Part shown: positions 1 to 32,646 of the stretch, piece by piece | Position numbering within the stretch: the stretch's first letter is position 1 | Layout: each line of letters starts with the position of its first letter | Source: Candidatus Nanoarchaeia archaeon | GTDB lineage: Archaea; Nanobdellota; Nanobdellia; Woesearchaeales; UBA10216 | Assembly (NCBI GenBank): GCA_028279045.1 | Contig: JANQSZ010000025.1 | Location: forward strand, 1-32,646 | Length of the DNA stretch: 32,646 bases | Direction of reading: 5' to 3' | The notes under the pieces: model-generated | What the model saw: only the letters and a program-made list of their open reading frames with translations | What the model was told of the DNA's origin: nothing | The model's database searches: none | Position numbers and translations under genes: made by a program

Positions 1-1088
1 AACATCGCTTTTGCTTGGAGTAAGTCTTGACGAACACCTGCAGCATTACCAGGAACATAGAGTATGGCAACAATGGTTTTGCTGTTCTTTTTCTTTTTGA
101 GCTGTTCGTTTAATTTTTGTAGTGCGGCAATGAAAACGTCGATTCCTTTGTTGTGAATTTCTTGACGGCCGAACAGGAAATAAATGAGTGTGTTGTCAAG
201 CTCAAAAGTGTAATGCGGGAAAAAGTACGGAATGAGAAACTCTTTTACTTTCCGACGGAATTTGATGTGCTTTACTGCTGCTTCTTCGATTGTTGGGAAA
301 CGTTTTAGATCAAGACCGTTCGGAAGAAGGATGTCTGGTTTTTTACCGAGTAAATGTTCGGCTTCTATGCCGGTAATTTCGGAAACAGTGGAGAACATGT
401 CTGCTGCTTTTGCACACACTTTCTCGAGCTGGTATTTAGTTTGAATCCCGCTTTCATACGCAGCTTTTTCTGGGTCTATCTTTTCTAGGTCTTCGTAGAG
501 TTGGCCGCCACTACCTGCAATTGTTCTGCCAAGCATTGTGGCGTGGGTGGTGAAGACGCAACCAATCTTTTTCTTTGCTTGACGTGCATGTAAGATTGCA
601 CCGCCAGCTAGCCATTCGTGGCAGTGCATGACACACTTTTTTTGCGTGTGATCGGCGTATGTCTCGACAAACACTGCAGCAGCAGTTGCCCAGATTAGTG
701 GTTCGTCTACATCGTGGTAGTTTGTACCGAGAGAATCAACTTTGAAATCATTCCACAATCCTGTTTTGATGTCATTAGCGTGCTGCGCGTACTCGCTAAA
801 GTCGATAAGAATCGTGGATGGATGACCATCGACAAGCCACGAACCGTAGTGGCAGACAATACCGTGAGCTTTCACAGCGTCGAATACTGCTTGCATATCT
901 GGTGGCACGGGTTTTTCCTGGAATTCGCCTTGTGCTTTTGACTGTACGTATGGTCCGACAGCAAAATAATCTTCACCGTAGTGATCAACCATCTGGGCTG
1001 CTTTAGAAGAGAGAACAGTATAGATTCCCCCGACCTTGTTGCACACTTCCCATGAGAGCTCGAATACGGCACCCACCTCTTTTCCCAT
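1..1088 (-). CDS. Glycogen synthase, GT3 (eukaryote/GYS-like) family, 3' end outside window
   Basis: Reading leftward from the ATG at 1088, the frame stays open to the window edge (362 codons), so the C-terminal part is missing. The N-terminus has FELSWEVCNKVGGIYTVL (residues 9-26), the nucleotide-sugar binding signature of animal and fungal glycogen synthases, followed by HCHEWLAGG and FTTHATMLGR near residues 155-185 and LPNGLDLKRF further on. These are GT3 hallmarks and differ from bacterial GlgA (GT5). The family transfers glucose from a nucleotide sugar to growing alpha-1,4-glucan in the cytoplasm. The start fits a TATA box 27 nt upstream (leaderless). It is divergent from a GT4 plus GH57 operon, which supports a role in storage polysaccharide. 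Family assignment is confident; donor sugar is inferred. Confidence 0.9.
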   Translation of the reverse strand, partial: MGKEVGAVFELSWEVCNKVGGIYTVLSSKAAQMVDHYGEDYFAVGPYVQSKAQGEFQEKPVPPDMQAVFDAVKAHGIVCHYGSWLVDGHPSTILIDFSEYAQHANDIKTGLWNDFKVDSLGTNYHDVDEPLIWATAAAVFVETYADHTQKKCVMHCHEWLAGGAILHARQAKKKIGCVFTTHATMLGRTIAGSGGQLYEDLEKIDPEKAAYESGIQTKYQLEKVCAKAADMFSTVSEITGIEAEHLLGKKPDILLPNGLDLKRFPTIEEAAVKHIKFRRKVKEFLIPYFFPHYTFELDNTLIYFLFGRQEIHNKGIDVFIAALQKLNEQLKKKKNSKTIVAILYVPGNAAGVRQDLLQAKAM

Positions 1089-1111
1089 AGTTGTTCCCGT
1101 GCCGGTACGAA

Positions 1112-1119
1112 TATTTATA
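1112..1119 (-). promoter_or_regulatory. TATA box for GT3 glycogen synthase gene
   Basis: TATAAATA on the minus strand is centred 27 nt upstream of the ATG at 1088, which predicts a leaderless mRNA. An 8-bp palindrome CTGCGCAG (1156-1163) lies about midway between this box and the divergent one and is a possible regulator site (weak). Confidence 0.6.
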
Positions 1120-1209
1120 GTTTTGGTTGTGGTGGATGTTTAGGTTAGAGTTAAGCTGCGCAGTAGGTCCAACTACACAGGAATCAGGGTAGGGCTATAA
1201 AGAACAAAA

Positions 1210-1217
1210 TTTATAAA
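1210..1217 (+). promoter_or_regulatory. TATA box for winged-helix/GT4/GH57 operon
   Basis: TTTATAAA is centred 28 nt upstream of the ATG at 1242, so transcription should begin at or just before the start codon. A second box, CTATAAAG (1195-1202), lies slightly upstream. Confidence 0.6.
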
Positions 1218-1241
1218 CCGTAAAATCGAAAATATACCTAA

Positions 1242-1547
1242 ATGTCTACTGGTAACGTAAATGCGCGGCGAACGTATAGTGAGTTGCGGGCAAGTATTCT
1301 CTACCATCTGTTAGCAGGACAGCAAACAATAAACCAAATAGCGCTGAAAACCGGCATTAATTGGCGAACTGTTGAGCTGCACCTTACCTATTTGGCAGGG
1401 AGAAACTTGTGTCAAGAGGTGTTGAGTTCTAAATACGTCAGAATCTTCGCGATTACTGATGAAGGGCGAGACATGTTGGCACGAATCAAGAGCAAACTTG
1501 CAGCCCGTGAATCAGTAATTGAAGCGACGTTCAACGTGAATCAATAA
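1242..1547 (+). CDS. Winged-helix DNA-binding protein, first gene of glucan operon
   Basis: A 101-residue protein with the pattern of an archaeal winged helix. Residues about 13-28 form the first helix, QTINQIALKTGINWRTVELHLTYL (about 28-51) is the helix-turn-helix, and the wing follows (SSKYVRIFAITDEGRDML). No ligand-binding domain is present. It sits 4 nt before the GT4 gene and reads with the GT4-GH57 genes, so it may regulate this operon or the divergent GT3 gene. That role is inferred from position only. The start is set by the TATA box 28 nt upstream. It could equally be a general small DNA-binding protein. Confidence 0.8.
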   Translation: MSTGNVNARRTYSELRASILYHLLAGQQTINQIALKTGINWRTVELHLTYLAGRNLCQEVLSSKYVRIFAITDEGRDMLARIKSKLAARESVIEATFNVNQ

Positions 1548-1551
1548 AGCA

Positions 1552-2757
1552 ATGAAGATATTGATGTTTGGCTGGGAATTTCCGCCGTCCAGCAGTGGGG
1601 GACTGGGAACAGCGTGTTATGGGCTAACACGCAGCTTGACTAGACTGGGTGATGATATCACTTTTGTCTTACCGAGACCGTGTCCTAACCCAAGCTTTCT
1701 CCAAATTGTTTCGCCGTACGTGAAGACAAAATCACGTGTAAAAGTGGTGAAGGTTGACTCTCCTATTACACCGTACATGACAGCAGAAGAATACAATGAA
1801 TTCGTAACGAGTTCAGGAGCGAAGAAAAAGTACGGAAACCTGTATGGCAAGGACTTGTTTGCAGAAGTGAGGAGATTTGCGAGCTATGCACGGGAAATTG
1901 CACTGGATCATGAACATGACGTTATCCATGCGCATGATTGGTTGACGTATCTTGCAGGTATTGAAGCAAAGAAAGCATCTGGCAAGCCGCTGATTGCTCA
2001 TGTGCATGCTACTGAATTTGATCGGACAGGAGGAAATAGCTTGAATAGCTTTGTGTATGAAATTGAGCGCAAAGGAATGCACGCTGCTGACTTGGTCATT
2101 ACGGTTAGCAAGTACACCAAAGAACTGGTGATGAAGCATTATGGAGTACCGGAACACAAAATCCGAATTGTGCATAACGGAGCGCTACCGCACCAGTATC
2201 ACTTTCATGGATATGAGAGACGAGCAAAGACTGTGCTGTTTCTTGGAAGATTGACGTTGCAAAAAGGGCCTGATTATTTCCTCCGGGCTGCTCAGCGTGT
2301 TAGCGAACTTGATCCAGAAGCACGATTTGTTATTGCTGGAAGCGGAGATATGGAACCGCGATTGCAAGATCAAGCAAAAAAACTTGGGATAGCGGATAAG
2401 GTTGAGTTTACAGGATTTTTACGGGATAAAAAGACGCAAGAAGCGTTTCGGATAGCGAGTTTGTACGTCATGCCATCAGTATCAGAACCATTTGGGATTA
2501 CGGCGCTGGAATCGTTGTTGAACGGAACGCCGGTGATTGTGTCGAGACAGAGCGGAGTCGCAGAAGTTATCTCACATGCGTTGAAAGTAGACTTTTGGGA
2601 TATTACTGAATTGGCGAATAAGATTGTGAACGTGCTGCAGCATCCTGAACTTGCGGAGAACTTAGCAGAGAACGGACATTTGCAAGCACGCGCTCAAACA
2701 TGGAACGGCGCTGCAGAGAAATGCCATGAATTGTATGCAGAGGTGCAACCATGGTAG
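1552..2757 (+). CDS. GT4 family glycosyltransferase, glycogen-synthase-like
   Basis: The 401 residues give a GT-B fold. The N-terminus MKILMFGWEFPPSSSGGLGT carries the glycine-rich acceptor loop, HAHDWLTYL lies near residues 124-132, and FLGRLTLQKGPDYFL starts the second Rossmann domain. The donor-site E-x7-E motif is E312 and E320 in SEPFGITALESLLNGTPV. GT4 proteins of this type are retaining enzymes that use a nucleotide sugar, and in archaea they commonly sit beside GH57 genes. Here the next gene is GH57 and overlaps by 7 nt, so the two are probably co-translated and act on the same alpha-glucan. The exact donor and acceptor cannot be read from the sequence. Confidence 0.88.
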   Translation: MKILMFGWEFPPSSSGGLGTACYGLTRSLTRLGDDITFVLPRPCPNPSFLQIVSPYVKTKSRVKVVKVDSPITPYMTAEEYNEFVTSSGAKKKYGNLYGKDLFAEVRRFASYAREIALDHEHDVIHAHDWLTYLAGIEAKKASGKPLIAHVHATEFDRTGGNSLNSFVYEIERKGMHAADLVITVSKYTKELVMKHYGVPEHKIRIVHNGALPHQYHFHGYERRAKTVLFLGRLTLQKGPDYFLRAAQRVSELDPEARFVIAGSGDMEPRLQDQAKKLGIADKVEFTGFLRDKKTQEAFRIASLYVMPSVSEPFGITALESLLNGTPVIVSRQSGVAEVISHALKVDFWDITELANKIVNVLQHPELAENLAENGHLQARAQTWNGAAEKCHELYAEVQPW

Positions 2758-3947
2758 ACGTGTGTTTCTATTTTCAAGTTCACCAACCGTATAGGCTGGG
2801 TCAATATAGTGTGTTTGACACTGATTCGCAGAAGCATTACTTCCATACTGCGAAAAATAGAGAAGTTTTGAAACGCGTAGCACGTAAAAGCTACTTGCCA
2901 ACGAACAAAATCCTGCTTGGATTGTTGAAGAAGCACCCGGAATTCAAGATCAGCTATTCAATATCTGGCGTGGCGCTGGAACAGTTTGAAGAATATGCAC
3001 CGCAAGTGTTGCAGAGTTTCCAGGAGTTGAATGATACTGGCCAGGTTGAAATGTTAAGCGAGACATACTACCATTCGCTTGCATTTTTGTATTCGAAAAA
3101 AGAATTTGACGATCAAGTGAAACTGCACAGGGACAAAATTCGCAAGTTATTTAAACAGCGACCACGTGTTTTCCGTAATACGGAGCTCATCTATACGACG
3201 GAGCTCGCACATCACGTGCAAGGGTTAGGATACAAGGGGATTCTCGCAGAAGGCTGGGATCCAATACTGGGCTGGCGAAGTCCCAACTTCGTGTACAGGC
3301 CGGCAGGAGCAAACATTTCATTGCTGCTGAAAAACTATCGCTTAAGTGATGACATTGCCTTTCGGTTTAGTAACCAAGGCTGGAAGGAATGGCCATTGAG
3401 TTGCGAAAAATACGCAAGCTGGGTCAACAGCATCAATGGCAATGGAGAGATCGTGAATCTTTTCATGGATTACGAAACGTTTGGCGAACACCAGTGGGCG
3501 CAGACAGGCATTTTCAACTTTTTACAGAAACTGCCTGAAGAACTGTTGAATCATCAGGACAACAGCTTCCTTACACCAAGTGAAGTGATCAAGAAACACA
3601 AACCGGTGGATGAAGTGCACGTTGATCAGCCGCTGTCTTGGGCTGATACTGATCGAGACATCAGTGCGTGGCTGGGAAACAGCATGCAGCATAAAGCAGC
3701 ACACCTGTTGTTCGAGCTGGAGCATGACGTTCGCAAGCTGAAGAGCAAAAAATTGCTTGATACGTGGAGAAAGTTGCAGACAAGCGACCATCTCTACTAC
3801 ATGTGCACCAAATGGTTTGGAGACGGCGATGTACATACGTACTTTAGCCCGTACGACAGCCCATACGATGCATTTATCACATTCATGAACGTACTGAACG
3901 ACTTCAAACGTCGTTTACACTTAGCGCCAATGGCGCCAATCCAATAA
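2751..3947 (+). CDS. Glycoside hydrolase family 57, alpha-amylase-like
   Basis: The 398-residue protein shows the GH57 conserved regions in order: HQP (11-13), GQVEML (97-102), FRNTELIY (141-148) with E145 as predicted nucleophile, and MDYETFGEHQW (239-249) with D240 as predicted acid/base. The spacing and the DYETFGEHQ form fit the alpha-amylase branch of GH57 rather than the branching-enzyme branch, which is usually longer. It has no signal peptide, so it should act in the cytoplasm on stored glucan. It starts inside the end of the GT4 gene (7-nt overlap), and two DUF5752-like genes follow directly. Specificity is inferred. Confidence 0.88.
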   Translation: MVDVCFYFQVHQPYRLGQYSVFDTDSQKHYFHTAKNREVLKRVARKSYLPTNKILLGLLKKHPEFKISYSISGVALEQFEEYAPQVLQSFQELNDTGQVEMLSETYYHSLAFLYSKKEFDDQVKLHRDKIRKLFKQRPRVFRNTELIYTTELAHHVQGLGYKGILAEGWDPILGWRSPNFVYRPAGANISLLLKNYRLSDDIAFRFSNQGWKEWPLSCEKYASWVNSINGNGEIVNLFMDYETFGEHQWAQTGIFNFLQKLPEELLNHQDNSFLTPSEVIKKHKPVDEVHVDQPLSWADTDRDISAWLGNSMQHKAAHLLFELEHDVRKLKSKKLLDTWRKLQTSDHLYYMCTKWFGDGDVHTYFSPYDSPYDAFITFMNVLNDFKRRLHLAPMAPIQ

Positions 3948-3950
3948 GAG

Positions 3951-4298
3951 GTGAAGGTTTTGGGGAAAACCAAAAAAAGTGGGAAAACTGTGAAGAAGGT
4001 GCCAACTGTAGCATCAATTCGCGCTAAAGTCTTTGGTAAAGCTAAAGACGACAAGGCTTTTTATCTTTCTGACGGCAGAGTATTGCATGATCTGAGTGAG
4101 CTTGCTTCTTCATTCCAAGACATGGGGAATGATACATTTGTACGACACGTTTCTGGAGGCCACAACGACTTTGGAAACTGGGTAAAGGATGTGCTTGGAG
4201 ATTCTGAGCTCGCTGACCAGTTGAATGTAGCAAAAACACAGGTTGAAGCAGAAGTCATCGTGCTGCGAAGAATAGCAGAGAGGGCAGGAGGATTGTGA
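3951..4298 (+). CDS. DUF5752-like small soluble protein (paralogue 1)
   Basis: A 115-residue protein with a basic N-terminal tail (about 1-35) and one domain. Its pattern FYLSDGRVLHDLSELASSF ... DTFVRHVSGGHNDFGNWVKDVL is what I remember as the archaeal DUF5752 family; that match is from memory. The next gene has the same domain. Start choice is open: GTG at 3951 lies 3 nt after the GH57 stop, while TTG at 3960 has GAGGTGA (3948-3954) five nt upstream. It ends with TGA overlapping the ATG of the next gene by one base. Function is unknown. Its operon position suggests a link to glucan metabolism or its control. Confidence 0.75.
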   Translation: MKVLGKTKKSGKTVKKVPTVASIRAKVFGKAKDDKAFYLSDGRVLHDLSELASSFQDMGNDTFVRHVSGGHNDFGNWVKDVLGDSELADQLNVAKTQVEAEVIVLRRIAERAGGL

Positions 4299-4816
4299 TG
4301 GATATTCCGCCAGAACACTACTTTCATTTGCAGGATGGCACTATTGTCATGAGCCTCGAAGAGCTAGAAAAGAAGCTCAAGACCATGAAGAGGCCAGTGT
4401 ACAAGCATCACGTTACCGATGATCGCAATGATTTTGAGAACTGGATACTGAATGTCTTTAACGATCCTGTACTGGCGAAACGATTACATGCTGCGAAGAG
4501 TGCCAAAACTGCAGCAAAGTTAATAGCAGAACGACGCAAGAATCTGAAGCCAAAAGTCACCCAAAAACTGGTGAAGCGCAGACCACGAGCGCGGAAAACA
4601 AGCTTGGCGAAAGTAGACCACAAACCAAAGAAGGTTCCGAAAACAAAATTACGGAAACCAAGCGCAGAACAATTTGTGGAAGGACTCATAATGAAAGAAG
4701 CAGTTGCAACAAAGCGAACTGATGCATCACACTTTCTCCGATCAGCAGCTGTTGATTTCGGATTAGGATTGTTGGTTGGTGTCTTAGTTGGTATAGTTCT
4801 TGGAAAAATCGTTTAG
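4298..4816 (+). CDS. DUF5752-like protein with basic linker and C-terminal membrane anchor (paralogue 2)
   Basis: The 172-residue protein repeats the domain of its neighbour (HFHLQDGTIVMSLEELEKKL ... HHVTDDRNDFENWILNVF, about residues 9-65). A very basic Lys/Arg/Pro linker follows (about 75-135), and the C-terminus is a hydrophobic stretch, VDFGLGLLVGVLVGIVLGKIV, ending the protein. This is the arrangement of a tail-anchored membrane protein with a cytoplasmic domain. ATG at 4298 was preferred to GTG at 4295 because AGGAGG (4286-4291) is ideally spaced and the TGATG overlap couples it to the upstream gene. Function is unknown; it could bring the glucan enzymes or their product to the membrane. 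Confidence 0.8.
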   Translation: MDIPPEHYFHLQDGTIVMSLEELEKKLKTMKRPVYKHHVTDDRNDFENWILNVFNDPVLAKRLHAAKSAKTAAKLIAERRKNLKPKVTQKLVKRRPRARKTSLAKVDHKPKKVPKTKLRKPSAEQFVEGLIMKEAVATKRTDASHFLRSAAVDFGLGLLVGVLVGIVLGKIV

Positions 4817-4867
4817 CTCGACGACAAAAGCTTTATTTCCTTTGGAAGTGTAACCTCTATTTCTCAT
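4784..4867 (-). CDS. Candidate 27-residue microprotein antisense to end of DUF5752-like gene
   Basis: On the minus strand an ATG at 4867 opens a 27-codon frame beginning MRNRGYTSKGNKAFVVEL and ending at TAA 4784-4786. Support comes from AAGGAG (4875-4880) seven nt before the ATG and a TATA box TTATATAAA (4915-4923), which would give a leader of about 26 nt. The last 33 nt overlap the upstream gene in antisense. No homology is recognised. It may be a real small gene, or the promoter may make an antisense transcript. Confidence 0.4.
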   Translation of the reverse strand: MRNRGYTSKGNKAFVVELNDFSKNYTN

Positions 4868-4914
4868 GGAACAACTCCTTAATTTCGCGTAGAAAAATGG
4901 GTACTGATTGTGGA

Positions 4915-4923
4915 TTTATATAA
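4915..4923 (-). promoter_or_regulatory. TATA box for minus-strand microprotein/antisense RNA
   Basis: TTATATAAA reads on the minus strand and would start transcription near 4893, just upstream of AAGGAG at 4875-4880. Confidence 0.4.
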
Positions 4924-5002
4924 CCTAATATCTATTTTGTATATGCTATAAGTATATAAAAGAGTACAATCAAGTAAAAGATAAGTAAAAACCGTTCATA
5001 TC

Positions 5003-5057
5003 GTTTGGGCACGATTAACCGGTTGGGCAAAATTCAACTGTTGTTTGGGCAAACAAC
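5003..5057 (+). repeat. Operator array: three (G/T)TTGGGCA repeats, last one in a palindrome
   Basis: GTTTGGGCA occurs at 5003-5011 and 5043-5051, and GGTTGGGCA at 5021-5029, so starts are 18 and 22 bp apart (about two helical turns). The third copy sits inside GTTGTTTGGGCAAACAAC (5040-5057), which has perfect 8-bp inverted arms. The array ends 33 bp upstream of the TATA box, a position suited to an activator or repressor. The binding protein is unknown. Confidence 0.6.
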
Positions 5058-5090
5058 TCGTTTTCTTAAAGAAGTCAATAGATCAACTAG

Positions 5091-5098
5091 TATATAAA
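5091..5098 (+). promoter_or_regulatory. TATA box of ftsZ
   Basis: TATATAAA is followed by a predicted start near 5118, leaving a leader of roughly 70 nt before the ATG at 5191. That differs from the leaderless pattern elsewhere in the window. Confidence 0.55.
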
Positions 5099-5164
5099 AC
5101 TATCGCTTATAGACGTAAGTATACTAATTTCTGTTGGCACGACCGAGCTTAAAAAAACAAAAAA

Positions 5165-5194
5165 ATGACCACATTGGGGGTAACCAAAAAATGA
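5165..5194 (+). CDS. Possible 9-codon upstream ORF overlapping ftsZ start
   Basis: ATG at 5165 opens MTTLGVTKK and stops at TGA 5192-5194, forming an ATGA overlap with the ftsZ ATG at 5191. The G-run GGGGG (5176-5180) that would act as the ftsZ ribosome site lies inside it. It could couple or restrain ftsZ translation, but a 9-codon frame can arise by chance. Confidence 0.3.
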   Translation: MTTLGVTKK

Positions 5195-6267
5195 ATTTCT
5201 TTGTAGAAGATGCAGTGAAACAAGCAGAAGAACAACCAGTACAACAGTCTATAGCAGGACAAGCTAATATTAAAGTTATCGGAGCTGGTGGCGGCGGTAA
5301 CAACATGTCTGGTTGGCTACACAAAAAAGGTATCAAGGGTGCGAAAGTTATCGCATGTAATACTGATCAACAACACCTTGACGCAACAAGTGCTGATCAA
5401 AAGTTTTTGATGGGTGCAGACATTACTCGTGGTCTTGGATGTGGAGGATTTCCTGAGAAGGGAGCTGAAGCAGCTAAAGAGAGTATACATGAGCTCAAGG
5501 AAAGTCTCAAAGGTTCTGACATGGTCTTTGTCTGTGCAGGAATGGGAGGCGGAACAGGAACTGGATCCGCTCCGATTGTTGCAAAAGTAGCAAAGGATGA
5601 AGGCGCTATTGTTATTGGAACAGTTACAATGCCGTTCAAGATTGAACGTGCACGTATCGATAAAGCAGAGTTCGGTCTTGCTCAACTTCGCCAAGTGGCG
5701 GATACAGTCATTGTTATTGATAACAACAGACTCGTACAGATTGCAGGAAACTTACCAATCGAACAAGCATTTGCAGTGGCAAATGAACTGATTGCAACTA
5801 TGATTAAAGGCATCGTAGAAACCATCGCAGTTCCAAGTTTGGTTAACCTGGATTATGCAGATGTAAAAGCAATCATGAGTAATGGTGGCGTAGCAGCTAT
5901 CGGCGTTGGAGCTTCTGACACTAATAATAGAGTAGACGAAGCAGTACAAGGCGCTTTGAGTAATCCGCTGCTTGACATCAACTACAAAGGAGCAACTGGT
6001 GCGTTGATTCACATCCACGGCGGTCCTGATATGACGCTGGATGAGATTAATCGTATTGGAGAGCTCGTTACCGAAAGCTTAGACGAAGATGCTAACGTAA
6101 TCTGGGGAGCCAGAGTTACCGAGCAAATGAAAGGAAAGCTAACGGTCATGACCATAATGACTGGCGTACAGAGCCCTTGGATTTTGGGAAAGCCTCAGCG
6201 GGAACAAGCGCAAGGTGAAGTCCAAAAGCAAGAAGTTCGTGACGAGCTAGGCATTGAAGTCATTTAA
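5191..6267 (+). CDS. ftsZ: Cell division GTPase FtsZ
   Basis: The 358-residue protein has the FtsZ/tubulin signatures: a glycine-rich nucleotide loop GAGGGGNN (31-38), the tubulin motif GGGTGTG (119-125), and the T7 loop NLDYAD (219-224), whose acidic residues complete the GTPase site of the neighbouring subunit. FtsZ polymerises into the division ring under the membrane. The start was moved from an upstream TTG (5134) to ATG 5191. The resulting MNFFVEDAVKQAEE end resembles archaeal FtsZ, the extra upstream residues are not FtsZ-like, and a GGGGG site precedes the ATG. The C-terminal tail is short, with EVQKQEVRDELGIEVI at the end. I cannot assign the FtsZ1 or FtsZ2 class with certainty. Confidence 0.96.
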   Translation: MNFFVEDAVKQAEEQPVQQSIAGQANIKVIGAGGGGNNMSGWLHKKGIKGAKVIACNTDQQHLDATSADQKFLMGADITRGLGCGGFPEKGAEAAKESIHELKESLKGSDMVFVCAGMGGGTGTGSAPIVAKVAKDEGAIVIGTVTMPFKIERARIDKAEFGLAQLRQVADTVIVIDNNRLVQIAGNLPIEQAFAVANELIATMIKGIVETIAVPSLVNLDYADVKAIMSNGGVAAIGVGASDTNNRVDEAVQGALSNPLLDINYKGATGALIHIHGGPDMTLDEINRIGELVTESLDEDANVIWGARVTEQMKGKLTVMTIMTGVQSPWILGKPQREQAQGEVQKQEVRDELGIEVI

Positions 6268-6292
6268 CGATCACCACTCGGTGAGCTTTTCT

Positions 6293-6333
6293 TGCCTTCA
6301 TTTTACCACCCCCCCAACGAAACGATGAAGGCA
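6293..6333. repeat. 9-bp inverted repeat downstream of ftsZ
   Basis: TGCCTTCAT (6293-6301) and ATGAAGGCA (6325-6333) are perfect complements around a C-rich loop. A smaller hairpin TCACC-ACTC-GGTGA (6271-6284) precedes it. Both may take part in ftsZ transcript 3'-end formation. Confidence 0.5.
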
Positions 6334-6347
6334 TGAAATATTGTCTT

Positions 6348-6382
6348 CATTGGCGCTTCGGCGCCAGTGGAGATATTTTTTT
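6348..6382 (+). terminator. Hairpin with UUCG loop and T-run, ftsZ terminator
   Basis: CATTGGCGC-TTCG-GCGCCAGTG (6348-6369) forms a 9-bp stem (one wobble) capped by a stable TTCG loop and is followed by ATATTTTTTTC. It would end ftsZ transcription and, read the other way, lies beyond the stop of the convergent small membrane gene. Confidence 0.7.
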
Positions 6383-6385
6383 CTT

Positions 6386-6670
6386 TTATGCAACTTTTTC
6401 TAATGATCTTAGGTATTGATCAACAGATGCAGCTGTTTCTCTTTGATAAAATGAGTTACTGGCATATCGAGCGCTTCGCGCAGCTATTCCTGCAGCCGCG
6501 CCAAGTAGAACTGAACCAGTAGCACTGACAAGTCCTGCCTCAACATCACCACTGGTTTGATAGATTGTGAAATATGTGAGATACGCGCTTCCAGCAGCAG
6601 CTTCAGCTGTGATAATTAGGTGGCCTACTACACTAGAAGAGATATTATTCACCAAAGATCCAAGGTTCAT
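6386..6670 (-). CDS. Small membrane protein, unknown
   Basis: From ATG 6670 this gives 94 residues. There are two hydrophobic segments (about 14-37, VVGHLIITAEAAAGSAYLTY, and about 45-65, GLVSATGSVLLGAAAGIAA) followed by a short charged tail. A longer start at 6730 exists, but it would overlap the divergent gene, and a TATA-like CTAAATAT (6694-6701) fits the 6670 start. I do not recognise the family. The two small-residue-rich segments could form a helical hairpin in the membrane. Confidence 0.55.
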   Translation of the reverse strand: MNLGSLVNNISSSVVGHLIITAEAAAGSAYLTYFTIYQTSGDVEAGLVSATGSVLLGAAAGIAARSARYASNSFYQRETAASVDQYLRSLEKVA

Positions 6671-6699
6671 GATGATGAGGAAGTCAAGGAGAGCTAAAT

Positions 6700-7338
6700 A
6701 TGTTGGCAATGTTTTTAAGAAAGAATGCATTCGCTGGTGGTATGATAGAACAGAATGAATTCTCCAAATACCTGCTGGATATTACAGGAGCGTTTGAAGT
6801 AGATGAAGAAATCTCACGAATCAGCACACAAATTCTACAGGAACCCAGCCAAACACTGAAAGCACAAAAGCTTCATGGATTTGATCATATTCTGCTCGGC
6901 CATGATACAATCTTTAGACACCATCGACTACGGTCGTATGGCCCACTGATTGGAGTATCTCAAGCAATTGTTGCGGCAAGAGATGACCAGCTTGATGGAC
7001 CTGCAACTATAGCGGCCTCAGGACCCCGGTATGATGTCGCAAGACATATCGACAACGCTCGTACGTTTCTCAGTCTTGCAATGTGGTACCAAGAAAGGGA
7101 TACATCTGATCTGCCCAAATGGGAAGTATCAACACGATTCAACCCGGATGGTAAGCCATACGCCACGCAAAATACACAATTCGCTGACGATGTTACTGAA
7201 GATATGTCACGTCTACGAATTAAGGTAGCACAAGCGGAATCGCCGCTTGAAGTTGTTTTGGCTATGGCAAGAACGCTTCGTACTTCTGCAGAAAAAATTG
7301 GGTACGACCCGCACCCTACTCCGCATAAACCTTTTTAA
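6700..7338 (+). CDS. Orphan soluble protein, 212 residues
   Basis: The ATG at 6700 is preceded by AAGGAGAG (6686-6693) with good spacing. The protein is soluble, mostly helical in composition, and rich in His, Arg and Asp through the middle (FDHILLGHDTIFRHHRLRSYG, then AARDDQ and RYDVARHIDNARTF). No known catalytic motif is recognised. Its 5' end lies 29 bp from the divergent small membrane gene, and its 3' end overlaps the Rio1 kinase gene by 23 bp tail to tail. Function is unknown. Confidence 0.65.
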   Translation: MLAMFLRKNAFAGGMIEQNEFSKYLLDITGAFEVDEEISRISTQILQEPSQTLKAQKLHGFDHILLGHDTIFRHHRLRSYGPLIGVSQAIVAARDDQLDGPATIAASGPRYDVARHIDNARTFLSLAMWYQERDTSDLPKWEVSTRFNPDGKPYATQNTQFADDVTEDMSRLRIKVAQAESPLEVVLAMARTLRTSAEKIGYDPHPTPHKPF

Positions 7339-8008
7339 GAATTTCTTCTTTCGATGTATCCACTTTTAGTTTTTGAAAAAAAGTAGCAATGTTTTTCGCG
7401 TCACGTTCTAGCAATTCTTTTCCCTTGGGGTCGCGCATTGATGTCGCTTGGGAGAAGTCAATGAAGACTGGGTCTTCTTGATCGTTCAAGATGTTAAATC
7501 CGGAGAGGTCGCCGTGGGCGTAGCCGGCTTTCAAGAGTTTGTGCATGTTGTCGACGACCGCTTTGTAGAACTGTTCGGGTTTTTCAGGAATTTGATCTTT
7601 CATTTTTGGAGCGGGATCGCCAATTTGCTCCATGATGATAATGTTTTTTAGAATTTCAATCGGAATTGGAGCTGCAACATGAGCGTCGCGTGCTTTCATC
7701 AAGTTTCTGTATTCTCTTTGCGCCCACGCAAAAATTATCTCGCGCCGGCGATGTTTCAAATTTTCATACCGAGGATCAGTACGAATGTATTCATACATTC
7801 TTGTGAAGTCTGCTGTTTCCAAACGGAAAATCTTGATGATAACATGGCCTTCTTTGCCTTGTGCTGTGAAGACGTTTGCTTCTTTACCAATAGAGAGAGG
7901 AGACATCGTAGTTTCTTCAAAGAACCCTTTGCTGCTTAACACGAATAAATTGCGCTCTGTAAATGCATCGAATACGTTAGCGCGGGTTTTGAACTTGTCT
8001 TTAGTCAT
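7316..8008 (-). CDS. rio1: RIO1-type serine protein kinase/ATPase
   Basis: The 230 residues form a minimal RIO domain. Visible are the ATP loop SIGKEANVF (39-47), the lysine K59 in HVIIKIFR, the flexible-loop region with RTDPRYENLK, the RIO1-type WAQREYRNL (95-103), the hinge IIIMEQIG, the catalytic HGDLSGFN (D167, N172), and the metal-binding D184 in FIDFSQA. RIO1 proteins act in the late cytoplasmic maturation of the small ribosomal subunit. A TATA-like GGTTTTAAT (8033-8041) supports the ATG at 8008. The protein is short at the C-terminus, as expected for archaeal Rio1. Its 3' end overlaps the orphan gene opposite. Confidence 0.93.
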   Translation of the reverse strand: MTKDKFKTRANVFDAFTERNLFVLSSKGFFEETTMSPLSIGKEANVFTAQGKEGHVIIKIFRLETADFTRMYEYIRTDPRYENLKHRRREIIFAWAQREYRNLMKARDAHVAAPIPIEILKNIIIMEQIGDPAPKMKDQIPEKPEQFYKAVVDNMHKLLKAGYAHGDLSGFNILNDQEDPVFIDFSQATSMRDPKGKELLERDAKNIATFFQKLKVDTSKEEILKKVYAE

Positions 8009-8033
8009 TCAGAACAAGATTGCATGCATTGCA

Positions 8034-8258
8034 TTAAAACCTATCCGTTATATCGTGGTCAGTTCGCCTGGGAGGAGGCATAGGCCCTTCCATCCATGCA
8101 TCACGCCTGTTCTGTAAGTAAGAGGTAACGTGATCAAGCGCTGCTTCTGCAAACGGATGGTAGTTTCTGCCGTCAGTAGGTTTTGGCTTAGGAACTGGAT
8201 TTCGAGTTTCTTTGCCAGGAAAGGGAATTATATTGTTAGATTCATACACGCAAATCAC
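8034..8258 (-). CDS. Small orphan protein, proline-rich, about 74 residues
   Basis: No ATG is available; GTG at 8258 (or TTG 8261, GTG 8249) fits a TATA box CTTTTATA (8282-8289) centred about 27 nt upstream. The product has a Pro-rich stretch (VPKPKPTDGRN), a short helical part (FAEAALDHVTSYLQNRRDAW) and a second Pro/Arg-rich tail. No family is recognised. It lies between Rio1 and another orphan, each with its own promoter, and is probably transcribed alone. Confidence 0.5.
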   Translation of the reverse strand: MICVYESNNIIPFPGKETRNPVPKPKPTDGRNYHPFAEAALDHVTSYLQNRRDAWMEGPMPPPRRTDHDITDRF

Positions 8259-8281
8259 CAAACTGAGCTGACTGGGAGAAG

Positions 8282-8289
8282 TATAAAAG
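8282..8289 (-). promoter_or_regulatory. TATA box of proline-rich orphan
   Basis: CTTTTATA on the minus strand lies in the 33-bp gap after the next orphan gene's stop, centred about 27 nt upstream of GTG 8258. It supports the small gene and its start. Confidence 0.5.
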
Positions 8290-8291
8290 GG

Positions 8292-8666
8292 TTACTCTGA
8301 CATGAGATAGTCTTCGGGTGTTTTTGGGAAAAAACTATTATGGAATTCGGCGGTATCCCAACATTTTTCAGGATTCTCTGCGCGTTCAGATTCGATATGG
8401 TCGATGAATCTTTGGTACTGCTCGCTGAATTCGCCATTTACCCTAACTTCAATACCAGCAACTCTGTCTAACATGCCTTGTGCAAATGCGAGAGAAGCTA
8501 CACCTTTACCTACATTAAATGCTCCAAGAGAATAGTATGCTACTTCAACAGGCGCATTTGTAGCAGCCCCCAACCACCAAAGACTGAGTCCAAGGATCCT
8601 CATGGTGTTTGTACCAAGAGGCTTCACGGATTCATGAGGCATTCGTGCATAGAGTTCTCGCAACAT
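8292..8666 (-). CDS. Orphan protein, 124 residues
   Basis: ATG at 8666 is 26 nt from a TATA-like TTTTTAAA (8689-8696), giving a leaderless transcript. The first half contains a moderately hydrophobic stretch (MRILGLSLWWLGAATNA ... VEVAYYSLGAFNVGKGVASLAFA, about 22-62) that could be one or two weak membrane helices or a buried core. The second half is acidic and polar. No motif or family is recognised. Neighbouring small genes on the same strand each have separate promoters. Confidence 0.6.
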   Translation of the reverse strand: MLRELYARMPHESVKPLGTNTMRILGLSLWWLGAATNAPVEVAYYSLGAFNVGKGVASLAFAQGMLDRVAGIEVRVNGEFSEQYQRFIDHIESERAENPEKCWDTAEFHNSFFPKTPEDYLMSE

Positions 8667-8688
8667 GAGAAGAAGTACTTAAAGGGTG

Positions 8689-8696
8689 TTTAAAAA
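8689..8696 (-). promoter_or_regulatory. TATA-like box of 124-residue orphan
   Basis: TTTTTAAA on the minus strand is centred 26 nt before the ATG at 8666. Confidence 0.45.
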
Positions 8697-8708
8697 GGTA
8701 GCGTCTGA

Positions 8709-8906
8709 TTACTCAGTGTTCTTTGGGCCTTGTAATCGCTGGTTGGCATCGTAGATAGGATCTACAAATCCCTGCTGTTCAGGATCAGACATATAGGGCA
8801 ACTGCCTGAATTCATCAAACGCGTCAGCGATCTCTTCCTGGTGGCTGTCAACGTAATTCTCAATGACTCGCTGCACCATTGCATCCACTGGATCAAGGAA
8901 CCCCAT
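8709..8906 (-). CDS. Small acidic orphan protein, 65 residues
   Basis: The ATG at 8906 was chosen because TTTATAAA (8929-8936) lies 26 nt upstream. The longer open frame to 8960 would place that TATA box inside the gene. The product is acidic and probably helical (VDAMVQRVIENYVDSHQEEI, then ADAFDEFRQLPYM). No family is recognised. Confidence 0.55.
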   Translation of the reverse strand: MGFLDPVDAMVQRVIENYVDSHQEEIADAFDEFRQLPYMSDPEQQGFVDPIYDANQRLQGPKNTE

Positions 8907-8928
8907 ACTGTGTAGTAGTCCTTTTGCC

Positions 8929-8936
8929 TTTATAAA
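8929..8936 (-). promoter_or_regulatory. TATA box of 65-residue orphan
   Basis: TTTATAAA sits 26 nt upstream of ATG 8906 on the minus strand and fixes the start of the small gene. Confidence 0.6.
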
Positions 8937-8964
8937 GGTTTTTCGCAGTATCAATACCAAAGGC

Positions 8965-8972
8965 TTATAAAG
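8965..8972 (+). promoter_or_regulatory. TATA box upstream of structured RNA
   Basis: TTATAAAG on the plus strand predicts a transcript start near 8995, just before the GC-rich RNA candidate at 8995-9150. Confidence 0.55.
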
Positions 8973-8994
8973 GGCCCGAGTCTTCCGAATTGTA

Positions 8995-9150
8995 CGTCAC
9001 TGCCCGTATTATGGGTCCTTCAACAAGCTTGCCTTGTAGGCGTGCGATGCGTTGGAGACACAATATATGGGCTCAGCCCGACACGAGAGTACCTTCGGGA
9101 GTTAACGGCTAAGCCAAGCAATGAACGCGGGGGTTAGTGTTTCGGGCATC
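8995..9150 (+). ncRNA. Unassigned structured RNA, about 155 nt
   Basis: A GC-rich stretch with no ORF, directly downstream of a TATA box, in an otherwise AT-rich gap. Several helices can be drawn: TGCCCG (9001-9006) with CGGGCA (9143-9148) closes the whole element, or GCCCGA plus CAC (9076-9084) pairs with GTG and TCGGGC (9137-9147). Local hairpins include ACAAG-CTTGC-CTTGT, GGGC-TCA-GCCC and GGCTAAGCC. The first two options exclude each other. An ACA follows the last stem by 2-3 nt, as in H/ACA guides, but the rest does not clearly fit. I see no match to tRNA, 5S rRNA, SRP RNA or RNase P RNA. It could be a free RNA or the first part of a long dnaG leader. Confidence 0.55.
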
Positions 9151-9181
9151 ACATTTAATATTCAAAACATCAAGCCGAAGT

Positions 9182-9261
9182 GAATAAGCGCGATACGAAC
9201 TTACTATCATTCATGTGAAATTACATACATCAAATTCATTCAATAACCGTACCGCTTATTC
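9182..9261. repeat. 9-bp perfect inverted repeat in dnaG upstream region
   Basis: GAATAAGCG (9182-9190) and CGCTTATTC (9253-9261) are exact complements 62 nt apart. As RNA they would close an 80-nt domain between the RNA candidate and the dnaG start. The enclosed sequence is AT-rich with no ORF. It may be a second small RNA or a leader domain. Confidence 0.5.
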
Positions 9262-9270
9262 TAGAAAGAA

Positions 9271-9309
9271 GCTACACGACGGTAGCTCCCTCGGCAAGAA
9301 TCGGAGGGA
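9271..9309 (+). promoter_or_regulatory. Two adjacent hairpins in dnaG leader, second masks ribosome site
   Basis: GCTAC-(6 nt)-GTAGC (9271-9286) is followed at once by TCCCTC (9287-9292) and GAGGGA (9304-9309). The right arm of the second stem contains most of the dnaG ribosome site GGAGGG (9303-9308), six nt before ATG 9315. Folding would hide the site from the ribosome, a layout typical of translational control. Confidence 0.55.
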
Positions 9310-9314
9310 TTCAA

Positions 9315-10556
9315 ATGGGAAAAATTAGCTTGGTATCATCCAAGTACATTATACACTCAACTATATCCATCGAGGGTATTGTTGATAAGCCAGACATCAT
9401 TGGAGCAGTCTTCGGACAAACTGAAGGATTGCTCGGTGCAGATCTTGAATTGCGAGAACTGCAACGATCTGGTAGAATTGGACGAATAGAAGTAAACACA
9501 GAAACCAGACAAGGAAAGACGTTTGGTACTATTGTTGTTCCTAGCTCACTTGACAAAGCAGAGACTGCGATCGTGGCTGCTGCACTGGAGATCATCCAGC
9601 GTATTGGGCCGTGTAATGCGAAAGTGCAAGTCAAGGAGATCCAAGACGTACGAGTATCGAAGAGACAATATGTCGTAGACCGTGCGAAAGAACTGCTTAA
9701 GCAGCTTCAGGATTCTGTATTACCGGATTCGCAAGAAATTGCGGACGAGGTAACGCACTCTGTCCGTACTATGGAAATTACCACGTACGGGCCAGAGCGT
9801 CTTGAATGCGGTCCGAACATCAACGACAGCGATGAAATCATTGTTGTAGAAGGACGAGCAGACGTACTCACACTGTTGAAGCATGGATTCAAAAATGCAA
9901 TTGCACTTAACGGAACATCGGTTCCAAAAACAATTGTTGACTTGAGCAAGCATAAATCAGTAATGTTGTTTGTTGACGGAGACCGTGGTGGCGACCTTAT
10001 TATCAAAGAGATGCTTACAGTAGCAGATGTTGATTTTGTTACAAAAGCACCTGATGGTAAGGAAGTCGAAGAACTTGCAAAGAAGGAAATTCACAAAGCA
10101 TTGCGAAGCAGAATCACTGCAGAACAAGCTAAACTTGAATTGCCAAAGAATGGAAGTTCAGCACCGCGACGTCCAGCAGCTCGACCACAAGCACGTGAAC
10201 AACGTCGTGAACGTCCGCAACGTGATACACGAGAACGTGCGCCGGCAAGAGAACGACCAGGAATCGGTCCTCAAGAGAAGAAACTTTTCAAAGAAATTTC
10301 GGAAAGCCTAATCGGAACTCGAGGAGCATGCTTGCTTGATAACAAGCTTAACGTTCTTGGAAAAGTTCCAATTACCGAACTGAACGGAACACTTGAAAAC
10401 TTGCAGAATGTCTATGCAGTTGTCTTTGACGGTGTTATCGAATCAGATGTTGTACGAACAGCTGAGAAAGCACATGTACAACGACTCGTCGGTATGGAAA
10501 ACAAAACGCGACCTCAAGATTCAAGAATTTTGATGGCAACAATCGCTGAGTTATGA
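9315..10556 (+). CDS. dnaG: Archaeal DnaG-like primase / exosome subunit
   Basis: The 413-residue protein matches the archaeal DnaG family. The N-terminal domain (SSKYIIHSTISIEGIVDKPDIIGAVFGQTEGLLG) precedes a TOPRIM domain with VVEGRADV (E179) and FVDGDRGG (D221, D223) as metal-binding residues. An Arg/Pro-rich linker (about 275-315) follows, then a conserved C-terminal domain. There is no bacterial-type zinc finger or helicase-binding domain. In archaea this protein associates with the RNA exosome and aids poly(A)-rich RNA degradation; a priming role has also been reported. A strong GGAGGG site precedes ATG 9315, but it lies in a possible hairpin. The 3' end overlaps the convergent SurA-N-like gene by 6 bp. 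Confidence 0.95.
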   Translation: MGKISLVSSKYIIHSTISIEGIVDKPDIIGAVFGQTEGLLGADLELRELQRSGRIGRIEVNTETRQGKTFGTIVVPSSLDKAETAIVAAALEIIQRIGPCNAKVQVKEIQDVRVSKRQYVVDRAKELLKQLQDSVLPDSQEIADEVTHSVRTMEITTYGPERLECGPNINDSDEIIVVEGRADVLTLLKHGFKNAIALNGTSVPKTIVDLSKHKSVMLFVDGDRGGDLIIKEMLTVADVDFVTKAPDGKEVEELAKKEIHKALRSRITAEQAKLELPKNGSSAPRRPAARPQAREQRRERPQRDTRERAPARERPGIGPQEKKLFKEISESLIGTRGACLLDNKLNVLGKVPITELNGTLENLQNVYAVVFDGVIESDVVRTAEKAHVQRLVGMENKTRPQDSRILMATIAEL

Positions 10557-11186
10557 GCTTCCGCGAACGACAATATCTGCTGTCTTACGAAGGTTAGAAA
10601 CGTAAACTCTTATATTTTCTTCTCTTAACTCATCCTGCACTTGCTGGATGAGTTCTTCTTCTACTTCAGTAAATGGGATTCCTTGCAATTTGTAAATACT
10701 TTCTTCGTATGCTTGATCGACCAAATCGCCGTCAATATTTCCGAGGACAATAGGAACATCTTTGTCAAGAAGTTTTGTAATGAGAATTTCTTGAGCTAAT
10801 GTGGCTTCGAACGTCTCAACATCCTGCCCAAGTAGTTCAAGATTGTAAAGCAATTGTTCTTCAGTAATACTGTTCGATGAAAGATACGATTGATAGCCTG
10901 CATCATATTCTTCTTGAGTAACAGCCAATCCTTGATTTCTCGCTTCTTGCAAGAGAAGAAGTCGTTCAAACACTGTTTGTGCAACGTCATTGATTGTGAT
11001 AAACTGCTTTTGCTGCGGAGTTAACGCATTATATTGAGCAAGAACATCAGATTCTGAGATCGCAACGCCATTCACAACAAACATCCAATCCTCTGGAAGC
11101 TGCTCTGCTTTCGGGATAGCTAACCAGATAAGAGCTGCTGCGATAACAAGGCAGATAACCCCGATAGCGATGAAGTTGCGTTTCAT
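10551..11186 (-). CDS. Membrane-anchored SurA-N-like protein without PPIase domain
   Basis: From ATG 11186 this gives 211 residues. An N-terminal hydrophobic helix (about 5-25, FIAIGVICLVIAAALIWLAI) is followed by a SurA-N/trigger-type chaperone module: VVNGVAISESDVLAQYNAL, then QTVFERLLLLQEARNQGLAVTQEEYDAGY and further helices to the C-terminus. No parvulin domain follows. The start was moved in from 11288 because a TATA box (11209-11216) lies 27 nt upstream of 11186. The protein probably faces outside the membrane and could assist folding of surface proteins. It is divergent from two pilin-like genes, which fits that idea. Function is inferred. Confidence 0.78.
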   Translation of the reverse strand: MKRNFIAIGVICLVIAAALIWLAIPKAEQLPEDWMFVVNGVAISESDVLAQYNALTPQQKQFITINDVAQTVFERLLLLQEARNQGLAVTQEEYDAGYQSYLSSNSITEEQLLYNLELLGQDVETFEATLAQEILITKLLDKDVPIVLGNIDGDLVDQAYEESIYKLQGIPFTEVEEELIQQVQDELREENIRVYVSNLRKTADIVVRGSS

Positions 11187-11208
11187 ATCCTGTAATGCTG
11201 GGGTATGG

Positions 11209-11239
11209 TCTATAAACCTTTTGGTGAAATATTTAAATA
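11209..11239. promoter_or_regulatory. Divergent promoters of SurA-N-like and pilin-like genes
   Basis: Minus strand: TTTATAGA (11209-11216), 27 nt before ATG 11186. Plus strand: TTTAAATA (11232-11239), 27 nt before ATG 11262. The boxes are only 15 bp apart, so the two promoters may compete or be controlled together. Confidence 0.6.
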
Positions 11240-11261
11240 GTCGGCATACGGTAAAAGCAAT

Positions 11262-12530
11262 ATGAAAGGGGTGAGAGGAGCATCTCAAATAGACTGGATC
11301 ATAAGCCTTGCTTTCTTCATGCTGTACTTAGGATTCTTCTTTGTTTTTCTCCAGAATCAAATAACGCCAGTAGAGGATGACAATGGAGTCTTGGATTTGG
11401 TAGAAGACGGCATTCGAGAAGATGCAAAAACAGCAATCAACAAGATACCGTTGGTTGTGCATTCGAACATAACAGGAACAGAACTTGTGGTTGCAGATTT
11501 TCCGCTCACATGGACAAACTTTAGCTTTGTTGATAACAGATCTTACTTGCTTGATGACAAACTTTTCTTTGAATCTGATTTGAGCGAGAATACGTTTCAT
11601 TTTATCGTAACGTCGGATGAAGGATACGAGATACCATTGACGGTACAAGATTTGGTTGCGACAAATGACGTTGTTTTTGTAAACACCAAAGGCTTTAGCG
11701 CGGAATTTGACACACTTGGGATTGTGCGAACGATTCAGCACCTGGGCGAGAGGAGAATGAGCGACTACAATGTAACTATTGATGGGCTGCTTTTCTCGAC
11801 GCAAGACATTGGAACGACGATAACAACACGACCGTTTGCAGCGACGTACGAAGCAGAGAGTATAACGTTGCAACATAAATCGCACGTGTTTGCAGGATAC
11901 GGGAGAATGTATTCATATTTAGAATTGCTGGAGAAAGGAGTGCAGAGAAACGTAACAATTTCTGCAACAATATTGAACGCAACAAATTATTATGTTGATG
12001 TCGTGACGTTCGGAGCGTTTGATTACGACGAGGAAACGTGCACTACGTCGGAAGGAACGTTCATTGACTTTTTTGACCCTGATGCAGGAATTAGTTTTAT
12101 GACGGAAGATGTTTCGGAATTTGAATACTGTGTTACCGACGGAGCAGTACAGTTTTCGATGAAACTGCAATTTGTAAATGAGTCATCATTTAGAATCATG
12201 ACGCACGAGGATGATTATGAAACAACAGAACCGTTAGTGTCGCCTTACTCGGTCGAGTATGGGTATATTGAAAATGTTTCTGCATTGTCATACCAAGGAA
12301 TAAAATCGATTAATCAAACAGAATATAGGACGCTGAAAACTGATTGGAACTTCCCAAGAACACAAGACTTTGCATACACAATTTCAAACGTCAGCGGCGG
12401 TGTTATCTACCGATATGAACCAATAAACGTACCGAAAGATCAAGATATCCTGGCGAAGACGATCACGTTAGACTTATCAGATAAATATGGAAATACAAAA
12501 ACACATACGGTGAGAATACAATCATGGTAA
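11262..12530 (+). CDS. Pilin-like (class III signal) surface protein with many N-glycosylation sequons
   Basis: The 422-residue protein begins KGVRGASQIDWIISLAFFML: basic residues, a Gly-Ala cleavage region, a polar turn with an acidic residue, then a hydrophobic helix. This is the archaeal type IV prepilin pattern cut by a PibD/FlaK-type peptidase. The rest is a beta-rich extracellular domain with about ten N-X-S/T sequons (for example NIT, NFS, NVT, NAT, NES, NQT) and a few cysteines around residues 260-290. It is much longer than ordinary pilins. It overlaps the next pilin-like gene by 7 nt. It is probably displayed on the cell surface; function unknown. Confidence 0.75.
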   Translation: MKGVRGASQIDWIISLAFFMLYLGFFFVFLQNQITPVEDDNGVLDLVEDGIREDAKTAINKIPLVVHSNITGTELVVADFPLTWTNFSFVDNRSYLLDDKLFFESDLSENTFHFIVTSDEGYEIPLTVQDLVATNDVVFVNTKGFSAEFDTLGIVRTIQHLGERRMSDYNVTIDGLLFSTQDIGTTITTRPFAATYEAESITLQHKSHVFAGYGRMYSYLELLEKGVQRNVTISATILNATNYYVDVVTFGAFDYDEETCTTSEGTFIDFFDPDAGISFMTEDVSEFEYCVTDGAVQFSMKLQFVNESSFRIMTHEDDYETTEPLVSPYSVEYGYIENVSALSYQGIKSINQTEYRTLKTDWNFPRTQDFAYTISNVSGGVIYRYEPINVPKDQDILAKTITLDLSDKYGNTKTHTVRIQSW

Positions 12531-12898
12531 AGCACGGAGCGCTAAGGACAGCAGAGTCATTGATGGCAATTGCATTGTCATTCGGTTTTCTCTTTTTCAT
12601 GCTGCAAAGCCAATCGATTACACCGGGAAGCGTTGATGTCCAAAACGTATTGCATCCATTGCGCTCTGATACTGAATTCCGAACGTGTGTGCTTGAACGG
12701 GATACCACGTGCATTGAAACAATTGTAGAGGAACGACTTGGACCAACAAAAGAATACACATACAATATTTCTACCGATCCCACTGCCACTGTTTCTGGAC
12801 TGCCTGCAAGGGCAGTGGTTGCCAGCTCAGTGTACATTGGAGGCAATATCTCAGACGACGAACAAGTCATTTTTAGGCTATTTACGTGGGATTCGTAA
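12524..12898 (+). CDS. Small pilin-like protein, second gene of surface operon
   Basis: The 124-residue protein starts with a basic stretch and HGALRTAESLMAIALSFGFLFFML, again a class III prepilin-like signal (Ala-Leu-Arg-Thr-Ala-Glu-Ser before a hydrophobic helix). The short ectodomain has two cysteines within ten residues (CVLERDTTC) that may form a disulfide, and two NIS sequons. Its start lies inside the end of the larger pilin-like gene (7-nt overlap), so the two are probably made together and may assemble in one structure. Confidence 0.72.
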   Translation: MVKHGALRTAESLMAIALSFGFLFFMLQSQSITPGSVDVQNVLHPLRSDTEFRTCVLERDTTCIETIVEERLGPTKEYTYNISTDPTATVSGLPARAVVASSVYIGGNISDDEQVIFRLFTWDS

Positions 12899-12900
12899 GG

Positions 12901-12908
12901 TTTAAATA
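12901..12908 (+). promoter_or_regulatory. TATA box of archease operon
   Basis: TTTAAATA begins 2 nt after the pilin-like stop codon and is centred 26 nt before ATG 12931. Confidence 0.6.
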
Positions 12909-12930
12909 CCGCGAAAACTAGGGTTCTTGT

Positions 12931-13275
12931 ATGAAGATAAGCATAGATACCAAGGAAGACTCCAATGACGAGATTAAACGTGTTATCACACTTCTTAACC
13001 ACCTTATTGGTGAGAATATGGCGATCGAAAACGCCAGTCCTGAACAGGCAAGCGAATCTGGGCAGCAAGCAGAACAAGGATTCTTTAACTTGTTTAATGA
13101 TACGCCAACAAATGAACCACCTGCACAACCTGCACCTGAGCCGAGCGTACCGATTCCAGAACCTGCGCCATCACTGAGTGCAGAAGAACCAGTTACAGAC
13201 ATCGATAATGTCTATCGTGTTTCACAAGAAGAAAAGAAAGTCGACTTTTCAGACGAAGTTGTCCCATACGAATGA
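12931..13275 (+). CDS. Conserved archaeal small protein with Pro/Glu-rich tail
   Basis: The 114-residue protein has a short N-terminal domain beginning MKISIDTKEDSNDEIKRVI and LLNHLIGENM, a form I recall as recurrent in archaeal genomes but without a known function. A low-complexity Pro/Ala/Glu region (about 65-95) and an acidic tail follow. The TATA box 26 nt upstream supports a leaderless start. It overlaps the archease gene by ATGA, so it belongs to the RNA-repair operon. It could be an accessory or DNA/RNA-associated protein; this is inference. Confidence 0.75.
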   Translation: MKISIDTKEDSNDEIKRVITLLNHLIGENMAIENASPEQASESGQQAEQGFFNLFNDTPTNEPPAQPAPEPSVPIPEPAPSLSAEEPVTDIDNVYRVSQEEKKVDFSDEVVPYE

Positions 13276-13688
13276 AATACAAATTTCTTGAACACACTGC
13301 AGACGTGAAGTTTCAGGCCTACGGCAAAACCCTCGAAGAAGCGTACTCGAATGCAGGGGAAGCACTTTCTGCTGTCATGACAGAAGTTGACGATGTCAAA
13401 GAGACACGGTCGTTGACGGTTGCAGTGCAAGGAGAAGATATGAAATCACTCTTGTATGACTATCTAGCAGAGTTGATCGTGTTAGTTAACACAGAAAATT
13501 TTCTCTTAAAACGAGTCGATGCACTCAAAATTGATAGAGATGGGGTGCTTTCGTTAACAGCTACGCTGCTCGGCGACGATCTTGACAAATATAAAACGCA
13601 CGATGACGTCAAAGCGGTAACGTATAACGAGATGGAGATCGACGAAACACCTGGAAAATGCGTTGTACAGGTTGTTTTAGATATATAA
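13272..13688 (+). CDS. Archease, RtcB activator
   Basis: The 138-residue protein matches the archease family across its length. It starts YKFLEHTADVKFQAYGKTLEEAY, with the His and Asp of HTADV, has DYLAELIVLVNTE in the middle, and ends VVQVVLDI, with the acidic end typical of the metal site. Archease speeds guanylylation and turnover of the RNA ligase RtcB. Its neighbour is rtcB, 30 nt downstream with its own TATA box. The ATGA overlap ties it to the preceding small gene. Confidence 0.93.
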   Translation: MKYKFLEHTADVKFQAYGKTLEEAYSNAGEALSAVMTEVDDVKETRSLTVAVQGEDMKSLLYDYLAELIVLVNTENFLLKRVDALKIDRDGVLSLTATLLGDDLDKYKTHDDVKAVTYNEMEIDETPGKCVVQVVLDI

Positions 13689-13697
13689 TTTTATAAA
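13689..13697 (+). promoter_or_regulatory. TATA box of rtcB
   Basis: TTTTATAAA starts at the archease stop codon and is centred 26 nt before ATG 13719. rtcB can therefore be transcribed separately as a leaderless mRNA. Confidence 0.6.
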
Positions 13698-13718
13698 CAC
13701 ACTGGAATTTTTCTGGTC

Positions 13719-15137
13719 ATGGAACTCAAAAAAGTAAATGCAAACACCTGGGACATTCCAAAACAGGGCGGAATGAAAGTACCTGGTAGAATTTTCGCTT
13801 CTGAGAAACTACTTGAGGCGATCAAGCAAGATCAAACGCTGCAACAAGCAGTAAACGTTGCACATTTGAAAGGAATTCTAAAGTATTCCTTCGTACAGAG
13901 CGATGCACACCAAGGATACGGATTTCCGATTGGCGGCGTAGCGGCAATGGATGTCGAAGAAGGAGTTATTTCTCCAGGCGGAATAGGATACGACATAGGG
14001 TGTGGTGTGCGATTAATTAAAACAAACTGGACTGCAGACGAAATCAAACCGCACATCAAGGAATTGCTGGAGAAACTGTACAAAGAAGTACCCTCTGGTG
14101 TCGGTAAACCAGGTGTTACAGAACTTTCTAACGATGAACTGCAAGAAGTATTGGCTCGAGGAGCACAATGGGCAGTAGGACAAGGATACGGGAAGAAAGC
14201 TGACCTTGAACACACTGAAGAATATGGTTCAATGGAAGCAGATCCTTCTTTAGTGTCGGCGAGGGCATTGAAACGAGGTAGGCCGCAACTCGGTACTTTG
14301 GGTGCGGGTAATCATTTCTTGGAAATACAAGAAATTGAGAAAGTGCATGACAACAAAACTGCAGCAGCGTTCAAACTTGACAATGAAGGGTATGTTACGA
14401 TTATGATTCATTGCGGAAGCCGCGGACTTGGTCATCAAGTAGCGTCGGAATACATCAGAGCAATGGAGAAAAAGTATGGATATGAAGATTTGCCTGATCG
14501 CGAACTGATTAACGCGCCAATACAATCTGATTTAGGACAGGAGTACTACAAAGCAATGTGCGCAGCACTCAACTATTCTTTTGCAAATAGACAAATGATT
14601 ATGCACTGGGTACGGGAAGTGTTTGCAGATGTGATGGGAAATCACCACGACATGGATTTGGTGTATGATGTTTGTCATAACACTGCGAAGTTTGAAACGC
14701 ATGACGTTGATGGCGAGAAACGAAATGTCTGCGTACATAGAAAAGGAAGTACGCGAAGCTTTGGACCAGAAAGGGAAGAAGTTCCTGAGGCGTACCGACA
14801 TATTGGACAGCCAGTGTTTATACCAGGAAGTATGGCAACCGGTAGCTATGTATTGGTTGGAACGAAAAAATCAGAAGAGATAAGTTTTGGAAGCACAGCG
14901 CACGGAGCAGGACGGTTGCTGAGTAGATCGAAGTCGATCAAGAAGTTTAACGGAGAGAGTGTTGCTAAAGAGATGGAGAAGCAAGGAATCCATGTTAAAG
15001 CAGCGTCATGGAAAGGCATTGCAGAAGAAGCAGCACCTGCCTACAAAGATATTGATGAAGTAGCTAAAGTTTCTCACGAATTAGAACTTGCTAAACGAGT
15101 TGCGCGATTAAAGCCACTGGGCGTTGTTAAAGGTTGA
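13719..15137 (+). CDS. rtcB: RNA-splicing ligase RtcB
   Basis: The 472-residue protein has the RtcB metal and guanylylation residues in order: C95 in GYDIGCGVRL, N198-H199 in GAGNHFLEIQ, H231 in MIHCGSRGLGHQ, H320 in VCHNTAKFE, and H395 in TAHGAGRLLSRSK, the residue that carries GMP. RtcB joins 2',3'-cyclic phosphate and 5'-OH ends, chiefly tRNA exon halves after intron removal, using GTP and Mn2+. It is uninterrupted by an intein, unlike several archaeal homologues. The 3' end overlaps the convergent phosphoesterase gene by 11 bp. Confidence 0.97.
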   Translation: MELKKVNANTWDIPKQGGMKVPGRIFASEKLLEAIKQDQTLQQAVNVAHLKGILKYSFVQSDAHQGYGFPIGGVAAMDVEEGVISPGGIGYDIGCGVRLIKTNWTADEIKPHIKELLEKLYKEVPSGVGKPGVTELSNDELQEVLARGAQWAVGQGYGKKADLEHTEEYGSMEADPSLVSARALKRGRPQLGTLGAGNHFLEIQEIEKVHDNKTAAAFKLDNEGYVTIMIHCGSRGLGHQVASEYIRAMEKKYGYEDLPDRELINAPIQSDLGQEYYKAMCAALNYSFANRQMIMHWVREVFADVMGNHHDMDLVYDVCHNTAKFETHDVDGEKRNVCVHRKGSTRSFGPEREEVPEAYRHIGQPVFIPGSMATGSYVLVGTKKSEEISFGSTAHGAGRLLSRSKSIKKFNGESVAKEMEKQGIHVKAASWKGIAEEAAPAYKDIDEVAKVSHELELAKRVARLKPLGVVKG

Positions 15138-15729
15138 TGACTGTACCGCGCTTGGCAACGTTAACAACTTTTGTTTTACCGATGTGTTCTTCTAGGCCTG
15201 ATGCTTCGTGCACGTGGCTGCACAACAACAAGTCTGGTTGAATTTCGTCAATTGCTTTCTTCACACCAGTACTGCCCTTGACAAACTGAGAAAACCTTTC
15301 CATCTCACTTTCAGCAGGATGGACGTGGGTAACCATGATTTTTTTGTGCGCGTCTTTAACGTATTCATGCGCGTTCATTAAAGTGCTGAACAAATCATCT
15401 TCGCTTAATTGATGTACACCGACGTTAGCGCCACCACAACCAAAAAAAGAAATGTTGCCATGCGTTAATGAATAGCCATGTAAGTTTGTTGCGCCGTAAC
15501 GTTGTGCCAAGAAATTTGCTGTTGCATTTGTTTCGTGATTACCAGGAACAAGAGCAACTTTTCTGTTCTTTTTTACAAACGGACCGAGAATACCTTCAGT
15601 GCTGAATTCACCTCTAGTTAAGTCTCCACAGAGCACAACAAGATCTACATCTTCTCTATCTGCCTGATCTGCAAGCGATGAAATTAAGCCCGAATCGTTA
15701 TGCAAACAGCCGGCTGCGAGTATTTTCAT
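15127..15729 (-). CDS. Calcineurin-like metallophosphoesterase with altered first motif
   Basis: The 200-residue protein has the usual metallophosphoesterase motifs GDLTRG (35-40), GNHE (63-66), THVHP and CSHVHE (metal-binding histidines), and ends VVNVAKRGTVINL. The first motif, normally D-x-H, reads GCLHND, so the metal-bridging Asp is replaced by Cys (residue 8). A TATA box CTTTTATA (15752-15759) lies 26 nt upstream. The family cleaves phosphodiesters or phosphomonoesters, and the substrate cannot be read here. It faces rtcB tail to tail with an 11-bp overlap. Confidence 0.85.
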   Translation of the reverse strand: MKILAAGCLHNDSGLISSLADQADREDVDLVVLCGDLTRGEFSTEGILGPFVKKNRKVALVPGNHETNATANFLAQRYGATNLHGYSLTHGNISFFGCGGANVGVHQLSEDDLFSTLMNAHEYVKDAHKKIMVTHVHPAESEMERFSQFVKGSTGVKKAIDEIQPDLLLCSHVHEASGLEEHIGKTKVVNVAKRGTVINL

Positions 15730-15751
15730 AAATCGTAAGAATTTCTGGGGG

Positions 15752-15759
15752 TATAAAAG
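15752..15759 (-). promoter_or_regulatory. TATA box of metallophosphoesterase gene
   Basis: CTTTTATA on the minus strand is centred 26 nt before ATG 15729. It abuts the stop of the tsaC gene. Confidence 0.55.
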
Positions 15760-15760
15760 A

Positions 15761-16333
15761 CTACCTATGCAGGAGTTCTACTTGGTCCTCAAAGAGCTTG
15801 ACCACTGTAGATGGGCGGCCCTTCTTCGCTCCTTCATAAACGCCGAATGTACACTTTTCCTTGATGGATTGCTCTAGATTCTCAAAATCAGTCATGAAAT
15901 CATGACCTGTTATGTTGGCGCTGGTTGTTACAATAGGAACGCCTAGTTCTGTAACAATATCAGAAAACCAATGCTTTGGAATGCGAACACCGATTGTATC
16001 TGTACCGGGATTAACAGATTGAGGAACAGCATCTTTGTTTTTGAGTTTGAGCACTAACGTGTACGGACCCGGTAATTTGGCAATCCATTCCTCTGCGTTT
16101 TTGTCAACTTCACAATTTTCATGAATCCAATCAATGGAAGGAACAAGAATAGAAAACGGCATGCTGCTGCGTTCTTTTACCAACCGCACTTTGTTGACAG
16201 CAATATCATTTGTTGCATCACATCCAATACCATAAATCGTATCCGTCGGGTGGATAAAGAGTTTGCCTTGCTTCATATTTTGTAGAAATTCTTCTTTGCG
16301 TTCAAGGAAATCTTCTTTAGAAACTACTTCCAT
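15761..16333 (-). CDS. tsaC: Threonylcarbamoyl-AMP synthase (YrdC/TsaC)
   Basis: The 190 residues form a stand-alone YrdC domain. HPTDTIYGIGCDA (28-40) is the characteristic entry, VKERSSMPFSILV corresponds to the K-x-R...P...L binding segment, and VNPGTDTIGVRIPKHW and VTTSANITG line the ATP/threonine pocket. The enzyme makes threonylcarbamoyl-AMP from threonine, bicarbonate and ATP, the first step of tRNA t6A37 modification. It lacks the extra Sua5 domain. A TATA box (16356-16363) is centred 27 nt before ATG 16333. The start of the minus-strand metallophosphoesterase transcript lies directly downstream. Confidence 0.92.
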   Translation of the reverse strand: MEVVSKEDFLERKEEFLQNMKQGKLFIHPTDTIYGIGCDATNDIAVNKVRLVKERSSMPFSILVPSIDWIHENCEVDKNAEEWIAKLPGPYTLVLKLKNKDAVPQSVNPGTDTIGVRIPKHWFSDIVTELGVPIVTTSANITGHDFMTDFENLEQSIKEKCTFGVYEGAKKGRPSTVVKLFEDQVELLHR

Positions 16334-16355
16334 ACACTGGCTGCATTATCGATGA

Positions 16356-16363
16356 TTTATATA
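16356..16363 (-). promoter_or_regulatory. TATA box of tsaC
   Basis: TATATAAA on the minus strand is centred 27 nt before ATG 16333. Confidence 0.6.
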
Positions 16364-16376
16364 CTTAGCGCATATA

Positions 16377-16400
16377 AGAAAAAAATCATAAAAAAACATT
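16377..16400 (-). terminator. T-rich terminator of microprotein operon
   Basis: On the minus strand two runs of seven T residues flank the last stop codon (positions about 16393-16387 and 16385-16379). T-runs of this kind end archaeal transcription. Confidence 0.5.
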
Positions 16401-16493
16401 CCGGGCTGACTGTATGCGGGCTTGCTTTGCAAACGCGTGCGCATCGATCTGCTGCACGCGCTCGCTGTATTCATCCCATTCAATGTAGCTCAT
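16386..16493 (-). CDS. Microprotein 3 of a three-gene operon, 35 residues
   Basis: ATG 16493 opens a 35-codon frame beginning MSYIEWDEYSERVQQIDAH and ending in TGA 16386-16388. The start overlaps the previous stop as ATGA. The composition is amphipathic and helical, acidic at first and basic later. No family is recognised. Confidence 0.5.
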   Translation of the reverse strand: MSYIEWDEYSERVQQIDAHAFAKQARIQSARNVFL

Positions 16494-16594
16494 TGGACAG
16501 CCTCCAAATATCCTTGCATGAAGCCTGCTTCGCTACCTGATATCTCGTCATCGCTCAAATTCTCGCTTATGATGTCTTCTTCGTAGAATTCCAT
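16490..16594 (-). CDS. Microprotein 2 of a three-gene operon, 34 residues, acidic
   Basis: ATG 16594 opens a 34-codon acidic frame beginning MEFYEEDIISENLSDDEIS, with GFMQGYLEAV near the end. It starts directly after the TAA of microprotein 1 (TAAATG) and ends in an ATGA overlap with microprotein 3. Short acidic proteins ending in a G-[FY]-M-x-G-Y-like motif seem familiar from DPANN genomes, but I cannot name a family. Confidence 0.55.
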   Translation of the reverse strand: MEFYEEDIISENLSDDEISGSEAGFMQGYLEAVQ

Positions 16595-16678
16595 TTACGT
16601 TCGCCCCCAGCTCACTACTGAGCCTCGCTTTATCTGTTCGAAATATAGGTGTTCGATTGTTTGTTGCGTCAAATCCAT
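16595..16678 (-). CDS. Microprotein 1 of a three-gene operon, 27 residues
   Basis: ATG 16678 opens a 27-codon frame (MDLTQQTIEHLYFEQIKRG...). AGGTGAT lies just upstream and a palindromic TATA box GCTTATAAGC (16714-16723) further up. A competing frame from ATG 16685 (45 codons) covers the same bases. The overlapped start-stop chain to microproteins 2 and 3 favours the frame given. Confidence 0.45.
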   Translation of the reverse strand: MDLTQQTIEHLYFEQIKRGSVVSWGRT

Positions 16679-16683
16679 AAGTC

Positions 16684-16723
16684 ATCACCTCTAGAAGCTC
16701 AAAGGTAGAATCAGCTTATAAGC
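16684..16723 (-). promoter_or_regulatory. Promoter and ribosome site of microprotein operon
   Basis: GCTTATAAGC (16714-16723) is a perfect palindrome containing TTATAA. Transcription should begin near 16692, leaving a short leader with GAGGTGAT (about 16684-16691) before ATG 16678. Confidence 0.5.
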
Positions 16724-16775
16724 GCCACGCGGGTGGTTGGCTAGTGCTCTGAGAAAGTTGTCCAGTGGAGAGTGA

Positions 16776-17039
16776 TTACACTAATCGTTCGCCTGTATCT
16801 AGGTTTGTGACTTTGATGACTGTTACTGGGCAGCCTTTGGCTGCCTCTATTTCGTCAGTTAGCCGGGTTGGGTCATCAATGTCTAGAATGAGTTCAAATT
16901 GACCATTTCCAAGATCTTTTGCGTTGTTGAGGATCGCTTTTGAGTTATCGTCAAGCTCCCATGTGTCTGGGGCAACGGCCACGCAGACAGCGGCACCAAT
17001 GCAGTTGTCGTAGTCGTATTCTATCTTGATTTTCGTCAT
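16776..17039 (-). CDS. Ferredoxin of [3Fe-4S] type
   Basis: From ATG 17039 this gives 87 residues. The cluster motif is C13-I-G-A16-A-V-C19-V-A-V-A-P, followed by C70-P near the end (AAKGCPVTVI). Compared with four-cysteine ferredoxins the second cysteine is Ala, leaving three ligands (C13, C19, C70), as in [3Fe-4S] ferredoxins. It would carry single electrons in the cytoplasm. TTTAAATA (17062-17069) lies 26 nt before ATG 17039, which is why the longer start at 17093 was not used. It is divergent from the SUF operon regulator, so a link to iron-sulfur homeostasis is plausible. Confidence 0.85.
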   Translation of the reverse strand: MTKIKIEYDYDNCIGAAVCVAVAPDTWELDDNSKAILNNAKDLGNGQFELILDIDDPTRLTDEIEAAKGCPVTVIKVTNLDTGERLV

Positions 17040-17061
17040 GATCACTAGCTTCTGGTAGTTG

Positions 17062-17069
17062 TATTTAAA
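17062..17069 (-). promoter_or_regulatory. TATA box of ferredoxin gene
   Basis: TTTAAATA on the minus strand is centred 26 nt before ATG 17039. Confidence 0.6.
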
Positions 17070-17114
17070 CATTGCGCAGCATTTATTTTCCATATTGAAA
17101 TTAATTAGGCGATA

Positions 17115-17144
17115 TATATAAATATAAGTTCACAATAGTGAACT
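17115..17144 (+). promoter_or_regulatory. SUF operon promoter with perfect inverted-repeat operator
   Basis: TATATAAA (17115-17122) is followed by AGTTCACAATAGTGAACT (17127-17144), an 18-bp site with 7-bp perfect arms around AATA. It lies between the TATA box and the predicted start near 17145, so a bound repressor would block RNA polymerase. The first gene downstream encodes a helix-turn-helix protein, so self-regulation is likely. Confidence 0.75.
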
Positions 17145-17148
17145 CCTT

Positions 17149-17520
17149 ATGAAATCAGAGCTCGTTCAACCACAGGAGATCGAAGTGTACTACTTGCTGC
17201 CAGCTATCCGGAGCTACTTCGCACATACGCTGAAAGAGCAAGGAATGAGCCAAAAGGACATTGCGGCGAAGTTGCATATTCAGACTAGTACTGTATCGCA
17301 GTACTTGCATGAGAAGCGCGGCAAGCAAATCACGTTCCCTGATGAAATTGTGAAGGAAATCAAGGCGAGTGCTGGTAAGTTGAACGACAAAATGGATTTG
17401 GTACGGGAAACGCAACATATTCTTGCATTGCTACGGAAAACAAAAGTTCTGTGTCAAGTGCACAAGCAATTTGGTAATGTTCCTGATCAATGTAATATAG
17501 AAACAATGAAGTGTGCATAA
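17149..17520 (+). CDS. HTH regulator with C-terminal Cys/His site, probable SUF operon regulator
   Basis: The 123-residue protein has an XRE-like helix-turn-helix (about 34-58, SQKDIAAKLHIQTSTVSQYL) preceded by LLPAIRSYFAHTLKEQG. This is the layout of archaeal COG2522-type regulators. A helical linker leads to a C-terminal cluster C102-x2-H105-x9-C115-x6-C122, able to hold a metal or an Fe-S cluster. A perfect inverted repeat overlaps its own promoter, and the stop codon overlaps the sufB start by one base (TAATG). Together these suggest a repressor that senses iron-sulfur status and releases the suf genes. Sensing is inference; DNA binding is well supported. Confidence 0.82.
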   Translation: MKSELVQPQEIEVYYLLPAIRSYFAHTLKEQGMSQKDIAAKLHIQTSTVSQYLHEKRGKQITFPDEIVKEIKASAGKLNDKMDLVRETQHILALLRKTKVLCQVHKQFGNVPDQCNIETMKCA

Positions 17521-18923
17521 TGGCAAGTTCACAAGTAGAAATCACGCGAGATTTATTTGACAAGGCAGACAATGTAGAGAACGAACTGGAATCTGACCTT
17601 GGCATCAACGAAAAAGTTGTGCGATTGATTTCTAAACAAAAAAAAGAACCTTCCTGGATGCTTGACAAACGATTGGAAGCGCTTAACATTTTCAACAGCA
17701 AACCAATGCCAAAATGGGGCGCTGATCTTTCTTCATTTGATTTACAGAAAATTCGGTACTATATGAAACCGAACGCGAAACCGAATCAGAAAAACTGGGA
17801 AGACGTGCCGAAAGAAATTAAGGATACCTTCCAGAGACTTGGCATACCGGAAGCAGAACAGAAAGCGCTTGCAGGAGCTGGTGCGCAATACGAATCAGAA
17901 AACGTGTATCACAATCTCAAAGAAGAATGGCAAAAGCTTGGTGTTATTTTTGAAGACATGGATGTTGGGCTGCAAAAATACCCTGATATCGTCGAGAAAC
18001 ACTTCATGACCAATAACGTTCCATTGAATGATCACAAATTTGCAGCATTGCATGGAGCGGTTTGGAGCGGAGGAACGTTCTTGTACATTCCAAAAAATGT
18101 TAATGTCAAGTTTCCATTGCAAGCATATTTCCGAATGAACAAAGAGCAAGGCGGGCAGTTTGAGCATACGATGATTATTGTTGAAGATGGTGCGCAAGGC
18201 CACTACATCGAAGGGTGTTCTGCACCGCAGTATAATCAAAATTCACTTCATGCGGGATGTGTAGAAGTATTTGTTGGAGAAAACTCGCGGTTTAGGTACA
18301 GCAGTGTTGAAAACTGGAGCAGAAACACGTATAACTTGAACACGAAACGTGCACTTGTCAAGAAAAACGGCATCATGGAATGGGTCGGTGGCAACTTGGG
18401 AAGTGGGGTTACGATGTTGTACCCTTGCAGTATTTTGCTAGGAGAGAATTCCAAAGCAGACCACATCGGTATTGCGTATGCAGGAAAAGGACAAAATCAA
18501 GATACTGGAGCAAAGGTTATTCATGCTGCACCAGGAACGAGCAGCAGTATTGTGAGCAAGAGCATTTGCAAAGACGGCGGCATCACAACGTACCGTGGAT
18601 TGGTTATGGTGAATAAAGGTGCTGTCAATTCGAAAGTAAGTGCAGTATGTGATGCGCTTATTCTCGACGGAGAAAGCACGAATAATACTATTCCTTACAT
18701 GGATATCAAAGAAAAGAAGGTGCACATTGCTCACGAAGCAACGGTCGGTAAAATTAGCGAAGAAAACTTGTTTTACCTCATGAGCCGCGGAATGACTGAG
18801 CAAGATGCGTACAAGATGTTAGTTTCTGGTTTTATGGAACCAGTTATGAAAGAACTCCCCATCGAATACGCTGTTGAGATGAACAAACTCATCGAAATGG
18901 AGATGGAGGGGTCTGTCGGATAG
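17520..18923 (+). CDS. sufB: Fe-S cluster assembly protein SufB
   Basis: The 467-residue protein matches SufB throughout. An N-terminal helical part (KEPSWMLDKRLEAL) leads into the beta-helix with HGAVWSGGTFLYIPKNV, GAQGHYIEGCSAP, VENWSRNTYNLNTKRALV and MEWVGGNLGSG, then AVCDALILDGES with C377, at the position of the cysteine essential in bacterial SufB, and HIAHEATVGKISEENLFYLMSRG. SufB with SufC and SufD builds clusters using sulfur from the desulfurase. ATG 17520 was preferred to GTG 17511 because it overlaps the regulator stop. It is the first structural gene of the operon. Confidence 0.95.
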   Translation: MASSQVEITRDLFDKADNVENELESDLGINEKVVRLISKQKKEPSWMLDKRLEALNIFNSKPMPKWGADLSSFDLQKIRYYMKPNAKPNQKNWEDVPKEIKDTFQRLGIPEAEQKALAGAGAQYESENVYHNLKEEWQKLGVIFEDMDVGLQKYPDIVEKHFMTNNVPLNDHKFAALHGAVWSGGTFLYIPKNVNVKFPLQAYFRMNKEQGGQFEHTMIIVEDGAQGHYIEGCSAPQYNQNSLHAGCVEVFVGENSRFRYSSVENWSRNTYNLNTKRALVKKNGIMEWVGGNLGSGVTMLYPCSILLGENSKADHIGIAYAGKGQNQDTGAKVIHAAPGTSSSIVSKSICKDGGITTYRGLVMVNKGAVNSKVSAVCDALILDGESTNNTIPYMDIKEKKVHIAHEATVGKISEENLFYLMSRGMTEQDAYKMLVSGFMEPVMKELPIEYAVEMNKLIEMEMEGSVG

Positions 18924-18930
18924 TTCTACA

Positions 18931-20070
18931 ATGTATTTCGAAGAAGTCGCGCGGTATGCTGAAGAGTCAGAGCAATCTGAGAAACGATTGCAGTATTTGG
19001 AACTCGCAAAACAAGCAAAACCTCTACAAGTAGATCGACGGACAATCTTGAAACAATTCTTCAAAGAAGATGAACTACAACTTAATTTGGAAAAAGTAGA
19101 GCCTGTTATTTCTAATACGCCAGAAGGCATTATTGCAATGCCGCTTGGTGGTGCATGGAAGCAACACAAAGAACTCGTCGAGAAATACCTGTACAGCACG
19201 CTTGACGCACCAACAAAAATGGAAGCACTTGCAGCAGCAGGCTGGAACTCAGGCTTGTTTGTTTACATTCCTGATAATATGGAAGTAGATGTTCCTGTTG
19301 AGAGCATTGTGCAGCACGATGGATCAATTTTACAGTATACGCTGATCGTCGTTGGAGTGAATTCAGCAGTAAACATTGTTGAACGCACATCTGGCAACCC
19401 AAACTTCAGATCAGAAGTCGTGGAAATTATCGGACTTGATAATTCCCGCATTCGATACGCAAATGTACAGAACATTTCTACAAACTCAGTTAACTTTTCA
19501 TCAAAACGAGCGAAACTAGAACGCGACGCTTCCTTGGTGTGGTTTGATGGCAACGTCGGTAGTAAATTGACTGTTGCCCGCACAGCATCACAGTTGGTTG
19601 GAAACGGAAGTAATGTGAAATCACTTGGATTAATGTTCGGAGACGAATCGCAACACTATGACGTGAATGCAATTGCACAGCATATTGGTACTGATACGAG
19701 CGGAGACATGTTTGCCCGCGGCGTGTTGAAGGAACGTGCCAAAGCAGTGTTCCGCGGACTGATTAAAATTGAGAAAGAAGCGCACCGTACTGAGAGTACG
19801 CAAACAGAAAAAATGCTGCTGTTGAGCGGCGATGCAGAAGCAGATGCTATTCCTGAACTCATGATTGATAATAACGACGTGAAGTGTAGCCATGGAGCAA
19901 CCATTGGCGAGATTGCTGAAAGCGATATTTTCTACTTGAGAAGCCGTGGCATATCGGAAGAGGATGCCCGCGAACTGATTGTGAAAGGATTTCTGTCGTC
20001 AATAACAGATGAACTCGATATTGAAGGCGTGGAAGAATATATTCAAGAGATTGTGGTGCCGCGACTATGA
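18931..20070 (+). CDS. sufD: Fe-S cluster assembly protein SufD (SufB/D family)
   Basis: The 379-residue protein is a shorter SufB paralogue. It has the beta-helix core (LAAAGWNSGLFVYIPDNM, RIRYANVQNIS, LVWFDGNVGSKLT) and ends with DVKCSHGATIGEIAESDIFYLRSRG, where H321 matches the histidine needed for iron entry in bacterial SufD. It pairs with SufB on the SufC ATPase. The gene begins 7 nt after sufB and ends in an ATGA overlap with sufS. Confidence 0.93.
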   Translation: MYFEEVARYAEESEQSEKRLQYLELAKQAKPLQVDRRTILKQFFKEDELQLNLEKVEPVISNTPEGIIAMPLGGAWKQHKELVEKYLYSTLDAPTKMEALAAAGWNSGLFVYIPDNMEVDVPVESIVQHDGSILQYTLIVVGVNSAVNIVERTSGNPNFRSEVVEIIGLDNSRIRYANVQNISTNSVNFSSKRAKLERDASLVWFDGNVGSKLTVARTASQLVGNGSNVKSLGLMFGDESQHYDVNAIAQHIGTDTSGDMFARGVLKERAKAVFRGLIKIEKEAHRTESTQTEKMLLLSGDAEADAIPELMIDNNDVKCSHGATIGEIAESDIFYLRSRGISEEDARELIVKGFLSSITDELDIEGVEEYIQEIVVPRL

Positions 20071-21275
20071 ACGTTGATAAAATTCGTGCGGACTTTCCGA
20101 TCTTGCAGAGAAAAGTGAAAGGAAAACCACTCGTGTACTTTGATAACGCTGCAACATCTCAGAAACCCAAACAAGTTATTGATGCGATGCACGATTATTA
20201 TTTGAATTACAATGCGAACGTGCACCGTGGTGTACATCAATTAAGCGAGGAAGCGAGCCAAGCATATGAACAAGCACATGAAAAAGTTGGCAAGTTGATC
20301 AATGCAGAACTTGAAGAGACTGTTTTTACCAGAGGAACGACCGACTCAATCAACATGGTTGCTGCTGGACTGGCTAACACTGTTGAGGCGGGCGACGAAA
20401 TTGTTGTTACAGGCATGGAACATCACAGTAACCTAGTACCGTGGCAGCAAGTTGCAAAAATGAAGAATGCCGTACTTAAGGTTATTCCACTTACTGATGA
20501 TGGCAGAATTGAAGAGAGAGCAATTGCCGATACTGTTACCGGAAAAACCAAAATCGTTGCTGCTACACACATGAGCAACTCACTTGGAACAATTAACAAT
20601 GTTCAACTTATGTCGAAGATAGCACATGAGAACGATGCACTTACTGTTATCGACGGTGCTCAGAGCGTGCCACACTTTCCCGTAGACGTCAAGAAGCTTG
20701 ATGTTGACTTTCTTGCGTTCTCGGCCCACAAAATGCTGGGACCGACTGGAATTGGCGGACTGTATGGGAAGAAAAAACTGCTTGAAGAACTACACCCTGC
20801 ATCCTTTGGCGGAGGAATGATCCGAGAAGTAACAGAACAAGATGCAAGTTGGGCAGACCTACCATGGAAATTTGAAGCAGGAACGCCACCAATCGCAGCA
20901 GGTATTGGATTTGGTGCTGCTGCTGACTACTTGCTAAACATTGGAATGCAACACATTCATGATCACGAAAGGAAACTTACTATCAAAGCACTTGATGTGT
21001 TGAATAAAGATACTATCGATGTGTACGGACCTGCTGCAGATCATCGCGGTGGCGTGGTAACGTTTAACGTCAAAGGAGTGCATGCGCACGACGTCTCCTC
21101 GTTGTTGGATGATGAAGGCATCGCTGTCCGGGGCGGACACCACTGTAACATGCCGCTGATGAAAAAACTCGGCATACAAGGATCGGTGCGCGCAAGCTTC
21201 TATCTGTACAATACAGAAGAAGAACTTGATGTGCTGAACAATGCGTTAGGAAAAGTTGCGAAGGTGTTTTCATGA
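20067..21275 (+). CDS. sufS: Cysteine desulfurase SufS
   Basis: The 402-residue class V aminotransferase-fold enzyme has FDNAATSQKPKQVIDAM near the start, TDSINMVAAG, MEHHSNLVPW, the PLP lysine K222 in SAHKMLGPTG, and the catalytic cysteine C360 in RGGHHCNMPLM. The short loop around the cysteine marks the SufS type (group II). It takes sulfur from cysteine and, with SufU, supplies it to SufBCD. It overlaps sufD and sufU by 4 nt each (ATGA), so the three genes are translated in close coupling. Confidence 0.96.
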   Translation: MNVDKIRADFPILQRKVKGKPLVYFDNAATSQKPKQVIDAMHDYYLNYNANVHRGVHQLSEEASQAYEQAHEKVGKLINAELEETVFTRGTTDSINMVAAGLANTVEAGDEIVVTGMEHHSNLVPWQQVAKMKNAVLKVIPLTDDGRIEERAIADTVTGKTKIVAATHMSNSLGTINNVQLMSKIAHENDALTVIDGAQSVPHFPVDVKKLDVDFLAFSAHKMLGPTGIGGLYGKKKLLEELHPASFGGGMIREVTEQDASWADLPWKFEAGTPPIAAGIGFGAAADYLLNIGMQHIHDHERKLTIKALDVLNKDTIDVYGPAADHRGGVVTFNVKGVHAHDVSSLLDDEGIAVRGGHHCNMPLMKKLGIQGSVRASFYLYNTEEELDVLNNALGKVAKVFS

Positions 21276-21676
21276 TACCTGCAGACCAAGATGAACTGAA
21301 GAATGCAGGAATGTACCGAGACTTTATCTTGGATCACTACAAGAACCCGAGAAATTCAGGAACAATTGAGAATGCATTGCATAAACATGATTCCAACCCA
21401 CTTTGTGGGGATGAACTAGACGTGTACTTGAAAATTGAAGACGGAACAATTGTTGATATCAAATTCCAAGGGCACGGTTGTGCTATATCGCAGGCAAGCA
21501 TGAGCATGCTTACAGATCACATTAAAGGAAAAACAGTCGAGGACGTCATCAACATGGAAAAGAAAGAGATGCTAGACATGCTTGGCATAGAATTGAGCGT
21601 GTCACGCGTTAAGTGCGCGTTACTCGGCTTTCTAACAATCAAGAAGGGACTGGTGGAGCAACATGGCAATACTTGA
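21272..21676 (+). CDS. sufU: SufU sulfurtransferase/scaffold
   Basis: The 134-residue protein belongs to the IscU/SufU family. DFILDHYKNPRNSG is followed by C45 with D47 (NPLCGDEL), C70 (GHGCAISQAS) and C115 (RVKCALLG), the Zn or cluster ligands. SufU accepts persulfide from SufS through its zinc-bound cysteine. It overlaps sufS by ATGA and sufC by 14 nt. SufS with SufU is typical of Gram-positive bacteria, so presence in an archaeal operon may reflect old transfer. Confidence 0.93.
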   Translation: MIPADQDELKNAGMYRDFILDHYKNPRNSGTIENALHKHDSNPLCGDELDVYLKIEDGTIVDIKFQGHGCAISQASMSMLTDHIKGKTVEDVINMEKKEMLDMLGIELSVSRVKCALLGFLTIKKGLVEQHGNT

Positions 21677-22406
21677 AATAAAGAATTTGAAAGTAAATGT
21701 AGAAGACCAAGAAATACTGCGTGGAGTAAGCCTGCACGTTGACAAAGGAGAAATTGTTACAATCATGGGGCCAAACGGCTCTGGAAAAAGTACACTGGCT
21801 GCAACATTGATGGGACATCCTGCCTATGAGGTTATGGATGGAAACATTGTTTTCCAGGATGAAGACATTACTGAACTTTCTCCTGATAAGCGAGCGAAGA
21901 AAGGACTGTTTTTATCGTTTCAACACCCGCAAGAAATTAGCGGAGTATCGGTTGCTAACTTTTTGCGCACTGCTATTAATTCCATACGGGGAAAGGAAAA
22001 CGAAATACCGATTCCGGAATTCTTAAAGCAACTTAAAGAACATATGCAGAAACTGAACATGGATCAATCGTTTGCTAATAGGTATTTGAACGAAGGATTT
22101 AGCGGCGGAGAAAAGAAACGCACAGAAATTCTGCAACTTTCTATGTTGAAGCCAACGATTGCAATCTTGGATGAAACTGATTCTGGTACGGACGTTGATA
22201 CGCTCAAGTTGCTGGGCACTACGTTGAAGAATATAAGCGAAGTTGAAGGCACGGGCATGCTTGTTATCACACACTACAATCGCATTCTGCAATACTTGAA
22301 GCCTGATAGGATCTACATTATGATGGAAGGGAAGATCGTAGACGAGGGCGGTCCCGAACTGGCTGAACAGGTAGAAAAAGAAGGTTATGCTAAATATTCA
22401 GCGTAA
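21663..22406 (+). CDS. sufC: Fe-S assembly ATPase SufC
   Basis: The 247-residue ABC ATPase has Walker A GPNGSGKS (36-43), a Q-loop in LSFQHPQEISGVS, the signature FSGGEKKRTEI typical of SufC, Walker B AILDETDSGTD and the switch histidine in ITHYN. It drives conformational change in SufBD during cluster assembly. The start lies inside sufU with GGTGGAG upstream. As last gene of the operon its position differs from the bacterial order sufCDSUB or sufABCDSE. A T-run after the stop may end the transcript and also forms the next TATA box. Confidence 0.96.
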   Translation: MAILEIKNLKVNVEDQEILRGVSLHVDKGEIVTIMGPNGSGKSTLAATLMGHPAYEVMDGNIVFQDEDITELSPDKRAKKGLFLSFQHPQEISGVSVANFLRTAINSIRGKENEIPIPEFLKQLKEHMQKLNMDQSFANRYLNEGFSGGEKKRTEILQLSMLKPTIAILDETDSGTDVDTLKLLGTTLKNISEVEGTGMLVITHYNRILQYLKPDRIYIMMEGKIVDEGGPELAEQVEKEGYAKYSA

Positions 22407-22408
22407 TC

Positions 22409-22416
22409 TTTTTATA
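22409..22416 (+). promoter_or_regulatory. TATA box of NDH-2-like/DoxX operon
   Basis: TTTTTATA begins 2 nt after the sufC stop and is centred 26 nt before GTG 22439, giving a leaderless mRNA with a GTG start. Confidence 0.55.
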
Positions 22417-22438
22417 GATCAATGCAGTAATTTTCTGT

Positions 22439-23590
22439 GTGGTACACAGAGTAATTATTCTTGGCGGTGGCTTTGGAGGCGTATTAGCAGCAAAACGACT
22501 GTTAAAATCAGCGCCACGAGACACCACTATCCGTCTCATAAGTGAAACAGATACGTTTACGTTTAGCCCAAGATTAACAGAAGTCGTCTCTCAGTCGGTA
22601 CGACGCGATATTGTTATCAAACCGCTGCAAGCAATTTTTGGTGGACGCGTAGCATTTGTCAAAGGTAAAGCAGACAAAATTAATTTCGAAGACCGCGAAG
22701 TGGTTGTGGGAGATCGCGCGTATATTTATGACACATTATTGATCGCAACAGGAGCAAAACCAAACTTCTTTGGAATAGAATCTGTTAAGAAACATTGTAC
22801 GCCATTCAAAACATTTGACGATGCAGAAAAACTGCGTAGACAATTGCTGCACAACTTCAGCGATGGCCAGAAAACAGCAGACCCAAAGAAACGAAAATCT
22901 TTGCTGAGCGTTGCTGTTGTGGGAGCAGGACCAACAGGAGTTGAACTCATTCTCAACATTAAGAACTTGGTTGATGACATTGTTGAACGAGCACCAGAAC
23001 TCAAGGATGAAGTTCGGCTCGTGTTGTTGAACAGTGCGGACACTATTCTGCCGTTCATCGATGAACGCCAACGAAGAGATGCAGAAGATCGATTGGAGCA
23101 ACAAGGCATTGAAGTTTTTTGTAACAAGCGCGTTACCAAGGCAGATGAAGAATCACTGTACATGCAAGATAATACAAAAATCTTTGCAGCTGCCAAAATC
23201 TGGGCAGCAGGAGTACAACCTGTTGCTATCCCGACATACCCTACAATGGAACTTATTCACGGACGACTTCCTGTGGATAAATCATTGCAGGTTCGTGGAT
23301 TAAAAGGAGTGTTTGCTGTAGGAGACTGCGCCATTTATGACAACGAAGGAGAGCAACTTCCGCCAACTGCAATGGTAGCATTCCAGATGGGGGAACACGT
23401 TGCGAAAAATATTGCCAACCGTATTAACAAAATCCCAATCACGCCATTCGAATATGACCATAAAGGATACTTTTTACTTCTTGGTCACAACAATGCATCT
23501 GCAATTGTTAAGAATTACCACTTGAAAGGATATCCAGCTGCACGAATGCGTGACGTAGTGTATAGATTCAGATTCAAACAAATGACTTAG
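22439..23590 (+). CDS. NDH-2-like FAD/NAD(P)H oxidoreductase
   Basis: The 383-residue protein has two dinucleotide-binding folds: VIILGGGFGGVLAAKRLL at the N-terminus for FAD and SVAVVGAGPTGVEL mid-protein for NAD(P)H. GVFAVGDCAIYD near residue 300 binds the flavin, and PTAMVAFQMGEHVAKNI follows. This is the type II NADH dehydrogenase layout, a membrane-peripheral enzyme that passes electrons from NADH to quinone. Other flavoproteins of similar fold cannot be excluded. It is followed 8 nt later by a DoxX gene, so the two probably work together at the membrane. Confidence 0.87.
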   Translation: MVHRVIILGGGFGGVLAAKRLLKSAPRDTTIRLISETDTFTFSPRLTEVVSQSVRRDIVIKPLQAIFGGRVAFVKGKADKINFEDREVVVGDRAYIYDTLLIATGAKPNFFGIESVKKHCTPFKTFDDAEKLRRQLLHNFSDGQKTADPKKRKSLLSVAVVGAGPTGVELILNIKNLVDDIVERAPELKDEVRLVLLNSADTILPFIDERQRRDAEDRLEQQGIEVFCNKRVTKADEESLYMQDNTKIFAAAKIWAAGVQPVAIPTYPTMELIHGRLPVDKSLQVRGLKGVFAVGDCAIYDNEGEQLPPTAMVAFQMGEHVAKNIANRINKIPITPFEYDHKGYFLLLGHNNASAIVKNYHLKGYPAARMRDVVYRFRFKQMT

Positions 23591-23598
23591 GGGGCAAA

Positions 23599-24081
23599 AT
23601 GACAGAACTACTAACAAAATTTGGTAATTACAAATCATGGGCGCCTTTTATTTTAAGAGTTACGCTCGGAATACTAATGATGGCACACGGCGCAGGAAAA
23701 TTATTCGGCGCTAATGCAAGCTTTCTTACACAACTGGGAATCCCAGAACAATTTCTCTCTGGCATAGCAGGATTTGCAGGATGGATTGGAACACCTGTTG
23801 CAGACGGCGGACTTGGATTGCCAGCAGCATTCTTCTTTGCCTGGCTTGTTGCACTGCTCGAATTCGGCGGAGGACTTGCGCTTATCCTTGGATTATTCAC
23901 AAGACTTGGAGCACTCCTACTTAGCCTGCAGTTCTTCATCATTATTGTCTACGTTAAAATTATTGTTGGCAATGGATGGGAAGTTGACCTGCCGTACCTT
24001 GGTGGACTAGTTGCAATATTGCTTCTTGGACCAGGACCATACTCGTTAGAACGAAAAATCTTCGGTAAAGTGCGCTTCTAA
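23599..24081 (+). CDS. DoxX family membrane protein
   Basis: The 160-residue protein has four hydrophobic helices (about 15-34, 70-97, 96-125, 130-150) with the family features LRVTLGILMMAHGAGKLFG near the start and LEFGGGLALILGLFTRLGALLLSLQF in the middle. DoxX proteins act in membrane redox or sulfur-related processes and often sit with oxidoreductases. GGGGGC (23590-23595) is the ribosome site. The 3' end overlaps the convergent VKOR gene by 4 bp. Confidence 0.87.
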   Translation: MTELLTKFGNYKSWAPFILRVTLGILMMAHGAGKLFGANASFLTQLGIPEQFLSGIAGFAGWIGTPVADGGLGLPAAFFFAWLVALLEFGGGLALILGLFTRLGALLLSLQFFIIIVYVKIIVGNGWEVDLPYLGGLVAILLLGPGPYSLERKIFGKVRF

Positions 24082-24431
24082 AACAGGAGCGCAATATTTA
24101 CCACGTAGATTGCCGTGCATACAAGGCAGAATGTTCTTAATTTGAATTGAAGTAGCGAAAGATATGCAGAAGCAGCTACTGCAGGAATAGCAAGAAGGCG
24201 TACAAATCCATCTAACTCTAAAAAAGAAAGAAGAAGCACTACGCTATAAAACGCAATGCCCAGCAACGCATTTGGAACGCCCAAAAGCCTGCCGTACTTA
24301 CTGGAAAATACTTTGCTGCAGGAGATTGTGCTGTTGATGTCGCACAACGCCTTGAACTGCTTGTTCTTCGCATTGCGTTCTACGTAGTATGCGTACGCAG
24401 AAAGTAGCAACCCCGCTGCAGGTATAATCAT
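24078..24431 (-). CDS. Vitamin K epoxide reductase-like (VKOR) thiol oxidase
   Basis: The 117-residue membrane protein has four hydrophobic segments. The cysteine pair C30 and C38 lies in the loop ALCDINSTISCSKVF, with the Ser/Gly-rich turn SSKYGRLLGVPNALLG, and the CxxC active site C102-L-V-C105 is near the end. This is the VKOR pattern, with the loop cysteines relaying electrons from a partner to C102/C105 and then to quinone. In archaea VKOR re-oxidises partners that make disulfides outside the membrane. No fused thioredoxin domain is present. It starts with ATGA overlap in the end of the channel gene upstream. Confidence 0.9.
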   Translation of the reverse strand: MIIPAAGLLLSAYAYYVERNAKNKQFKALCDINSTISCSKVFSSKYGRLLGVPNALLGIAFYSVVLLLSFLELDGFVRLLAIPAVAASAYLSLLQFKLRTFCLVCTAIYVVNIALLF

Positions 24432-25138
24432 CTTTTACGTACAATCTTGCGGTACGCCGGTACTTCACGTTCCATGAACACATTTGTGTACAGGAGTGCT
24501 GCTAACAAACCACCAATAACTGGTCCGACAATGTATACCATCCAGTTACCCCAGTACCCAGCAGCTAACGCAGGACCAAACCACCGTGCAGGATTCATCG
24601 CACCGCCAGTGAGTGTGCCTCCCATCAAGATATCAAATGTAAGCACCAAACCAATTGCAAGCCCAGCAACTTTTTGTGGTGCTCGTTTGTCAACAGCAAC
24701 GCCGAAAATAACAAACACCAGAAAGAACGTGAGAATTGCTTCTGTTAGTATACCAGTCCAGATTGTGACTCCGTTTCCGAGCTGCGGTGTTCCGAGTTGA
24801 ACACCAGTAACGCGGGTAACGAAAATAACTTTGAGTAAAAATGCAGCGATTACAGCGCCAGCAAACTGCGCAGCCATATACGCGAGTGCTTTCAGCGAAC
24901 CAATCTGCTTTGTGATCCACATGCCGAGTGTAACTGCTGGATTGACGTGACCGCCAGAAATATGACCTACAGCATAAATCATACTCATTAACACAACGCC
25001 GTGTGCGAGTGCAATACCGGTAAGCCCGATTACTTCGTCGCTTCCTCTATTTGCCAGAACAACTCCGGCACCAATGAATACCAATGCGAAAGTTGCAATT
25101 CCTTCCGCAAGAACAGCTTTCCAATCATCCCCGTCCAT
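24428..25138 (-). CDS. aqpM: MIP family channel (aquaporin/glycerol facilitator)
   Basis: The 236-residue protein has six membrane helices and both asparagine signatures, GGHVNPAVTLG (N66) and GAMNPARWFGPA (N182, R185). The arginine after the second motif belongs to the selectivity filter. Length and motifs resemble archaeal AqpM, which passes water and glycerol, but selectivity cannot be fixed by eye. GAGGTGG (about 25143-25149) precedes ATG 25138, with an AATATTTAAA promoter further up, inside the end of the neighbouring gene. It heads an operon with VKOR. Confidence 0.92.
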   Translation of the reverse strand: MDGDDWKAVLAEGIATFALVFIGAGVVLANRGSDEVIGLTGIALAHGVVLMSMIYAVGHISGGHVNPAVTLGMWITKQIGSLKALAYMAAQFAGAVIAAFLLKVIFVTRVTGVQLGTPQLGNGVTIWTGILTEAILTFFLVFVIFGVAVDKRAPQKVAGLAIGLVLTFDILMGGTLTGGAMNPARWFGPALAAGYWGNWMVYIVGPVIGGLLAALLYTNVFMEREVPAYRKIVRKR

Positions 25139-25171
25139 AAGACCACCTCAACAGTCTGCAAATTCTTCAGT

Positions 25172-25486
25172 TTAAATATTTTTTTGATACTCTGACCACG
25201 ACTGGTCGAATACTGCTTTCATCGATTCAATATCTTCCTTCATCTTTGAGTACTGCGGTTGCAGAACATAATCGAACTCCACTTGAATTTCTGCTTTGTC
25301 CATGCGAAAACGTAAAATTGACTGCCAAACTTTTGCAGGACCGACTTTGTACTCGTACACCCCTTCATTCTCAAGCGCTTCCTGAATGACTTTTAGACGA
25401 GGAGCAGGATAATGACTGCGCAACGCTTTTCTGTACAAATCAAAAATAGCATCTACAACTTCTTGAGTAAACTGATCTTGTTTCAT
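25172..25486 (-). CDS. Unknown protein, 104 residues, coupled to amidotransferase
   Basis: From ATG 25486 this gives 104 residues with no recognised family. It has a helical N-terminus (FTQEVVDAIFDLYRKALRSHYP), the middle AKVWQSILRFRMDKAEIQVEFDYV, and a helical acidic end. The ATG overlaps the amidotransferase stop as ATGA, so the two are co-translated. The longer start at 25504 has no ribosome site and was not used. It may be a substrate or partner of that enzyme; this is inference. Confidence 0.7.
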   Translation of the reverse strand: MKQDQFTQEVVDAIFDLYRKALRSHYPAPRLKVIQEALENEGVYEYKVGPAKVWQSILRFRMDKAEIQVEFDYVLQPQYSKMKEDIESMKAVFDQSWSEYQKNI

Positions 25487-26142
25487 GAGAAAAACTTCTG
25501 ACAAAAATCAAAACAAAGACGCTTGAGCTCGTCCTTATGCTCGAGATATTCATTGATAATAGAACGAGGATCGATATTCTGCGCATCCAAATCCTTCTGA
25601 TTGATTTCTACCCACTCGCGAATCATCGGCTCTGTAACTTCCAAATGGAATTGCAACCCAACCCCTGATTGAAACGTAAACGCTTGGTTCTTCACTGCAG
25701 AACCGCGCACAACTAGCGTTGCATCCCCGAGATCAAATGTTTCTTCGTGCCATTGCACAACAGGAAACCGTTTGGGAAATGAAGAAAAAAGGGATTCGCC
25801 CGTTGATTCAACAGTACCGAGACCATATTCCTTAACACTGCTTGGATGCACCTTGCCGTTTGCAATCAACGCGAGCTGTTGCGCTCCCAAACAAATACCT
25901 AGGACTGGCTTCTTGAGCATGAGCGCTTTGCGAATCATCATCCGCTCCTCTTTCAAATACGTATCAGAATCGTTGACGCTTTGCGGGCCACCAAGAATAA
26001 CAAGTGCATCATGTGAAGTAGCATCAGGTACAGGATGTTCTGGAATCTGCACTACTTTCCACTGCTTGCCTACAGAATCTAAGTAATCTGCGATCAGTCC
26101 TGGACCCTCAGAGTCAGCATGCTGGATAATAAGAACGCTCAT
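25483..26142 (-). CDS. Class I glutamine amidotransferase (GATase1), stand-alone
   Basis: The 219-residue protein has ALVILGGPQSVND (about 46-58), the nucleophile C84 in LGICLGAQ, and H166 and E168 in GLQFHLEVTEP, giving a full C-H-E triad. This is the GuaA-type amidotransferase domain without a synthetase part. Such lone domains release ammonia from glutamine for an unknown partner or hydrolyse gamma-glutamyl compounds. A TATA box TATATA (26165-26170) is centred 26 nt upstream of ATG 26142. The next gene in the operon is unknown. Confidence 0.88.
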   Translation of the reverse strand: MSVLIIQHADSEGPGLIADYLDSVGKQWKVVQIPEHPVPDATSHDALVILGGPQSVNDSDTYLKEERMMIRKALMLKKPVLGICLGAQQLALIANGKVHPSSVKEYGLGTVESTGESLFSSFPKRFPVVQWHEETFDLGDATLVVRGSAVKNQAFTFQSGVGLQFHLEVTEPMIREWVEINQKDLDAQNIDPRSIINEYLEHKDELKRLCFDFCQKFFS

Positions 26143-26164
26143 AGAGCAACGGTAAGAATCCTGC

Positions 26165-26170
26165 TATATA
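26165..26170 (-). promoter_or_regulatory. TATA box of amidotransferase operon
   Basis: TATATA on the minus strand is centred 26 nt before ATG 26142, just after the stop of the zinc-ribbon microprotein. Confidence 0.55.
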
Positions 26171-26174
26171 TGCT

Positions 26175-26294
26175 TTACCTCCTGTCTAGATACGCGTATG
26201 CTTCCTGCACCTGGTTGGTATCACAAGGGCGGCAAAGATACGGGTCTTGAAGAGAGCTTTTAGCCATCATTGTTCCGCATGATGTACATTTCAT
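26175..26294 (-). CDS. Zinc-ribbon microprotein, 39 residues
   Basis: ATG 26294 gives 39 codons beginning MKCTSCGTMMAKSS, followed by YLCRPCD. The C-x2-C ... C-x2-C spacing (C3, C6, C21, C24) is a four-cysteine zinc ribbon. TTATAAA (26319-26325) is centred 28 nt upstream, favouring this leaderless start over ATG 26306. No family name is recognised; small zinc ribbons of this kind often bind RNA, DNA or proteins. It sits between the amidotransferase operon and the divergent acylphosphatase gene. Confidence 0.65.
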   Translation of the reverse strand: MKCTSCGTMMAKSSLQDPYLCRPCDTNQVQEAYAYLDRR

Positions 26295-26318
26295 ATCAAG
26301 GATCATGCAGGAATTCTA

Positions 26319-26325
26319 TTTATAA
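26319..26325 (-). promoter_or_regulatory. TATA box of zinc-ribbon microprotein
   Basis: TTATAAA on the minus strand, 28 nt before ATG 26294. Confidence 0.5.
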
Positions 26326-26354
26326 GCTAGGGATAGACAATATATACCATCAGG

Positions 26355-26362
26355 TATAAATA
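26355..26362 (+). promoter_or_regulatory. TATA box of acylphosphatase gene
   Basis: TATAAATA is centred 27 nt before ATG 26385. Confidence 0.6.
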
Positions 26363-26384
26363 CCAAATTAGTATCCTGGTAGTT

Positions 26385-26654
26385 ATGAAACGTATTGTGT
26401 TTATCGCAAAAGGGAAGGTACAAGGAGTGTACTACCGCGACCACTGTAGGCAAGCGGCGCTCAAACTTGGCGTAACAGGGTATGTCCGGAACCTGGATGA
26501 TGGATCTGTAAAGATTATCGCAGAAGGAGACGCAGATCAGCTCAAGGAATACGAGCGGCAATGCAAACGTGGAAGCATGATGGCATTCGTTCAAACCATA
26601 GAAGGACAGGAAGAAGAAGCAACAGGGGAATTTACAGGATTCGACATTCGCTAA
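26385..26654 (+). CDS. acyP: Acylphosphatase
   Basis: The 89-residue protein has both family signatures: GKVQGVYYRDHC (10-21) with R18, and GYVRNLDDGSVKII (32-45) with N36, the two catalytic residues. It hydrolyses the carboxyl-phosphate bond of acyl phosphates in the cytoplasm. The length is typical. The 3' end overlaps the orc1 gene by 4 bp tail to tail. Confidence 0.95.
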   Translation: MKRIVFIAKGKVQGVYYRDHCRQAALKLGVTGYVRNLDDGSVKIIAEGDADQLKEYERQCKRGSMMAFVQTIEGQEEEATGEFTGFDIR

Positions 26655-27721
26655 TACTGAGTTAACGGTTTCTGCTTACCATGATTTATGATTGTAGTTG
26701 TTCCCTCAGTACCGCCAGTAATTTTATTCGTACTGATGAACTTACCGCGTTCTAATCTCGCTACAGTTCGCTGAAATGTTCTGTATGACGCTTTGCCGCC
26801 AGCTTCTTCATACAACTTAAACATCTGACCGATCTTTTCGCCGGAATTCTTCTTGATCAAACTCAATACGAAACGGGCTTCGTCGTCGAGATCAGTGCTT
26901 TTTTGTACAGAAAACTCTTCAAGCTTGCCGATTGCTTTTTCAGCATCAACAAGCTCTATCTTCTTCGACGCGCGATCCTCAGCAGCGTTTCCTGCCTCAC
27001 GCATCAAGTAGAGTCCTTGCCGCACATCACCTAAGTCGCCGGCTTTGGCAGCTAACTTTTCGAACGCATCATTCTCCCAAACACCAGGAACAAACGCAAA
27101 CTGCATTCTATCTCTTAAGATGCCGTGGATTTCCTGCGCAGTATACGGCTTGAACTCTAATAGTTCAGGAGTTAAGCGAGAACGAATTCTGTTATCAAGG
27201 TCAATCAACCATTCTTTATGGTTTGTAATTAATACGATACTCTTGCGGTAAATCTCCTCGACAAGAGTGTAAATAAAATCAACATCTTCAATCTTGTCGA
27301 CTTCGTCAAAGATGAACACAGCACCACCTTTGTTAAGTTGCTGCTTAACAATCGTGAACAATTCATCGGTGCGCTTGTTTTGCGTGAACTTGTATCCAAT
27401 AATATCGCAAATTTCCAGGAGTAAACGGAAGCTTGTGCTGTGCTTCCAGCAATTCACGTAAATAGGAATGATATCATCGGTCTCTTGCTCAATCTCATCA
27501 GCCAAATGCTTGCAGGCGACAGTCTTTCCAACACCAGAAGGACCGTAGATCAACACGTTCCGGCCTGTGCGCTCATGGAATAGCGGCCGAATAGCTGCGG
27601 CAACGCTTCGCTGCTCCTGTTCACGATAAGGTATTATTTTAGGAATGAACGAATAATCCAATGCCAGCTCGTTCTGGAAGACACTTTCCTCAGAACCGAG
27701 CATATCCTTAAAAAGACCCAT
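26651..27721 (-). CDS. Orc1/Cdc6-family replication initiator (AAA+ ATPase)
   Basis: The 356-residue protein starts with the linker PKIIPYREQEQRSVAAAI, then Walker A GPSGVGKT (60-67), Walker B FIFDEVD (136-142), sensor 1 in IVLITNH, IRSRLTPELLEFKPY, and sensor 2 GDLGDVRQGLYLMREAG. A C-terminal winged helix follows (about 280-345, ending in IGQMFKLYEEAGGKASYRTFQRTVARLE). This is the archaeal Orc1/Cdc6 layout, which binds origins and loads MCM. Membership is confident, but whether it is the main initiator is not. I saw no clear ORB-type origin repeats in the 79-bp gap upstream. Confidence 0.9.
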   Translation of the reverse strand: MGLFKDMLGSEESVFQNELALDYSFIPKIIPYREQEQRSVAAAIRPLFHERTGRNVLIYGPSGVGKTVACKHLADEIEQETDDIIPIYVNCWKHSTSFRLLLEICDIIGYKFTQNKRTDELFTIVKQQLNKGGAVFIFDEVDKIEDVDFIYTLVEEIYRKSIVLITNHKEWLIDLDNRIRSRLTPELLEFKPYTAQEIHGILRDRMQFAFVPGVWENDAFEKLAAKAGDLGDVRQGLYLMREAGNAAEDRASKKIELVDAEKAIGKLEEFSVQKSTDLDDEARFVLSLIKKNSGEKIGQMFKLYEEAGGKASYRTFQRTVARLERGKFISTNKITGGTEGTTTIINHGKQKPLTQY

Positions 27722-27746
27722 TGCAGAAATCCTGGTATGGGGGCAG

Positions 27747-27780
27747 TATAAATATTTTATTCTCCAAAAATCTTATATTT
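27747..27780. promoter_or_regulatory. Divergent TATA boxes of orc1 and the 154-residue orphan
   Basis: TATTTATA on the minus strand (27747-27754) is about 28 nt before orc1 ATG 27721. TTATATTT on the plus strand (27773-27780) is 25 nt before ATG 27801. Confidence 0.5.
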
Positions 27781-27800
27781 CCCTCCTCCAATCTAGGTTC

Positions 27801-28265
27801 ATGGCTGACTATGCCCGATCTGGAGAGTATGCCCGACACATTGTGCCACATGACACACTCCTGCTGCTCTATGAGGTTGGACCAGACGACATCACGCATC
27901 GATTTCAATTTAGGGAATGGGGGAATGATAGGCTCGTAGGACAGCTCGAGGTTCCTCTTGTCAAAAGAACAGATAGAAACAAGAAAGCTTCTCGCCTGAT
28001 ACTTGAAGGAGGACAACAGGTCACTATAACTGCTGCACAAGAAGGACTTGAAAGCATTGCAGAAGAACGATACACTCTGGTTAAGATCTGGACTGACTCT
28101 GGATTCCACGCTCCAGGAAAAATTGAAAATAAAACAGTGCTTGCTGAACGAATGTTGGAGGGAGACTATATACGCAAAAAAAGAGAAGAGGCTGATGAAC
28201 GCGTTATGAAAGAACCGATATCTTCTTCTTCCCAAGATACTTTTGTAGAACGTCTGGGACGGTAA
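27801..28265 (+). CDS. Orphan protein, 154 residues
   Basis: The ATG fits the TATA box 25 nt upstream. The protein is soluble. Its first half looks beta-rich (HDTLLLLYEVGPDDI, HRFQFREWGNDRLVGQL, ASRLILEGGQQVTITAAQEG). The second half is charged and helical (ENKTVLAERMLEGDYIRKKREEA). No family is recognised. The last 62 bp overlap the serS 3' end in antisense, which is long for this window, so the true end may have drifted. It is divergent from orc1. Confidence 0.6.
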   Translation: MADYARSGEYARHIVPHDTLLLLYEVGPDDITHRFQFREWGNDRLVGQLEVPLVKRTDRNKKASRLILEGGQQVTITAAQEGLESIAEERYTLVKIWTDSGFHAPGKIENKTVLAERMLEGDYIRKKREEADERVMKEPISSSSQDTFVERLGR

Positions 28266-29472
28266 CGCTGCCGTCCTTGTTCTGGTAGTTCTCGAGAATA
28301 GCAACTAGAACACGGCTTGTAGCAATGGCGGTGCTGTTTAATGTATGGACAAATTGTTTTTCCTCGCCGTCTTTGTATTTAATATTTAGGCGGGTTGCTT
28401 GGTAGCCAGTGCAGTTTGAACAGCTAACTACTTCTTTGTACGCATTCTGGCGCGGGAACCACGCTTCGATGTCAAACTTCTTTGCAGCGATGATACCGAT
28501 GTCTCCAGTACAAATATTCACAACATGGTATGGGATCTTGAGTTTCTTATACAGATCTTCTGCATTCTTGATCAAATCGTCAAAAAACTTCCAGGAATCC
28601 TCTGGTTTGCAAAAGACAAACTGCTCAACTTTGTTGAATTGATGTACGCGGTAGAGCCCGCGTGTATCAACGCCGTGGCTGCCGATCTCTCTACGGAAAC
28701 ACGTACTGATCCCGAGCAATTTTATCGGGAGCTTGTGTACAGGAATTGTTTCATCCTTAAACATCGCGGCGATTGGGTGCTCTGAAGTAGCAATTAAGTA
28801 TGAATCATCATCTTCAATCTTGTACATGACGTCTTCGAAATCTTTCAAGTCGGTTACGCCTTCGTATGCTTCGCGACGCATCATTAACGGCGTTTGAATT
28901 AACGTGAAGTCATTCAATTCGTCGATAGCAAACTGAATTAACGCCTGTTCTAAACGTGCAATATCTCCTTTGAGGTAATAGAATCCTGCACCAGACACTT
29001 TTGTTGCGCGCTCAAACTCTGCGCCATCAAGCTGCTCGAGTAATTCTGAATGCGTAATGAGGTCTTTTTTGTGCTCTGCTTTTCCCCACGTAGATACTTC
29101 TTCATTTTCCGTATCGTCTTTTCCAACTGGCACGGATTCGTGAAGAATGTTTGGAATGCGCATCTGAATAAACTTCATGCGCTCTGCCATTTTTTCTAAC
29201 TTCTTTTCTTCTTTAGCAATCTTTTCAGGAATCTCTTTTGCTTCCTGAACTTTCGGCTTGAAATCCTTCCCAGCTTTTCTCAGCTGATTGATTTCTTGTG
29301 TAATAACATTTCGAGAATGCCTAATGCCATCAATTTTCTCCTTGAGCTTCTTGGACTTTGTAAACAAGTCTGCAAACTCATCGACCCAGGCAGGCTTCTC
29401 CTTGTCGCCCCGCTTTTTAAGGTCTTTTTTGATGACATCAACGTTATTGACAATAAACTTTGCTTCTAGCAT
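28204..29472 (-). CDS. serS: Seryl-tRNA synthetase
   Basis: The 422-residue class II synthetase begins with the two-helix coiled-coil arm (about 30-105) that holds the tRNA long variable arm. It then has LATSEHPIAAMF-like binding residues, motif 2 CFRREIGSHGVDTRGLYRVHQF, and motif 3 LNSTAIATSRVLVAILENYQ. It charges tRNA-Ser in the cytoplasm. This is the common bacterial/eukaryotic-type SerRS, not the rare methanogen type. The gene begins directly after the PIN-ATPase stop (adjacent bases), so the two are read from one promoter. Confidence 0.96.
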   Translation of the reverse strand: MLEAKFIVNNVDVIKKDLKKRGDKEKPAWVDEFADLFTKSKKLKEKIDGIRHSRNVITQEINQLRKAGKDFKPKVQEAKEIPEKIAKEEKKLEKMAERMKFIQMRIPNILHESVPVGKDDTENEEVSTWGKAEHKKDLITHSELLEQLDGAEFERATKVSGAGFYYLKGDIARLEQALIQFAIDELNDFTLIQTPLMMRREAYEGVTDLKDFEDVMYKIEDDDSYLIATSEHPIAAMFKDETIPVHKLPIKLLGISTCFRREIGSHGVDTRGLYRVHQFNKVEQFVFCKPEDSWKFFDDLIKNAEDLYKKLKIPYHVVNICTGDIGIIAAKKFDIEAWFPRQNAYKEVVSCSNCTGYQATRLNIKYKDGEEKQFVHTLNSTAIATSRVLVAILENYQNKDGSVTVPDVLQKYLGKKKISVLS

Positions 29473-31299
29473 CTATAACACCAGCTTAATCTGGTCTCCC
29501 AGCGTTACAGCATCGGCAATCAGTTTCCCTATTTTATTCTTACGGGTAATTTTGATCTCGCCGCCCTTTCCTACATTCGCGGTCAGGACATAGTCATCAT
29601 CTAAGTAGATATGGACTCCTTTTCCAGAATAGCGCTGATCTACGAATAAATGCACGCTCTTCTTCGAGAGCTGAGAATGGAATTTGAGCACTTCACCGGT
29701 TTCCTTCTTGGATTCTGCCAGTGATTGAACGTCAATGCCAATACCGAGACGCTTTTCGAGCATCTCCACATTCTTGCCTTGCTTTCCGATGATTTTTGGA
29801 ATCTCTTCTTCAGGAACAAAAATCCGAGCTTTGTTGTCAGATAGCATCTGCACGTCTGCATCAGGAACATAGCGGAGCATCTCTTGCGCAATTGCCTGCG
29901 CTGCTAATTCGTGCACTGGCGAGCCTTTCTGTTCTTTAACTGGAACAACAACTGTTTGTTCACCGTATGTATACAGCTCATATTCTGGCTTGCGCGATTC
30001 GAAATCGCTCACAACAACAACAGGACGTGCAAGATCTTCCTCTGTCATGCCTGCTGGTACTTTCACAACCATGTGCAAGCTGAGAACTTTTGCAACGGCA
30101 CCATTCATAATAAAAATAACAGTATCGATCACCTGCGGAATCACACCGAGTTCGATTCTACCCACAAAACGCTGGATAGCGTCGACAGGATTTGTCGCGT
30201 GTACTACGCCAGCTAAACCAATACCAGACAATCGGAGGTCTGCGAACAATTGAAAATCATGCGTGTTACGCATTTCATCAAAAACAGTGTAGTCTGGACG
30301 TGATAATAACAAGACATCGTGCACTTCGCGACTATCGCCGTGTGAAATTGCAAGCTGTGTTACATTTTCGGGCAGCACAAGATCTCGCGGGGCTTCAATC
30401 GTCTTCACAATTTTATCTTTCGCAGCATAATGCTCTGCAAGAGCTTGGGCGAAAGTACTTTTACCCATACCTGGACTACCGGCGATGAGAACACCTTCTG
30501 CTTGTTTGTCGATTCTACTCATTAATTTTTCAGAAAGTGCATAATCAGTAATTGAAAGATGCTTTACTGGCCGAACAGCGGTGATCTCCCACCCGTCGGA
30601 AAACGGAGGTCTTGTGATGACAATACGAAAATTAGCGAGTTGAACAATCGTACTGCCAGAACGATCAATTTCAACAAAACCGTCCTGCCGAATATTTGCT
30701 TCTTCGATAATTTCGTGCGCAAGTTCTTGCACGAGTTCTCTTGTTAACTTATCTGGCTTGACTTTGACGAACTCCCATGTCCCTGGTTTACCTTTTTTCG
30801 CGAACGGTTCGACGTTTTCACGCAAGTGAACGCTCATTGTCATAGCGTCAAAATATCCTTCGAGCTTGAGTTTGCGCTTCAGTTGCTCAATTTCAATAAA
30901 CAAGACCTTCATGCCTTTTGCACGAGCCACCATAGACTGTACTTTATCGGCACTCATCAACGTAGCGTCTTCTGCATACGCTAAATCTCGAATCAATGCA
31001 TCAATCTCGCCAAGACGCGCATGCCTGATATCTTGCGGGCGAGGCCGCTCTCCAGTGAACAGAATCTTTGTACCTACTTTTTCAGCAGCAGCCTTCATGT
31101 TCTCGATCTCTTCTAAGCCGAGAAAACCAATACTTCTATTGGTATTTGCTTGATGCTCCAGTTCAGCAACGACTGCTTCGTGGATGAGAATTTCAGTTGC
31201 AGTGATTTCCTTGCTCTTCAGTTTTTTCGAAACCACGCCTTCAATAATGACTGAGGTGTCTGGTACTAATTTATCTATAGTCTCGCTCTGTTTAGGCAT
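29473..31299 (-). CDS. PIN domain-PilT-like ATPase-KH domain protein
   Basis: The 608-residue protein has an N-terminal PIN nuclease fold with acidic residues D14 (VPDTSVI), E46, E98, D100 and D118, a secretion-type ATPase core with Walker A GSPGMGKS (274-281) and DE 341-342 in the Walker B region, a KH domain with GKQG (505-508), and a C-terminal beta-rich end. This three-part protein is widespread in archaea and is thought to act in RNA processing or ribosome-related quality control. A TATA box (31321-31328) is 26 nt upstream. It is the first gene of a two-gene unit with serS. Confidence 0.92.
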   Translation of the reverse strand: MPKQSETIDKLVPDTSVIIEGVVSKKLKSKEITATEILIHEAVVAELEHQANTNRSIGFLGLEEIENMKAAAEKVGTKILFTGERPRPQDIRHARLGEIDALIRDLAYAEDATLMSADKVQSMVARAKGMKVLFIEIEQLKRKLKLEGYFDAMTMSVHLRENVEPFAKKGKPGTWEFVKVKPDKLTRELVQELAHEIIEEANIRQDGFVEIDRSGSTIVQLANFRIVITRPPFSDGWEITAVRPVKHLSITDYALSEKLMSRIDKQAEGVLIAGSPGMGKSTFAQALAEHYAAKDKIVKTIEAPRDLVLPENVTQLAISHGDSREVHDVLLLSRPDYTVFDEMRNTHDFQLFADLRLSGIGLAGVVHATNPVDAIQRFVGRIELGVIPQVIDTVIFIMNGAVAKVLSLHMVVKVPAGMTEEDLARPVVVVSDFESRKPEYELYTYGEQTVVVPVKEQKGSPVHELAAQAIAQEMLRYVPDADVQMLSDNKARIFVPEEEIPKIIGKQGKNVEMLEKRLGIGIDVQSLAESKKETGEVLKFHSQLSKKSVHLFVDQRYSGKGVHIYLDDDYVLTANVGKGGEIKITRKNKIGKLIADAVTLGDQIKLVL

Positions 31300-31320
31300 A
31301 TCCTTGCTGTTAAGAACTGG

Positions 31321-31328
31321 CTTTATAA
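31321..31328 (-). promoter_or_regulatory. TATA box of PIN-ATPase/serS operon
   Basis: CTTTATAAAG (palindromic) on the minus strand is centred 26 nt before ATG 31299. Confidence 0.6.
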
Positions 31329-31347
31329 AGTTTCTTCTTGATTTTGC

Positions 31348-32217
31348 CTATTCCTCAAATTCACGGATGAACTTAATGAGCTCATCTGCATCGTCAAAAT
31401 CCAAGAATTCTTTTTTGGCAAGGGCAGGAGTCTTCTTTGGCTTCGTCTTCTCAAAAATAGTAAGCTGAGCAGTACCTAGCAAACGAGCGATTGCTTGCAA
31501 TTGCGGATTGGTCTTATCAGACATATCTGATACAATCACTTCTCCTTCCTTTCGAGCAACAAAATCAAATGGAGCACGCTTTGTTTCTACTGTATCGAAG
31601 CCCAGCTTTTCGTATTTCTTGCCAACTGCTGACTTTGGATCGGGATGCGGGTGTGCATGTTGTTCGAAAACGCGAATACGCCGGAACACTTTCTCACCAA
31701 AAATATCAAACAATGTTTCTGCTGTCTTTGCAGAGATCATTGCATCATTGCTTTCGTAGCGACGGATCATTGTTGAAGACACGCCAAGCTTTTGGGCTAA
31801 TGCATTCAAAGAAAGACCATGTTCTTCCCGTTCGTGACGAAGTTTTTCTCCAATAATTGCGGCAGACGGCCCTGCGTTTGTGCTGAACAAGAAAGGCAAT
31901 TTATTTTCTAAACAGTTGTTGAGTGTGGTTGGAGTTAAGAGGTAGACGTTGAAACGGGTGTAGACAACATTGTCCAATAGCGGGGCACCTGCTTTTTCGG
32001 CTACGATGACGGCAACTGCACCTACACTTCCAGCGATCTGTTGCATCTCTTGAATCACTGCCTGATTAAGGCCGCTTGCATCTTCGATCACTTTGAGAAG
32101 CATAATCGAGGATTGTTTGCGGGCAGCGATGTCGAAACTCGTTCTGGTGAGGGCTTTGACTGTAAAACTATGCCGCAAGAGCACAATCCCGATCTCGTCA
32201 AGAAGCTGGCGTTTCAT
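31348..32217 (-). CDS. Archaeal HTH transcriptional regulator, COG1395-like
   Basis: The 289-residue protein has three parts. The N-terminal alpha/beta domain (about 1-120, LLDEIGIVLLRHSFTVKAL, then FDIAARKQSSIMLLKVIED) resembles a restriction-nuclease-like fold lacking clear catalysis. A Cro/XRE helix-turn-helix follows (about 126-165, IIGEKLRHEREEHGLSLNALAQKLG and VSSTMIRRYE). A second alpha/beta domain ends the protein. This layout belongs to a conserved archaeal regulator family (COG1395 from memory). It is divergent from abce1, with separate TATA boxes. Targets are unknown. Confidence 0.85.
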   Translation of the reverse strand: MKRQLLDEIGIVLLRHSFTVKALTRTSFDIAARKQSSIMLLKVIEDASGLNQAVIQEMQQIAGSVGAVAVIVAEKAGAPLLDNVVYTRFNVYLLTPTTLNNCLENKLPFLFSTNAGPSAAIIGEKLRHEREEHGLSLNALAQKLGVSSTMIRRYESNDAMISAKTAETLFDIFGEKVFRRIRVFEQHAHPHPDPKSAVGKKYEKLGFDTVETKRAPFDFVARKEGEVIVSDMSDKTNPQLQAIARLLGTAQLTIFEKTKPKKTPALAKKEFLDFDDADELIKFIREFEE

Positions 32218-32238
32218 ATTGCAGCATAGCCCAGCTCA

Positions 32239-32269
32239 ATATATAAGATTTGCGAAGAAACTTTTAAAA
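32239..32269. promoter_or_regulatory. Divergent TATA boxes of HTH regulator and abce1
   Basis: Minus strand: TTATATAT (32239-32246), 26 nt before ATG 32217. Plus strand: TTTTAAAA (32262-32269), 27 nt before ATG 32293. Confidence 0.55.
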
Positions 32270-32292
32270 AGAACTCGACGGTTTAGAAGGGT

Positions 32293-32646
32293 ATGAAACG
32301 AATCGCGGTGATTGACAAGGAAAAATGCAACCCAGTGAGTTGTGGAGACTTTCTCTGTATACGAGTTAGTCCAGGCAACAGAATGGGCAATGAAGTATTT
32401 GTGAAAGGGCCTGATGGGAAAGCACAGGTCAATGAAGAAGTATGCACAGATGCTGAAATGATCACTGCGAAGAAATGTCCGTTCGGTGCCATTCATATGG
32501 TGAAATTGCCGGAGAAACTTACGAGCCAACCGGTACATCGTTATGGTAAAGATGGTTTCATGCTGTATTCATTACCGATTCCGATGTTCGGCCAAGTCGT
32601 TGGTATTATTGGGAGGAATGGTATTGGAAAAAGCACTGCACTGAAA
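32293..32646 (+). CDS. ABCE1/RLI ribosome-recycling ATPase, 3' end outside window
   Basis: The 118 visible residues start MKRIAVIDKEKCNPVSC. The ferredoxin-like domain is C12-x4-C17-x4-C22-x3-S26-P, then C51, and C62 in AKKCPFGAIHMVKLP. HRYGKDGFMLYSLPIPMFGQVVGIIGRNGIGKST follows, the first ABC Walker A. This is ABCE1, which splits ribosomes after termination. In the normal protein both motifs carry four cysteines. Here S26, A54 and the T58 region replace three of them, all belonging to one cluster. The rest is beyond the window. A TATA box is 27 nt upstream. Confidence 0.93.
   Translation, partial: MKRIAVIDKEKCNPVSCGDFLCIRVSPGNRMGNEVFVKGPDGKAQVNEEVCTDAEMITAKKCPFGAIHMVKLPEKLTSQPVHRYGKDGFMLYSLPIPMFGQVVGIIGRNGIGKSTALK

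Follow-up and report, generated by a model that had tools for sequence, protein, structure and literature searches.

Positions 8995-9153 of the forward strand very likely carry the gene for a dual-hairpin archaeal box H/ACA guide sRNA with its own TATA promoter, as judged from the sequence and its relatives. The window, meaning the whole 32,646-nt stretch of DNA analysed, is a contig within a 1.0-Mb genome. The RNA would be of a known kind, previously uncatalogued in woesearchaeal archaea, with well-supported targets and a predicted chemistry at both sites. An earlier note on this DNA had described a promoter-linked, GC-rich structured RNA of about 155 nt downstream of a TATA box in a stretch without an ORF. 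All of this was borne out: the TATA box is where the note had placed it, the ORF listing contains no frame of at least 80 aa over 8995-9150, and the RNA is conserved, with covariation in both hairpins. TATA-like words are also found 26-40 nt 5´ of hairpin 1 (H1) at 43 canonical loci and ~26-30 nt 5´ of hairpin 2 (H2) where a canonical H1 was not recognised.

The note had further seen no sign of tRNA, 5S, SRP or RNase P RNA, in agreement with our searches: RNase P RNA (RF00373) and SRP RNA (RF01857) gave no match at the locus, the copies of this genome being found elsewhere (G000:C29 and G000:C12, respectively), and a tRNA was likewise rejected for the locus. No family reached its gathering score in an Rfam search of the window and of 10 homologous loci, one of the checks that the note had proposed, which makes it understandable that the class had gone unrecognised. 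Searches of the open-licence literature on DPANN and Woesearchaeota guides and on archaeal A-loop pseudouridine guides showed no description of this RNA, which, given that coverage, is weak evidence of absence. The features of the locus are collected in Table 1.

Table 1. Features of the predicted sRNA gene and of the region up to dnaG, in window positions.
Feature	Position	Strand	Description
TATA box of sRNA gene	8965-8972	+	TTATAAAG; sequence
Hairpin 1 (H1)	9002-9072	+	covariation in 46-sequence alignment A2
H1 lower stem	9002-9009/9065-9072		
H1 left guide	9011-9016	+	AUGGGU; pairs with ACCCAU, A-loop 3´ side
H1 upper stem	9018-9024/9051-9057		
H1 K-turn region	9025-9050	+	AA 9025-9026 opposite GC 9049-9050; bulge 9046-9048; stem/loop 9027-9045
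H1 C-stem start	9027-9028/9044-9045		
H1 right guide	9058-9061	+	ACAC; pairs with GUGU (U2554 back to G2551) beside predicted U2555
Box after H1	9073-9075	+	UCA in window; ACA in 32/46
Hairpin 2 (H2)	9076-9147	+	covariation in 41-sequence alignment A1
H2 lower stem	9076-9081/9142-9147 plus 9082-9084/9137-9139		bulge 9140-9141
H2 left guide	9085-9091	+	GAGAGUA; pairs with ACUCUC of helix 69
H2 upper stem	9092-9097/9126-9131		
H2 K-turn region	9098-9125	+	GGA 9098-9100 opposite GAA 9123-9125; bulge 9120-9122
H2 C-stem start	9101-9102/9118-9119	+	
H2 apical stem	9107-9109/9113-9115		
H2 right guide	9132-9136	+	GGUUA (consensus AGUUA); pairs with UAAC(U) of helix 69
Box after H2	9149-9151	+	UCA in window; ACA 24/41, NCA 39/41
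Inverted repeat between sRNA and dnaG, outside the H/ACA RNA	9182-9262	+	arms 9182-9189, 9254-9261
dnaG (archaeal DNA primase DnaG)	9315-10556	+	NCBIfam NF003108, 484 bits (cut-off 300)

Folded as a whole, the 166-nt stretch was only slightly better than dinucleotide shuffles (z -1.94, 10 of 200 as good) and the H/ACA layout was missed; the hairpins folded separately gave z -3.32 (0/200 shuffles as good) and z -2.41 (3/200). Given the weak folding of the whole stretch, folding alone is indecisive, and it is conservation that settles the reality of the RNA. Among the 46 H1 sequences of alignment A2, 88.5% of cells are paired, with 180 double-change cells compared to 50.2 in shuffles and a covariation score of 0.584 compared to 0.216 (0 of 500 shuffles as high). 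Double-sided changes occur at all nine pairs of the H1 lower stem in this alignment. For the 41 H2 sequences of alignment A1, 91.2% of cells are paired, the double-change cells number 80 against 25.0 in shuffles, and the score is 0.281 against 0.122, again with 0 of 500 as high. Slid controls fell far below the real alignment for H1 and H2 alike. The H1 stems are unrelated among relatives, while the H2 stem is nearly fixed. Conserved pairing with compensatory changes, another check that had been suggested for this RNA, is thus found in both hairpins. Because GGTCCT and GACACTC were the motifs used to collect the sequences of A2, the conservation of these bases in A2 is in part a product of the selection; A2 omits the short hairpin of L047. 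A1 omits L014 and L035, which have shortened 3´ ends, and L043, L045, L047 and L049, which have long insertions or are cut off. Long insertions in the H2 apical stem were observed in L043, L045, L141, L144 and L149, all with the guide loop and box retained.

Two mutually exclusive long-range helices had been drawn for this region, TGCCCG at 9001-9006 with CGGGCA at 9143-9148, and GCCCGACAC at 9076-9084 with GTG-TT-TCGGGC at 9137-9147, and a switch between them in a dnaG leader had been suggested. Both can be drawn. The second is conserved and corresponds to the lower stem of H2, but the first is not: relatives pair 9002-9009 with 9065-9072 instead, and the 9001-9006/9143-9148 pairing arises because the same GCCCG word occurs in both hairpins of the source species. 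That the locus is a cis-acting dnaG leader, a riboswitch or regulatory switch toggling the two helices, is very improbable. Such a leader would fit the position of dnaG, which lies on the same strand and at most 1.5 kb downstream of the sRNA in 114 of 119 distinct loci (median gap ~236 nt), and the GCCCG and CGGGC words do permit both pairings in the source species, but the H1 lower stem covaries within H1 and that of H2 within H2, many relatives have no H1 beside H2, and the invariant loops match 23S rRNA.

The arrangement is instead that of an archaeal box H/ACA RNA. By published rules (PMC4652768; PMC7991803), such RNAs have a lower stem of 7-9 bp, an internal guide loop, a K-turn in the upper stem whose GA stem measures 8-11 bp, and a box at 14-16 nt from the closing pair of the upper stem, the last range being that of PMC4652768. 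Both hairpins found here consist of a stem, an internal guide loop and a second stem, the lower and upper stems covarying. The H1 lower stem, with 8 bp in the window and 9 in many relatives, is within the expected range, and that of H2 is composed of 6 + 3 bp with a 2-nt bulge. The distance from the H1 upper stem to the box is 15 nt in all 46 sequences. For H2, the first loop base is 17 nt from the box in 41/41, and the predicted site is 16 nt (U1915 register) or 14 nt (U1917 register) from it, both within the 14-16 nt range. The box after H1 reads NCA in 45 of the 46 sequences, the remaining row being gapped (-CA). The K-turn of H1 is GA/GA in 36/46; the window has AA/GC, is one of two among the 46 with GC for GA, and lacks one G.A pair. 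In H2, GGA is opposite GAG or GAA (GAR) in 34/41, and the GA stem is ~9 bp in both hairpins. Finally, each pocket shows bipartite complementarity around an rRNA uridine, in the A-loop for H1 and in helix 69 for H2. The window copy is slightly worn, as seen in the UCA that occurs twice, the AA/GC of the H1 K-turn and an H1 right guide of four pairs. All of the H/ACA features tested were present, and the earlier statement that the RNA has no known class no longer holds. We consider it highly unlikely that this is a new structured RNA class with a chance likeness to H/ACA RNAs. The want of an Rfam family at gathering score is compatible with a new class, but the pocket-to-box distance, boxes, K-turns and guide/target covariation jointly fit H/ACA.

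In a blastn search with 8960-9160, matches were obtained for 47 of 98 relatives, mostly over 9074-9160. A covariance model of H2 only (R1), built from 41 sequences, matched 241 of 287 genomes of the order (146/168 for those with completeness of at least 90%) and 228 of 371 genomes in a sample of the phylum, 54 of the latter being from other orders of the same class. Nearly all matched genomes have one copy. The R1 match in the window, a sequence that belongs to the training set, covers 9075-9152 with 90.3 bits. H2 is the part kept almost everywhere, and H1 is kept, altered or lost by lineage, with many genomes having no H1 or other guides. An H1-like hairpin with different guide words was observed 5´ of H2 in L008, L009, L024 and L300, the right guide ACGUUC being common to the last three; re-targeting of H1 is a possible explanation. 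Scanning named contigs for a pattern of the conserved core yielded 100 stretches, and with few exceptions the titles among the matches listed name Woesearchaeota or Nanoarchaeota archaea. The sRNA was also met on contigs with the labels Aminicenantes and Fermentibacteria (L210, L213); these are probably misplaced contigs or wrong labels.

The guides of H2 are almost fixed, with GAGAGTA on the left in 38/41 and AGTTA (31/41) or GGTTA (10/41) on the right. They match helix 69 of 23S rRNA, where the target UAACU-AUA-ACUCUC is identical in all 40 genomes that have this 23S stretch, so that helix 69 offers no change inside the order that the H2 guides could follow. Each of six 23S loci contains the target a single time and the 16S locus lacks it, compared to 0.007 occurrences per shuffled locus. 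In a strict scan with a two-nucleotide gap, helix 69 ranks second to fifth for H2, and the pocket needs either a 3-nt gap or two alternative registers at this site. The predicted target is U1915 and/or U1917. Both pseudouridines are known in archaeal helix 69, and a single snoRNA, U19/snR191, makes both in eukaryotes (PMC2584109). In the assembly of the source genome, the A-loop was found but helix 69 was not. At nine loci from other orders of the class, the left guide is GAGAAUA, from which a changed helix-69 base is predicted in those genomes. We also noted that the 23S matches of several genomes (G008, G019, G022, G060, G069, G093 and others) all stop at the same point immediately 3´ of helix 69, in many cases with several hundred additional bases; these would be insertions, perhaps introns, adjoining the H2 target.

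For H1, the complementary sequence is the A-loop, GUGGGGGUGU-U-C-ACCCAUU, in which UGUU would correspond to E. coli 2552-2555, with 2554 and 2555 being positions of the A loop (PMC9976906). The loop of helix 89 was considered as the H1 target and dropped, the sequence being that of the A-loop (helix 92). The source genome's 23S piece (L090) reads GTGGGGGTGTTCACCCATTAAAAG, an exact match to the target sequence. In a pocket scan with the consensus H1 guides, the A-loop was ranked first in 6/6 23S loci (L052, L053, L054, L056, L051 and L055) with scores of 11.4 to 16.0, and the 16S locus gave nothing comparable (best 10.6). The right guide has the consensus ACACUC in 34/46 and reads ACACAA in the window, leaving only four pairs in this copy. 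With the window's own guides, the A-loop came second on its own 23S piece (11.0 compared to 11.9), and the best 16S site scored 11.2; the H1 target assignment thus rests on the family and not on the window copy alone. The geometry favours U2555 as the predicted target, with U2554, one register away, as a perhaps. U2554 is the place of yeast psi2923 (PMC8307265).

Unlike helix 69, the A-loop varies, at one guide-paired position where the rRNA stem partner covaries, and H1 changes with it. The guide has G where the target has C, C or U where it has G, A or G where it has U, and U where it has A; each of the four target letters has a pairing guide letter, in several families. Across a curated H1 set of 28 genomes, this free position is paired in 27, compared to 17.5 +/- 1.6 expected (0 of 100,000 shuffles as good). 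For seven positions together, 176 of 196 are paired against 167.9 expected (3/100,000), and with one row kept per family and letter pair, in a 27-genome version, 22 of 23 against 15.1 (0/50,000). An initial automatic test of 30 pairs, in which spurious H1 calls from lineages without H1 were included, had given 1131 of 20,000 shuffles as good. H1 of the curated set was recognised by GGTCC, a CAC-type right motif and its position before H2; since the decisive position is outside the recognition motif, the curation rule does not force the result. Where H1 was retained, the guides have changed along with the A-loop.

Several groups of genomes were left out of this test. Genomes with a known A-loop and no recognisable canonical H1 are G089, G069, G090, G065, G042, G080, G028, G067, G075, G078, G081 and G070, and on the same ground G033, G040, G073, G027, G071, G056, G037, G029, G021, G092, G043 and G094. 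Loci without a canonical H1 are those of G228, G150, G174, G285, G288, G282, G218, G202, G266, G164 and G184; in G076 H1 would be beyond the contig end, and in G127 it is changed. The 46 genomes with a variant A-loop divide into 11 in the test, 21 without a recognisable canonical H1 and 14 outside the test, some of these without an R1 match (G147, G102, G047, G114, G257, G271, G141, G110, G198, G157, G122, G170, G098 and G143). In one genome (G040, sRNA locus L138), the 23S sequence (L085) has an A-loop that reads GUGCUC, a change of U2554 to C, and no H1 was recognised there.

With these targets, L7Ae would bind both K-turns, and Cbf5, with Nop10 and Gar1, would bind the lower stems and boxes. 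H1 would present U2555 (or U2554) of the A-loop and H2 would present U1915 and/or U1917 of helix 69 to Cbf5, which would isomerise the presented uridines to pseudouridine. Cbf5 was found over the curated cut-off in the source genome (TIGR00425, G000:C21), and a search of 13 genomes found it in 12. An H/ACA-shaped RNA could have a main job other than rRNA pseudouridylation, such as chaperoning rRNA folding or guiding on an mRNA, and the sequence of H2, also in the lower stem, is in fact conserved beyond what guiding alone would require; a dual function, with an additional processing role, is described for the snoRNA snR10 (PMC8307265). Still, a different main job is unlikely, as both pockets match sites that are pseudouridylated elsewhere or adjoin such a site (PMC2584109, PMC8307265) and Cbf5 is present.

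Nanoarchaeum equitans is a DPANN archaeon. Its single H/ACA sRNA, of 159 nt and detected by RNA-seq between NEQ389 and NEQ392, resembles the woesearchaeal RNA in having two hairpins each with a K-turn, two ACA motifs and a similar size, in that the hairpins are parted only by ACA, and in having its own box A promoter; it differs in that it lies between the tyrosyl-tRNA synthetase gene and NEQ392, with dnaG not adjacent (PMC3491384). It is the probable counterpart, the layouts being compared through the published description only. In Haloferax volcanii, one pocket of Hvo2 is described to act in alternative registers on L1956 and L1958 (E. coli 1915 and 1917), one register leaving a third target residue unpaired, and H2 appears to be alike; Hvo1, in contrast, targets L2621 (E. 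coli 2586) and not the A-loop (PMC4652768). The comparison with Hvo1 and Hvo2 covers targets and registers. Pa40.3, Pf7.3 and Af4.3 are given as archaeal H/ACA guides for L2016/L1970 (PMC4652768), and Pf7 and Afu4 have been put forward to guide the equivalent of psi1915 (PMC2584109); they are from other hosts, have another arrangement and were set beside the woesearchaeal sRNA by description only. In eukaryotes, snR191 reportedly guides psi2258 and psi2260 in helix 69, the same region as for H2, and snR10 guides psi2923 in the PTC, right after Um2921-Gm2922, the same region as for H1 (PMC8307265). The predicted H1 site at 2555 is by geometry one base beyond that of snR10, with 2554 as the alternative. 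The yeast and human snR191/U19 and snR10 are separate snoRNAs, however, and eukaryotic H/ACA RNAs are described as having no K-turn, unlike the woesearchaeal sRNA (PMC7991803).

Downstream of the sRNA, the same-strand position of dnaG means that the two may be co-transcribed. The intergenic region contains one or two inverted repeats per dnaG leader. Arms of the type AGAAnnAG/CTnnTTCT are found in 67 of 116 intergenic regions compared to a mean of 0.2 in shuffles, the repeat in the window being a looser variant, and ATCATnTTCAT occurs within the 5´ arm in 44/116 compared to 4.8. The arms covary, as in the examples AGAACAAG/CTTGTTCT and AGAAGGAG/CTCCTTCT. In a genome-wide look for intergenic elements, many of the matches found outside these regions appear to be the same palindromic arms on the other strand. 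When Rfam matches with E values up to 10 were admitted, the region gave a single one, to snoZ266 (19.2 bits, E 0.69) at 9188-9257 on the minus strand. A box C/D RNA has a negligible probability here, since this score is at chance level, far under the gathering score of 43, and the match is outside the sRNA, within the intergenic inverted repeat and on the opposite strand. As a tentative possibility, a conserved "H/ACA-dnaG" transcription unit of woesearchaeal archaea could begin with the H/ACA gene, a unit in which one or two undescribed intergenic RNA elements (arms AGAAnnAG/CUnnUUCU, AUCAUnUUCAU inside the 5´ arm) process a dicistronic transcript or control DnaG. Were this the case, the unit would tie ribosome modification to the primase gene.

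Collectively, these data provide a probable identity, a structure, predicted targets and a search model for an RNA that is present in most sampled woesearchaeal genomes and absent from Rfam. They predict which bases would be pseudouridylated in the ribosome of an uncultured DPANN archaeon, in helix 69 and the A-loop, both of which are on the tRNA-binding face. A guide and its rRNA target are seen to change in concert, something rarely observed since targets of this kind are almost invariant, and the variable H1 beside a fixed H2 offers a natural series for the gain and loss of targets by guides.

Follow-up and report, generated by a model that had tools for sequence, protein, structure and literature searches.

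The DNA analysed here (the window, the whole stretch of 32,646 nucleotides), which is one entire contig (C24) of a 31-contig, 1.02 Mb genome, ends in a gene for ABCE1 (Rli1/aABCE1) whose product belongs to this protein in ancestry and domain layout and is a one-cluster form of it. Three of the eight cysteines of its N-terminal Fe-S domain are missing, all from one of the two cluster sites; the pattern is conserved in the window's clade, recurs in other families and is mirrored by families that have lost the opposite site. Across the order, one cluster site is gone in about four in ten relatives, either one, never both, and single-cluster ABCE1 is a recurrent trait of many families, extending to one or more further orders of the class. 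Probably, the gene encodes a functional, single-copy ABCE1 in which the cluster held by the fourth to seventh cysteines has been lost and that on the first, second, third and eighth kept, protein packing taking the place of the former, with ribosome splitting retained.

The ABCE1 gene of the window and its cysteines

The N-terminal part of the gene lies at positions 32293..32646 of the forward strand (Fe-S domain residues 1-76, then the start of NBD1 with the Walker A motif GRNGIGKST) and is open at the contig end. Its translation (MKRIAVIDKEKCNPVSCGDFLCIRVSPGNRMG...NEEVCTDAEMITAKKCPFGAI...) has cysteines at residues 12, 17, 22, 51 and 62; it scores above the cut-off of Pfam Fer4_RLI, the RLI-type N-terminal Fe-S domain, matches to Pfam Fer4 and ABC_tran are partial and below their cut-offs, and NCBIfam PRK13409 (RLI; NF009945) covers residues 1-118 (profile positions 1-117). 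The remaining 459 aa of the protein are found on contig C31 (3298 bases), in a reverse-strand frame that starts at the contig edge and runs from 3298 to 1922, open to its stop; the gene is thus not truncated but interrupted by an assembly gap. This second part carries the NBD1 signature, NBD2 and the C-terminal hinge (SGGELQR twice, DEPTS/DEPSA, VVDHD twice), and with it the two fused ABC ATPase domains of an ABCE1, each with signature, Walker B DEP and H-loop. With ABCE1/Rli1 of Pyrococcus abyssi (3bk7) and yeast, the window protein shares the Fe-S domain-NBD1-NBD2 order, the Walker A, signature and hinge residues, the ABCE1-type cysteine motif and, judging from a predicted structure of its one-cluster relative L237, the overall fold (best match the complete ABCE1 3bk7, TM 0.91); it differs from them in lacking C4, C6 and C7 and in a second motif longer by one residue.

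In this numbering, C1-C8 are the ABCE1 cysteines placed against P. abyssi ABCE1. The ABCE1-type cluster motif (C1, C2, C3 and C8) is complete in C12 (C1, 32326..32328), C17 (C2, 32341..32343), C22 (C3, 32356..32358) and C62 (C8, 32476..32478), all on the forward strand and all placed from the sequence together with the order-wide census, for C12 its C1 column. In the ferredoxin-like site, on the same strand, the C4 ligand is replaced by S26 (codon AGT, 32368..32370), C51 (C5, 32443..32445) is the last remaining ligand, and TDAEMITAKK (32446..32475) stands in place of xGCGxCxxx, without C6 and C7 and with one residue inserted (C-x10-C instead of the usual C-x9-C), as seen in the alignment and in the predicted structure of L237. 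The protein thus has five of the eight cysteines that two [4Fe-4S] clusters call for. The sequence-only reading had described these cysteines and their replacements, and its description is exact in the open reading frame, the inserted residue of the second motif being a small addition to it; the alignment of the eight cysteine columns also upholds its claim that the loss is limited to one cluster and leaves the ligands of cluster I intact. The underlying assignment, C1, C2, C3 and C8 to one cluster and C4-C7 to the other, had likewise been proposed there; it is the one reportedly established in the original papers on the cysteine assignment and the structure (Barthelme 2007, Karcher 2008), and it also rests on the cysteines lost together across the families studied here. 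As the losses in the order track the two known clusters exactly, the ligand assignment is confirmed independently of a structure.

A gene at a contig end invites the suspicion of a sequencing or assembly error, or of a second, normal ABCE1 gene elsewhere. This explanation is refuted and keeps next to no probability: the identical cysteine pattern occurs in 13 other species genomes from independent assemblies, and the genome holds a single N-domain and a single NBD part, so that ABCE1 is single-copy.

In AlphaFold models of the close, complete one-cluster relative L237 (JACPMZ010000003) and of an eight-cysteine control, L275 (mean pLDDT 88 and 89, respectively), the ferredoxin-like beta-alpha-beta arrangement is retained, and the stretch replacing CxxCxxC is predicted to form a nine-residue helix (53-61) in L237, compared with a loop and a five-residue helix (56-60) in L275. 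In solved structures the Fe-S domain of ABCE1 is located between h44, h5-h15 and uS12 (PMC7196836). In the mechanism that we propose, the ferredoxin-like [4Fe-4S] cluster would have been lost and the ABCE1-type cluster retained, the lobe of the lost cluster being secured by protein packing, with a serine at C4 and a helix over the former CxxCxxC loop, and the Fe-S domain would still swing on NBD1 to split ribosomes, while other families of the order would have taken the reverse path. On this view splitting would persist since the clusters act chiefly as structural staples, and a single one may suffice for the rigidity of the domain.

Conservation and selection in the window's clade

Another 13 species genomes of the window's family (f1), spread over genera g3, g5, g6 and g10, have the same serine at C4, lack C6 and C7 and bear the insertion in the second motif; those records that carry a name are MAGs assigned to Candidatus Woesearchaeota and obtained in several studies. 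Throughout the clade the key positions are alike letter for letter, C12, C17, C22, S26, C51, T52, D53, A54, E55, T58 and C62 being invariant (serine at C4 in 14/14 members), and in a set of 44 sequences C1, C2, C3 and C8 do not vary, nor do the Walker, signature and H-loop residues. Comparison between genera of the clade gives about 82% identity for the N-domain and about 60% for the ATPase part, with differences at 4-fold degenerate sites of 0.75 and 0.69, respectively, both saturated; these sites were used since dS (Bio.codonalign) is saturated for pairs involving the window. In the intact, two-cluster lineages no comparable gap is seen (conservation of 0.61 for the N-domain against 0.57 for the NBDs). 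A domain more conserved than the NBDs at equal saturation of silent sites points to stronger amino-acid constraint after the loss, and not to decay.

Decay of a dispensable domain could be imagined in view of the reduced genomes of DPANN archaea and of the many genomes of the class in which ABCE1 is undetectable. It is nevertheless very improbable, as the N-domain is conserved above the ATPase domains, dN/dS is about 0.04 in the clade where dS is measurable, the other cluster keeps its ligands throughout, and no scattered mixed losses occur among the 42 N-domains of the window type in the order; the earlier suggestion of selection instead of decay is thereby borne out. As to the absence of ABCE1 elsewhere in the class, an NBD query found it in none of 50 class-level genomes (families f106, f95, f103 and f116 among others; G371, G438, G429, G435, G391, G359, G375, G379 and others), and a recheck of a sample of these with NF009945 returned only other ABC ATPases, below 105 bits, the model scoring above its cut-off in G360 of the same class and in 4/14 control genomes. 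Some of the ABCE1-negative genomes consist of a single contig, and a large part of the class may recycle ribosomes without ABCE1.

The retention of C51 in 14/14 members is unexplained by pure loss of the site and counts against the preferred explanation. C5 is likewise kept in the type found in families f25, f59 and f83, despite its missing cluster partners. It might be thought that the second site holds an altered cluster, for instance a labile or [2Fe-2S]/[3Fe-4S] centre, bound through C51 and the non-cysteine ligands S26, D53 and E55. The invariance of S26, C51, D53, A54 and E55 in all 14 members is in keeping with this, as is the existence of forms (clade B of f1, f58, f60 and f91) in which only C5 is gone, C4, C6 and C7 are kept and the loop bears an aspartate (TDAC/NDAC), forms that could carry a three-cysteine cluster. 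Such a centre is nonetheless improbable, given that only one of the four cysteines is left, that families with the same loss (f41, f21, f2, f53 and f88) have no cysteine at any of C4-C7 and a similar loop (ITDGDRIAANKCP), and that the loop is predicted to be helical. Loss of the ferredoxin-like cluster, with its place filled by protein, remains the preferred reading.

Reciprocal losses across the order

The census, assembled from loci matched in genome searches and from retrieved sequence stretches, draws on 353 species genomes of the window's Woesearchaeota order and comprises 222 ABCE1 sequences, of which 218 include the N-domain. All eight cysteines are present in 114/218 N-domains, including nine with C2 displaced by one residue; a loss of C2 to D or S in these nine genomes was considered and rejected in favour of the one-residue shift (KCKGGSDCPYYC), and they are scored as intact. 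In 42/218, C4, C6 and C7 are gone, C5 is present in some and absent in others, and the full set of C1, C2, C3 and C8 remains; the reverse loss, that of C1-C3, is found in 53/218 (C8 also gone in 52; C4-C7 complete in 52, one lacking C5); only C5 or C6 is gone in seven and only C2 in two. None of the 218 N-domains has lost both sites. A both-lost class was further sought among the genomes without a match, where each ABCE1 present either belonged to the cluster-I-lost type or was interrupted by a contig end, the remaining genomes lacking ABCE1.

The loss of the window type occurs in f1 (the window's family), f41, f21, f88, f2, f53, f25 (g59, g64), f58 (one genome), f59 and f83 (one genome), and the reverse loss in f10, f50, f15, f63, f37 and about a dozen further families. 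In another order of the class (f90, f92 and f94; L339, L340, L342, L343 and L349) the window-type loss recurs with an aspartate at C4 (KYDP) and with C1, C2, C3 and C8 kept; L349 retains C7 (HKICAKKCP). In reverse-loss loci L072-L076, L078-L082, L087-L116 and others, the C1-C3 segment has turned charged and helix-like (KLKDMQQKLHIQSICPVNR). A graded state with the one-residue insertion in motif 2 (TDAC/NDAC) is observed in L015, L017, L018, L021, L042, L043, L053, L249-L251, L253, L298 and L319-L321, where C4, C6 and C7 remain and C5 is replaced by A, S or V, except in L015, which has C5; these loci possibly carry a three-cysteine or Asp-ligated cluster. In G280 C6 alone is missing, the position of the one cysteine that is reportedly dispensable in yeast. 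Two archaeal ABCE1 genes (L272 and L286) sit on contigs recorded as bacterial (Aminicenantes, Omnitrophota), probably through mislabelling.

The sequence-only reading had held that the window protein would bear on which cluster matters. The case itself is real, and one cluster site has indeed been lost; with 53 genomes of the order showing the opposite loss, the question has no single answer, and an interpretation that is right for the window protein is too narrow for the order, where either cluster is dispensable.

On a tree of the NBDs only, loss of the ferredoxin-like site amounts to 9-10 changes, at least 8 of them forced by well-supported branches, and the reverse loss to about 18; these are counts of state changes and not of proven independent losses, some having come about through N-domain transfer, clear in one genus. 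Drawn from N-domain sequence alone, the origins of the window-type loss would number at least four (f1; f41/f21/f88/f2/f53; f25/f59/f83; f58) and those of the reverse loss at least three. The genus in question belongs to f37, in which the N-domains of G284 and G287 (L109 and L113) are 95% identical to each other and about 53% to those of their siblings, with NBDs about 80% identical to all; the silent sites of the pair are also less diverged in the N-domain (0.28 against 0.58). A foreign N-domain joined to genus-typical NBDs indicates that the N-domain has moved by recombination, and independent loss in place in every case is rejected for f37.

This raises the question as to whether the one-cluster N-domain of the window was itself imported from another lineage instead of losing its cluster in place. 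The swap in f37 provides a clear example of such a process, and in the NBD tree clade B of f1, whose members lack C5 or have the full set of cysteines and share the one-residue insertion, falls within the one-cluster group, the support being mixed, which means either that the loss occurred twice or that N-domains were exchanged. Import into the window's clade is a minority possibility, since silent sites there are as saturated in the N-domain as in the NBDs (0.75 and 0.69), which speaks against a recent exchange; it would in any case alter the history of the protein only, and not its nature.

Fe-S supply, yeast precedent and meaning

The window contig carries a complete set of SUF-type Fe-S assembly genes (17511..22406, forward strand; profile matches SUFBD_core twice, Aminotran_5, NifU_N and ABC_tran), namely SufB (17511-18923, SUFBD_core), SufD (18931-20070, SUFBD_core), a SufS-like cysteine desulfurase (20067-21275, Aminotran_5), a NifU/IscU-like scaffold (21272-21676, NifU_N) and a SufC-like ATPase (21663-22406, ABC_tran), so that the organism is able to make Fe-S clusters. 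Four-cysteine sites can bind zinc, and the remaining cysteines might hold that metal, or nothing, in what would be an Fe-S domain no more; with the ABCE1-type motif CxPxxCxxxxC...CP intact and invariant and the SUF operon on the same contig, this is very improbable, and the C1, C2, C3 and C8 site presumably still holds a [4Fe-4S] cluster. Missing Fe-S assembly as the cause of cluster loss is rejected as well: among 80 genomes, SufB/D is present in 37/49 of the single-cluster and 14/31 of the two-cluster ones (Fisher p 0.009, uncorrected for kinship). A small single-cluster ferredoxin (Fer4_15; 16776-17093, reverse strand), whose cluster motif CIGAAVC...C has three cysteines, lies just upstream of the operon. 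Three genes next to one another encode a pyridine nucleotide-disulphide oxidoreductase (22439-23590, +), a DoxX family protein (23599-24081, +) and a VKOR family protein (24078-24431, -), perhaps with redox or oxygen-related functions relevant to an anaerobic explanation. In four other genomes (contigs G012:C10, G042:C12, G064:C9 and G307:C12) the open SufB frames are 733-1267 aa long and match the SUFBD core in two separate segments, inteins being the probable cause.

Some two-[4Fe-4S] ferredoxins have also lost one cluster in evolution, with the fold retained and the site replaced by protein; these are electron carriers, whereas the ABCE1 domain acts on the ribosome as a mechanical lever and shows both kinds of loss within one order. 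The closest parallel in ABCE1 itself is engineered: yeast Rli1 bearing C25S or C61S, which affect different clusters, supports growth without oxygen and none in air, and the double mutant does not grow (PMC4523923). That no lineage seen in the order has lost both sites agrees with this rule of tolerated single and lethal double damage. Unlike the archaeal proteins, in which an entire site has been replaced and the replacement fixed by evolution, the yeast mutants are altered in single ligands of a site that is otherwise present and that, as their authors suggest, may still bind a cluster (PMC4523923). Their failure in air, and the fact that they are not clean one-cluster proteins, count against the preferred explanation, as does the possibility that the absence of both-lost lineages is due to chance; the probability that every later event spared the lineages with a single cluster, estimated from the proportion of branch length that such states occupy, is about 0.04, which makes this absence by itself suggestive. 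The archaea studied here are assumed to live with little oxygen, and ribosome splitting by the window protein is presumed to have been kept.

ABCE1 was formerly thought to require two Fe-S clusters everywhere, and the literature searched, which mostly excluded subscription journals, contains no description of such single-cluster forms. The best reading is that the clusters are partly redundant structural staples, either of which can be replaced by protein; we lean slightly towards the fuller proposal that at least one must stay and that both kinds of loss became fixed on many occasions (about 9 and about 18 state changes within a single archaeal order). If this is true, the rule that both clusters are essential would be limited to lineages living with oxygen. 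The natural series of both single-cluster forms and their intermediates offers ready proteins with which to test a redox, an oxygen-sensing or a purely structural role of the clusters, and to identify the lobe that powers the domain's swing on the small subunit.
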